Assembly: GCA_022425745.1 (NCBI GenBank)
Contig: JAKMEW010000482.1
Span: forward strand, 1-44,593
Reading direction: 5' to 3'
Origin: Rubripirellula sp.
GTDB lineage: Bacteria > Planctomycetota > Planctomycetia > Pirellulales > Pirellulaceae
Length of the DNA stretch: 44,593 bases
Shown: positions 1-44,593 of the stretch, one piece after another
Numbering within the stretch: the stretch's first letter is position 1
Layout of the letters: every line of letters begins with the position of its first letter
The notes under the pieces: model-generated
The model's input: only the letters and a program-made list of their open reading frames with translations
The model's database searches: none
What the model was told of the DNA's origin: nothing
Position numbers and translations under genes: made by a program

Positions 1-1148
1 CGGCGAATGTTCCCTTTAGAGCTTATACCATTGGTCCAACTGACAAAGGGTATTGCACCTTTGTCGAGCCAGATCCTCTGAGTGAACACAGCGGGTTCTT
101 CATCCGGTAAGTCCCAGACCTTAACCAGTTGACGTTGATCAGCCGCGTTTTTAGCCAACAGTCCTTCATTAGGAGCAATCCAGAGAGCCATCTTCAGCGG
201 CTCGGACATGTATCGATCAAACTCGACGTGATCGTAACCATGGTCGGTCCGATTTGCTGCTGCTGCTTTGACGCTGACGGTATACCAACCGTCAGCAGGA
301 ATCCCGCCTCGGTTGACAAACTGATTGACAAAGTTTGCATGACGCTCACTTGGTTGGCCGTGGCCAATTTCGAGGTATTCATCGCTAACGATCAGCCGCC
401 AAGTGACAGGTGCACGTTCGTATGATTGGACCCCATTGAAGTCCTTTGCGGTGTACTGCCAACGCTGAGCAGTTGGGCGTTGGACATCAAAAAAACATGC
501 TGCGTCGAACGAAGCTTCGGCTACTTCGAGATAGCGCCGCAACTGGTGGGCAGACAACGTGAGAGATTTTCCATTGTTGTCAAAGCCGTGCTCAATCGCA
601 TCGACCGGGAAGTCAGATGTGGAAGAGAAGAATTCCTTTCGCAGGCCGAGCAGATCACTCATCGTATTGACGTACTCGAACCGATTTAGCCGTCGCAGCA
701 TTGTCGTTCCATCGGAGTCGGAAGCGGACAAGCTCAACAGGTAATCAGTGATTGCTTTTACCGTTCGCCTGGTTTCGTCATCGCTCGGCTGGCCGACTCC
801 CTTTTTCTTTGGCGGCATATCGCCTCGATTGATTGCGTCGAGAGCTTCCTCCATTAAGTTTGCCGAATCACTACCGGCTTGCATCGAATCGGGAAACTGA
901 TCGAGACGCCGGTCACCCTTCTGTGTCGATTCGCCGTGGCAACGGATGCAGTAGTCCCTGAAATAAGCATCGACCGCGGGGGATAGTTGAACGCTGAGTT
1001 TCCCGGCGGCAATCAACTTGGTATCGCAGGCCAGCAACAGGGTGATGAAGAATGAACCGAAGATAGCCATTGGTCGACGCCACCACAGTCGAAGACCGAT
1101 GAACCCGTGGCTTGCGCCTCGACCTGCACTTTCATAGTGGCCGCTCAC
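1..1148 (-). CDS. DUF1587/DUF1592-type cytochrome-domain protein, C-terminus beyond window
   Basis: About 382 codons of an open frame run off the left edge. Residues 67-71 are CIRCH, the single heme-c motif of the planctomycete cytochrome domain, followed by an MPPKKK segment. Residues near 130 (LRRLNRFEYVNTMSDLLG) match DUF1587, which precedes DUF1592/DUF1588/DUF1585 in this family; those later domains would lie outside the window. I chose the GTG at 1148 because it overlaps the DUF1552 stop as GTGA and has GGAG 8 bases upstream, implying translational coupling; ATG at 1070 is the alternative. The N-terminus carries a hydrophobic segment ending LLLAC, so export is likely and lipidation possible. 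A homopolymer of seven T in the coding strand (near 490) keeps the frame intact. Probable role: periplasmic electron carrier or oxidoreductase partner; the substrate is unknown. Confidence 0.85.
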   Translation of the reverse strand, partial: MSGHYESAGRGASHGFIGLRLWWRRPMAIFGSFFITLLLACDTKLIAAGKLSVQLSPAVDAYFRDYCIRCHGESTQKGDRRLDQFPDSMQAGSDSANLMEEALDAINRGDMPPKKKGVGQPSDDETRRTVKAITDYLLSLSASDSDGTTMLRRLNRFEYVNTMSDLLGLRKEFFSSTSDFPVDAIEHGFDNNGKSLTLSAHQLRRYLEVAEASFDAACFFDVQRPTAQRWQYTAKDFNGVQSYERAPVTWRLIVSDEYLEIGHGQPSERHANFVNQFVNRGGIPADGWYTVSVKAAAANRTDHGYDHVEFDRYMSEPLKMALWIAPNEGLLAKNAADQRQLVKVWDLPDEEPAVFTQRIWLDKGAIPFVSWTNGISSKGNIR

Positions 1149-2437
1149 GACTGTATCTCCAATCCAGTTAGTGTCCCTTCCGAGAGACCAAACTGGTCCA
1201 CTTCCATGCCGAATCGTTGCAGCATCGAGACGAACAGGTTAGTAGCCGGTGTTGCTACCTTTTTATCTGAGTCCTTGAAGTAGGATTGATGCTCGCCATG
1301 TCGAAAACCGCCACCGGCCAGCAATAACGGTAGATTCTTGTTTGAATGGGAACTTGCATTGCCCATCCCCGAACCGAATAACACCATGCAGTTATCCAGT
1401 AGGGTTTTTCCGTTGGGCTCCTCAACTGACTTGAGTTGCTTAAGGAATCGAGCAAGCTGCTCCATGTGAAATTGTTCAATGACAGACAATTCACTGATGT
1501 ATTCAGGGACTTTACCGTGGTGGGTGAGTTGGTGGTACCCTCGAGTGATATCGAAGCCTCCGTAGTTCGCACCGATATCAGCCAGCGCGAGCGTGATCAC
1601 TCGGGTTGAGTCCGTCTCAAGGGCGAGTCTCATCAAGTCATAGTAAAGTGGAACTCGGTCGACAAAATCCAGGATACTGGGATCGGCAGGAAGTCGATAG
1701 TCCGTCGTCTGCTTGGGCTTATCTAGCCATTGTGTTGACTGAACCAATTGCTTCTCAACCGATCGAACGGAATCGAAATACCTATCTAATTTCTGTCGAT
1801 CGCGGGTCCCGACTTTGCGTTTCAAGAAATCAGCATCCGTTTTGACCAGATCAAGAATACTTGACCTCACCGCAAGTTCTTTTCGTTGTCTATCTCGGAT
1901 GCTTGGATCAACCCGCTGAAAAAGTAAATCGTAGATGACTTGCACATCACCAACTCTCGGGATCGCCACTCCCGATCCGCTCCACGAAAGCATGTTATTG
2001 ACATCTCCTTTCCCACTAGCCAACTCAAGCGACGGGTAACGTGTTTTCGCACCAACAAACTGTGCCGCTTTTTGGTCAATGGAAATGTTAGCTTCAGGCA
2101 TCCCGGAGGAGTTCTTTGATAACACGCCCGACAAATAGGCATGTACACCACCGTGGCCACCTTGTCCGTTTACGCCATGGTCGAGGCCAGAGAAAACGGT
2201 GAAGTCATGACGGAACTCTTTTAGCGGGCGTAGCCGATCAGTGAGCACGTAGTCCTTCCCCGTTTTTTCAGGAAAGAAGAGTTGGGGCACGAGCCCAAAG
2301 TTCAAACCGATGCAGGCCATTCGCATGGGCACGTCAGGTACCGCCATTGGCGCCGCCATTGCATCAAGGTGCGGCAGGGCTAGCAGAGCGCCACCCGATC
2401 CTCGCAGCACTGTGCGTCGGTTAAGTTTTCTGGTCAT
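1145..2437 (-). CDS. DUF1552 Tat-exported protein
   Basis: A 430-residue protein of the DUF1552 family, which belongs to the alkaline-phosphatase-like DUF1501 group abundant in planctomycetes. The N-terminus has a twin-arginine signal (NRRTVLRG, arginines 7-8) followed by a short hydrophobic stretch, so folded export is expected. Family-typical segments include FSGLDHG, VHAYLSG, a region around SIRDRQRKELAVRSSILD, and C-terminal LFGSGMGNASSHSNKNLPLLLAGGG. The gene is coupled by a GTGA overlap to the cytochrome-domain gene downstream, the usual partner of DUF1552. It lies 73 bases below the esterase/beta-lactamase-fold fusion in a six-gene minus-strand run. The biochemical function of DUF1552 is not established; pairing with a c-type heme protein suggests a periplasmic redox or degradative complex (inference). 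Confidence 0.93.
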   Translation of the reverse strand: MTRKLNRRTVLRGSGGALLALPHLDAMAAPMAVPDVPMRMACIGLNFGLVPQLFFPEKTGKDYVLTDRLRPLKEFRHDFTVFSGLDHGVNGQGGHGGVHAYLSGVLSKNSSGMPEANISIDQKAAQFVGAKTRYPSLELASGKGDVNNMLSWSGSGVAIPRVGDVQVIYDLLFQRVDPSIRDRQRKELAVRSSILDLVKTDADFLKRKVGTRDRQKLDRYFDSVRSVEKQLVQSTQWLDKPKQTTDYRLPADPSILDFVDRVPLYYDLMRLALETDSTRVITLALADIGANYGGFDITRGYHQLTHHGKVPEYISELSVIEQFHMEQLARFLKQLKSVEEPNGKTLLDNCMVLFGSGMGNASSHSNKNLPLLLAGGGFRHGEHQSYFKDSDKKVATPATNLFVSMLQRFGMEVDQFGLSEGTLTGLEIQS

Positions 2438-2510
2438 TTTAAAAACCTTTTTCAGTCTGTTTCATCTCACGGTTCGTCTATGATCGGCTCAAAGAATTTC
2501 TGCGAGCAGT

Positions 2511-5132
2511 TTATTGAAATGCGCGGATGATTCGCTCTGGTGCTAGCTTGAGCATCGCACCCATTCCCTTGTTATGAGCGGTAATTGCAATGATCAGGTC
2601 TAACTCGTCGACCATCATGATGAACTGGCCGCCGGCTCCCCTACCAGATTTGATGTCGTACATCTTTTCCTCGATCTCCACATCATGCCGCCACCAAAAA
2701 TAGCCATACGATGTGTTTTGTGCGTTCGTATATATTTTCGATGTCGCTTTTTCGATAAACTCGGCTGGGATCAACGCTTCAGCGTCCCACCGACCATTGT
2801 TTTGAACGAGGATGCCAAACTTGATCATATCGCGAGATCTAATGCTGCTGCCGGCAGCTGATTTTGGTAGCCCGCTCACGTCATCTTGCCAGCTAAAATG
2901 ATTGATTCCTAGTGGCTCGGCCAGTTCCTCGTTGATGAATTCCCTCGCGGTTTGAGGAACAACTGAGTCAATAACCTGCATGACGATTGAGGGGTCCGCG
3001 CTCTGATACTTGAATTGCTTGGATTCGTTAGTAATCGGTGCTGAATATTCAAGATAAGCCTGAATTTGACCTTGCCCTCTCAATTCACTGGATGTTTTCC
3101 GAAGTTTGTTGATTGCCTCTTGTTCAATACGAATCCCCGAACGCATGTTCAAAGCATCGTTAATTGTGATCGTTTCACATCCAGCCGTAATTTTGGTCTG
3201 ATCAATCTCGTGAAGGAAGTCGAGAATGGGTCGATCCAGATCGGACATCTTTAGATGGCCCAGTCCGATGGCACGTCCCAAAGCTAATGCAGTGTAAGAC
3301 TTGGTGATCGACATTTGGTAATGAGGATAGTTCGACCGCCCGCGCCGATAGTACGATTCGAAAACAAGTCGACCATCATGGTGAATCAAAAGGCTATCCA
3401 CTTCGCCATGTTGCCCCAACGCAATCTCTCGCGCCAGGTTCATGATTAAATCTTTGTTTCCACTATCTAATCCGAGCTCGCCTACTTCGATTCCATCCGC
3501 CATATCCTCGGGAGCAAGATCAATAAATGGTTGTTTGAGATTAGGAAGATGCTGCTCCTTGGCGAACGAAACATCCTCGGAAGATAAATCCGCAACTTCT
3601 GGGGCCAATCCATTTGATTCGGTGATCTGGGCAGTATCATCTTTTACCGCCATGCGATCTATTGGCCTAGTATTTGTCGGGTCGGCTCTGTCGCTTAAGA
3701 CGGAGCGTGTCGAGCTGGTAACGGAGTCTCGATGTGGCTTGAAGTTGTCCGTAATGAAGCTTGACGCAGGTAGTCCCGCTGAGTTCATCAGACTGATAGC
3801 GGGATTAGGGTCTGATTTTCGAAAGAGGTAACGAACATATTTTGGATTGGTAATCAGTGGGCTGGATACATGGACCTGGTCGCCATGAATTTTGGCAGTT
3901 GCTGGGACATAGTTGCCATTGCTACCCGCAATTTCGAAGAATTCCAAACTCAAAGGGCTACCGGTTGCGTTACGAAGTCCTTGTGCCACATGGTCAAAAG
4001 ATAATTCAGCCGTATTACCTCGATATTCGATGCTTCTCAGTAATGGTCCAGAATATGGCAAATCTGCTCGACCATAGTCTTTCGCTAGTGCCCAGAGAGC
4101 CAGTCGTTCTCCGGCAACTTTTTTGTTGTCTGGATGCAAGCTGGGTCCATGGTCATAGAAGACCGCCATCCCAGTATTTTCTGTCATTTCGAGTACGCGT
4201 CGCATCGAATCTCGTAGCCACGGCCACTCGCCCGTCGCATCTTGCGTTGGAACTTGAACGTAGTAGAACGGGAATCTTCTATACTGAGCAGCACCATCAA
4301 GACTAATGCTGGAACTCGTAAACAATTGTCGCCAGTTCTCAATCATAAATGGTAAGAGCTGGCGATATTCGTAGCCCGTTTGAGCTTTTGCATTACGTTC
4401 GCCTTGGTACCAAATCACGCCTCGAAAACAGAACGGTACGATCGGCTCAATCTTGTCAGCGAACTGAACTCCAGGGTTGCGATTTTCCTGAATGTCATTC
4501 CAACCTACAGGAATTCCAAGTCTTTTTCTGATGACTTCACATTCGTCCTCGGGAATCCACGCTTGGATCGGTGTCCCGGAGTTGTACCGGAGTATCAAGC
4601 CAACCGGCACATCAAGTTCTCGGTATAGCTTCTCACCGAAGTAAAACCCAACTCGGGAGATCGTTCGCTGTGTCCTTTCGTCGATACCAGTCCAGCCCTG
4701 CCGAGTGGAGACTCGCATGAGAGTCAAACCTTTATCGAAGTATTCCGCTTCGATGAACCGATTTTTACTCGAGTTAAAAGAATCAGCCATATTTGATTGA
4801 CCGCTACACAGCCAAACTTCTCCAACTAATACATCTGAGAATTCGATGTGATTCTTGCCCTCGATGATCAGCGTCTTACCAGTCCTAGAGGTTTCTAGCG
4901 GATCGAGGCGAACCATCCAAACGCCATCTGTGTTTGCTCGCGTGCGTTTGATTTGTCCGGCGAAAGTTACAGTCACCTCCTCGTCAGCATCAGCGGTACC
5001 CCAAATCGTTACGCTTAATTCTCGTTGCAGTACCATGTTGTTCGAGAAGATGCTGGGCAGAACAACGTCTGCTCGCGTTATTGCCGTTGAAACCGAAAGA
5101 CAGATTGCAATAAGAACGATTATGAATCGCAT
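2511..5132 (-). CDS. SASA-type acetylesterase fused to serine beta-lactamase-like hydrolase
   Basis: Numbering is from ATG 5147, which gives 878 residues. I prefer ATG 5132 (residue 6) because GGAG lies 9 bases upstream and a signal peptide follows directly. Residues 27-467 match the sialate O-acetylesterase (SASA/SGNH) family: nucleophile block CSGQSNM (Ser118), VIWYQGERNA (246-253 region) and a DHGPSLHPDNK block with Asp332 and His338. The segment ends in the family-typical GLPASSFITD. A low-complexity linker (about 468-555) leads to a class C beta-lactamase/serine hydrolase domain with SITK (Ser613, Lys616), KYQS near 714 in the Tyr motif position, and SGRGAGG (834-840) in the KTG position. 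Both active sites look intact. Likely role: removing acetyl or other ester groups from an exported polysaccharide, beside two sulfatases. The second activity could also be an esterase or a peptidase; beta-lactam resistance is not implied. Confidence 0.9.
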   Translation of the reverse strand: MRFIIVLIAICLSVSTAITRADVVLPSIFSNNMVLQRELSVTIWGTADADEEVTVTFAGQIKRTRANTDGVWMVRLDPLETSRTGKTLIIEGKNHIEFSDVLVGEVWLCSGQSNMADSFNSSKNRFIEAEYFDKGLTLMRVSTRQGWTGIDERTQRTISRVGFYFGEKLYRELDVPVGLILRYNSGTPIQAWIPEDECEVIRKRLGIPVGWNDIQENRNPGVQFADKIEPIVPFCFRGVIWYQGERNAKAQTGYEYRQLLPFMIENWRQLFTSSSISLDGAAQYRRFPFYYVQVPTQDATGEWPWLRDSMRRVLEMTENTGMAVFYDHGPSLHPDNKKVAGERLALWALAKDYGRADLPYSGPLLRSIEYRGNTAELSFDHVAQGLRNATGSPLSLEFFEIAGSNGNYVPATAKIHGDQVHVSSPLITNPKYVRYLFRKSDPNPAISLMNSAGLPASSFITDNFKPHRDSVTSSTRSVLSDRADPTNTRPIDRMAVKDDTAQITESNGLAPEVADLSSEDVSFAKEQHLPNLKQPFIDLAPEDMADGIEVGELGLDSGNKDLIMNLAREIALGQHGEVDSLLIHHDGRLVFESYYRRGRSNYPHYQMSITKSYTALALGRAIGLGHLKMSDLDRPILDFLHEIDQTKITAGCETITINDALNMRSGIRIEQEAINKLRKTSSELRGQGQIQAYLEYSAPITNESKQFKYQSADPSIVMQVIDSVVPQTAREFINEELAEPLGINHFSWQDDVSGLPKSAAGSSIRSRDMIKFGILVQNNGRWDAEALIPAEFIEKATSKIYTNAQNTSYGYFWWRHDVEIEEKMYDIKSGRGAGGQFIMMVDELDLIIAITAHNKGMGAMLKLAPERIIRAFQ

Positions 5133-5222
5133 GAGTGAATGCTCCATTGGCTGATCAAGGTGTCAGATTGCCTTTGATACGAACTGAAAATACGTCAACG
5201 CAATTTCCTCCGCGAGCACGAC

Positions 5223-6665
5223 CTAACGGGCTGAATGGTTCTTTGTACTACCTTCCAAGATCGGAGTTTTGGCGGCGTTTGGATTTGGCTGCATCGGTTC
5301 AGCTCGCACGGCTTTTCGCCAAGATTCTAGTTCCTCGAGTAATGCATCGCGGCGGTCAGGATAGGTGGCTGCAAGGTTCTTGGTTTCACCAATATCTTGT
5401 TTCAAATCATAAAGTTCAATTGAGGCAGGATCGAATGATTCGATCAGTTTCCAATCTCCTTTACGAATCACACTGGAGGGATAACTTTGGGGATGGCTGT
5501 TGTAGTGAGGGAAATGCCAAAAGAGGGTTTCACGCGGTAACCGTTCTGTCTCGTTGAGTAGTGATTTCAGATTAATGCCATCCATATGTTGGTGGGGATT
5601 CAACTCGAGTCCCGCCGCGCTGAGGCAGGTCGGATAAAGGTCATTGCTGATGACCGGTTCTTGGATGACTCGGCCATTGAGGGAGACCCCCGGCCATTTG
5701 ATGATCAATGGGACTCGGATGCCACCTTCGTAATAGGATCCTTTGTTCGCCCGTAGCGGCGCGTTGCTTGTGGCTTTATAGAAGCCACCGTTGTCGGAGG
5801 TGAAGATAATGATCGTATCGTCTTCTTTTCCGGTCTCTTTGATTGCGTCTAACACTTGTCCAACGCTACGGTCAATGCTTTCCACCATCCCTGCATACAC
5901 TGGTTTGCCCTGACGTTTTGCTACTGGAATCTGTTCGTACTTCGCGATGAGTTCTTCGGGAGCCTGTAGCGGTGTGTGCACCCCGTAGTGAGGAAAATAG
6001 AGGAAGAAGGGCTTCTCACCAGCCTCTTTGATGGCTTTTACTGCTTCTTCGGCAAGGCGGTCCGTGAGGTAATCACCATCATTTCCATCCGGTAAGACGT
6101 TCCACTTTGCGCGATGGGGGGTTGTGGGGATGGACCAGTTACCTTGGTAAGGAAAGAAATACTGACCAGGCGCGCCATGGGCGTTACCAGCGATGTTGAG
6201 ATCGAATCCGTGATGTTGCGGGAGGCAGAACGGTTCGCTGCCGAGATGCCATTTACCGATGTGAATTGTGCGGTACCCAACCTCCCGCATCGCCTCGGCC
6301 AACGTAAATTCCTCGACTGGTAATCCCCGTATCTTGCGACCTTCGATCAATTTTGCCTTGGGGTCCCATCTTCCCGAAGGTAACCAGTCAGTCAGCAGTA
6401 ATCGTGCGGGATACTTGCCCGTTAGAATCGAGGCTCTCGTAGGTGAACAAACAGCACAAGCAGAATAGGCGTCGGTGAATCGAACACCTTCGGATGCTAG
6501 TTGATCGATTCGAGGTGTTTTGTAATAGGTACTCCCTTGGCAACCCAAATCCATCCAGCCTAGATCATCGATCAGGAAGAGAACAATGTTTTTTTGCGAC
6601 GCGCCATCAGCGGCGGTCGCTGACATGATTAAGAGAATCGATAGCGTTAGGCTAATTTGCTTCAT
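5223..6665 (-). CDS. Exported family S1 sulfatase
   Basis: Formylglycine-dependent sulfatase of the alkaline phosphatase superfamily, expected to hydrolyse sulfate esters on a glycan outside the cytoplasm. Numbering is from ATG 6674 (483 residues). Metal-binding Asp pair in LIDDLG (36-37), CSPTR active-site motif at 76-80 (Cys76 becomes formylglycine), GKWHLGS, YGVHTP, SDNGG and a following YEGGIRVP are all present, so the core is complete. ATG 6665 gives a cleaner signal peptide (Met-Lys start, cleavage near TAADGA) and is my preferred start. The gene sits 75-90 bases upstream of the esterase fusion and 76 bases below another sulfatase, in one minus-strand run. Substrate cannot be read from the sequence; the activating formylglycine enzyme is not in the window. 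Confidence 0.95.
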   Translation of the reverse strand: MKQISLTLSILLIMSATAADGASQKNIVLFLIDDLGWMDLGCQGSTYYKTPRIDQLASEGVRFTDAYSACAVCSPTRASILTGKYPARLLLTDWLPSGRWDPKAKLIEGRKIRGLPVEEFTLAEAMREVGYRTIHIGKWHLGSEPFCLPQHHGFDLNIAGNAHGAPGQYFFPYQGNWSIPTTPHRAKWNVLPDGNDGDYLTDRLAEEAVKAIKEAGEKPFFLYFPHYGVHTPLQAPEELIAKYEQIPVAKRQGKPVYAGMVESIDRSVGQVLDAIKETGKEDDTIIIFTSDNGGFYKATSNAPLRANKGSYYEGGIRVPLIIKWPGVSLNGRVIQEPVISNDLYPTCLSAAGLELNPHQHMDGINLKSLLNETERLPRETLFWHFPHYNSHPQSYPSSVIRKGDWKLIESFDPASIELYDLKQDIGETKNLAATYPDRRDALLEELESWRKAVRAEPMQPNPNAAKTPILEGSTKNHSAR

Positions 6666-6750
6666 GTTTCTCATTAGATTTATCTTCGATGGGCATCTAG
6701 CCAGCCCGTTACTTTGAGACTTGGAGGTGGTTTAGCTGCGATCAATTGAT

Positions 6751-8208
6751 TCAGTTTTTCTTTCTCTTTTTTGGCGGAACGTCCGATTCCGGCAACCAAC
6801 GAGCAAGCTCAGTTTTGATCTCTGAATATTCTGAACGCATTGCTAAATTAGTCCATTCATTTGGGTCGTTCATATGGTCATACAACTCCTCGCCTCCATC
6901 GGCGTAACGAATGTAACGATACCGCTTTGATCGAACCGCATGGTTTCCTGGTCCGTGCGATGTCAACGCGGGACGATCCCATGGATGAGTAGGGTCTTTC
7001 AGCAAAGCGGAGAGACTCTGTCCGCTAAGCTCATCAATTTTGGGAAGTCCACAAAGTTCATTCAGCGTGGGAAACAGATCTAGCATCCCCACTGGTTGCT
7101 CGCACACACTGCGAGGCCGTGTTGTTCCTGGAGCTACGACGACAAAGGGTATGCGAGTGGATCGTTCCCAAAGAGTGAACTTATGAAGATGTTGTTTTTC
7201 GCCAAGGTGCCATCCGTGATCGGACCAGAGCACGATCAGGGTGTCTTCTGTATGACCATTTTCATCCAACGCATCAAGTAATCTGCCAACCATTGCATCC
7301 GCGAATGAGATACTTGCAAGATAGGCTTGAAGCAATTCGCGGTACTTTCCGGTTTTCATGACCAATTTGAAGTCTTCACGTCTTTGACCTGCGAGTTTCA
7401 GGCCAGTTGCGGGAAGATCGTCGAGATCATTGTCCTTGATTTGTGGGAGATGAATAGAATCCTGATGGTAGAGATCAAAGTACTTCTGCGGTGCATAGAA
7501 CGGTAAGTGAGGTCGAAAGATACCCGCGGCAAGAAAGAACGGTCGATCGTGATTTTGTTTCAAATAATCAGTGGCCCACTCAACGAGCTGCCCATCTCCG
7601 GTTTCCGCTTCTTTTTTGTTGAGCGCTCCCCAATCAAATTCTTTGGGGTTCTTGGGGGGCTTCGTTTGAGCTTTCACACTCGGGATTCCATTGAGAGGAA
7701 AGCCTGCAGGGAAGCGAAAGTTGCTGACGTCTAGCCCGCGATGCAGTCGATCTTGATAATGGCCGTCAAACACCTGATCAAAATAATGATGCCAATCATA
7801 GCGTCGGTTGAAATCAGGCATGTGGTGAAAAACCTTTCCACCTCCAACCACGTGATATCCGTTCGCTTTAAAGTGCTGCGGAATGGTTGTTAAGTTTGGG
7901 ATTGCTTGATGCCACTTAACGCTATTGTCGTAGATGCCAGTACTGCCGGGACGTTTGCCAGTAAGCGTGGCGACTCGCGACGCGTTGCACACCGGTGCGG
8001 CACAGTGGGCGTTTGCAAACAGCATGCCCCGAGTTGCTAATCGATCAATGTTGGGAGTTTGTACATCGGGATGACCCCCGAGACAGCCAACCCAATCATT
8101 CATATCATCCACGACGATCATCAAGACATTTGGCTGTGTGGCTGGTAATGCTTCTTGTAGCAAGAAGATAAACAGAGCGACACGGATCATGAGAGCGTCG
8201 TGGTTCAT
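6751..8208 (-). CDS. Iduronate-2-sulfatase-like exported sulfatase
   Basis: A 485-residue S1 sulfatase resembling iduronate-2-sulfatases: VVDDMNDW metal site near 33-38, the CxAxR variant motif CNASR at 74-78 in place of CxPxR, GGGKVFHH, FRPHLPF, and WSDHGWHLGEKQHLHKFTLWE. The last block, with the Trp-His-Leu-Gly-Glu pattern, is characteristic of that subgroup. It has a short signal peptide ending near LPATQ and an unusually basic C-terminus (KKRKKN). Start ATG 8208 has AGGGA about 7 bases upstream. It is flanked by another sulfatase and the propeller protein on the same strand. The family suggests 2-O-sulfate removal from a uronic acid-type glycan, but marine homologues vary in substrate, so specificity is unproven. 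Confidence 0.95.
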   Translation of the reverse strand: MNHDALMIRVALFIFLLQEALPATQPNVLMIVVDDMNDWVGCLGGHPDVQTPNIDRLATRGMLFANAHCAAPVCNASRVATLTGKRPGSTGIYDNSVKWHQAIPNLTTIPQHFKANGYHVVGGGKVFHHMPDFNRRYDWHHYFDQVFDGHYQDRLHRGLDVSNFRFPAGFPLNGIPSVKAQTKPPKNPKEFDWGALNKKEAETGDGQLVEWATDYLKQNHDRPFFLAAGIFRPHLPFYAPQKYFDLYHQDSIHLPQIKDNDLDDLPATGLKLAGQRREDFKLVMKTGKYRELLQAYLASISFADAMVGRLLDALDENGHTEDTLIVLWSDHGWHLGEKQHLHKFTLWERSTRIPFVVVAPGTTRPRSVCEQPVGMLDLFPTLNELCGLPKIDELSGQSLSALLKDPTHPWDRPALTSHGPGNHAVRSKRYRYIRYADGGEELYDHMNDPNEWTNLAMRSEYSEIKTELARWLPESDVPPKKRKKN

Positions 8209-8295
8209 GGTGCTTCCCTGACGAGATTAGGAACACTCTGATGAAGATAGATAATTCATCATAAAGGGTTCAACGAGCCCAAAAGCTGTCGTTTC

Positions 8296-9531
8296 TTATT
8301 TCGAGAATGTTGTGTACGTTGGATAAGCCTTGTAGGGATCTGAATCTGCCGAAACTTTGATGGTTTCGCCCGTCTCCACGTCGTGCTGCATGATCGCTCC
8401 ATCTCTCGCGAATAGCAGGAACCGGTTATCGGTTGAGATCGAAACGTACCATGCCATCGTGGACGGATCTAATTGGTCGAAAATCACTTCGTCGGTGATT
8501 GACGGAGTAGTCGCATCAAACTTGGCGTAAACCATCACTCCGCCCTTATACATGTTGTGATCGCGATCGATCCACTTTTGGTATGCGATCATCGTTTCAT
8601 CTTGAGATAGGGCGATCTTGTGAATGAAGTGGTTATCTGGCCGCTGAATCTGAACGTATCTGGCTTTCCCGTTTGCCCTTGGTGTTGCGAGAAAGCTCTT
8701 TCCGGCACGTTGCTGGATGAACAGTCGCCCATCTGCCAAATGTGGGTTGACCCAGCCCCACGGGGCAAGTTTTTGTTCTGCACCGGGGAGCCCATCGGAA
8801 TCGTTCCAGTAGGGCCCAGCGGTTTCCACGTTCATGCGATCAAAGCTGATGCGATTTGAGCCATCGCGCGACCAATAGGGTTCAGTGTTAAAGCTCGATT
8901 CACCCTCGATGATTTCATGGACTCCACTACCATTAGCATTCATAACACAAATAGAAGACCTCCAGCTCTCGCAGCACGGGCCGTTCACGGCATAACGCCT
9001 AAAGAAAGTCAGTTGGCTACCATCAGGACTAAAGTTGGGCTTGAAATTCCACCATTTTGTTGCGGTCAGATAAGTAATCTCAGATGTCTTGCTGGCCAAA
9101 TCAAAGATAGTCCGAGCGATCTGCCAGCGACCTCTGGAATCCGCCGTTGTGCAGACGTAAGTTACTTTTCCCGAGAGAGTCAGAACCGCGTTCTGATTGC
9201 TACTGCTTGCATTGATACTTCGAGAAACGGTGTCGTAACCCTCTTTGCTAAAGCTGATCATCTCCGCCGATGCGATCGTCGGCGGTTTCGTCCGAACATC
9301 AGCCTGCTTTGTTGTAGCACTGTCAAAGATAAAATGACCCTCGGCATCAGTCATGGTGACGATTTCAGCATCATGCAGTGAGACGGTTGCACCGGCGAGG
9401 GGAACTCCATTGCTCCCATCCATCACCCGACCGGAAATCAAGGTTTCCTGTGCTGAGGAGTAAGTTGTTAGAGACGCTAAAACTAGGAAAACGTTAAACA
9501 TAGTATTCCCGCTATGGTAGTGTTTATCCAT
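8296..9531 (-). CDS. Carboxypeptidase-regulatory-like domain plus TolB/WD40-like propeller protein
   Basis: Secreted protein with an N-terminal Ig-like carboxypeptidase regulatory domain (SGRVMDGSNGVPLAGATVSL through a GHFIFD strand), then a WD40-like/TolB-type beta-propeller with repeats such as PNFSPDGSQLTFFRR and PYWSRDGSNRISFDR. The SPDGSQLTF consensus is the diagnostic feature. The frame opens at ATG 9558; I prefer ATG 9531. ATG 9501 has the better ribosome site (CGGGA about 6 bases upstream) but leaves a signal peptide without basic residues, so the start is uncertain. It is the first gene of the minus-strand cluster containing two sulfatases and an esterase, 87 bases above the next. 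No catalytic residues are evident; a binding or scaffold role in glycan handling is a guess. Confidence 0.85.
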   Translation of the reverse strand: MDKHYHSGNTMFNVFLVLASLTTYSSAQETLISGRVMDGSNGVPLAGATVSLHDAEIVTMTDAEGHFIFDSATTKQADVRTKPPTIASAEMISFSKEGYDTVSRSINASSSNQNAVLTLSGKVTYVCTTADSRGRWQIARTIFDLASKTSEITYLTATKWWNFKPNFSPDGSQLTFFRRYAVNGPCCESWRSSICVMNANGSGVHEIIEGESSFNTEPYWSRDGSNRISFDRMNVETAGPYWNDSDGLPGAEQKLAPWGWVNPHLADGRLFIQQRAGKSFLATPRANGKARYVQIQRPDNHFIHKIALSQDETMIAYQKWIDRDHNMYKGGVMVYAKFDATTPSITDEVIFDQLDPSTMAWYVSISTDNRFLLFARDGAIMQHDVETGETIKVSADSDPYKAYPTYTTFSK

Positions 9532-9661
9532 TAAACCGTTTTCTATCCTCACGATCATTGTGACTCTTTAACTGAGTGGATCAGGCGTTTCGATCGGTCC
9601 GTTGTCTCGATAGACTATTACCGCTGTAGATTACTAGCATCACGCCGACGCTCCACCAAAC

Positions 9662-9695
9662 GACAATTCTTGTTCGCGCGGTAGTGCGAATTGTC
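9662..9695. promoter_or_regulatory. Inverted repeat in TRAP operon leader
   Basis: Perfect 8-base arms GACAATTC (9662-9669) and GAATTGTC (9688-9695) are separated by 18 bases, just upstream of the AGGAG ribosome site at 9706-9710 of the DctP gene. The spacing suits either a dimeric regulator's operator or a 5' UTR hairpin. Position in the divergent 9532-9720 intergenic region supports a regulatory role, but 8-base arms can occur by chance. Confidence 0.35.
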
Positions 9696-9720
9696 ATCGC
9701 TTCGCAGGAGATTTTTGCTT

Positions 9721-10728
9721 GTGGCAGAACGTTTTTATTTAGGTCAATTCGCGTTAGCCATCGTGCTTATTCTAAGCGGATGCGGATCACAAGATTCAGC
9801 TGATGGTGTGTTGAATCTGCGAATGGCTCATGTTTATGAAGTCAATTCACCTACGCACGCGTATGGTACCGCTTTCCTATCGGAGCGTATTCGAGGGAAA
9901 TCCGAGGACCTGGATATCACGGTTTATCCCGCGTCGCAGCTCGGGAGCGAGTCGGAGTTATTGGAGCAACTGGTAGCGGGTGAACTTGATTTAGTGATCA
10001 CTGGACCTTCTTTTCTGGCAATGTGGCACCCGCCAATCGGCGTACTTGACGCTGCCTACTGCTCCCGTGATTTGGATCACATGCTGGAGATCGCCAATAG
10101 CGAAGAAATGGCTCCAGAATGGGATGAGCTTCGTAAGCGGTACGACGTGCGGGTTTTAGATACTTGGGCTTACGGATCAAGGCATGTCACATCAAACGTT
10201 CCAATAAGAAGTCCAAAGGACTTGGAGGGTTTTCGACTTCGTGCGCCAGGTGCTCGCATCTTTCAAGCCTCTGCTGAAGCACTTGGCGCGAGCCCGATGC
10301 CAATTGCATTCAGCGAAGTGTATCTAGCGTTGCAGCAGGAAATTGCCGATGGTCAAGAAAATCCAGTTCCGGTTATTAAATCGATGGGTTTTCATGAAGT
10401 GCAAAAGTGTCTGAATCTCACTGGGCACATACAATCTTCATTGCAGATCCTCGTGAATGAACGCACTTGGAGACGGATGACAGATGAGCAGCAAGCATCG
10501 CTCCAAGCGGTTATCAAGGAATTGGGGAAAGACGTCTATCAGGGCTTGGTTCAAGACGAGGAGGAACTGATTGAACAGTGGCGGATCGATGGAACCATGG
10601 AAATCATCGAAGACGTTGACATGGAGGCATTTCGCAATCGATGCCGCGAATATTTCTCGGAAGGTTTTGAGTTCAGCGAAGTTTACAATCGCATCACAAA
10701 GCAGTCGCAAGGGGATGTGCGAAAGTGA
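9721..10728 (+). CDS. dctP: TRAP transporter substrate-binding lipoprotein, DctP family
   Basis: Extracytoplasmic solute receptor that hands its ligand to the DctQ/DctM permease. From GTG 9721 the protein is 335 residues, with a lipoprotein signal ending LILSGC (Cys21), so it is probably anchored to a membrane instead of free. DctP features: LRMAHVYEVNSPTHAYG after the signal, PKDLEGFRLRAPG with the conserved ligand-carboxylate arginine, and IADGQENPV. The frame opens at TTG 9691, but AGGAG at 9706-9710 lies inside that extension and 10 bases before GTG 9721, which decides the start. The stop overlaps the DctQ start (GTGA). TRAP receptors mostly bind carboxylates; the downstream dioxygenase suggests the solute is hydroxylated or degraded after uptake (inference). 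Confidence 0.95.
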   Translation: MAERFYLGQFALAIVLILSGCGSQDSADGVLNLRMAHVYEVNSPTHAYGTAFLSERIRGKSEDLDITVYPASQLGSESELLEQLVAGELDLVITGPSFLAMWHPPIGVLDAAYCSRDLDHMLEIANSEEMAPEWDELRKRYDVRVLDTWAYGSRHVTSNVPIRSPKDLEGFRLRAPGARIFQASAEALGASPMPIAFSEVYLALQQEIADGQENPVPVIKSMGFHEVQKCLNLTGHIQSSLQILVNERTWRRMTDEQQASLQAVIKELGKDVYQGLVQDEEELIEQWRIDGTMEIIEDVDMEAFRNRCREYFSEGFEFSEVYNRITKQSQGDVRK

Positions 10729-11375
10729 ATACCAACAGCGAGCGAGATACGGTGGGTGAGACTCTGCAACTTCGTCAGCAGGGGTTAGACAAGGAGCAAG
10801 AGCTCAATGTTCTTCCCGGTTGCCAAGGTGACCGCGCCCTACCAATGGCAGGAGTGGTGCGATGGATGATCATTGCAGAAAAGTTGATTGCAGGTCTTTT
10901 TCTGGTCGTGATCGTCGCCACCATGTCATTGCAGGTGATCGCACGTTATCTCTTTGACAATCCTTATCAATGGAGCGAGGAGTTGTCGCGATTTGCACTG
11001 ATTTGGATGACTTTCATGTCCGCGGCTTACGTGATGGCAGAAGGTCGACACATCGCAGTTGACATGCTCTCAATAAGATTCGGAGAACGCGGCCGATTGG
11101 TGCTCGAAGTGGGTAGCTACATTTTGATAACGGTAACTTGCATGCTGTTAGTTTTTGGAGGTGCCAAATTTGTGTGGTACGTCGGGAAAGTTGGATCGCC
11201 CACTTTAGGATTACCTAAGAGCTTGTGGTATGGAGCTTGCCTGGTGGGACTATCCGTTATCGCTATCCATTGCATGATCAATTTGTTGCAGGTCTGTGTG
11301 ACGGGAAAACCGATTCCACGCGATTCGACGGCTGATGAAGAAGCGTTTCATCTGCAAATGGAGCCGAACAAATGA
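10725..11375 (+). CDS. dctQ: TRAP transporter small permease, DctQ family
   Basis: Small membrane subunit of the TRAP transporter, with four predicted transmembrane helices starting near residue 48. Typical DctQ sequence: VIARYLFDNPYQWSEELSRFALIWMTFMSAAYVMAEGRHIAVDML, including the WSEE and GRHI signatures. The first 45 residues are polar and longer than usual for DctQ. Start GTG 10725 overlaps the DctP stop by four bases; an internal start nearer the first helix (for example Met42 or Met48) would give a standard-length protein, but the overlap favours the long form. The 3' end overlaps DctM as ATGA, so all three subunits are translationally coupled. Confidence 0.94.
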   Translation: MNTNSERDTVGETLQLRQQGLDKEQELNVLPGCQGDRALPMAGVVRWMIIAEKLIAGLFLVVIVATMSLQVIARYLFDNPYQWSEELSRFALIWMTFMSAAYVMAEGRHIAVDMLSIRFGERGRLVLEVGSYILITVTCMLLVFGGAKFVWYVGKVGSPTLGLPKSLWYGACLVGLSVIAIHCMINLLQVCVTGKPIPRDSTADEEAFHLQMEPNK

Positions 11376-12649
11376 TTCTAGTGCTTTTAATCATTGCGAT
11401 GCTGTTGTTGTTGCTTCTGCGTGTGCCCGTTGCCATCAGCATGCTATTGCCGTGTCTCATGTATGTTGTTTGGTCGCCTGACATTACGCTTGGTGTAGCG
11501 TTGCAGCAAACCGTCAGTCCCATCAATTCATTCCCGCTGTTGGCTGTTCCGCTATTCATCATGACGGGATACTTAAGTAATGCTGCTGGGTTGGCTGACC
11601 GCTTGTTTCGGATGTTACTGACGTTGTTCAGAGGGATTCCCGGAAATCTGGGTTTTGTAAACGTCTTCAGTTCTTTGATGTTTTCTTGGATGAGTGGTGC
11701 CGCGATTGCGGATGCGGCTGGCCTGGGTTCGGTTCTTGTGCCTGCGATGAAGAAGCGAGGGTACGATGAGAAATTTTCGTTAGGCTTGACCGGCGCCTCA
11801 TCACTTATTGGCCCAATCATGCCGCCCAGCATTCCCGCCATTGTTTACGCAGTGTCAGCTAATGTGTCGGTGGAAAAGCTTTTCTTTGCCGGAGTCATTC
11901 CTGCTCTCGTACTCACGAGCATTTTATGCTTGTTTGTGTATCGTGATGCCAGAAAAAATCCGTTGCGTGTAGAAGCCAGCGGTTTGAACCTAACGGTTCT
12001 GGAGGCGATTCAGTCAGCTATTCCCGTGCTGTTGACGCCGGTCATCATTTTGGGGGGAATTCTGGGTGGAGTTTTTACACCCACCGAAGCTGCCGCAGCC
12101 GCAGTCATGTGGATTTTGATTCTGAGTTTGTTTTACGGCTCGCTATCGTTTCGTGCTTTTCAAGGCGTTGTGGTAAAAACGACTACCACAACTGGTTCCA
12201 TTTTGCTCATCGTTGCTGCTGCCGGGCTATTCGGATGGGTGATAGCTCGAGAACAAGGGCCGCAGGCGGTAACCGAAGCGGTTCTGCAATTCACTGACAA
12301 TCCCGTCGTCTTTCTATTGCTGATCAATCTTGCGCTTTTGGTGACTGGGATGTTTCTGGAGCCTGTTGCAGCATTATTGATTACCGTGCCGGTGCTGTTG
12401 CCCGCATCGCTTGAGTTTGGTGTCGATCCTCTGCATCTCGGAATTGTCATGATTCTCAATCTAGTTCTGGGTTTGTTAACGCCACCAGTTGGTCTGGTTC
12501 TTTATGTGCTTAGCAGCGTAACAGGTGCTTCGGTCCAGAACGTCACGCGGGGTACAGTTCCATTTCTAATACCTCTTTTGATTACACTTTTACTGATCAC
12601 ATTTGTGCCTGCATTCAGTCTTTGGCTGCCAAGTTTGCTACCAAAGTAA
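11372..12649 (+). CDS. dctM: TRAP transporter large permease, DctM family
   Basis: The 425-residue large membrane subunit, which carries the sodium-coupled transport path. It has about 11-12 hydrophobic helices and DctM signatures: PLLAVPLFIMTGYLSNAAGLADRL, SWMSGAAIADAAGLGSVLVPAM, GASSLIGPIMPPSIPAIVYA, and NLVLGLLTPPVGLVLYV near the C-terminus. Length is normal for the family. Start ATG 11372 overlaps the DctQ stop. The gene ends 54 bases before the most likely start of the dioxygenase gene, so co-transcription is probable. Confidence 0.96.
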   Translation: MILVLLIIAMLLLLLLRVPVAISMLLPCLMYVVWSPDITLGVALQQTVSPINSFPLLAVPLFIMTGYLSNAAGLADRLFRMLLTLFRGIPGNLGFVNVFSSLMFSWMSGAAIADAAGLGSVLVPAMKKRGYDEKFSLGLTGASSLIGPIMPPSIPAIVYAVSANVSVEKLFFAGVIPALVLTSILCLFVYRDARKNPLRVEASGLNLTVLEAIQSAIPVLLTPVIILGGILGGVFTPTEAAAAAVMWILILSLFYGSLSFRAFQGVVVKTTTTTGSILLIVAAAGLFGWVIAREQGPQAVTEAVLQFTDNPVVFLLLINLALLVTGMFLEPVAALLITVPVLLPASLEFGVDPLHLGIVMILNLVLGLLTPPVGLVLYVLSSVTGASVQNVTRGTVPFLIPLLITLLLITFVPAFSLWLPSLLPK

Positions 12650-12703
12650 TCCATTGCGGGACACGCGAATTGTGTGCTACGAATCAACCGATGCGCAGAT
12701 AAA

Positions 12704-13462
12704 ATGCTGACCGACCAAGAACTAAAACAATACCGTGAAGTTGGATACGTTACGCCGAAGTTTCGGCTCGATGAGAATACCCTTGATGAGATACGGGCAG
12801 CTCATCAGCGTCTTGTTGATCGTCACCCCGAGTTCAACGATTACTGCTCTGCCCTATTGGCCTATGATCCTTGGTTCTTGGAAATTGCTCGTCGCACCGA
12901 GATCCTCGATATGGTCGAGCAAGTCATTGGAGCGGATTTTGCTTTATGGAACTCAAGTTTCTTTGCTAAGCCGGCAAAGGTTGGTACTCGAACTCCTTGG
13001 CATCAAGATGGCGAATATTGGCCGATCCAACCACTTGCTACCTGCACGGTGTGGATTGCGATTGATGCTTCCACAACGGAAAACGGTTGTTTGCGAGTGA
13101 TTCCCGGTTCGCACCGCCCGATGAAGCTGGCCAAGCATCATCGTAGTGAAGAAGACAACATTGCGTTGAACCTTGAGTTAAACCGGACCGAATTTGACGA
13201 GTCGCAGGCGGTGAATATTGAACTACAGCCGGGAGAGGTCTCGCTGCATGACGTTTATTTGTTTCATGGATCCGAACCCAACGAATCCAATTATTCGCGT
13301 CGGGGTATGACATTGCGATACATGCCCACCTCTTCAGTTTTTTGTCACGATACCGCAGCGTCGTCAGATGTTAACGAGCGTTTGGGTTTGGGAAATCGAA
13401 CGATTTACCTGATGCGTGGCGTCGACCGATCTGGACGTAATGATTTCCGAATGCGTTTCTAA
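12704..13462 (+). CDS. Phytanoyl-CoA dioxygenase (PhyH)-like Fe(II)/2-oxoglutarate enzyme
   Basis: A 252-residue cytoplasmic oxygenase of the PhyH family, which hydroxylates a small substrate using Fe(II), O2 and 2-oxoglutarate. The iron facial triad is visible: WHQDGEYWP (His100, Asp102) and YLFHGSEPN (His188). Arg200 or Arg205 in RRGMTLRY is the 2-oxoglutarate-binding candidate. NGCLRVIPGSHRP is a family hallmark. I chose ATG 12704 because homologues begin near MLTDQELKQYREVGY; a GTG at 12674 would add ten residues. It follows the TRAP operon by 54 bases and probably acts on the imported compound. PhyH includes ectoine hydroxylases and many unassigned enzymes, so the substrate is unknown. 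It is convergent with the sulfatase gene ending at 13534. Confidence 0.92.
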   Translation: MLTDQELKQYREVGYVTPKFRLDENTLDEIRAAHQRLVDRHPEFNDYCSALLAYDPWFLEIARRTEILDMVEQVIGADFALWNSSFFAKPAKVGTRTPWHQDGEYWPIQPLATCTVWIAIDASTTENGCLRVIPGSHRPMKLAKHHRSEEDNIALNLELNRTEFDESQAVNIELQPGEVSLHDVYLFHGSEPNESNYSRRGMTLRYMPTSSVFCHDTAASSDVNERLGLGNRTIYLMRGVDRSGRNDFRMRF

Positions 13463-13533
13463 ATCTCTCATCACCCCATTAGGTTGGGTAGGCACGCATT
13501 TGATGGTATTTGGGAATCGGCCGTCGAATGCTC

Positions 13534-14946
13534 TTAGGAGTTCTCGTTTGACCTTTCGATCGAGAATACATTTCCTGTTGGGGAAGCAGGTAGCGTTGCT
13601 CTCCACTGATCCACTTGTTGTATCAGCTGTGTTACGATCTCGGGTTTTTGCTCACTGAGATCGTTTTGCTCATAAGGGTCTTGAGTGATGTCGTAGAGTT
13701 CTTGGTAGCTGGAATCACGGTTTAGCAGTAGTTTCCAATTCTCGTTGACGATGGCATACGCAACCCAGTGGTGAGGACGTGACTTCTGAATGGGCCACGC
13801 TGATTGCATCTTCCAAAATAACGGTTTGCTACGTGCTACGGTTGGTTGACCCATTAGCGTGGCGACCTGGCTGATTCCATCGGGCTGATAGCCATCGGGT
13901 AGGGGCACGTTTGCTAGGTCGCAGAACGTGGGTAGAAGGTCGACTGCGGAGATTAAGGATGACCTGTCTGCTTTTCCCGCAGGTATCTTACCTGGCCAAC
14001 GAGCAATAAATGGAACGCCGATACCGCCCTCGAACAAAGCTGACTTGTAACCTTTTCTGCCGCCGGTGACACCTTTTGCAGCCGCGATCCCCCAGCCTGC
14101 ACCAGTCGCTGTGTCATATTGGAGTGTGAGTTCTGGACTACCGACTGCTCTTGCCGGACCATTGTCCGAACTAAAGATCACCAGCGTGTTGTCAGTCAGT
14201 TTTAGACGATCAAGCGTGTCGAGTACTTCGCCAATTCTGTCATCGGCGTGTGATAATACTGAAGCATAAATCTGGTCTTCTCTATTTTGGATATCTCGAT
14301 ACCGCCATTCATATTTTGGGACCGTATGAAAGGGTGTGTGCGGTTCATGGATCCATAGGTTGATAAAAAAATGTTCATCCCCTTGGTGGCAGCTCTCAAT
14401 AAACCTTATCGCATTGTTGGCATCCTCGTGCACGGGCATTTGTTCGTCAGCACAATTAAACGCGCCGTATTGGTCGTATCCGTAAACGCTCGGTAGCGGC
14501 GAGTCGGGAATCATGTCGTTAGCCAAATGCCACTTGCCAAAATGTGCTGTTCGATAACCAGACTTTTGAAGTAATCGAGGCAATGTGACCGTTTGTGGAT
14601 CAAGCCAATCCGGCATATTCCGTTTTTGATTTTGTGGCACCCAAGCAAAGTGAGCATCGATGTTGTAGCGGGCCGGAAAATGACCAGTCATAACGGCGGT
14701 TCGACTCGGCGAGCAAACACCACTCGCAACAGTAAATCGATGAAAGTCTGTGCCCTCTTTTGCCAAGCGGTCGATATTTGGTGTTTCCACGTAAGGGTGA
14801 CCGTGGCAGCTAAGGTCTCCCCAGCCCCAATCGTCGGCAAAGATGAATAGGATGTTGGGTTTTTCTGCCGCATCGATTTGCGAAACACATGATGTCGAAG
14901 AGATCCAAAATAAGCAGATGATTGCCAGACCAACTCTTAGGTTCAT
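13534..14946 (-). CDS. Exported family S1 sulfatase
   Basis: Formylglycine-dependent sulfatase, 470 residues from ATG 14946. Core residues: FADDWGWGD (Asp38-Asp39), CSPSR at 78-82, GKWHLAND, HEPHTPFH, SSDNGPARAVG and a following ALFEGGIGVPFIARWPG. The frame stays open to 15063, giving 39 extra N-terminal residues without signal character; ATG 14946 starts a good signal peptide (MNLRVGLAIICLFW, with cleavage near IDAAEKPN), so the extension is probably untranslated. About 120 bases separate this start from a truncated DUF1080 frame upstream. Other sulfatases lie two genes away. Substrate unknown. Confidence 0.94.
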   Translation of the reverse strand: MNLRVGLAIICLFWISSTSCVSQIDAAEKPNILFIFADDWGWGDLSCHGHPYVETPNIDRLAKEGTDFHRFTVASGVCSPSRTAVMTGHFPARYNIDAHFAWVPQNQKRNMPDWLDPQTVTLPRLLQKSGYRTAHFGKWHLANDMIPDSPLPSVYGYDQYGAFNCADEQMPVHEDANNAIRFIESCHQGDEHFFINLWIHEPHTPFHTVPKYEWRYRDIQNREDQIYASVLSHADDRIGEVLDTLDRLKLTDNTLVIFSSDNGPARAVGSPELTLQYDTATGAGWGIAAAKGVTGGRKGYKSALFEGGIGVPFIARWPGKIPAGKADRSSLISAVDLLPTFCDLANVPLPDGYQPDGISQVATLMGQPTVARSKPLFWKMQSAWPIQKSRPHHWVAYAIVNENWKLLLNRDSSYQELYDITQDPYEQNDLSEQKPEIVTQLIQQVDQWRATLPASPTGNVFSIERSNENS

Positions 14947-15065
14947 ATTTGATTTCTCGGTGATGTAGTTTTTTCGATCTAGTCGAGGACTCGCTGAACG
15001 TCTAGCACAAGGAATGATGAGCAATTGGTTACGGAAATCTGGCAACGGCTTTAAATGAATCATGA

Positions 15066-15293
15066 CTAGTGAGGCTTGTCATTGACGGGTGTCCAGATGA
15101 TCCATGTGTTGTGGTTCAGCTGTTGTCCCTTAGGAATCTCGCCAACCATTGCCTGGTTCTCTACTCGCCAGTGCTCAGGGTCGTAATCCCAATTTGAGAC
15201 TGTGTTTCCATCAAAAAGTGATATTGGCTCACCACCATCGCTTGTCGTGGTCGTGGCTATTAACAAACTTACCAGTAAGAGATGGCGGAGCAT
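15066..15293 (-). pseudogene. Truncated DUF1080 (3-keto-disaccharide hydrolase-like) gene remnant
   Basis: A 75-residue frame from ATG 15293 starts with a signal peptide (MLRHLLLVSLLIATTTTSDGGE), then the DUF1080 N-terminal signature PISLFDGNTVSNWDYDPEHWRVENQAMVGE and NHNTWIIW. It then stops after TPVNDKPH, where intact family members continue for about 150 more residues with a GG-S-F-ELR-like strand. The same signature in the intact protein at 19792-23004 (SLFNGKDLTGW, then SNTFLIW) makes the truncation clear. The sequence between here and the sulfatase start at 14946 shows no convincing continuation in any frame. This looks like a deletion remnant. A 16-base tandem duplication abuts the start. 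Confidence 0.7.
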
Positions 15294-15302
15294 GAAGTCG
15301 TT

Positions 15303-15334
15303 GTCCAAAGAAAACACGGTCCAAAGAAAACACG
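15303..15334. repeat. Perfect 16-bp tandem duplication
   Basis: GTCCAAAGAAAACACG occurs twice head to tail (15303-15318 and 15319-15334), immediately upstream of the DUF1080 remnant's start. It looks like a recent slippage or repair event at a locus that also lost coding sequence. Confidence 0.9.
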
Positions 15335-15413
15335 TTAGTCGGCTGATCTAGAATACAGATAATGCAGGAACGGACGCCAAATAGTGACGCCCGTCAAGAA
15401 GCTGCTTCGTGAA

Positions 15414-16652
15414 CTAAAAAGGAGGCCGTCCGTCAGGAGGCAATCGATCTGAACCGGGACCCATTCTATTGAACCGTTGCATTTGCTGTGGTGTTAAAAT
15501 CTCACGCAGTTTTTCATCAACAAGTTTTTGGAGTTGTTCAATACTTGCTTCTTGTTCTGCGTCTAAACGTAGCGACTGTTTCATGAAGTTGGGTAGGATT
15601 TGGCCGGGTCGCGGAGGTCCGCCAAATTGCCCTGGTTCATCCGAACGACCGAACCCTGGGGGGCCAAAACGATCGGGACCGATTGGTCGCTGACTCATTC
15701 GATCGCGATTTCGCGGCGGCTGCCCTTGGATGCCGGCAACGCGATTTCGAGGGTTCATCGCACCGTGGTGTTGGAAGTCATTTGATGGTGTTCCCCTCCA
15801 AACCCTCGGGATGACGGGCCACTGCTCAGTTAAGAAATAAGCATAGATGCCGTTGGGGAATTCTGGAGTGATGGTGTGTCGGCCATTGCACTCATCCAAA
15901 TCACCACTACCGGCAACAAACTCATAGTCGCGGACGAACGTCCCGTCATACTCCCCATCGGGTGCGTTGCCACCGGGCCTATTCCCTTGTTTTAACTGAT
16001 AGCTAGACCTTAATGCTTTGATTGCAGATCCATCGTCCTTAGATTCTTCGTAACCGTAGACTGCATAGATTGGAAACCCATCAGCAGCCCATCCAATTAA
16101 AGGTGAATGTTTGTTCGGGTCGAGTTTGACAGAATCCAGCAGACCAGTGGGTAGGCCGTGGTAATGATATTTGCCATTGGGCTGAACATGGGCATGCGAG
16201 ACATCGATTCCAAGAGCGATTGCGCCTGATAGCGGTTCATATTGCCATCCCGGCTCTCCATCAAAAAACTCTCCCGCTCCTGGATCAAATGGGACACCAT
16301 TAATAGCGACTCCGAATTCACCTTGGATCGGAGTCGTTTGATCCGCCGCTTGAGGGTCGGCAGGAATCTTGTAGACATGGTCTTGTTCTCTGATTCGATT
16401 GGGATTGCCTGCATTTGGAAACGAACCAGTTTTATGCTTCGGGATCCCATTGGATCGAATCACTCGTTGGCTACCCTCAATTTCAACGCTGACGCGATGG
16501 GCTTGATCACTGCGCGAGTTCGCGGGTACTAAATTGAGTTTTTGCTTCTTTGTTACCGTATGTACTCTGGGTGGTGGCGGTTGTTGGGCAACAACGATTA
16601 CCACACTGACGCAAGCAATTAGACCAAAAACGAAACGCTTTTTTAATCGCAT
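15414..16652 (-). CDS. YHYH-domain protein with Spy/CpxP-like C-terminal helices
   Basis: A 412-residue exported protein from ATG 16652, chosen for GGAG 8 bases upstream and an immediate signal sequence (MRLKKRFVFGLIACVSVVIVV). Residues about 60-290 form a YHYH domain: YHYH at 162-165 preceded by SHAHVQPNGK, with GWAADGFPIYAVYGYE after it. A Pro/Gly/Arg-rich linker follows (about 300-355). The C-terminal segment (LRLDAEQEASIEQLQKLVDEKLREILTPQQMQRF) has the LxxEQ...LTPQQMQRF pattern of the Spy/CpxP-like helical regions seen in many planctomycete exported proteins. The function of YHYH domains is unknown; the histidine clusters suggest metal binding (inference). It lies 31 bases below a sulfatase gene on the same strand. 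Confidence 0.9.
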   Translation of the reverse strand: MRLKKRFVFGLIACVSVVIVVAQQPPPPRVHTVTKKQKLNLVPANSRSDQAHRVSVEIEGSQRVIRSNGIPKHKTGSFPNAGNPNRIREQDHVYKIPADPQAADQTTPIQGEFGVAINGVPFDPGAGEFFDGEPGWQYEPLSGAIALGIDVSHAHVQPNGKYHYHGLPTGLLDSVKLDPNKHSPLIGWAADGFPIYAVYGYEESKDDGSAIKALRSSYQLKQGNRPGGNAPDGEYDGTFVRDYEFVAGSGDLDECNGRHTITPEFPNGIYAYFLTEQWPVIPRVWRGTPSNDFQHHGAMNPRNRVAGIQGQPPRNRDRMSQRPIGPDRFGPPGFGRSDEPGQFGGPPRPGQILPNFMKQSLRLDAEQEASIEQLQKLVDEKLREILTPQQMQRFNRMGPGSDRLPPDGRPPF

Positions 16653-16683
16653 TAAATCGACTCCGACGTGGTGACTCTCTGAT

Positions 16684-18036
16684 TCATTTGGATCTGCTAG
16701 TCCTTTGAACACCTATTCCTGGTTCAGGTTCCGTTGCGTCCTCACCTTCAATTGAGTGTGTCAGTTCTCGAAGTTCTTTAACTTTTGCTGGATAAAGGTT
16801 GGCCAGGTTTTTCCGTTCTCCGATGTCTGCGCTTAGATCGTAGAGTTCTTCGGTTCGTGGTCGGTCGTCTTCAATGGCATAACCGTAAAAATGAGCATTT
16901 GCTTTGATGTACTTCCATTGCCCTTGTCTAACGCCCGCGTGATTGAAGTAGAAGTGGTCACGTCCTGTGTCGGTTTTCCCGAGCAAGAGCTCAATTTGAT
17001 CAATGCCGTCGATCCTTCGATCCGCCGGGACATCGTATCCAGCAATGCTTGAAAGAGTTGGCAGAAAGTCGATCGTCGCAAAAATGGCATCTGATGTTCG
17101 ACCTGCAGGAACCTTGCCGGGCCAGCGAATAATACACGGCAATCGGTAACCACCTTCGTAGGGAGAGCCTTTGCCATTCCTCAATGATCCTGCATCTCCC
17201 CAAAAAATGGAGTCCACGGGATGACCCTTTTTCTTTTGCGTGTATTTATCTTGGTTCCAAGGACCATTATCACTCGTGTAGATCACAAGGGTATTATCCC
17301 GAAGCTTTAACTCATCGAGTGCATCAAGTAGGCGACCGGTTTCAAAGTCAAATTCTTCGACCACGTCCCCGTAGAGCCCTCCTTCGGATTTTCCCCGAAA
17401 GCGATCTGATGCATCGATGATCGTATGCATCATGGTGTGGGCGACATAAAGCAAAAATGGCCTTTCGGCGTCACGTTCTGAGTTCAAGTATTCAATTGCG
17501 TGATCCGTGTATAGCCTTGTCAGGCTTCCCATGTCGGTGGTCCCGCCAGCTGCCTTGTTATTTAGATGGAACTGAACTCGTCCTGCATCGTTGGCTCCGA
17601 GTGGTCCAAAGTAGTGATCAAATCCTTGGGCATTTGGCATTCGATCAATGATTGGTTGTCGATTCGATACGTCCCATTTTCCGATGCATGCTGTTTGATA
17701 ACCAACCTCTTTCATCAGTTCCGCAAACGTGATTTCGGACGCCGGCATACTCCAGCCCTTACTTCGGATTGGCTGTCGTCCAGTCAGTAAAGCAGAACGA
17801 GATGGTCCGCAAACCGCCTGTGAATAAAAAGACGTGAAACGAGTACCTTCTGCGGCGAGGCGATCGAGTCGCGGCGTTCGATTTAAGTTGCTACCGTAGC
17901 ATCCGATATCTGCGTAGCCTTGATCGTCGGTGAAGATAATTAGGATGTTCGGTCGTTCCGCCGAAATATTGGTTTGACTGAAGGTAGAGTGCACCAAAAA
18001 TAGTAATGCCACGGTAAGTAGTTTTTTTGGATCCAT
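16684..18036 (-). CDS. Exported family S1 sulfatase with GKWD variant
   Basis: Sulfatase of 450 residues from ATG 18036: IIFTDDQGYADIGCYG (Asp37-Asp38), CGPSR at 76-80, HTMMH, TSDNGPWNQDKY and YEGGYRLPCIIRWPG. The lysine block reads GKWDVSN, so the histidine of the common GKWH motif is Asp; such variants occur in the superfamily but imply a different sulfate pocket. The frame opens at 18108 (474 residues), but the signal peptide begins at MDPKKLLTVALLFLVHS, favouring 18036; no strong ribosome site helps. It heads the minus-strand run with the YHYH gene and is divergent from the PQQ-propeller gene. Confidence 0.93.
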   Translation of the reverse strand: MDPKKLLTVALLFLVHSTFSQTNISAERPNILIIFTDDQGYADIGCYGSNLNRTPRLDRLAAEGTRFTSFYSQAVCGPSRSALLTGRQPIRSKGWSMPASEITFAELMKEVGYQTACIGKWDVSNRQPIIDRMPNAQGFDHYFGPLGANDAGRVQFHLNNKAAGGTTDMGSLTRLYTDHAIEYLNSERDAERPFLLYVAHTMMHTIIDASDRFRGKSEGGLYGDVVEEFDFETGRLLDALDELKLRDNTLVIYTSDNGPWNQDKYTQKKKGHPVDSIFWGDAGSLRNGKGSPYEGGYRLPCIIRWPGKVPAGRTSDAIFATIDFLPTLSSIAGYDVPADRRIDGIDQIELLLGKTDTGRDHFYFNHAGVRQGQWKYIKANAHFYGYAIEDDRPRTEELYDLSADIGERKNLANLYPAKVKELRELTHSIEGEDATEPEPGIGVQRTSRSK

Positions 18037-18231
18037 GATTGGCGGGTTCGTTCGTTTCTTTGAGTGATGGTGAATGCGGGTTGGCATTTTTACGCAGTGG
18101 GTTCCCAATGAGATTCTAAACTTGAATCATGACTATAAATGCATGGGGAGGCAGTCGTCCACGAAGCGGAGTTGAGTCGTCTATATTACACGCTCATTCG
18201 AAATCAATTTTTGCTTTTTTGGGGGGTCGAC

Positions 18232-19776
18232 TTGAGACCATCTTTATTACTGTCAGTTTGGCTAATGTGTTCTGCATCTTATGTGGAAGCATTGGCGGAT
18301 TGGCCACAGGCTGCTGGGCCGAACCATAACTATGGTGTTCACGGAAACGCTTCAACTGCTTTCAGCGCTACCCGAGGTGCCTCTATTCAGTGGCGGACAT
18401 CGTTACCTAATACTGGCGAAAGCACACCAATTGTGTCTGGGGATCGTCTTTTTCTCACGAGTCACCAGTCGATCAGCGACGATGCAGAATCCGGATGTGA
18501 AATCTACGGATTGTGTTTTGACGCGGAAACCGGCCAAGAGTTGTGGCGGCGGGAGTTGCCCGCGACAAGAGTGACGGATATGGCCAGTGGATTTAGTGAT
18601 AATACTGCTGCGTCACCCGTCACCGATGGTAAATATGTCTGCTTCATTAATGTGGGGGGATCAATACAGACTTTTGATTACTCCGGTAATCTGATATGGC
18701 AGAAAATATGGGTTCCATTTGGTAGGCATCATGGGCGGCAACAAGAGCCGATTCTTTACAACGGGAATGTCATTTTTCTCCGTACGGTTGCCGACGACTT
18801 ACCTGTCGAAGCAACGAGCAAAGAGGGTGCAAGGCAATTCGGACGAGTCGAGGGCGTGTGGACACGCCTCCACGCGTATGATCTCGCGACTGGAGATTTG
18901 TCTTGGATTGCGGAATCTCCTTCATCCGTTCATTGCCTTTCAATGTTGGGAGTTGGAAAGGATGGTTCTTCTCGGATTCTCACTGGGCGTGGAGGTGGGC
19001 ATCAACCGCCTGAAGAACCGTACGGTCTTTCCCTAATCGATGGTGACAACGGTAAGACCCTCTGGGATGCTTCTGTTCGGGGTTACAATGCTCATCAAAA
19101 TAGCGTGTTTACTGATAACTTTGCTGCCGCATTCATTGGTCTTGAACACCACACTTTTGATCTAACACGCGGGTCATTAAGTACGGCAGCTTCTTTGGTG
19201 AATAATGCAACCTATCGGCTATATGAGCCGAATCAAGCTAAGTACATTTCTGTCGCTGGTACGGATGCGCCATCAAGTAAACGGAATCGTCCAATTACTT
19301 ACCACACAAATTGCATCATTGGGGGATATCACTACTTTCGTGCACACGAGAACCAACTGATCGGAAGGATTGATTTAGCAAGCAACAAGGTGGAGTACCT
19401 GCAGGTGCCGGTACAGGTTGACCGAAGATCAGCAGAAGAGAAGTTGCTTTGGGATCGCGCAATCGCAAACGATGGTCGCAACCGGGACGGTTACATTGTG
19501 TATCAAGACAAGCGTGCCACGTTAGATGGATGGGGGCATGTTTCAGCTGCAAGCCCGATTGTGGTTGGAGATTACCTATACATGCCCACCATGGTTGGAA
19601 CCGTTTATGTCCTCCGGTGGAATGCAGAGCAATTAACGGAGGAATCAATCGTTTCGATAAGTGATTTGGGACCACCAGGTTCAACTTGGTCGTTATCAAG
19701 TTTGTCTTACGCTGGTGGTCGACTTTACGCACGAACCATGAAAGAACTCATTTGCATTACTGATGCTGCAAGATAA
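18232..19776 (+). CDS. PQQ-like beta-propeller secreted protein
   Basis: Exported beta-propeller protein with the planctomycete PQQ-repeat pattern: DWPQAAGPNHNYGV at the mature N-terminus, STPIVSGDRLFLTS, CFDAETGQELWRREL, ASPVTDGKYVCFINVGGSIQTFDYSGNLIWQK, and AASPIVVGDYLYMPTMVGTVYVLRWN. The frame opens at ATG 18139 (545 residues). TTG 18232 is preferred because a run of six G ends five bases before it and a clean signal peptide (LRPSLLLSVWLMCSASYVEALA) follows, giving 514 residues. Repeats of this kind can bind PQQ in dehydrogenases or serve as scaffolds; no catalytic Asp/Glu or heme motif is apparent. It is divergent from a sulfatase gene and convergent, 15 bases apart, with the DUF1080/cytochrome gene. 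Confidence 0.88.
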   Translation: MRPSLLLSVWLMCSASYVEALADWPQAAGPNHNYGVHGNASTAFSATRGASIQWRTSLPNTGESTPIVSGDRLFLTSHQSISDDAESGCEIYGLCFDAETGQELWRRELPATRVTDMASGFSDNTAASPVTDGKYVCFINVGGSIQTFDYSGNLIWQKIWVPFGRHHGRQQEPILYNGNVIFLRTVADDLPVEATSKEGARQFGRVEGVWTRLHAYDLATGDLSWIAESPSSVHCLSMLGVGKDGSSRILTGRGGGHQPPEEPYGLSLIDGDNGKTLWDASVRGYNAHQNSVFTDNFAAAFIGLEHHTFDLTRGSLSTAASLVNNATYRLYEPNQAKYISVAGTDAPSSKRNRPITYHTNCIIGGYHYFRAHENQLIGRIDLASNKVEYLQVPVQVDRRSAEEKLLWDRAIANDGRNRDGYIVYQDKRATLDGWGHVSAASPIVVGDYLYMPTMVGTVYVLRWNAEQLTEESIVSISDLGPPGSTWSLSSLSYAGGRLYARTMKELICITDAAR

Positions 19777-19791
19777 TTTCAAGCAGCTGCC

Positions 19792-22700
19792 TTAGCGCGA
19801 TTGGAATAGTTCGTGCGACGCGTCTCCACCACTTAAGAGATAGGCAGTGAGGTCCATGATTTCTTCTTTGGTCATTCGGCTGAACAGACCAGAGGGCATG
19901 GGAGAAGTGTTCGAGACAACAAGTTGCTCGATTTCATTCCGATTGATACTCACTCGCTCATTTGGGTCAGTTAAGTCTGTATTGACCACGATCATGTCAC
20001 CGTCGCGGCGAACACCTAGGTTCACAATGACTCCTGTATGGATCCGTCCGTCATCTGTGAGAATCTTCACGGCGGAAAACTGATCATTGATGACTTTGCT
20101 CGGGTTGACGACTTGATCAAGTAGGTCTCGGACGGAGTATCGCCTGCCTGCCGTTGTTAAGTCGGGACCTGTCATGCCACCTTGGTTGTTAAATCGATGG
20201 CACGCATAACATCCGGCTGCTGCGAAGAGTTTGCGACCTTGATCAAAGTCACGTTGGCGCAGGTGGTCGTTTGCATAGTCACTGAGTTCGTTCAAGGACC
20301 ATTCGGTTTTAGCCCGTCCTTGAAACATTTCCCCGAGATTCTCTAGTGCTGATTTTTTTTCTGGTTTTTTAGCAAGAGTCGCTTTGAGAGCTTGTCGATC
20401 GTTATCGGACAACGTTGAAACAGCGTCCTCGCGAATGAATTCAATGAATTTTTCAAAACTGGCTCCACCACGATAATTAGCAGCCCTGAGGAACCACTCG
20501 AAGTACTCAGTTTGCAGTTCTGAGGTCCATCCTGCTTTCAATAGACGAATGGATCGTGCGTACTGCATTTGCTCTTCTTGCGTCGGTGCGTCTGCAATGA
20601 GCTGCATTGCTTTAAGCGCCGTATTGGGTGACTGCAACCAAGCAAGTGTTTCGCAGAGTAGCCAATTGTGATCCGAACTGTTCGCGGGGAATTCTGGATC
20701 CAGCTTTGCAACAAGAGCGTCGATCTGATCCTGAGTGGGGCGTCCTGATCGATGCAACAGGATTTGCAATGCGCGATAGGCTGTAATCTTTTGGTCATCA
20801 CTGAGGCGTTTCAGGTCTAGTTCGATAAATGCATCCAAGACACGTCGCTCTAGCTCTGACTGCTGACTGATGCTTTCTTCTTTTGAGTGGAGTGGGCAAT
20901 TGGCGATGGTGCGAGACAGAGCTAATAGAAGCTCTGTTTTCTTAGCGAGATCATTTTCGCTTAGTGCTCGTTCGATCCACGTCTTGACAGGATGATGCTC
21001 CAAGATGGTTCTTGCTGCGTGTCGAATGTACCGATCGCGGTTGGAGAGATAAGACCAAGCTGAGTCGATTCCCTTGGGATCCGTCTTACCGTGATAAGCT
21101 TCAAACTGTCGCCTGATTTCCATTTTTTCATTTAGAACCGAAGCGTTGTTTGCAGGCTGGGTAGGTTGAGAGCCGACGTAAGTGACTCGGTACAGCCCCG
21201 ACTGGACTTTTCGACCACCGATGGTGAAATACATCGCACCATCAACGGGATTGATAATTGCATCGGTGATTGGCAGGGGGGCGCCGGTAAGAAAATCCTC
21301 TTTTGTACCTTCGTAAGTGGCTCCATTCTGTTGAAGATGAATTGCGTAGAGTTTCCCCCAGCTCCAATCGAGAGCGTAAAGAGCGTTCTGATATTTTTCG
21401 GGAAACTTCGCGCCATATCCAAAGGTGACACCAGTTGGCGATCCGGGCCCAATGTCGATGGTTCCGGGTAGGTTGTCAGGGTAAAACGCAGGTCGTTTGC
21501 CAGCTCCATTGCGCCATCCATATTCACCGCCACTGGTTACATGGTTGATTCGAGTGGGGCGGTACCATGGTGTATTGAAGTCGTACTCCATGTCGGCGTC
21601 ATACGTGAACAGTTCGCCATCTTGATTGAACGCGGCATCAAAGATATTTCGGAAGCCATTGGCAAAGGCTTCGAAGTTGTTCCCATCAAGATCAACTTTG
21701 TAGATGATTCCACCTGGCGCGAGGACTCCACGGTTGTGGCCGCGACCATCAGGGAAACTTGGAAGCAAGTGATCTTCTCCCCAAATCTGTGGTACCGGAG
21801 ATTGATCACTGATTTGGGTCATCGTGGTGCTGTTACCCGTTACCAGAAAAAGCGATTGATGATCGGGGCTGGGAACAACTGCATGAACGCCGTGATCACC
21901 GCGTGCTTCAAATTCCCTCAGTAATTCGACGTGGTTGAGTTGGTCGTCGTTATTGGTGTCACTTAGACGGTAAAGCCCGGATGCAATCTTTCGTTCGTAG
22001 TCGTTCACGCCCACATAGAGAGCATCATTCATCCAGGCCATGCCATTGACGGCACGGATCGGAGCAGGAACTGGATGAATTTCATCCGCGTTCAAAACCT
22101 GATCGGTGTTTGGTGGGGTTAGACGGTAAAGTCCACCAAACTGGTCGCTGACGATCAACCGTCCTTTTGGGTCAGCACACAGGTTCACCCATGATCCTTG
22201 GGTTTCACTAGGAACCGAATAGAGTAGTTCCACTTTAAAGCCATCAGCCACCGTAATGCGATCGATCGGTGTCGCTGTATTTCGAGGGCCACCGGTAAAT
22301 TCCTCAAGGACCTCTTGGCTTGATTCATCGTCAAGTTCTTGTAATTGCAAGTCCTTGAATTCAACCTTCATCGGTGCGCCAGCATGCAACTGTAGTGCGA
22401 GGATTCCACTTCGTTTTGCTTCTGGGTGGTTGTCGGTCAAATCGATGGTGGTGACTCCGTTGATCTGATGTATCTGACGATTTCCGACTGCAATGATCGT
22501 CAGTTCATTCCATTCATTGTCGATTAATTTCTGTTCGGGATCTCCAACATTCCCAACGACCTCCGCTATTCCCTCGCTATCAACAAGAACTCTCTCAAAA
22601 CGTTTAGCAACGATACCTCGCCACTTTTCGGCATAGAGCATGCCGAAGTACTCGGCTTTGGGATGAAGGTCAGCCTGATAGCCCTTTACAGCATAGTCTT

Positions 22701-23004
22701 CTGCGGCGCCGATTCGTTCACTGCGATATTGAACACCAGAGTTGTTGCCTGAGAAGCGAACTTTGGTTTTGAAAATGAAGTCGCCAACCGTTCCACCGTC
22801 CCAAATTAAGAAGGTGTTGCTTTTTGTCGGATTTTCCTTCGTTGTTTCGCCCTTGATCATCCCTCCCCCAACCGACCAATGATTAGTCTTGCCCGACCAT
22901 CCCGTTAAATCTTTTCCATTGAAGAGAGATTGGAATGCTTGGGCATGCGCGGGAATGCTCAAGGACGCGACAATGAGAGGCAATAAGAAAAGCGAATATT
23001 TCAT
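19792..23004 (-). CDS. DUF1080 / glucose-dehydrogenase-like propeller / HEAT-like / cytochrome c fusion
   Basis: A 1070-residue exported protein. It has a signal peptide (about 1-22). A DUF1080 concanavalin-like domain follows at about 22-220 (SLFNGKDLTGWSG, SNTFLIW, SGVQYRSE). Next is a six-bladed propeller region beginning VADGFKVELLYSVP and including NGMAWMNDALYVG and DAAFNQDGELFTYDADMEYD. An alpha-helical HEAT-like stretch covers about 620-890. The C-terminal cytochrome has heme motif CYACH at 932-936 and a candidate distal Met1036 in SPMPSG, with the planctomycete-type insert containing VNPSKVINDQFSAVKILTDDGR. The family suggests binding and oxidation of a sugar with electron transfer to heme; the DUF1080 fold is also found in 3-keto-glycoside hydrolases. 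Start ATG 23004. The left end is convergent with the PQQ-propeller gene. Confidence 0.93.
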   Translation of the reverse strand: MKYSLFLLPLIVASLSIPAHAQAFQSLFNGKDLTGWSGKTNHWSVGGGMIKGETTKENPTKSNTFLIWDGGTVGDFIFKTKVRFSGNNSGVQYRSERIGAAEDYAVKGYQADLHPKAEYFGMLYAEKWRGIVAKRFERVLVDSEGIAEVVGNVGDPEQKLIDNEWNELTIIAVGNRQIHQINGVTTIDLTDNHPEAKRSGILALQLHAGAPMKVEFKDLQLQELDDESSQEVLEEFTGGPRNTATPIDRITVADGFKVELLYSVPSETQGSWVNLCADPKGRLIVSDQFGGLYRLTPPNTDQVLNADEIHPVPAPIRAVNGMAWMNDALYVGVNDYERKIASGLYRLSDTNNDDQLNHVELLREFEARGDHGVHAVVPSPDHQSLFLVTGNSTTMTQISDQSPVPQIWGEDHLLPSFPDGRGHNRGVLAPGGIIYKVDLDGNNFEAFANGFRNIFDAAFNQDGELFTYDADMEYDFNTPWYRPTRINHVTSGGEYGWRNGAGKRPAFYPDNLPGTIDIGPGSPTGVTFGYGAKFPEKYQNALYALDWSWGKLYAIHLQQNGATYEGTKEDFLTGAPLPITDAIINPVDGAMYFTIGGRKVQSGLYRVTYVGSQPTQPANNASVLNEKMEIRRQFEAYHGKTDPKGIDSAWSYLSNRDRYIRHAARTILEHHPVKTWIERALSENDLAKKTELLLALSRTIANCPLHSKEESISQQSELERRVLDAFIELDLKRLSDDQKITAYRALQILLHRSGRPTQDQIDALVAKLDPEFPANSSDHNWLLCETLAWLQSPNTALKAMQLIADAPTQEEQMQYARSIRLLKAGWTSELQTEYFEWFLRAANYRGGASFEKFIEFIREDAVSTLSDNDRQALKATLAKKPEKKSALENLGEMFQGRAKTEWSLNELSDYANDHLRQRDFDQGRKLFAAAGCYACHRFNNQGGMTGPDLTTAGRRYSVRDLLDQVVNPSKVINDQFSAVKILTDDGRIHTGVIVNLGVRRDGDMIVVNTDLTDPNERVSINRNEIEQLVVSNTSPMPSGLFSRMTKEEIMDLTAYLLSGGDASHELFQSR

Positions 23005-23095
23005 GGTTTTCGACTGAGATTTGAGAGTGAGAGTCAGACAACATCATAGGTGGTAAAACTTCGGAAGATAACCGATGCCCTAGTTTTGGCTTATG

Positions 23096-23115
23096 ATTTC
23101 TCCATTCGGAGAAAT
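23096..23115. promoter_or_regulatory. Small hairpin in divergent intergenic region
   Basis: ATTTCTCC (23096-23103), a 4-base ATTC loop, and GGAGAAAT (23108-23115) form a perfect 8-bp stem. It lies between the divergent starts at 23004 and 23288. No T-run follows, so it is not a standard terminator; an operator or leader hairpin is possible. Confidence 0.35.
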
Positions 23116-23287
23116 TTGCCGGAATTTCAGCGTGCTATCCGCCTAACCGGCGATACGAAAAGTGAGTTCACAAAAAGTTTTACCCCATGAAAACTTGTTT
23201 GAGCAGCCGAATGTTGCTTTGAAGAACGGGATCTTTGATACTCTTTTTAAATTGCGTTTGCCAACTGTTTTGCGGGGAGTCGTAGTC

Positions 23288-24682
23288 ATGCTTCAGGGTC
23301 TAATTGTTTTCATCTGCATTTTGTTCTCGCCAGTCTTATTGGTCGCGGCAGATAATCCCAACGTGATTTTGATCATGGCTGATGATGTCAGTTGGGAGTG
23401 CTTTGGTTGCTATGGGGGAGAAGACTACGAGACTCCTCGAATCGATCGGCTCGCCGCAGAGGGGATTCGATTCGAACACTGTTATTCAACTCCTATTTGC
23501 ACTCCTTCGCGAGTTAAGTTGATGACGGGAAAGTATGGTTTTCGTAACTACACTCATTTTGGCTATCTACATCCTGATGAGCGGACGTTTGCCCATATGA
23601 TGAAAGAGGCCGGTTACCAAACCGCAATCGCTGGAAAGTGGCAGTTGAATGGTTTGTATAACCAATTACCTGGTCATCTGGATCCAATGCGGCCCCATCG
23701 AGCTGGCTTTGATGAGTCATTGCTGTGGCAGGTGACGCGAGGTAAAGGCGGAGATGGCGGAGAGCGTTTTTGGGATCCGCCGTTGGAGCATAATGGGGAG
23801 TTTATTTCCAAGGAAAAGAATGCGGGTCAATATGGCCCAGACCTGTTGACTGATTTTGTTTGTGATTTCATTGAGAACAATCAGGATGAACCATTCTTTG
23901 TTTATTACCCAATGTTACTTGTTCACGATCCATTCGTGCCAACACCGCACAGTCGTGGCGATCAGCCAATTAGCCATTCATTGAACCGCGCACCCAAAAG
24001 CTATGCGGACAAGAAGAAAAACTTTGTGGCGATGGTTCAGTACATGGATTATTTGGTTGGACGTATTGTCGACAAGGTTGACTCACTGGGACTGGGAGAA
24101 GAAACCATCATTCTGTTTACGGCTGACAATGGAACCAACACCGGAATTCGTTCAAGCTGGAACGGGATTGAAATTAAAGGCGGTAAAGCTGGGATGAAAG
24201 ACAATGGCACTCATGTGCCATTGGTCGCACGGTGGACTGACCATACTCCCCCTGGAAGGGTGTTGCCTGATCTGATCGATTTCACAGATTTTTACGCAAC
24301 ACTACTCGATGCTTCCGGTTTGGGATCAAGTGCGAAAGAGCCGATTGACGGGAAAAGTTTTCTTCCACAACTTAAGGGCAAACCCGGTATGCTTCGGGAA
24401 TGGGTTTTGTGTCACTACCAGTGCTACTGGAACAAGAAGCCCGGGCAGTATGCTCGAACGGCAAAGTACAAACTTTACAGGGACGGCCGTTACTTCGAGG
24501 TCCCCGTTGATTTAGATGAGTCGAAGGATTTGGGGACATCTTTATCAAAAGAGGCCGAAGATGTTCGTCAGGAACTGGAGTACTTGCTGATGCGATGTCC
24601 GCCTGTTCCCGCGGGTGCATTAGGCAAGGAAACGGTGGAACGCCCCACCTACCGAGACGTTCCAAACTTGCTGGACGATTAG
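23288..24682 (+). CDS. Exported family S1 sulfatase with GKWQ variant
   Basis: Sulfatase of 464 residues from ATG 23288, chosen because GGGGAG lies 8 bases upstream and a signal peptide follows at once (MLQGLIVFICILFSPVLLVAAD). The frame is open from 23162 (506 residues). Core: LIMADDVSWECFGCYGG (Asp32-Asp33), CTPSR at 71-75, VHDPFVPTPH, TADNGTNTG, and KGGKAGMKDNGTHVPLVARW. The lysine block is AGKWQLNG, with Gln replacing the usual His of GKWH. The C-terminal part keeps CHYQCYWNKKPGQYARTAKYKLY, typical of planctomycete sulfatases of this type. It is monocistronic or leads into a small lipoprotein gene. Substrate unknown. Confidence 0.95.
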   Translation: MLQGLIVFICILFSPVLLVAADNPNVILIMADDVSWECFGCYGGEDYETPRIDRLAAEGIRFEHCYSTPICTPSRVKLMTGKYGFRNYTHFGYLHPDERTFAHMMKEAGYQTAIAGKWQLNGLYNQLPGHLDPMRPHRAGFDESLLWQVTRGKGGDGGERFWDPPLEHNGEFISKEKNAGQYGPDLLTDFVCDFIENNQDEPFFVYYPMLLVHDPFVPTPHSRGDQPISHSLNRAPKSYADKKKNFVAMVQYMDYLVGRIVDKVDSLGLGEETIILFTADNGTNTGIRSSWNGIEIKGGKAGMKDNGTHVPLVARWTDHTPPGRVLPDLIDFTDFYATLLDASGLGSSAKEPIDGKSFLPQLKGKPGMLREWVLCHYQCYWNKKPGQYARTAKYKLYRDGRYFEVPVDLDESKDLGTSLSKEAEDVRQELEYLLMRCPPVPAGALGKETVERPTYRDVPNLLDD

Positions 24683-24916
24683 ATCCAAGCCCTCACGTTC
24701 TCGAATTAGTCTCAAAGCCTCCTGCCGCTGTTACGTCCTAGCGATTTAGTCACGGATTTATATTCGTTGACTCGTTTATAGCTTTGCATTCAGATGTTGC
24801 TCAGGAAAACTGCCGGTGTGGTGAATTTATTTTCACGGTTCATACTTCCGTGTATTCTGCGTTCTAATTATGGTGAGTCAGAAGTTTTACCCAGGGGCAA
24901 CGGGAAAAATAGAAAG

Positions 24917-25207
24917 GTGCGGGTTCGTTTCGTTTTTTCTTTGTGTTTGTCAGGTCTTCTCTTGTTCTCGTTGATCGGATGCTCCCAGTCACATCAGGTG
25001 GAATGGAGGAAATTCGAAGATCAACGCATGATTAATAATCTTAAGAGCCAAGAGAATGCTTTGAAGATACTCAGAGAAATTGAATCTGAGGATCCGGATG
25101 CGATCTACAAAGGATCGAGCATTGGGACTTGGATCGAACAATGCGAAGCTACCGTCCGAGTCTATCGAGAGCGTGAAAAAATCAACGAGTCGATGTGGGC
25201 TTATTAG
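24917..25207 (+). CDS. Small hypothetical lipoprotein
   Basis: I recognise no family. From GTG 24917 the 96-residue product begins with an exact lipoprotein signal: basic MRVRFVF, a hydrophobic core, and lipobox LIGC. A charged helical region follows, rich in Glu, Lys and Arg (KFEDQRMINNLKSQENALKILREIE). The frame is open from ATG 24794 (137 residues), but the extra 41 residues do not look like part of a signal. Whether it is co-transcribed with the sulfatase above or the PP-loop gene below (89-base gap) is unclear. Confidence 0.6.
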   Translation: MRVRFVFSLCLSGLLLFSLIGCSQSHQVEWRKFEDQRMINNLKSQENALKILREIESEDPDAIYKGSSIGTWIEQCEATVRVYREREKINESMWAY

Positions 25208-25296
25208 GTTCGATTGTGATTTCTCTGGCCGCCACGATTTGCTAGGCTTCACGGACGATTCTTCAAAGAATAGTTCGATGCCAAATCCTGCACAGA

Positions 25297-26496
25297 ATGA
25301 CAATACGAATTCACCGACTTCAGCACGTCGAGCGAGACGACCGCTGTGATCTGTATGCTGAAATTGTGACCAACGATTTTAGAGGAACGTTTGCTTTTGA
25401 GCGAACAAGTACGGTCGCAGGTTTATCTTTGGGTGATCCGCGTCCTGATGCTTTTCTCGTGATGCTACTGATGCACGCGATGAAGACCCAGCAGGATATT
25501 TGGATTGAAGAGCCTGTTGATGGAAAGCTCTTATTTCATCTTAGGGGTAGTGTTCAGGTTCTGTTGAGGCTTTGCTTCCCCGAATTAGCTCTGATTCGCA
25601 TCGAAGCTGAGTCTCGAAAAGAATCGGAAACGATTTTTGCTCCAATGCACATTGCCACGGGCTTTAGTGGTGGTATCGACAGTATGCAATTGATTCATCG
25701 TAAGCAAGTTGATCACCAATTGCCCTCAGAGTATGCGGTGACCATGTTGATGCATCACGGCGTCGGGAGTGTGACGCAAGAAAAACAGTACCTAATGAAT
25801 TTTCAGCACACGCAAAAATTCGCGGAGGAATATGAACTTGAATTAGCTGGTGCAAGATTTCAGGCAAGCCCTTTCTTTGAGGGTTATTCTTTTCTTGAGA
25901 CACATACACTCCGAACAGTAGCCGCCACCCTTTCATTGGCACCAATTTTTAAACATTATCTATTTGCCTCCGGGACCGACCTTCAAGTTGGGGTGCCTAG
26001 TATGCCGTCGAGAACACTTGATGCGGCCAATCCAATGCTTTTGCCACTTCTCGCGACGCGAGAAAATGGCTTCAGTCAATTTGGAGGGGAGCATACCCGT
26101 TTGGAGAAAATTTTAGAGGTGTTGGGAAACGCAGAACTCGCGCCTAGGATTAATGTCTGCGCTAGGGTTTCCCACGATAATTCTAGGGTTCTGAACTGTG
26201 GCAGATGCTTTAAATGTTTCCCCGTTCTCTTGGTGGCTGAGGCCATTGGCAAGATTGATATGCTGCGAGCAAACTTCGATCTGGACTCTTTTCGACGTAA
26301 TAAGTCACGGTGTTATTTGAATTTTTTTAATGCGGCTTTCGGTCCCCGTAAGATGCAAACGAATCGGCAGGTTGCTTGGTTCATTAGCAATTATGCATCC
26401 ACCCGTTTTCCCGCAACCATACGAGCACTGATGCGTTTACTGCCGGATCCAATTTCAAGATCCTCTGTCGAACATTTGCTTCGTAAATTGTCGTAG
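25297..26496 (+). CDS. QueC-like PP-loop (ATP pyrophosphatase) protein of unknown function
   Basis: A 399-residue cytoplasmic protein with an ATP-binding PP-loop TGFSGGIDSM (SGGIDS at 124-129). Its Cys set, C288-x12-C301-x2-C304-x2-C307 (the last three in NCGRCFKC), resembles the four-Cys zinc site of 7-cyano-7-deazaguanine synthase QueC. About 115 residues precede the PP-loop, more than in QueC, and about 90 follow the Cys cluster. Such enzymes adenylate a carboxylate or carbonyl and then transfer nitrogen or sulfur. No queuosine, tRNA-thiolation or polysaccharide gene is nearby: neighbours are a lipoprotein and a DUF1552 gene. I can assign it only to the superfamily; the specific reaction is unknown. 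Confidence 0.75.
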   Translation: MTIRIHRLQHVERDDRCDLYAEIVTNDFRGTFAFERTSTVAGLSLGDPRPDAFLVMLLMHAMKTQQDIWIEEPVDGKLLFHLRGSVQVLLRLCFPELALIRIEAESRKESETIFAPMHIATGFSGGIDSMQLIHRKQVDHQLPSEYAVTMLMHHGVGSVTQEKQYLMNFQHTQKFAEEYELELAGARFQASPFFEGYSFLETHTLRTVAATLSLAPIFKHYLFASGTDLQVGVPSMPSRTLDAANPMLLPLLATRENGFSQFGGEHTRLEKILEVLGNAELAPRINVCARVSHDNSRVLNCGRCFKCFPVLLVAEAIGKIDMLRANFDLDSFRRNKSRCYLNFFNAAFGPRKMQTNRQVAWFISNYASTRFPATIRALMRLLPDPISRSSVEHLLRKLS

Positions 26497-26689
26497 AAAC
26501 ATGCTGAGTTTCTCGTGAGACTATTGAATCGAGGCGTTAACCTAGAGTACGAAATTATCGCGATGGTAGTGAATCGAGTCTATAATCGGCTTGTAAGGCA
26601 GCGGCGGCGTTCGCCGTGTCTCGAATGGAAAGTGCAATGCCCTGCCCTTCATTCTGTTTGGAATTGGAAAAAACTTGCGAGGTTTACCG

Positions 26690-28054
26690 ATGAATTTCTC
26701 CCGAAGATCCGTGCTTCGGTGTGGTGGAGTGACCTTAACGTTGCCCCTGATGAATTCTCTATCTTGGTCGCAAGACTCCGATGCTTTGTTAGTCAAACCG
26801 AGTAAGAAATTAGCGATTGTTTACTTACCGAACGGGATTGTTCGCAGGTGTTTTTTTCCTGGCGAGGAAGAGGCCGAAATTCCCGAATTTATTGGCGGAT
26901 TCAATGCTGATAAAACCAAGAACGAACGACGTTTTCACCATCAGCCTGGTGTGTATCCACTTGAGCTTACATCGACGATGCAGCCCTTGAAGCCACATGT
27001 GAATGACATCACGTTGGTTACTGGGTTGGATCGCACTTATAAAAATGGTCAGGATGTTCACGCACAAGGTGCGTCCTGCTATCTGACCAGCGTCTCTCCT
27101 GAGCAGGCAGAAAGAATTGGTTTAGCTCATCCAAATGGTCGGACGTTAGATCAGGTGATTGGCGATCAAGTTGGATTTTCGACCGCTTACAACACGCTTG
27201 AAATTAGCTGCAACGGCTTCACCGCTCCGAAGGAGCCTATCGAGTTTGATAATATCTCGTGGTATGGACCGGGTAAGATCGCTCCCTCCATTCGGGAGCC
27301 CAGGAAGCTTTATGAACGGCTCTTTTTGAACGAGAGCTACCGCTCGCACGTCGCTGATGTTACCGATTTGGTTTTAGCTGATGCTCTGAGTTTGTCTCGA
27401 AGACTCGGATCCGAGGATCGTCGAACGCTTGATGAATACATGTCGATGGTTCGCAGTATCGAATTGCGAATTTCAAAAATGGATCGAATGTTATCAGGTG
27501 TAGACCTTAAGGTGCCACAAAATGAGGTGCTACCACGGGGTGAGTATATTCGCCTGCAGATGGACTTGATGCTACTCGCTTTCCAAATGGGGATTACAAA
27601 TGTTTCCACGTTCATGATTGGACCGGAGCGTTGGGATGCAACGTTGATGTACGAAGGAGTTTTCGATGCTCCCGTGCAGCATCACAATATGACTCACAAT
27701 CAAAAAGGTGACGGGTACAAGGAGTTGCAGAAAATAGACATTTTCCACATGCAGCAATTTGCTTATTTGATCAAGCGATTGAAGGAGATCCCAGAAGTCG
27801 ACGGAAGTCGAATGATTGATAATTCGCTCGTGGCGTTCGGCGCGGGATTGGGTGATGGTGCAACCCACCAGTATTACGACTTGCCGATGTTGCTCGCCGG
27901 CCGGGCGCAAGGTCAGATCAAACAAGGTCGATTTCTGAAGATGCCAAGTGGGACACTTAATTCAAACCTTTGGCTGACACTTGCGAGGCTGATGGATTTA
28001 GATATCGATTCCTATGCGGACAGCACTGGAGTGATTACAGAACTGTTGTCGTAG
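26690..28054 (+). CDS. DUF1552 Tat-exported protein
   Basis: A 454-residue DUF1552 protein, the second in the window. The twin-arginine signal is at the N-terminus (MNFSRRSVLRCGGVTLTLPLM, arginines 5-6). Family segments: LAIVYLPNGIVRRCFFP, TLVTGLDRTYKNGQDVHAQGASCYLT, DEYMSMVRSIELRI, PVQHHNMTHNQ and FGAGLGDGATHQYYDLPMLLAG. Start ATG 26690 has GAGG 8 bases upstream; the frame opens at TTG 26675. It is followed after 81 bases by a cytochrome-type DUF1592 partner, the same order as the pair at 1-2437. It is less similar in sequence to the first copy than expected for a recent duplicate, so the two pairs probably serve different substrates or pathways. Confidence 0.92.
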   Translation: MNFSRRSVLRCGGVTLTLPLMNSLSWSQDSDALLVKPSKKLAIVYLPNGIVRRCFFPGEEEAEIPEFIGGFNADKTKNERRFHHQPGVYPLELTSTMQPLKPHVNDITLVTGLDRTYKNGQDVHAQGASCYLTSVSPEQAERIGLAHPNGRTLDQVIGDQVGFSTAYNTLEISCNGFTAPKEPIEFDNISWYGPGKIAPSIREPRKLYERLFLNESYRSHVADVTDLVLADALSLSRRLGSEDRRTLDEYMSMVRSIELRISKMDRMLSGVDLKVPQNEVLPRGEYIRLQMDLMLLAFQMGITNVSTFMIGPERWDATLMYEGVFDAPVQHHNMTHNQKGDGYKELQKIDIFHMQQFAYLIKRLKEIPEVDGSRMIDNSLVAFGAGLGDGATHQYYDLPMLLAGRAQGQIKQGRFLKMPSGTLNSNLWLTLARLMDLDIDSYADSTGVITELLS

Positions 28055-28135
28055 CGTAAGTTGAATCGCATCAGCTTCAGGTAAGCTAATCACGTTGTTC
28101 AACCATCTTGGAAAACTCAATTTCTGGAGATCTGA

Positions 28136-31093
28136 TTGAGTACGCAGGCCATGAGTAAGTGGGTTTTATTAACTTTTTTTTTGCTGGTTAGCCCATCAAT
28201 ATCCAGCGGTTTTGATCAACTTGAATCCGACCTTACTGGATTCCTCGTAACCAACTGCGTCGACTGTCATGCGCGGGGTGACGCAAACGGTGATGTCGTG
28301 TTGGAAGTCTCAGGTGATGATGGGCATGTTCTGAATGATGCGGTTTTGCTCGACCGCGTATTAAACGAGATAGCTAACGGCACGATGCCTCCATCGGACG
28401 TATCAGAGGTATCCACCGCGCAGAGGAAAGCGGTGGTTGTTTCGATTAAATCTAGGCTCGTTGAACTGGTAAAAGACATACCGGAGGAAACCGTCCCAAT
28501 AAGCCGTTTGAATCGGTTTCAGTACAACAATACGGTTCGTGATCTCTTCGAAATCGACCGAGATGTGTTTGCTCTGACTGAAAAACTGATGGTACGGGAG
28601 ACCGATTATCTTGACGTCTTAGGGTCAGACCTAGCGTCATGGCAGCTGCCCAGTGAGGTCAAGGCACAATCATCCGCTGTTGCTCAGCGAGCTGGGATGA
28701 AAGCGGTTAAGCCATTTCCGAAAGATTTGAGGGCCGAGCATGGCTATGATAACCAAGCCAGTCAATTAACCTTGTCGCCGCTTCTTTTAGATTCGTTCTT
28801 TAAGTTGAGCGTTTCGATTGTTGAAAGTGAAGACTTCAATAAAGAGAGCGTTGGGATATGGGATTCATTTTTTGAATCACCACAGGAAGGAATCAATGTT
28901 AGACAAGCGGTGAAGGAGCGTTTGTCTGAGTTTATACCGATTGCTTTCAGGCAAGAGGTGGATGAAGAGGTTGTTAGCCGCTACACCGAATACGCCATCA
29001 AATGCATTGATGAATCGGCGTCATTCTCTGACGGAATGAAAAAGGTTTCGGCCGCTGTATTGTCTTCCCCACTGTTCTTGTACCGAACCAATGTGGAACC
29101 AAATCAGTCCACATGTTATTCGCTCGCTTCCAAACTCTCTTATTGTTTGTGGGGCAGTTGTCCAGATGCTGAGCTTTTATCGTTGGCCGCTACAGGCGAA
29201 TTATCGGATCAAGCTGTCCTAACTCGCACGATCAATCGAATGATGGCGGATCCGAAAATCAAAAGGTTCTTGGATGCGTTTCCGGTTCAATGGTTGCAGC
29301 TTGAAAATGTTCTCGCCGCCACACCCAGTCCACGGATCAATCGATTTTATTCGATCAACACAGACTATCCCGCTGGCCTGCAAATGCTTATCGAGCCACT
29401 GCTGTTATTTGATCTGGTGTTTATTGAGGACCGATTAATTCATGAGTTGATCACACCAAAGGTTGTCTATCGCAGTGATTTCCTTGATGAATGGTACAAC
29501 ACAGATTTAAAGCCCGAAGCGGTTGACGTCGATGCAATTAAAGAGGCAAACGACGAAAGACGCACAACGCGCGAGGCCTTGCGTCTAGCAATCGAAGACC
29601 AGCACGGAGCTATTGAGGGGCTGATTGATCCTGCAAGAGAATTGATCTTCGGAAAAAAAGCGGGTTCTGAGCAGGCCGTCGACCTCAGGCCATACGCGGT
29701 TTGGAGGTTTGAGGGTGATCTGACCGACGAAATTGGTGACTTGGATTTAATTTCACACGGCGAGATTCGTTTTGAGTCTGGTGGAGTGGTGTTAGATAAA
29801 GCTTTTTTGCAAAGCCCTAACTTACCTGACGCATTTACCGAAAAGAGTTTGGAGGTGCGATTCTCGCTTTCAGATCTGGATCAGCGAGGTGGAGGCCTCA
29901 TGACGATGCAGGCCGGTAATTTATTTGATTCAATTGTCATCGGTGAGCGGCAGAATCGACATTGGATTTCAGGTAGCAACGGCTTTGTAAGGACGGAGGA
30001 CTTCCCCGGTTCCGTTCCGGAGCATTTAATCGATGATTCGATTCATTTGCTGATGACCTATCAGTCTGATGGATCCAAGACGCTCTATCGAAATGGGGTT
30101 CGTTATGGCGACCCATTTCAGAAAGGTAGTGTGACATTCAAGGCACTGGAGTCATTCATTCTTTTTGGATTACGGCACCTTCCACCCGGTGGGAATCGTT
30201 ACCTCAATGTTCGTATCGACGAGGCTAAGTTGTATGATCGTCCCCTTACAGAATCGGAAGCAGCGGAAGCTTACCAAAGCTCAGGTAGTTTCATTCCTGA
30301 GCAAGATCTGAGGGAGATACTAACAGCAAGCGATTACGCAGCTTACATTCAAATGAGATCACAGTTGCGGGAGACTCGAAAGAAATTAAGCGAGGTCCCG
30401 CCTGATGTGCAATTCGAGGAGGTGCGGTTAGCGAACGAAAAAGCATATGAAAATAGAATTCGCAATCTGATGCGTTCGCCCAAATTCAAGCGAGTCGATG
30501 TTTCGGATCCGCGATACGGCGGTATTCTGACCAATGCCGCTATTCTAACTATGACCTCCGGGCCAGACCGTACTCACCCCGTTGCACGTGGAGTCTGGAT
30601 CACGGAGGTGTTATTCAATGATCCACCATCACCACCGCCTAACGATATTCCTCCATTAGATGAAGATGCGAGCGAGGCTGACCTAACGATACGAGAGAAG
30701 TTCGCAGAGCACCGGGCGAATCCGTCCTGCGCAGGCTGTCATAACCAACTCGATCCACTCGGATTTGCGTTAGAAAACTATGACATTACCGGACGCTGGC
30801 GAGTGAAATATGAGAATGGTCGCGAGGTTGATCCCAGCGGTTCGTTGTCGCAAAATTCGTTCACAAGTGTGTCCGAATTTAAAAAGGGTTTACTGAGTGA
30901 CGTAGATCGTTTTGCCGAAGCATTTGCGCAACATTTTATGCGATATGCATTGGCAAGAGAGCTTACGCCAAAGGATCGTGTGGCGGTGAGGGAAATTGCA
31001 GCCGGTTTGCGGGATAAAGGTTATCCCGTGCGATCCTTAATTCATTCTGTTCTGCAAACGGAATCTTTTCTCGCTAGGTCAATCGAAGATTGA
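28136..31093 (+). CDS. DUF1587/DUF1592/DUF1588/DUF1585 cytochrome-type protein with LamG-like insert
   Basis: A 985-residue exported protein. Heme motif CVDCH lies at 41-45. DUF1587 (ISRLNRFQYNNTVRDLF) is near 120-145, DUF1592 at about 250-480, and a concanavalin/LamG-like segment at about 518-715 (YAVWRFEGDLTDEIGDLDL through VRIDEAKLYDRPLTESEAAEAY). DUF1588 follows with YGGILTNAAILTMTSGPDRTHPVARGVWI and a second heme motif CAGCH at 865-869, then DUF1585 at the C-terminus. The LamG block splits DUF1592 from DUF1588. Start TTG 28136 has GGAG 6 bases upstream; ATG 28151 is the alternative. It probably acts with the DUF1552 protein encoded just before it. The stop is four bases from the convergent amidohydrolase stop. 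Confidence 0.92.
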   Translation: MSTQAMSKWVLLTFFLLVSPSISSGFDQLESDLTGFLVTNCVDCHARGDANGDVVLEVSGDDGHVLNDAVLLDRVLNEIANGTMPPSDVSEVSTAQRKAVVVSIKSRLVELVKDIPEETVPISRLNRFQYNNTVRDLFEIDRDVFALTEKLMVRETDYLDVLGSDLASWQLPSEVKAQSSAVAQRAGMKAVKPFPKDLRAEHGYDNQASQLTLSPLLLDSFFKLSVSIVESEDFNKESVGIWDSFFESPQEGINVRQAVKERLSEFIPIAFRQEVDEEVVSRYTEYAIKCIDESASFSDGMKKVSAAVLSSPLFLYRTNVEPNQSTCYSLASKLSYCLWGSCPDAELLSLAATGELSDQAVLTRTINRMMADPKIKRFLDAFPVQWLQLENVLAATPSPRINRFYSINTDYPAGLQMLIEPLLLFDLVFIEDRLIHELITPKVVYRSDFLDEWYNTDLKPEAVDVDAIKEANDERRTTREALRLAIEDQHGAIEGLIDPARELIFGKKAGSEQAVDLRPYAVWRFEGDLTDEIGDLDLISHGEIRFESGGVVLDKAFLQSPNLPDAFTEKSLEVRFSLSDLDQRGGGLMTMQAGNLFDSIVIGERQNRHWISGSNGFVRTEDFPGSVPEHLIDDSIHLLMTYQSDGSKTLYRNGVRYGDPFQKGSVTFKALESFILFGLRHLPPGGNRYLNVRIDEAKLYDRPLTESEAAEAYQSSGSFIPEQDLREILTASDYAAYIQMRSQLRETRKKLSEVPPDVQFEEVRLANEKAYENRIRNLMRSPKFKRVDVSDPRYGGILTNAAILTMTSGPDRTHPVARGVWITEVLFNDPPSPPPNDIPPLDEDASEADLTIREKFAEHRANPSCAGCHNQLDPLGFALENYDITGRWRVKYENGREVDPSGSLSQNSFTSVSEFKKGLLSDVDRFAEAFAQHFMRYALARELTPKDRVAVREIAAGLRDKGYPVRSLIHSVLQTESFLARSIED

Positions 31094-31097
31094 TGAT

Positions 31098-32054
31098 CTA
31101 CTCGAGTCCCAGGTTGTAGATCTTTGCGGCATTTCTCCAGTAATAACTTTCTCGAGCATCCTGACCCTTGGAGCTAATGAACTTGTCCACCAAATCGACA
31201 TAGCTCTGATATGATCCGCTATGTTTCGTTACTGGCCAATTGCTTCCGTAAACGATACGGTCTTTCCCAAAGGACTCCCAGATAATGTTTAGAACATCTT
31301 GGTAGTAGGCAATCTCTTTGGGAGCGGGCTGCTGTGTTGATCGCTGATAGAGTCCAGAGATTTTGCAGGAGACATTTGGATGTGAGGCAAGTTGTTTGAC
31401 TGACGCGATCCAGTCCCTCGAGGGAGCTTTGCCATCAAAATTGTAGCCGAGACAGTGGTTAACGACGATTTTTAAATGAGGAATCTTACGAGCCACTTCT
31501 TCGATAGTCTTCAGACCATCTATTCCACCTCCGTTGGTAAGGTAGTCCATCGTCAGATTATTGTCGGCAAGCATGGTTAGGTTTTGGAGAACGATCTTGC
31601 TGGTGAAGTCGATTGCTTCGCGGTTGCGCGGCCGAATGCCAATGAATCTAGAATCTGTCTTTTGAGCATTCAAATTTTCTTCAAAATCAGCTGTTGTTAC
31701 ATCGATGTTGCCAACCAGACCAACGTAGAAGTCATCCTCTTGAACGAGATCAAGAACCCATTGGTTGTCCGGGTAACGTAGACTTGCTTCAACAACCACT
31801 ACTCCAGTAACACCTGCAGCTTTAGCGATTTCGGAGTATTCAGCCGGCAGATGAGGTTGGTAGAGAACTTTGTCAGATTCGGGAGGCCATGTGAACTCGA
31901 TATCGCGCCGTGTGTCGTAAAGATGGATGTGAGTGTCGATTCGATGTTTGGTTTGCTGAGTCTCATTTTCGGCCGCACCACAATGATCGCTGGGAGAAAC
32001 CAACATTGCGGCGACGCAGCACAAAGCGGTGAAGAGGAAAGTGAGATGATTCAT
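31098..32054 (-). CDS. Exported amidohydrolase_2 (PF04909)-type hydrolase
   Basis: A 318-residue TIM-barrel metal hydrolase with a signal peptide (about 1-28). RIDTHIHLYD carries the His42-x-His44 metal motif, VGVVGN-like and GIRPRN strands follow, and VVNHCLGYN gives a third His. The family includes sugar lactonases such as L-fucono-1,5-lactonase and decarboxylases. The C-terminal block reads YGSNWPV (Asn272) where GSDWP with a catalytic Asp is usual, so the metal or base chemistry may differ. Export is also unusual for a lactonase. It is the last gene of a minus-strand run with DUF1501 and DUF1549/DUF1553 genes, so it may act on a product released outside the cytoplasm. Confidence 0.88.
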   Translation of the reverse strand: MNHLTFLFTALCCVAAMLVSPSDHCGAAENETQQTKHRIDTHIHLYDTRRDIEFTWPPESDKVLYQPHLPAEYSEIAKAAGVTGVVVVEASLRYPDNQWVLDLVQEDDFYVGLVGNIDVTTADFEENLNAQKTDSRFIGIRPRNREAIDFTSKIVLQNLTMLADNNLTMDYLTNGGGIDGLKTIEEVARKIPHLKIVVNHCLGYNFDGKAPSRDWIASVKQLASHPNVSCKISGLYQRSTQQPAPKEIAYYQDVLNIIWESFGKDRIVYGSNWPVTKHSGSYQSYVDLVDKFISSKGQDARESYYWRNAAKIYNLGLE

Positions 32055-32114
32055 GATGAGAAGGATGTGGATTGAGTGTGTTATTTAGCAGGAATTGATT
32101 GAGTGGGCTGTCCG

Positions 32115-33554
32115 TTAACTAAGGATTCCAGTGACAACCTTTCCGTGCACATCAGTTAAGCGGTAATCTCTTCCTTGGAAACGATAGGTCAGACGTTTAT
32201 GGTCGATGCCTAAGCAGTGCAACATTGTGGCATGGAAATCATGAACATGCACAGGGTTGTTTGCAATGTTGTAGCAAAAGTCATCTGTTTCTCCGTAAGT
32301 GTGACCCGCTTTGACTCCCCCGCCAGCCATCCAAATAGAGAAGCATCGAGGGTGGTGATCACGCCCGAATGAATTTGGATTTCCCTGAGAATAGACCGTG
32401 CGGCCAAATTCACCCGCCCAGATGACGAGCGTATCATCTAGCATTCCGCGCTGTTTCAAATCCTTGATCAACGCAGCTGATCCCTGATCCGTTTCTCTGG
32501 CGAGTGTGGGCAAGTGTTTTTGGACATTAGAGTGATGATCCCATCCTCGATGAAACACTTGAATAAATCTAACGCCTCTCTGGGCGAGTCGACGCGCAAG
32601 TAGGCAGTTTGCCGCGTGACTCCCCGGTACCTTCGCTTCGTTTCCATACAACTCAAACGTGCTTTCAGGTTCGTCACTCAGATCCGTCAGATCCGGTACC
32701 GATGTTTGCATCCGAAACGCCATTTCATACTGAGAGATGCGTGATTCAATTTCAGGATCACCGACTTGCTCGGACTGAATGCGATTAAGAGCGGTTAGTC
32801 GATCGAGTCGTTCCCGACGCACAGATTGATCGGCATCCAAAGGATCCTTTAAGTAGAGTACGGGATCACCGGTACTTCGGAACTTAGCGCCCTGAAACTT
32901 GGATGGAAGAAATCCACTGCCCCAAAGACGGTCGTAAAGTGGTTGTGCTTGAAAAAATGTATTGTTCGTGAGAAGTACAACGAATGCTGGGAGGTTTTCT
33001 GTTTCGCTTCCTAAGCCATAACTAAGCCACGCACCGATACTAGGCCGACCTGGTTGCTGATTCCCAGATTGAAAAAATGTGATAGCTGGGTCATGATTAA
33101 TTGCTTCGGTGTGCATTGATTTGACAACGCAAATGTCATCCGCAACCGAACCTAAATGTGGCAGTAGCTCGCTGAGCCAAAGACCGGAATCTCCATGTTG
33201 TTGAAACTTCCAAGGAGACCGAATGATTGGGAATTGTTTTTGTCCAGCAGTCATCCCAGTTAGTCGCTGTGACTGCCTGACGCTCTCAGGTAGTTCCGAC
33301 AGATGTAACTTCTTTAAACTCGGTTTGTGATCGAATAAGTCAATTTGAGAAGGCGCGCCTGATTGAAGCATGTAGATCACACGCTTCGCTTTAGGTGCAA
33401 AGTGCGGCAAGCCGTTGAGTCCACTGCCACTGGTTAGCGAGTCCTCGGCGTTGGCATGAGGAAAATCACGGTTCAGCAAACCCGCTAACGCAACGCTGCT
33501 AAGACCACGACTTGCTCGCTCCAGTAAAGCTCTTCGACTTAATGAATTTGTCAT
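32115..33554 (-). CDS. DUF1501 Tat-exported protein
   Basis: A 479-residue DUF1501 protein, from the alkaline-phosphatase-like superfamily. ATG 33554 begins a Tat-type signal (SLSRRALLERASRG); the frame is open to 33608. Family blocks: KAKRVIYMLQSGAPSQIDLFDHKP, VVKSMHTEAINHDPAITFFQSG, RPSIGAWLSYGLG, RFIQVFHRGWDHHSNV, VIWAGEFGRTVYSQ and GRDHHPRCFSIWMAGGGVKAGHTYGETD. DUF1501 genes almost always follow a DUF1549/DUF1553 gene, as here (about 117 bases downstream). The enzymatic activity is not established; roles in complex polysaccharide breakdown have been proposed from genomic context. Confidence 0.96.
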   Translation of the reverse strand: MTNSLSRRALLERASRGLSSVALAGLLNRDFPHANAEDSLTSGSGLNGLPHFAPKAKRVIYMLQSGAPSQIDLFDHKPSLKKLHLSELPESVRQSQRLTGMTAGQKQFPIIRSPWKFQQHGDSGLWLSELLPHLGSVADDICVVKSMHTEAINHDPAITFFQSGNQQPGRPSIGAWLSYGLGSETENLPAFVVLLTNNTFFQAQPLYDRLWGSGFLPSKFQGAKFRSTGDPVLYLKDPLDADQSVRRERLDRLTALNRIQSEQVGDPEIESRISQYEMAFRMQTSVPDLTDLSDEPESTFELYGNEAKVPGSHAANCLLARRLAQRGVRFIQVFHRGWDHHSNVQKHLPTLARETDQGSAALIKDLKQRGMLDDTLVIWAGEFGRTVYSQGNPNSFGRDHHPRCFSIWMAGGGVKAGHTYGETDDFCYNIANNPVHVHDFHATMLHCLGIDHKRLTYRFQGRDYRLTDVHGKVVTGILS

Positions 33555-33671
33555 AGTTATGCTGACAGTTTGATGAGTTTGTGATGGCGTTTGATCTGAA
33601 CTTCCCAAAGTGATGTTTCAAGGCAGTTTTTGTTTGCTCACTTATTGGTGCTTTCTTTAGCAATCATGACG

Positions 33672-36600
33672 TCATCCTTTTGAGACGGTTTCATCAAGAT
33701 TTAAAATGATCCTCGCCACGTTGGTGTAGGAACGTAGTTGTGTTACGTCGATTGGCAAAGACTCAAGCATTGGTGAAAGCTTGCCGAACTCTTGATGTGT
33801 TAAAGCGACGTCTATCTTATGATCGGTACAGTTGTATTCCTCGACCAGAATTGAAAGTTCTTCGCGGGTGGGAATTCGCGAGGTTGCAAGACGGAAGCCG
33901 TACGTAATCTTCTCTTCAACGGAACCATCGCATTCCAGCATCATCCTTGCGGCAAGGAACTGGGAGGCTTCGATGAATTGTTTACCGTTGAGTATCAATA
34001 ATGCCTGCATAGGGGTATTCGTACGTGAGCGTCGTACCGTGCAAAATTCCCGCTCAGGGGCATCTAACGTTTTTAGCATGGGTGAAGGGACGGTACGCTT
34101 CCAAAATGAGTAGATGCTGCGTCTAGCCAGTTCGCTCCCGCTGCCTTGGGGGTAAGGCTGTGAATAACCGGGCCGATTGTTTAGTTCCATCCAAAGGCCT
34201 TTGGGTTGATATGGATAAACGCTCTTTCCGCCCACCTCAAAAGCAAGTAGTCCGCTGACCGCTAGGGCTGTATCTCGTATCTGTTCACCATCTAGCCGAT
34301 AGCGTGCACCTCTGGCGAGCCATTTGTTTTCGGGATCGGCTTGATATTCGGACTGAGGTGCGATCGACGATTGGCGATAGGTTGCTGAAGTCAGTATGCT
34401 TCGCTGAAGTGTTTTGATATCCCAATCGCTGGAGATCAATTGGATTGCTAACCAATCAAGTAATTCGGGATGACTGGGGAGGTCACCTTGGATTCCAAAA
34501 TCTTCTGAAGTCTCCACCAGTCCTCGTCCGAACAACCGCTGCCAGTGGCGATTGACCACGACGCGAGCGGTGAGTGGGTGGCTTTTTGAAGTAAGCCATT
34601 TTGCAAACTCGAGTCGGTTACGCACGGAAGTGTTCGTATCTTGATTGAGGCATGAAGGGACCCCACCTTCGACAGTTTCGGTTGGCTGGTCGTACTGACC
34701 ACGCTTCAGTATTTTCGTTTCACGCGGTTTTGCCAGCTCCGACATAATCATCGTCGCGGGAACCTTCTGGTTGATCTGATTGCGAAGTTTTTTGATTCTT
34801 TCTTGCAGTTCGGAGCGAGGGTTATGGCTAGCGAGATAAAACGATTCAAGAGCCTTTTGAGATTCGCCATCAAGTTGGTTGAACGGTTTTTCAATCAACG
34901 CAAGGATTTGCTCCGGTAATCCATGAAAATCATAGGGCGTGTTAGTCTCCGACGTGATCGAAAGTCTCGGGCGGCCAACACCGTGCGTGGCAAAGTTCGC
35001 TTGGTGTTTCAGGGTAAATGTCAGCCTTGTACCACCGTCAAATCCGAACGGCTTTTTTGCGATCCATATTGCGGTTGCTGGTTGTTTCCTTGTTGGGCCA
35101 TCGACAGCCCATCCACTATTGTTGGCTGTTGTTCCATCGATCGTTTTTTCGATGCCGTATCCACTCTGAGAATAGTCTGCAACAGCCTTTGCTAATGGAA
35201 TGCGTTGACTAATTTTGGGGTCGCGAATCGACGTCGCCAGTAATTCAAATTCACTCAGAACAAAGTTTGAATTCGAATGCCTGCCAGGTCCGGTGCCTGG
35301 CAAGCTAGGATGTGTTAAAGCCTCTAGGCGGACCGCAGTGAGATTGGTTTTTTCGGTTACTCCGGTGATAGTATAAATGTCATGTTGTGGGTTTTTGCCA
35401 CTCACCAATATGGATTCGTCATCGAGTTTGGTGAGAGTCGATCCACCGCTAGAGTGAAAGTCTGCTGGAGAAATAATCTCCCATCTCGTAGGCGATTTGG
35501 CATTGATTTGCTCTATCCACTTCGAGATCAATGGGGATAGGTCGAGGGGGTTAGAAAGTTGGTTTTCTAGCGATTCCACCTGCTTCTCAAGGGCGGAGAT
35601 GGATGGATCAGTAAACGGTGAACGAAGCGTTGCGCGAGGATCGAATCCGCGCATTCCACGTTCAGGAACCTGGTTGAAGAGTGAAAAAAATTGGTAGAAC
35701 TCTTTTTGGCTAACGGGGTCGTATTTGTGATCGTGGCAGCGAGCGCAACCCAGTGTCATTCCAAGCCATACTGCGCTCGTTGTGACGACACGATCCATGA
35801 CATATTCGATCCGGTACTCTTCATCAATGATTCCACCTTCAATCGTGATGCCGTGATTACGATTGAATCCGGTTGCGAGTCTTTGCAAGTCCGTTGCGTT
35901 TGGGAGTAAGTCCCCCGCAAGTTGGTTCGTTGTGAATTCATCAAAGGGCATATTTAGGTTGTAGGCGTAAATCACCCAGTCTCTCCAAGCCCATTGTTGT
36001 CGTTCGGTATCGTATTGGTATCCGTTGGAGTCAGCGTACCTTGCAAGATCCAGCCAGTATTTAGCGAGATGTTCACCATACCGCGGCGAGTGGAGATATT
36101 GATCGACCATGCGATTGTACGCGCCAGGTCGGTGATCAGCTAAATACGTATCGACTTCGGAAATGCTGGGTGGCAAGCCGGTCAAGTCATAACTGACACG
36201 TCGGATGAGTGTTTCTTTGCTTGCCTCAGGTGAAGGTGTTTTCCCAAGTTCAACAAGTTTTTCGGCAACGAAATGATCAATGGTATTCCGTGTCCACGAG
36301 CTTAATACGTTCGATGTGATACGCGGTGGACGAGGTGGCGTAAAAGCCCAGTGTTCTTCATATTCGGCACCCTGTGTAATCCAGGTCGCAATCTTATTAA
36401 TTTCGTCCTGGGTTAGTTGTGATCCCGTCTCGGCGGGTGGCATTTTTATGCTGAGATCGTTTGTTGTGATACGTCGATAGATTTCACTATGTTGGGTGGA
36501 TCCAGGTGTAATTGCAGTTTCCCCACTGTCACCGGCAGCAGTCGCGGTATCGAATTGATCCAAGCGAAGTCCTGCTTCACGAGTGTTTTCATCTGGTCCA

Positions 36601-36770
36601 TGGCAGGTATAGCAGCGATTTGAAAGTATTGGCTGTATATCGGATGCAAACCGAAGTTTCCGGTTTTCGCTGGCCATGCCGACCGAAGTCAACGTGAGGC
36701 AGGCAAGTAACTGTATGAGAATACGAATATAAAGAGGCAATTTGGATCTCGTGGACTGGGCTTCACGCAA
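33672..36770 (-). CDS. PSCyt1-DUF1549-DUF1553 planctomycete cytochrome-type protein
   Basis: A 1032-residue exported protein. The PSCyt1 cytochrome domain carries CYTCHGP (53-59) and a distal MPPAE block. DUF1549 (about 160-365) includes [41 protein letters not shown] and [18 protein letters not shown], which adds a second CxxCH heme motif. A concanavalin-like spacer follows, then DUF1553 (about 690-960) with [25 protein letters not shown] and [16 protein letters not shown]. The start is uncertain: TTG 36770 opens the frame, and a TTG 10 codons later also begins a good signal peptide. It heads the three-gene minus-strand run with DUF1501 and amidohydrolase. Likely a periplasmic redox partner of DUF1501; substrate unknown. 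Confidence 0.95.
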
Positions 36771-36785
36771 ATTTGTCGAGGCGAT

Positions 36786-36977
36786 TCAATTCACAACAAT
36801 TGTAATCGACTCTAGGTAGCGAAGCATTAAACTCGATACGCTGTGATGGAGCAATTCTGCTGCTCTGCCTGTTTTTGAGTCGGGTGCGTTGTTATTCCAT
36901 CGGTGGGATGAGCCGAATCGACGAGAGGGAAAAGAATCTATCAAGGCGAATTTGTATCGTTCGGTTGATTGCCACAT
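36786..36977 (-). CDS. Possible small protein upstream of the DUF1549/DUF1553 gene
   Basis: A 63-residue frame of no recognised family starts at ATG 36977 with AGGA four bases upstream and ends 15 bases before the DUF1549/DUF1553 frame on the same strand. It is basic and polar with a hydrophobic C-terminal end. It could be a leader-type ORF or a chance frame; composition alone does not decide. Confidence 0.25.
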   Translation of the reverse strand: MWQSTERYKFALIDSFPSRRFGSSHRWNNNAPDSKTGRAAELLHHSVSSLMLRYLESITIVVN

Positions 36978-37044
36978 AATTTCCTGAGCAGAGATGCAAG
37001 AACGTGACGGAGAACATTTACCTTAGAGATGGATTGGTGAGTTG

Positions 37045-37602
37045 ATGATCGATAAGAAGCTTGCAAGGTTTTTGGTCATCGTGGCTGTTGCGATGATTTT
37101 GGCACTATCGATGCTTGGACGAAATTGGTGGTGCCCGCTTGGTGATCCGCTACCGTGGTCTTTGGATGTTTGGTCCCGGCACAATTCTCAGCACCTATTT
37201 GATGCCTATTCACTAACGCATATACAGCATGGTATAGGGATCGTTCTTGTGCTTGGTTTGATTAGCAAAGGGCAGTTTTCATTCCCAGTTCGCGCTAGAG
37301 TCACAGCAGTGATTGAGGCAGTCTGGGAGTTTCTTGAAAACACTCCATTTATTATCAATCGGTATCGAGAAGCTACAATTTCGCTCGATTATTACGGCGA
37401 CAGTATCGCCAATTCATTCAGTGATTATTTGATGTGCCTTTTGGGTTTGTTTGTAACCAACCGACTTGGTTGGAAAAGAGGTCTGGTTTTGTTTGTAATC
37501 TTGGAGGGTGTCTGTTTGTTTTGGATGCGAGACAGTTTGTTATTGAATATTGTCATGTTGCTCGCGCCCAACGATTTCATACGCGAGTGGCAATCGCAAT
37601 GA
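37045..37602 (+). CDS. DUF2585 family membrane protein
   Basis: A 185-residue integral membrane protein with about five hydrophobic helices. It matches the DUF2585 (UPF0314) family pattern: LGRNWWC at the end of helix 1, NSQHLFDAYSLTHIQHG, AVIEAVWEFLENTPFIINRYREATISLDYYGDSIANSFSDYLMCLLG, and DSLLLNIVMLLAP. The conserved polar residues inside membrane segments (His, Glu, Asn, Asp) suggest a catalytic or transport role, but none is known. ATG 37045 is preferred to the TTG directly before it. A TauD-like dioxygenase gene follows after 48 bases on the same strand. Confidence 0.85.
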   Translation: MIDKKLARFLVIVAVAMILALSMLGRNWWCPLGDPLPWSLDVWSRHNSQHLFDAYSLTHIQHGIGIVLVLGLISKGQFSFPVRARVTAVIEAVWEFLENTPFIINRYREATISLDYYGDSIANSFSDYLMCLLGLFVTNRLGWKRGLVLFVILEGVCLFWMRDSLLLNIVMLLAPNDFIREWQSQ

Positions 37603-37650
37603 TAAACTGGCAGTTTGTTGGCGTAATTGGTTACCAATGAGGGATAAGTT

Positions 37651-38670
37651 TTGAAGTTACATCCTAATGATACGCACGCTAACTGGATGGGGGCAGATTT
37701 GCCGCAACGACCAGATTGGTGTCATCAGCTAACTCCCGATGAGATAGCAGAGTGTATTGCCTTCGCATCTGAATACGAACGCAGTGATGGTGCGGAGGAC
37801 TTGAGCCGATCATTTGAGTCGATTCTTCCAACTTTTTGCGAGAGGTTAAAACGTATTCAATCCGATCTTGAAACGGGATCCGGTGCGACTCGTCTTGCAG
37901 GTTTTCCAATCGACCAAATAAGTCACGACGCAGTGGAAAGAATATTTCTGCTCGCAATGACTCAAGTTGGCACCCCCGTGTCGCAGAGCATTCATGGCGA
38001 GACCGTTTTTCATGTGCGAGATGAGGGTTACAAGGAGGGTGACCCGAGGGCTAGAGGCCCGAGTTCTAAGAACCGACTTACGTTTCATTCGGATCGTTGT
38101 GACGTGATCAGTTTTCTCTGTTTGCAGGACGCAAAGCATGGTGGCGATAATCAAATTGTAAGTTCGATAGCCATTTTTGAACAAATCGAGCGGGAGCGAC
38201 CTGATCTTGCGAGAGTCTTGATGGAGCCGTTCTGGTACCAGCGACATAATGTCGACTCTGGAAATGAAAACTCTTTTTATCAGCAACCTGTCTTTTCGAT
38301 CTACCAAGAAAGATTTGCTTCGAGTCTTCTTCGTGTGTTAATCGATCGAGCGTATCAATCACCCGATATCCCGGAAATGACGATGTTACAGCGAGAGGGG
38401 TTGGATCTGATTGAAGAGCTTGCATGCCGACCGGAAATGCATCTGGAGTTTCGGCAGGAACGCGGTGACATTGTTTTGTTGAATAATTTTGTGACTTTGC
38501 ATCGAAGGACCGCCTTCGCGGATCATCAGGATGAGAATCGCCGCAGACACTTGCTCAGGGTATGGCTATCAATGCCGAATAGTCGAGCGCTCAATCCCCT
38601 TTTTGCAGCCAGCTACGGAAATACTGCCGCGGGCTCAGTGCGTGGTGGGATGCGGGTGGCGGCCAGTTAG
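37651..38670 (+). CDS. TauD/TfdA-like Fe(II)/2-oxoglutarate dioxygenase
   Basis: A 339-residue oxygenase with TTG 37651 as start, supported by AGGG 8 bases upstream. The facial triad is visible: TFHSDRCD (His146, Asp148) and TLHRRTAF (His284), with Arg303 in RHLLRVWLSMPN as the 2-oxoglutarate anchor. The N-terminal 100 residues and the central FYQQPVFSIYQERFASSLLR region match TauD/gamma-butyrobetaine-hydroxylase-like proteins of unknown substrate. The C-terminus ends with a short Gly/Ala-rich tail. The neighbour is a DUF2585 membrane protein, so an operon of two is likely. The substrate cannot be named. Confidence 0.9.
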   Translation: MKLHPNDTHANWMGADLPQRPDWCHQLTPDEIAECIAFASEYERSDGAEDLSRSFESILPTFCERLKRIQSDLETGSGATRLAGFPIDQISHDAVERIFLLAMTQVGTPVSQSIHGETVFHVRDEGYKEGDPRARGPSSKNRLTFHSDRCDVISFLCLQDAKHGGDNQIVSSIAIFEQIERERPDLARVLMEPFWYQRHNVDSGNENSFYQQPVFSIYQERFASSLLRVLIDRAYQSPDIPEMTMLQREGLDLIEELACRPEMHLEFRQERGDIVLLNNFVTLHRRTAFADHQDENRRRHLLRVWLSMPNSRALNPLFAASYGNTAAGSVRGGMRVAAS

Positions 38671-38957
38671 CGATTGTGTTGAGTCAGATGGCCACGTGTT
38701 CGAATTCTCGGCATTTTGCGCAGTCACTGTAAGAGGAGTCTTGTCCATTTGTAGCGTAACGCCACTGGCATTTGAAGCTAGACTCAACGCGGGGAAAGGG
38801 GCTGTCATTATTTGATGCCTCCTGCCAAAATTGTGCGCCGTGCGACGAACATCTCGATGGAACTCTGTTTTGTTTGGAGCTTCGACTCAAGTGACGTTTC
38901 AAGCTTCGCGAAGTCCAGATCCCGAGTGTCTACAGCTGCCTAGGACAGGGTGACAAT

Positions 38958-39305
38958 GTGAATGACGAGAACGAGCAAAATCCTTTTGATCCATTGGTTC
39001 ACGACCCTGAGATGGTCTCCCCACCCCAGAGTGCGTCGGATGGTACGGGCGGCGTGATCCCTTACAAGAATCCATCCGCACTGGTTGCCTATTACCTAGG
39101 GATCTTTTCGTTTCTTCCATTTATTGGCTTAATCCTTGCGGTGCCCGCATTCATTCTCGGTGTACTCGGATTAATGGCCAGGAAACGCAACCCGGCAGTT
39201 CGAGGTTCAGTTCATGCATGGATAGGGATTATCTTGGGTGGGATTTTCTCCTTGGTTTGGGGCGGATTGGTCCTGTTTCTTGCGTTGAGCATGCCTATCG
39301 GCTAA
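38958..39305 (+). CDS. DUF4190 family small membrane protein
   Basis: A 115-residue protein with a soluble acidic N-terminus (about 45 residues, Asn/Pro-rich) and two hydrophobic helices with the DUF4190 pattern: NPSALVAYYLGIFSFLPFIGLILAVPAFILGVLGL, then GSVHAWIGIILGGIFSLVWGGLVLF. Start GTG 38958 has AGGG 7 bases upstream. DUF4190 has no assigned function. It stands alone, 288 bases after the dioxygenase gene and 93 before the antiporter gene. Confidence 0.85.
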   Translation: MNDENEQNPFDPLVHDPEMVSPPQSASDGTGGVIPYKNPSALVAYYLGIFSFLPFIGLILAVPAFILGVLGLMARKRNPAVRGSVHAWIGIILGGIFSLVWGGLVLFLALSMPIG

Positions 39306-39398
39306 CTCGCAGGCGACTTGGGATCGAACCGAACTAGGTGAGCCAACGTTGTAAGTCAAACGTGGCGCAAAATACGGATACTAAGACGTTGAACTTTC

Positions 39399-41054
39399 AT
39401 GGCTGGCTTTGCAATTGAACATGTCGCAACCGATTTCTTGACTGTCTTAGTCGGTGGTCTGATTTCGGGTGTGTTTTGCAAACGATTTGGCATCTCAATG
39501 CTCGTGGGTTATTTGGTGATTGGCGGCCTCCTTGGACAAGGTTGCCTTGGGTTGGTGGCGCAGGATGATCATGAGCTTGAATTGATGGCGGAAGCGGGGG
39601 CACTGTTATTGTTATTTGCAGTTGGCCTAGAGTTTTCAATCGATCAATTAAAGCGTTTGCGACGTTATATTTTTGTCGGTGGTGCGGCGCAGATGTTACT
39701 GGTGATCGTGCCGGTTTACGTTCTTGCTTTGATGTTTGGTTTCACATGGCAGGCAAGCGTACTAATCGGCGCAAGTGTGTCGCTGAGTTCGACCATCCTT
39801 GTATTTAAAGCTCTTAACGAATGGGGTCAGGCATCTGCTCCCCATGGTCGAAGAGCGATTGCAGTTTTGTTGTTTCAGGATGTTGCCCTCGTTCCGGTAA
39901 TGTTGCTTGTCCCGGCGCTCGGTGTCGAAACAGAATCTGGCCTGCTGAGCAGATTCGGCAGTCTCGCTCTGATAGCCAGCGTCTTTGTGATCGCGGTGTA
40001 TTGGCTCAGGCGACTGATCGCTCGCTATGTTGTTCCTAGTTTGATTGATTTGCGAAGCACGGAATTGGTCGTTCTTTTTTCCGTGATTGTTTTAGCGGGT
40101 TCATGTTGGGTGTCTTATCTATTGTCGATGCCCGCGGCGGTGGGAGCATTAGCTTCCGGCTTTTTACTTAGCGGCAATCGACTCACACACCAGATTGATA
40201 CTTTGGTGCTTCCTTTTAGAGAGACATTCGCAGCAGTTTTCTTTGTGACTCTCGGAACACTTTTGCGGCCCCAGGTGTTCTTGGACGAACCCGTCATTAT
40301 GGTTGCTGCTCTTCTATTGGCTCTTTTGGTTAAAACCGCGGCGGCATCTTTTTCACTGAGGCTTACGGGTCTTCCGTGGCGACAAGCTATCGGTTCAGGG
40401 TTGGGTTTAGCTCAGCTAGGTGAGTTTTCGTTTTTGCTCGTCGGCGTAGGTGTAAGTGAAGGCATTCTTAGCGAAGCGGATTATCAGAGAACCCTGTTGG
40501 TTGCAATTGGCACCCTTGTTTTAACTCCTCAACTTATAAAATTCGGATTAAACTGGGGTCGCTTGTCCGGTGAAGACGATGAGAGCCATGTCGGGCACGG
40601 TGCTGATCTTAGCGATACAACTCGAGCAGTGGTCATAGGTGTCGGGGTGATTGGAGGACGCACGGCTGCGAGGCTGGAGACGCTTGGTGTGCAGGTTTGC
40701 CTGGTGGATCATAGTCCCCTGAATTTGTACCCTTTTGCTCAGCAAGGTTTTCAAACCGTGACGGGCGATGCATTGCATGATCGCGTTATGGCGAGCATAG
40801 AGCTGACCGAGACGCAGATTGCGATTGTCAGCGTTCCCGATGATACCAATGCGATTGAGATTGTGTCGAAGCTCCACCAGACGAATCCACATTTATTTAT
40901 CCTTGTTCGTTGTCGGTATTTTTCAAATATCAACGAACTCGAAAAAGTGGGTGCAAGCCAAGTTGTCAGTGAAGAGAAAGAGACATCCAGTGTGATTTCG
41001 CAAATGTGTGAACGCATGCTTTGGAAAAATCGCGACGGAGATGCGAGTCGGTAA
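39399..41054 (+). CDS. Kef-type CPA2 cation/proton antiporter with TrkA-N domain
   Basis: A 551-residue membrane protein. About 385 residues contain 12-13 helices of the CPA2 exchanger fold (GISMLVGYLVIGGLLGQG, LLLLFAVGLEFSIDQL, SLSSTILVFKALNEWG, LLFQDVALVPVML). The last includes the conserved Gln-Asp pair of Kef/KefB/YbaL proteins. The C-terminal TrkA-N/RCK domain begins about residue 405 (VVIGVGVIGGRTAARLE, a Rossmann GxGxxG, then VTGDALHDRV) and likely senses nucleotide or redox state. It probably exchanges potassium or sodium for protons in pH or osmotic homeostasis. No glutathione-binding partner (KefF/KefG) is adjacent. The gene stands alone in its strand context. Confidence 0.94.
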   Translation: MAGFAIEHVATDFLTVLVGGLISGVFCKRFGISMLVGYLVIGGLLGQGCLGLVAQDDHELELMAEAGALLLLFAVGLEFSIDQLKRLRRYIFVGGAAQMLLVIVPVYVLALMFGFTWQASVLIGASVSLSSTILVFKALNEWGQASAPHGRRAIAVLLFQDVALVPVMLLVPALGVETESGLLSRFGSLALIASVFVIAVYWLRRLIARYVVPSLIDLRSTELVVLFSVIVLAGSCWVSYLLSMPAAVGALASGFLLSGNRLTHQIDTLVLPFRETFAAVFFVTLGTLLRPQVFLDEPVIMVAALLLALLVKTAAASFSLRLTGLPWRQAIGSGLGLAQLGEFSFLLVGVGVSEGILSEADYQRTLLVAIGTLVLTPQLIKFGLNWGRLSGEDDESHVGHGADLSDTTRAVVIGVGVIGGRTAARLETLGVQVCLVDHSPLNLYPFAQQGFQTVTGDALHDRVMASIELTETQIAIVSVPDDTNAIEIVSKLHQTNPHLFILVRCRYFSNINELEKVGASQVVSEEKETSSVISQMCERMLWKNRDGDASR

Positions 41055-41169
41055 GACATCGGCGAAGACCTTGTTGCTCTGCCAGGTTAGCCCAGCATGA
41101 AGTCATTGAGTGTTTTGTGAAAACAGTTCTTGGGCAGAACAAACCAGTACTAATATCAACGGGATTTCG

Positions 41170-42249
41170 ATGAATCCGACTCAATTTGGTATCGCCAATA
41201 TTTCGCTCCATCAACCCAAGCAGGTCATTTCTAATGATTGGTATGGCGAGAGTCTTCCAAAGAAGTTTGTTAACCACACCGGTATTGAGGAACGTCATAT
41301 CTCATTTCGTGATGAAGTGACGATGGCGGCGGAATGTATCGAGAGCATGGTGGATCACGGAAAAATTGATTTGAAGGACTGCGCTGGGTTAATCTTTGTT
41401 ACACCATCATTTGTGCCAATGCATGTTGCGAATCGCTACATGGATCGGCAGCAGGCGAGGCAAGAACAACCGTCTCGAGCCGCACATCAGCTTGCGAATC
41501 GCCTGGGCATGAACGCGAGGAAAATTGCGGGAATGAATGGCTTTTGTAGTGGGTATGCAAAGGCATGTTTGTATGCGAAACAAAAAATGGTTCCTGCATT
41601 GAATCTTCAGGGAACTGAGATGATCTTGCTAGTGACATCCAATCGCATTAGTCGGATCACAGATTATGGATGTCGACAATCTGGCGCTTTATTCGGCGAT
41701 TTCGCCACTGTTACCGTGCTGTCCCGGACGGAGAATCAACGCTACCCCGTTCGATTTGAGCTAGTTGACGTTTGTTACAACAAACAGGCGGTTAATCGAC
41801 CTTACTTTGATTTTTCGTTGAAGCAGAATGTCTTAGTACCGACACCTGATGGTGGTCAGGAGATTGTTCCTGAGCGGCTCGTCTTTTCAATGGACGGTAT
41901 GGGGATTGCCGATACCGCTCCACGAGCCATGGCTGCATCAGCCGGTCAATTGCTTGAAGCGAATGGAATCAGTGCTTCGGAAGTGCAACGAGTAGTTCCC
42001 CACCAAGCTGGGAACGGTATTATCCGGCTAGCTTCGATGAAATTTGAGCAGTTGGGGCTTGAGGCAGAAGTTGTAAATGGCTTAGCGAAGGATGTCGGTA
42101 ATGTGAGTTCTGGCTCAGTACCGCTGGCCCTGTCTAAGCTGTGGGCCGATTTAGAAGGGTACGTCCTTTGTCCTGTGGCCGCCGTTGGAAGCCCTGGGCG
42201 TCCTGAGGTTTCTCAGGGCTGCCTGCTCTTTAAGGCACGCGCAGTGTGA
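41170..42249 (+). CDS. Beta-ketoacyl-ACP synthase III (FabH-like)
   Basis: A 359-residue thiolase-fold enzyme that condenses an acyl-CoA with a malonyl thioester or similar. The catalytic triad of KAS III is intact: Cys126 in GMNGFCSGYAKA, His278 in VVPHQAGNGI, and Asn311 in KDVGNVSSGSVPLAL. ATG 41170 (MNPTQFGIANISLHQP) is chosen because the FabH-like fold starts there and GGGA is 5 bases upstream; the frame opens at 41110. The 160-245 region differs from FabH proper, and no acyl carrier or other fatty acid gene is close, so this may act in a specialised lipid or polyketide. It is followed by an Mla-like lipid transport operon after 293 bases, which hints at a link to envelope lipids (inference). 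Confidence 0.88.
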   Translation: MNPTQFGIANISLHQPKQVISNDWYGESLPKKFVNHTGIEERHISFRDEVTMAAECIESMVDHGKIDLKDCAGLIFVTPSFVPMHVANRYMDRQQARQEQPSRAAHQLANRLGMNARKIAGMNGFCSGYAKACLYAKQKMVPALNLQGTEMILLVTSNRISRITDYGCRQSGALFGDFATVTVLSRTENQRYPVRFELVDVCYNKQAVNRPYFDFSLKQNVLVPTPDGGQEIVPERLVFSMDGMGIADTAPRAMAASAGQLLEANGISASEVQRVVPHQAGNGIIRLASMKFEQLGLEAEVVNGLAKDVGNVSSGSVPLALSKLWADLEGYVLCPVAAVGSPGRPEVSQGCLLFKARAV

Positions 42250-42277
42250 TCGTCGCAAACGTGTGATCGTCGCAAAC
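42244..42277. repeat. Perfect 17-bp tandem duplication over the FabH-like stop codon
   Basis: GTGTGATCGTCGCAAAC occurs at 42244-42260 and again at 42261-42277, followed by a degenerate partial copy. The first unit contains the stop codon (42247-42249). It probably arose by slippage; no function is evident. Confidence 0.9.
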
Positions 42278-42542
42278 GTTTGATCTCGTGGGTTTTGTTT
42301 TTGTCTGTCTATCGGCGACAAGGATAGATTTGAACCTTGGGATCGAATCAAAATTGGCAGCCGTGGCCGTCTTCACAAGGTCGGGTTGTACTGATTAGGT
42401 GGTTTTTTGTGGCAGCATTTGTTCGTAAAGTGCCGGTTCTGGCGATTTTCTTGCCTCATCGGGTGAGTCGTAACCGATTGCGATAGTGCTGTGGAATTGT
42501 CTTGGTGAGAAGAACGTCATTCCCCCTTAACGCGGTTGCGTC

Positions 42543-43415
42543 GTGCAGGTTACTCGTTCGAGAGTTCGGAGATTCAGCCTAGGCTATCGCGTGCGACCCG
42601 GTCAATTGGTTGAGGTTGTCGGTGGCACAGTGGTTCGGCGCTGCCGCGCCGTAGCGAGCATTCTGTCGCTCTTATGGGCTAGTTTTTCTCTCGCTTTCAC
42701 CCCGCGGTCGTGGTCTCAGCCAGTTCGAAATGTCATGGCTCGACAGCTGCTTTTCACGGGTGTGGATGGCACATGGGCGGCGATGCGTTTTGGCGCGGCG
42801 GTGGGAGTCCTGTTGATCGTGCAGGCAGCTCTCTGGGTCGATGCGATTGGGATGACTACCGAAATGATTGCTCCGATGTTGTGGCGTGTAATCGTCCGCG
42901 AGGTGGCGCCCCTGTTAGCGTGCTTGGTTGTGATTGGCCGGAGCGGTATTGCAATATCGACCGAGTTAGCAACCATGCGCGTCGATGGTGAGCTAGAGGT
43001 GTTGGATGCGCAGGGAATCGATCCGATGACCAGCTTGGTCATGCCCCGCGTGACGAGCATGGTCTTCAGCGTGTTTTGTCTGGCATTGATCACAGCGACT
43101 GCGATGATACTGACGGGCTATGCCGGCGGGCGTGCAGTCGGCGTCATTCGTGTGTCGTTTGTTGGATTCATTGATCAGCTTGTTGGCGAGATTGATACGT
43201 TGGACCTGCTTTTCTTTGTTCCCAAAACGATTGTTGCAGGCGCATTCGCTGCCGCAATCTGTTGTTTGGATGGTTTGAGTGTTAAAGCCACAATCACGGA
43301 TGTTCCACGTGTGTCCGCGCGCGCAGGAATCAGAGCACTCGGTGCGGTCTTCATCATTTCGGCAATCTTATCGATTTTGATCTACGGCCGCATTCTCATC
43401 TTTGAGGTGATTTAG
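42543..43415 (+). CDS. mlaE: MlaE-type lipid ABC transporter permease
   Basis: A 290-residue permease of the MlaE family, which moves phospholipids between membranes with MlaF and MlaD. After a 60-residue N-terminal segment the family fold is clear: ARQLLFTGVDGTWAAMRFGAAVG, WRVIVREVAPLLACLVVIGRSGIAISTELATMRVDGELEVLDAQGIDP, where the glycine-serine-alanine helix and the ELATM/LDAQGIDP segment are the MlaE hallmarks. Start GTG 42543 is a compromise; a later start is possible because the first 45 residues are basic and not hydrophobic. The stop lies two bases before the next start, so the next gene is coupled. Operon order permease, ATPase-like, MCE protein. Confidence 0.93.
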   Translation: MQVTRSRVRRFSLGYRVRPGQLVEVVGGTVVRRCRAVASILSLLWASFSLAFTPRSWSQPVRNVMARQLLFTGVDGTWAAMRFGAAVGVLLIVQAALWVDAIGMTTEMIAPMLWRVIVREVAPLLACLVVIGRSGIAISTELATMRVDGELEVLDAQGIDPMTSLVMPRVTSMVFSVFCLALITATAMILTGYAGGRAVGVIRVSFVGFIDQLVGEIDTLDLLFFVPKTIVAGAFAAAICCLDGLSVKATITDVPRVSARAGIRALGAVFIISAILSILIYGRILIFEVI

Positions 43416-43417
43416 AG

Positions 43418-44158
43418 ATGAGTTTATACAAGGCTTTTGACGCTAAATCGGAAAACCCTTTGGTATTGCAGTTGCAGGGTGTGACGCTTCGGCCCGATTT
43501 TGAAAGTGGCCTCGAGCTTCAGGAAGTGGATTTAGAATTGAATGCGGGCGAGTTGTTGACGATTCAAGTTGATGCAGCGACCCGAACTCGCTCATTCGCA
43601 TCAATGATTCAAGGGATTTTGCATCCAGAGTCTGGAATCGTTCGGTTCCTGCAACAGGATTGGCAAGGTTCGGATTATCAGAGGCATTTCTGGCAGCGGA
43701 GTTTGATAGGTAGGGTTTTTGAGGGACAGGCGTGGATTGAAAATCTGAATGTTGATGAGAACGTGACACTGGCGGCACGGCATCACGGGGTGCAAGTGAG
43801 TGATATTACCTCTTCAATCCAACACTGGTGTAATCAGTTTGGAGTGGACAAATTAGCAACTCGACGGCCCGCCTTCGTTGCCCCAGCAACCTTGCAGATT
43901 CATCAATGGATTCGAGCTTTTCTGGGGAATCCTAAGTTGGTGATTTTAGAAACGCCATTGCAATATCTTGCTAAAAAATGGGTCAAGGTATTCCTTGCTG
44001 CGGTCAGCGAATTATTGAATCGCGGGACGGCTGTGCTTTGGTTGGATAGCCGGACGGATTTGCCTTTTTGTGATGTCGTCGGTCCCTGCCGGCATCTCCG
44101 AGTTGATGGAGCCAAGCTAAAAACCATTAACGCCGGGCATGGAGGTGACAATGAATGA
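43418..44158 (+). CDS. Degenerate MlaF-like ABC ATPase homologue (pseudo-ATPase)
   Basis: A 246-residue protein at the position of MlaF and with that fold: LELQEVDLELNAGELLTIQV, ILHPESGIVRF, GRVFEGQAWIENLNVDENVTLAARHHG, LGNPKLVILETPL. Every catalytic motif has changed. The Walker A site reads VDAATRTRSF (51-60) instead of GxSGSGKST, the signature is VAPAT (154-158) instead of LSGGM, Walker B is LVILETP (no Asp-Glu pair), and the switch His is lost (WLDSRTD). The Q-loop position is Glu102. Coding potential is intact, with no stop or frameshift. It may be a structural or regulatory subunit that depends on a different ATPase. A second normal MlaF may lie downstream of the window. Coupled to the MlaE gene (2-base gap) and overlapping the next. 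Confidence 0.85.
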   Translation: MSLYKAFDAKSENPLVLQLQGVTLRPDFESGLELQEVDLELNAGELLTIQVDAATRTRSFASMIQGILHPESGIVRFLQQDWQGSDYQRHFWQRSLIGRVFEGQAWIENLNVDENVTLAARHHGVQVSDITSSIQHWCNQFGVDKLATRRPAFVAPATLQIHQWIRAFLGNPKLVILETPLQYLAKKWVKVFLAAVSELLNRGTAVLWLDSRTDLPFCDVVGPCRHLRVDGAKLKTINAGHGGDNE

Positions 44159-44593
44159 AGTTTATCGCCTCAGGTACACCAATCAGATTGTTGGCGTGTT
44201 TCTGTTGTTATTTCTGGCGTTGATAATCGTACTCTCCTTCACCGTGTTTCGGCTTGGCAATCGGTTTGGTGCCAAGGATCGTTTCTGGATCGAGGCGTCG
44301 GAGGAAGAGGTGCATGAGTTGCATCCCGGTACTGAAGTTTTGATTCTTGGTAAGCCTGTCGGTGAGGTGCTGGATTTAAGTTATTTGGAGGATGGAAGCG
44401 GTGTGAGGGTTGATATTCAGTTGACCAAGCAAAATACCGCAATGGTCTTTGAAGACTCAGTTGTGCGACTGGAGAGGAAATTTGGCGTCGGGACACCGGT
44501 TCTGGTGATACGCCGTGACTCACGGAAACGTTTATCAGCTAAACCATTAGCGGCAAATCAACGCATCCTATCTTTTTTACCCAACCTAGATCG
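44151..44593 (+). CDS. mlaD: MlaD/MCE domain protein, C-terminus beyond window
   Basis: Open frame from ATG 44151 with GGAGGT just upstream, running off the right edge. It overlaps the stop of the degenerate MlaF-like gene by eight bases. Residues about 14-36 form one transmembrane helix (GVFLLLFLALIIVLSFTVF), and residues about 45-120 are an MCE (MlaD) domain: LHPGTEVLILGKPVGEVLDLSY, VRVDIQLTKQ, FEDSVVRLERKFGVGTPVLVI. MCE proteins form a ring that carries lipids across the periplasm to or from the MlaE permease. The remaining length is unknown; planctomycete MCE proteins vary in C-terminal extensions. Confidence 0.9.
   Translation, partial: MNEVYRLRYTNQIVGVFLLLFLALIIVLSFTVFRLGNRFGAKDRFWIEASEEEVHELHPGTEVLILGKPVGEVLDLSYLEDGSGVRVDIQLTKQNTAMVFEDSVVRLERKFGVGTPVLVIRRDSRKRLSAKPLAANQRILSFLPNLD

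Follow-up and report, generated by a model that had tools for sequence, protein, structure and literature searches.

The MlaF position of a putative lipid-transport operon in Rubripirellula sp. is occupied by a protein that keeps the fold of an ABC nucleotide-binding domain (NBD) and that, judged from its sequence, is almost certainly a pseudo-ATPase. The gene lies at the right end of the window, by which we mean the whole stretch of 44,593 nucleotides analyzed, and it belongs to a family that, as its alignments and substitution rates indicate, is old, conserved and under purifying selection. In the reading we favor, and hold with moderate confidence, this dedicated pseudo-ATPase docks on an MlaE permease and holds it in an ATP-independent lipid route. 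The genes concerned and the positions of the former motifs are the following.

42543..43415, + strand: 290-aa permease of MlaE type, belonging to the pseudo-ATPase operon; PF02405 at 134.2 bits, above the cut-off
43418..44158, + strand: pseudo-MlaF of 246 aa, with the ABC nucleotide-binding-domain fold but no intact ATPase motif
43568..43597, + strand: former Walker A (P-loop), VDAATRTRSF, residues 51-60, aligning with GPSGIGKTTL of E. coli MlaF
43706..43735, + strand: former Q-loop and family signature, IGRVFEGQAW, residues 97-106, with Gln replaced by Glu (Glu102)
43877..43891, + strand: former ABC signature, VAPAT, residues 154-158
43937..43957, + strand: former Walker B, LVILETP, residues 174-180, with Asp replaced by Glu and the catalytic Glu by Thr
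44045..44059, + strand: former H-loop, DSRTD, residues 210-214
44139..44593, + strand: first 151 aa (N-terminal) of an MCE (MlaD-like) protein truncated at the contig end; PF02470 at 30.2 bits, above the cut-off

The pseudo-MlaF reading frame runs from an ATG through 246 codons without an internal stop, intact as the original prediction had described it; its stop codon is overlapped by the ORF start of the MCE gene, and three same-strand genes nearly touch or overlap at the right end of the window. The strings that had been singled out as degenerate motifs, VDAATRTRSF, VAPAT, LETP (residues 177-180) and DSRTD, face the Walker A motif, the signature, the Walker B/catalytic Glu segment and the H-loop of E. 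coli MlaF, respectively, and the total loss of motifs that had been proposed extends to all five elements: Walker A, the Walker B Asp-Glu pair, the signature, the Q-loop Gln and the H-loop His are missing from the window protein. Against Pfam at E <= 1, the protein matches ABC_tran alone (24.3 bits; cut-off 25), the same place scoring slightly above that cut-off (25.1 bits) in a six-frame genome search. In NCBIfam it comes closest to FtsE, a model whose cut-off lies well above the 48.5 bits scored. The membrane subunit of the window operon is MlaE according to Pfam, with NCBIfam MlaE models matched below their cut-offs, and a PqiA/LetA-type membrane subunit is absent there. A KAS III-like gene (41110-42249) lies directly upstream of the permease; since such a gene adjoins the permease only in the window and its three nearest relatives among 16 neighborhoods compared, we place it outside the conserved operon. 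The window is an entire contig (G000:C176) of a fragmented assembly of 549 contigs, and the region downstream of the MCE gene was therefore read in relatives.

The family, as recovered here, comprises 77 distinct contigs: that of the window, 15 from near genomes, 11 from a scan of genome contigs, and 3, 43 and 4 from samples of larger groups, duplicates of contigs already counted (L035-L039, L041, L043, L053, L057-L061, L130, L135) being left out. Its hosts are Planctomycetota, Verrucomicrobia/Kiritimatiellae, Auribacterota and one gammaproteobacterial MAG, and the source records include two strains, Neorhodopirellula pilleata Pla100 and Rubripirellula obstinata CECT 8602. The closest-genome search (E <= 1e-10) returned matches in 16 of 60 genomes, the window's own included, and the contig scan returned 18 loci, the 11 new contigs among them including Neorhodopirellula, Roseimaritima, Kiritimatiellae, Verrucomicrobia, Auribacterota and the gammaproteobacterial MAG. 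At E <= 1e-30, matches occur in at least 4 of 392 genomes sampled from the window's phylum (its own included), at least 48 of 387 from the phylum of the Kiritimatiellae MAG and at least 1 of 229 from the class of the gammaproteobacterial MAG, which is the MAG itself, all three counts being lower bounds as part of the candidates was scored in many genomes; the phylum of the Auribacterota MAG yielded 5 of 44. The gammaproteobacterial MAG (L052, genome G458) has an E. coli-like MlaF (57% identical), and its 17-kb contig may reflect either transfer or mis-binning. An orthologue with intact motifs, which the original prediction had named, together with decay of this copy, as something that would refute it, was found in none of the searches at their thresholds (E <= 1e-10 in near genomes, E <= 1e-30 in group samples, the contig scan), where the scan pattern was one family motif and the search profile came from motif-less members, so that a distant intact relative below the thresholds could escape.

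Loss of the nucleotide motifs runs throughout the family. When scored on the five motifs, 75 of the 77 members pass no check and two (L050 and L127) pass one, compared with all five in each of 19 ordinary MlaF proteins, a set consisting of E. coli MlaF and 18 proteins adjoining an ordinary MlaE, drawn from 14 carriers and one non-carrier genome. Residue by residue, each being present in 19/19 ordinary MlaF, the Walker A Lys is found in 1 of the 76 members that cover the position (L050), the Q-loop Gln in 0 of 77, the signature Ser in 12, its first Gly in 4 and its second Gly in 7 of 77, the Walker B Asp in 2 and the catalytic Glu in 6 of 77, and the H-loop His in 0 of the 76 members covering it. 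Stray motif-like strings occur in a few members (LSGG or ISGG in L010, L012 and L086; DEP in L063 and L076), with no intact motif in the aligned columns, and L051 has an H-loop-like LTHD string that the alignment sets beside the H-loop column. Normal Walker motifs displaced to another part of the protein, an eventuality raised at the outset, were likewise not encountered: a pattern scan found no standard Walker A elsewhere in the window protein or in any of the 77 members. No intermediates between ordinary and motif-less NBDs were seen among the matches examined; in the 60 near genomes, own included, each of the 16 hits that the window protein gave at E <= 1e-10 belongs to the motif-less family, and the 18 lowest-scoring of the at least 48 Kiritimatiellae-phylum matches, whose sequences were retrieved, are motif-less too.

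The family also possesses residues of its own. Tryptophan occupies the positions of W82 (77/77), W106 (70/77), W164 (73/77) and W208 (75/76), arginine that of R99 (71/77), and glutamate that of E178, the Walker B Asp position (70/77), none of them found in any of the 19 ordinary MlaF proteins. Column conservation was computed from non-redundant sets (46 of 55 members and 12 of 19 ordinary MlaF), members more than 70% identical and two fragments being left out of the family set. Mean conservation of the P-loop is 0.30 in the family versus 0.80 in ordinary MlaF, that of the signature 0.31 versus 0.98, and that of the stretch from Walker B to the D-loop 0.49 versus 0.89, the family's lowest values being those of the stretch after the H-loop (0.28) and then the P-loop. 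In the part that faces the permease in ABC transporters, the Q-loop together with the first portion of the helical subdomain, the values are 0.71 versus 0.67, and the helical subdomain has 0.56 in both sets.

Substitution rates support retained coding under selection, as had been proposed, and specify it as purifying: between the window and its closest relative the pseudo-MlaF has a dN/dS of 0.056 (dS 1.49). The permease has 0.016, the MCE part 0.057 and two genes further upstream 0.037 and 0.049; all are rough values because dS is high, and dS against the next relative is saturated for the four genes tested. The near-invariant residues point the same way, and the loss of motifs extends through the 77 members found. 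Signs of a decaying gene, or of an assembly or annotation artefact, could be sought in the fragmentation of the window's assembly and in the stops that fall within the matched stretch in 1 of 16 near-genome relatives and 3 of the at least 48 Kiritimatiellae-phylum relatives. A family of 77 contigs spread over several phyla and including two named strains, with the dN/dS and the near-invariant residues given above, speaks against both, and we regard decay as ruled out and the probability of this explanation as a whole as negligible.

An AlphaFold2 model built from the window protein and 17 relatives (mean pLDDT 87.1, pTM 0.85, with the last seven residues of low confidence) adopts an ABC nucleotide-binding domain, with 1197 PDB matches at E <= 0.001 and a best E of 4.3e-16. 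It superposes on LolD with Z 24.8 (rmsd 2.3, 218 residues), on FtsE with Z 23.9 (rmsd 2.7, 221 residues) and on E. coli MlaF (6xgz_A) with Z 22.7 (rmsd 3.0, 230 residues), and PF00005 is matched at E <= 0.01 by 15 of 18 family members (set A2). The earlier description of a retained MlaF fold thus stands as regards the ABC-ATPase fold and is too specific as regards MlaF, for the predicted fold is generic to ABC ATPases and matches to LolD, FtsE and MlaF, which score alike, do not single out the last.

A further candidate reading is that of a non-standard ATPase, one that still uses nucleotide through replaced residues such as Glu for the Walker B Asp or other phosphate ligands. The Glu found at that position in 70 of 77 members would fit such an enzyme, as would the length of the P-loop-bearing stretch, which is the ordinary 23 residues in 67 of 76 members; a deletion of the P-loop in the most divergent members, suggested by an alignment gap, was dropped as a candidate, the length being ordinary or nearly so in all but one of the 76 (a single outlier of 30 residues). 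Against it, the P-loop ranks among the family's least conserved segments, no residue consistently takes the Walker A Lys position in the alignment, and the signature, Q-loop and H-loop are jointly gone, which makes a non-standard ATPase very improbable.

The ancestry of the pseudo-NBD is less clear than its position. In a FastTree phylogeny of 100 rows with four outgroup proteins, the family forms one clade (split support 1.0, branch 1.80) that does not group with the 19 ordinary MlaF proteins. One split (support 0.91) has the family on one side together with FtsE, LolD and PotA, and MlaF, LptB and the fused ATPases on the other; a position next to FtsE and LolD alone has a support of 0.33. 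The long branch and the few outgroups make this placement a lean and not a result. The name MlaF given in the original prediction accordingly holds by operon position, and the tree leans against it by descent.

Gene order in the family is strongly conserved. MlaE permease, pseudo-NBD, MCE protein and TPR lipoprotein follow one another completely on 66 of the 77 contigs, and the pseudo-NBD has MlaE before it and the MCE gene after it on 73, so that the place between MlaE and MlaD claimed for the window protein is found both there and in nearly all relatives. Of the contigs without both neighbors, three are truncated at the end of the stretch; the fourth, L050, is a true exception and has no family permease adjoining, such a permease (341.8 bits) being present on another contig of the same genome. 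As for the 11 incomplete orders, six end before the missing gene could show (the window, in which the TPR lipoprotein would fall past the contig end, and L042, L062, L064, L073 and L085), and in L132 the sole lipoprotein match is weak and sits at the contig end. The remaining four are true exceptions, comprising L050 together with L045, L131 and L134, the last three from the phylum of the Auribacterota MAG, in which no TPR lipoprotein follows the MCE gene even though more than 2 kb of sequence remains (L136 and L137 are longer stretches of L131 and L134). The genes flanking the operon vary by lineage.

The product of the fourth gene is likely a lipoprotein, given that a hydrophobic stretch is invariably followed by a Cys, in 16/16 aligned members, and one such protein is predicted to form a TPR-like helical repeat. 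When two of these lipoproteins were compared with Pfam at E <= 0.1, one had weak matches only, TPR being the best, and the other had none; neither this comparison nor the TPR-like prediction for the one protein gave a PqiC-like identity. In five loci (L070, L084, L086, L122, L125) one open frame carries both the MCE and the TPR-lipoprotein profile, as though fused, and the MCE protein has about 250-355 aa in Kiritimatiellae-type operons (L044-L051) compared with about 360 aa or more in Rubripirellula-like ones. A second, intact MlaF downstream, which the original prediction had suggested looking for, does not appear in the relatives: a profile of ordinary MlaF found no second ABC ATPase near the pseudo-NBD at E < 1e-6 in 77 loci totaling 643,543 bases, many of them stretches of 2-7 kb.

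The permease beside the pseudo-NBD is likewise set apart from its ordinary counterparts. With repeats and the fragment L127 left out, the 66 rows of operon MlaE form one clade against 16 ordinary MlaE (split support 1.0, branch 1.86), and the divergent type lies beside the pseudo-NBD in 16/16 carriers among 21 genomes, the five chosen non-carriers having only the other two MlaE types. One of those other types is an MlaE fused in a single frame to an intact ABC ATPase (about 540-580 aa; L103, L102, L105), which in the window's genome seems split over two contig ends (G000:C424, C509). Operon MlaE keeps the MlaE core residues R97, E98, P101, P146, R147 and K205 (E. coli numbering). In the putative coupling helix of the non-redundant rows, E127 is replaced by Gly (31/38), Q128 by Glu (35/38) and M135 by Gln (35/38), compared with Glu in 7/8, Gln in 5/8 and Met in 8/8 ordinary MlaE. 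We take the E127-M135 stretch to be the coupling helix from our reading of the alignment and from the location of that helix between TM2 and TM3 (PMC7790496), described there in passages without residue numbers. A separate clade and a coupling-helix region that is conserved in a changed form mark this MlaE, at the sequence level, as co-specialized with the pseudo-NBD.

The pattern of what is lost and what is kept points to an MlaE-docking subunit: the nucleotide pocket is gone, and the permease-facing part, the fold and the operon are retained, from which we infer that the pseudo-NBD still docks on MlaE. Together, the MlaE-type permease, the pseudo-NBD, the MCE protein and, in most cases, the TPR lipoprotein would form a distinct MCE lipid-transport system. 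Two copies of the pseudo-NBD would sit on the two coupling helices of the MlaE dimer, as MlaF does, and would serve to hold or gate it with no power stroke, either by merely fixing MlaE in one state or by relaying a signal from a ligand. A chemical gradient would then drive phospholipid, or another lipid, along MlaE and the MCE tube, either to the outer membrane or away from it, with the TPR lipoprotein as the likely partner at that membrane. In E. coli, MlaF carrying either K47A or E170Q alone fails to complement, according to PMC7367683; the pseudo-NBD, from which both residues, the signature, the Q-loop and the H-loop are gone, cannot run the MlaF cycle. That the conduit operates without ATP is suggested by analogy with PqiABC and LetAB (PMC12436622, PMC10897342). 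Several observations count against docking and holding: the Walker A Lys of L050, the Glu at the catalytic position in 6 of 77 members, the broken gene order in four carriers, and intact MlaF in 14 carriers, which leaves room for power supplied in trans.

Power in trans would mean that an ordinary ATPase encoded elsewhere, either the cell's own MlaF or another ABC ATPase, drives the permease, with the pseudo-NBD serving as adaptor, half-site partner or displaced placeholder. Such sharing has a parallel in mycobacteria, where several Mce systems are served by one shared ATPase. The means are at hand in the carriers, for on G000:C528 the window's genome encodes an ordinary MlaE and, next to it, an intact MlaF (GESGCGKT, LSGGM, DEPT, VTHD), such a pair was found in all 14 carrier genomes (the window's included) in which the region was retrieved, and a strong ordinary-type MlaE match is present in 20/21 genomes (the exception, G009, is 66% complete) and in 9/10 of a second set. 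However, ordinary MlaE also occurs in 5/5 non-carrier genomes examined, and co-occurrence was consequently set aside as uninformative as a test of partnership. A heterodimer of pseudo-NBD and MlaF would, moreover, have no complete site on either side, because the pseudo-NBD has neither Walker A, Walker B nor signature to contribute, and the coupling-helix residues of the operon permease differ from those kept by ordinary MlaE. On balance we consider power in trans unlikely, though it is the foremost competitor of the favored reading.

The pseudo-NBD might instead act as a sensor or brake that binds another ligand or partner and regulates the opening of MlaE, or that inhibits the ordinary Mla system through shared parts. 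The new near-invariant residues (W82, R99, W106, W164, W208) suggest a new specific function over mere filling and would suit such a role, but a permease and an MCE protein of its own on 73 of 77 contigs are more than a brake would need, and we judge this role rather improbable.

The system differs from each known relative in a definable way. It shares with Mla (MlaFEDB in E. coli, MlaEFD in Veillonella parvula) an operon containing an MlaE permease (PF02405), a protein of ABC-NBD fold and an MCE protein, and departs from it in an NBD without intact ATPase motifs, in a permease and an NBD that form separate long-branched clades, and in a TPR lipoprotein that is usually fourth; the layout with its longer MCE protein resembles the minimal MlaEFD without MlaA/MlaC described in PMC10665443. 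E. coli MlaF is reported to need its C-terminal extension (PMC7367683), whereas the window protein shows no such extension, its last seven residues being the ones modeled with low confidence. The closest known layout is that of the Mpc system, MpcEFDA, described in PMC12436622 as a chimeric Mla-Pqi system proposed to bridge both membranes, which has the same order of permease, ATPase position, MCE protein and lipoprotein; there, MpcF is called an MlaF-homologous ABC ATPase and the lipoprotein PqiC-like, in contrast to the motif-less NBD and TPR-like lipoprotein of the present family. PqiABC and LetAB are MCE routes whose membrane subunits have no ATPase domain (PMC12436622), PqiA being thought to be passive, to use an unknown ATPase or to be driven by the proton motive force (PMC10897342); these membrane subunits are not MlaE, whereas the window system keeps the ABC architecture with an inactive NBD. 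A phylogenomic study of Mla covers the PVC group and states that MlaF annotations are uncertain (PMC10665443), and the titles and abstract openings of the open-licence literature, a body that excludes most subscription papers, yielded no description of a pseudo-ATPase MlaF or of such an operon. ABC exporters with one degenerate nucleotide site, such as TAP, keep one working site; they resemble the window system in having lost catalytic residues in an ABC NBD and differ from it in that the latter has no remaining site and a permease from one gene.

Transporters of the MlaFEDB class are thought to need ATP, and a family of ABC transporter subunits made up of pseudoenzymes would, to our knowledge, be a rare case. 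The direction of Mla lipid traffic from one membrane to the other is under debate (PMC7784689). The broader proposition, which we advance tentatively and with slightly more doubt than conviction, is that an ABC-type transporter may have given up ATP, its motor domains having become permanent structural or gating subunits of an ATP-independent trans-envelope conduit found across several phyla. If this is true, a natural and conserved motor-off version of the system would set conduit and motor apart and would make the energy need of lipid transport testable.
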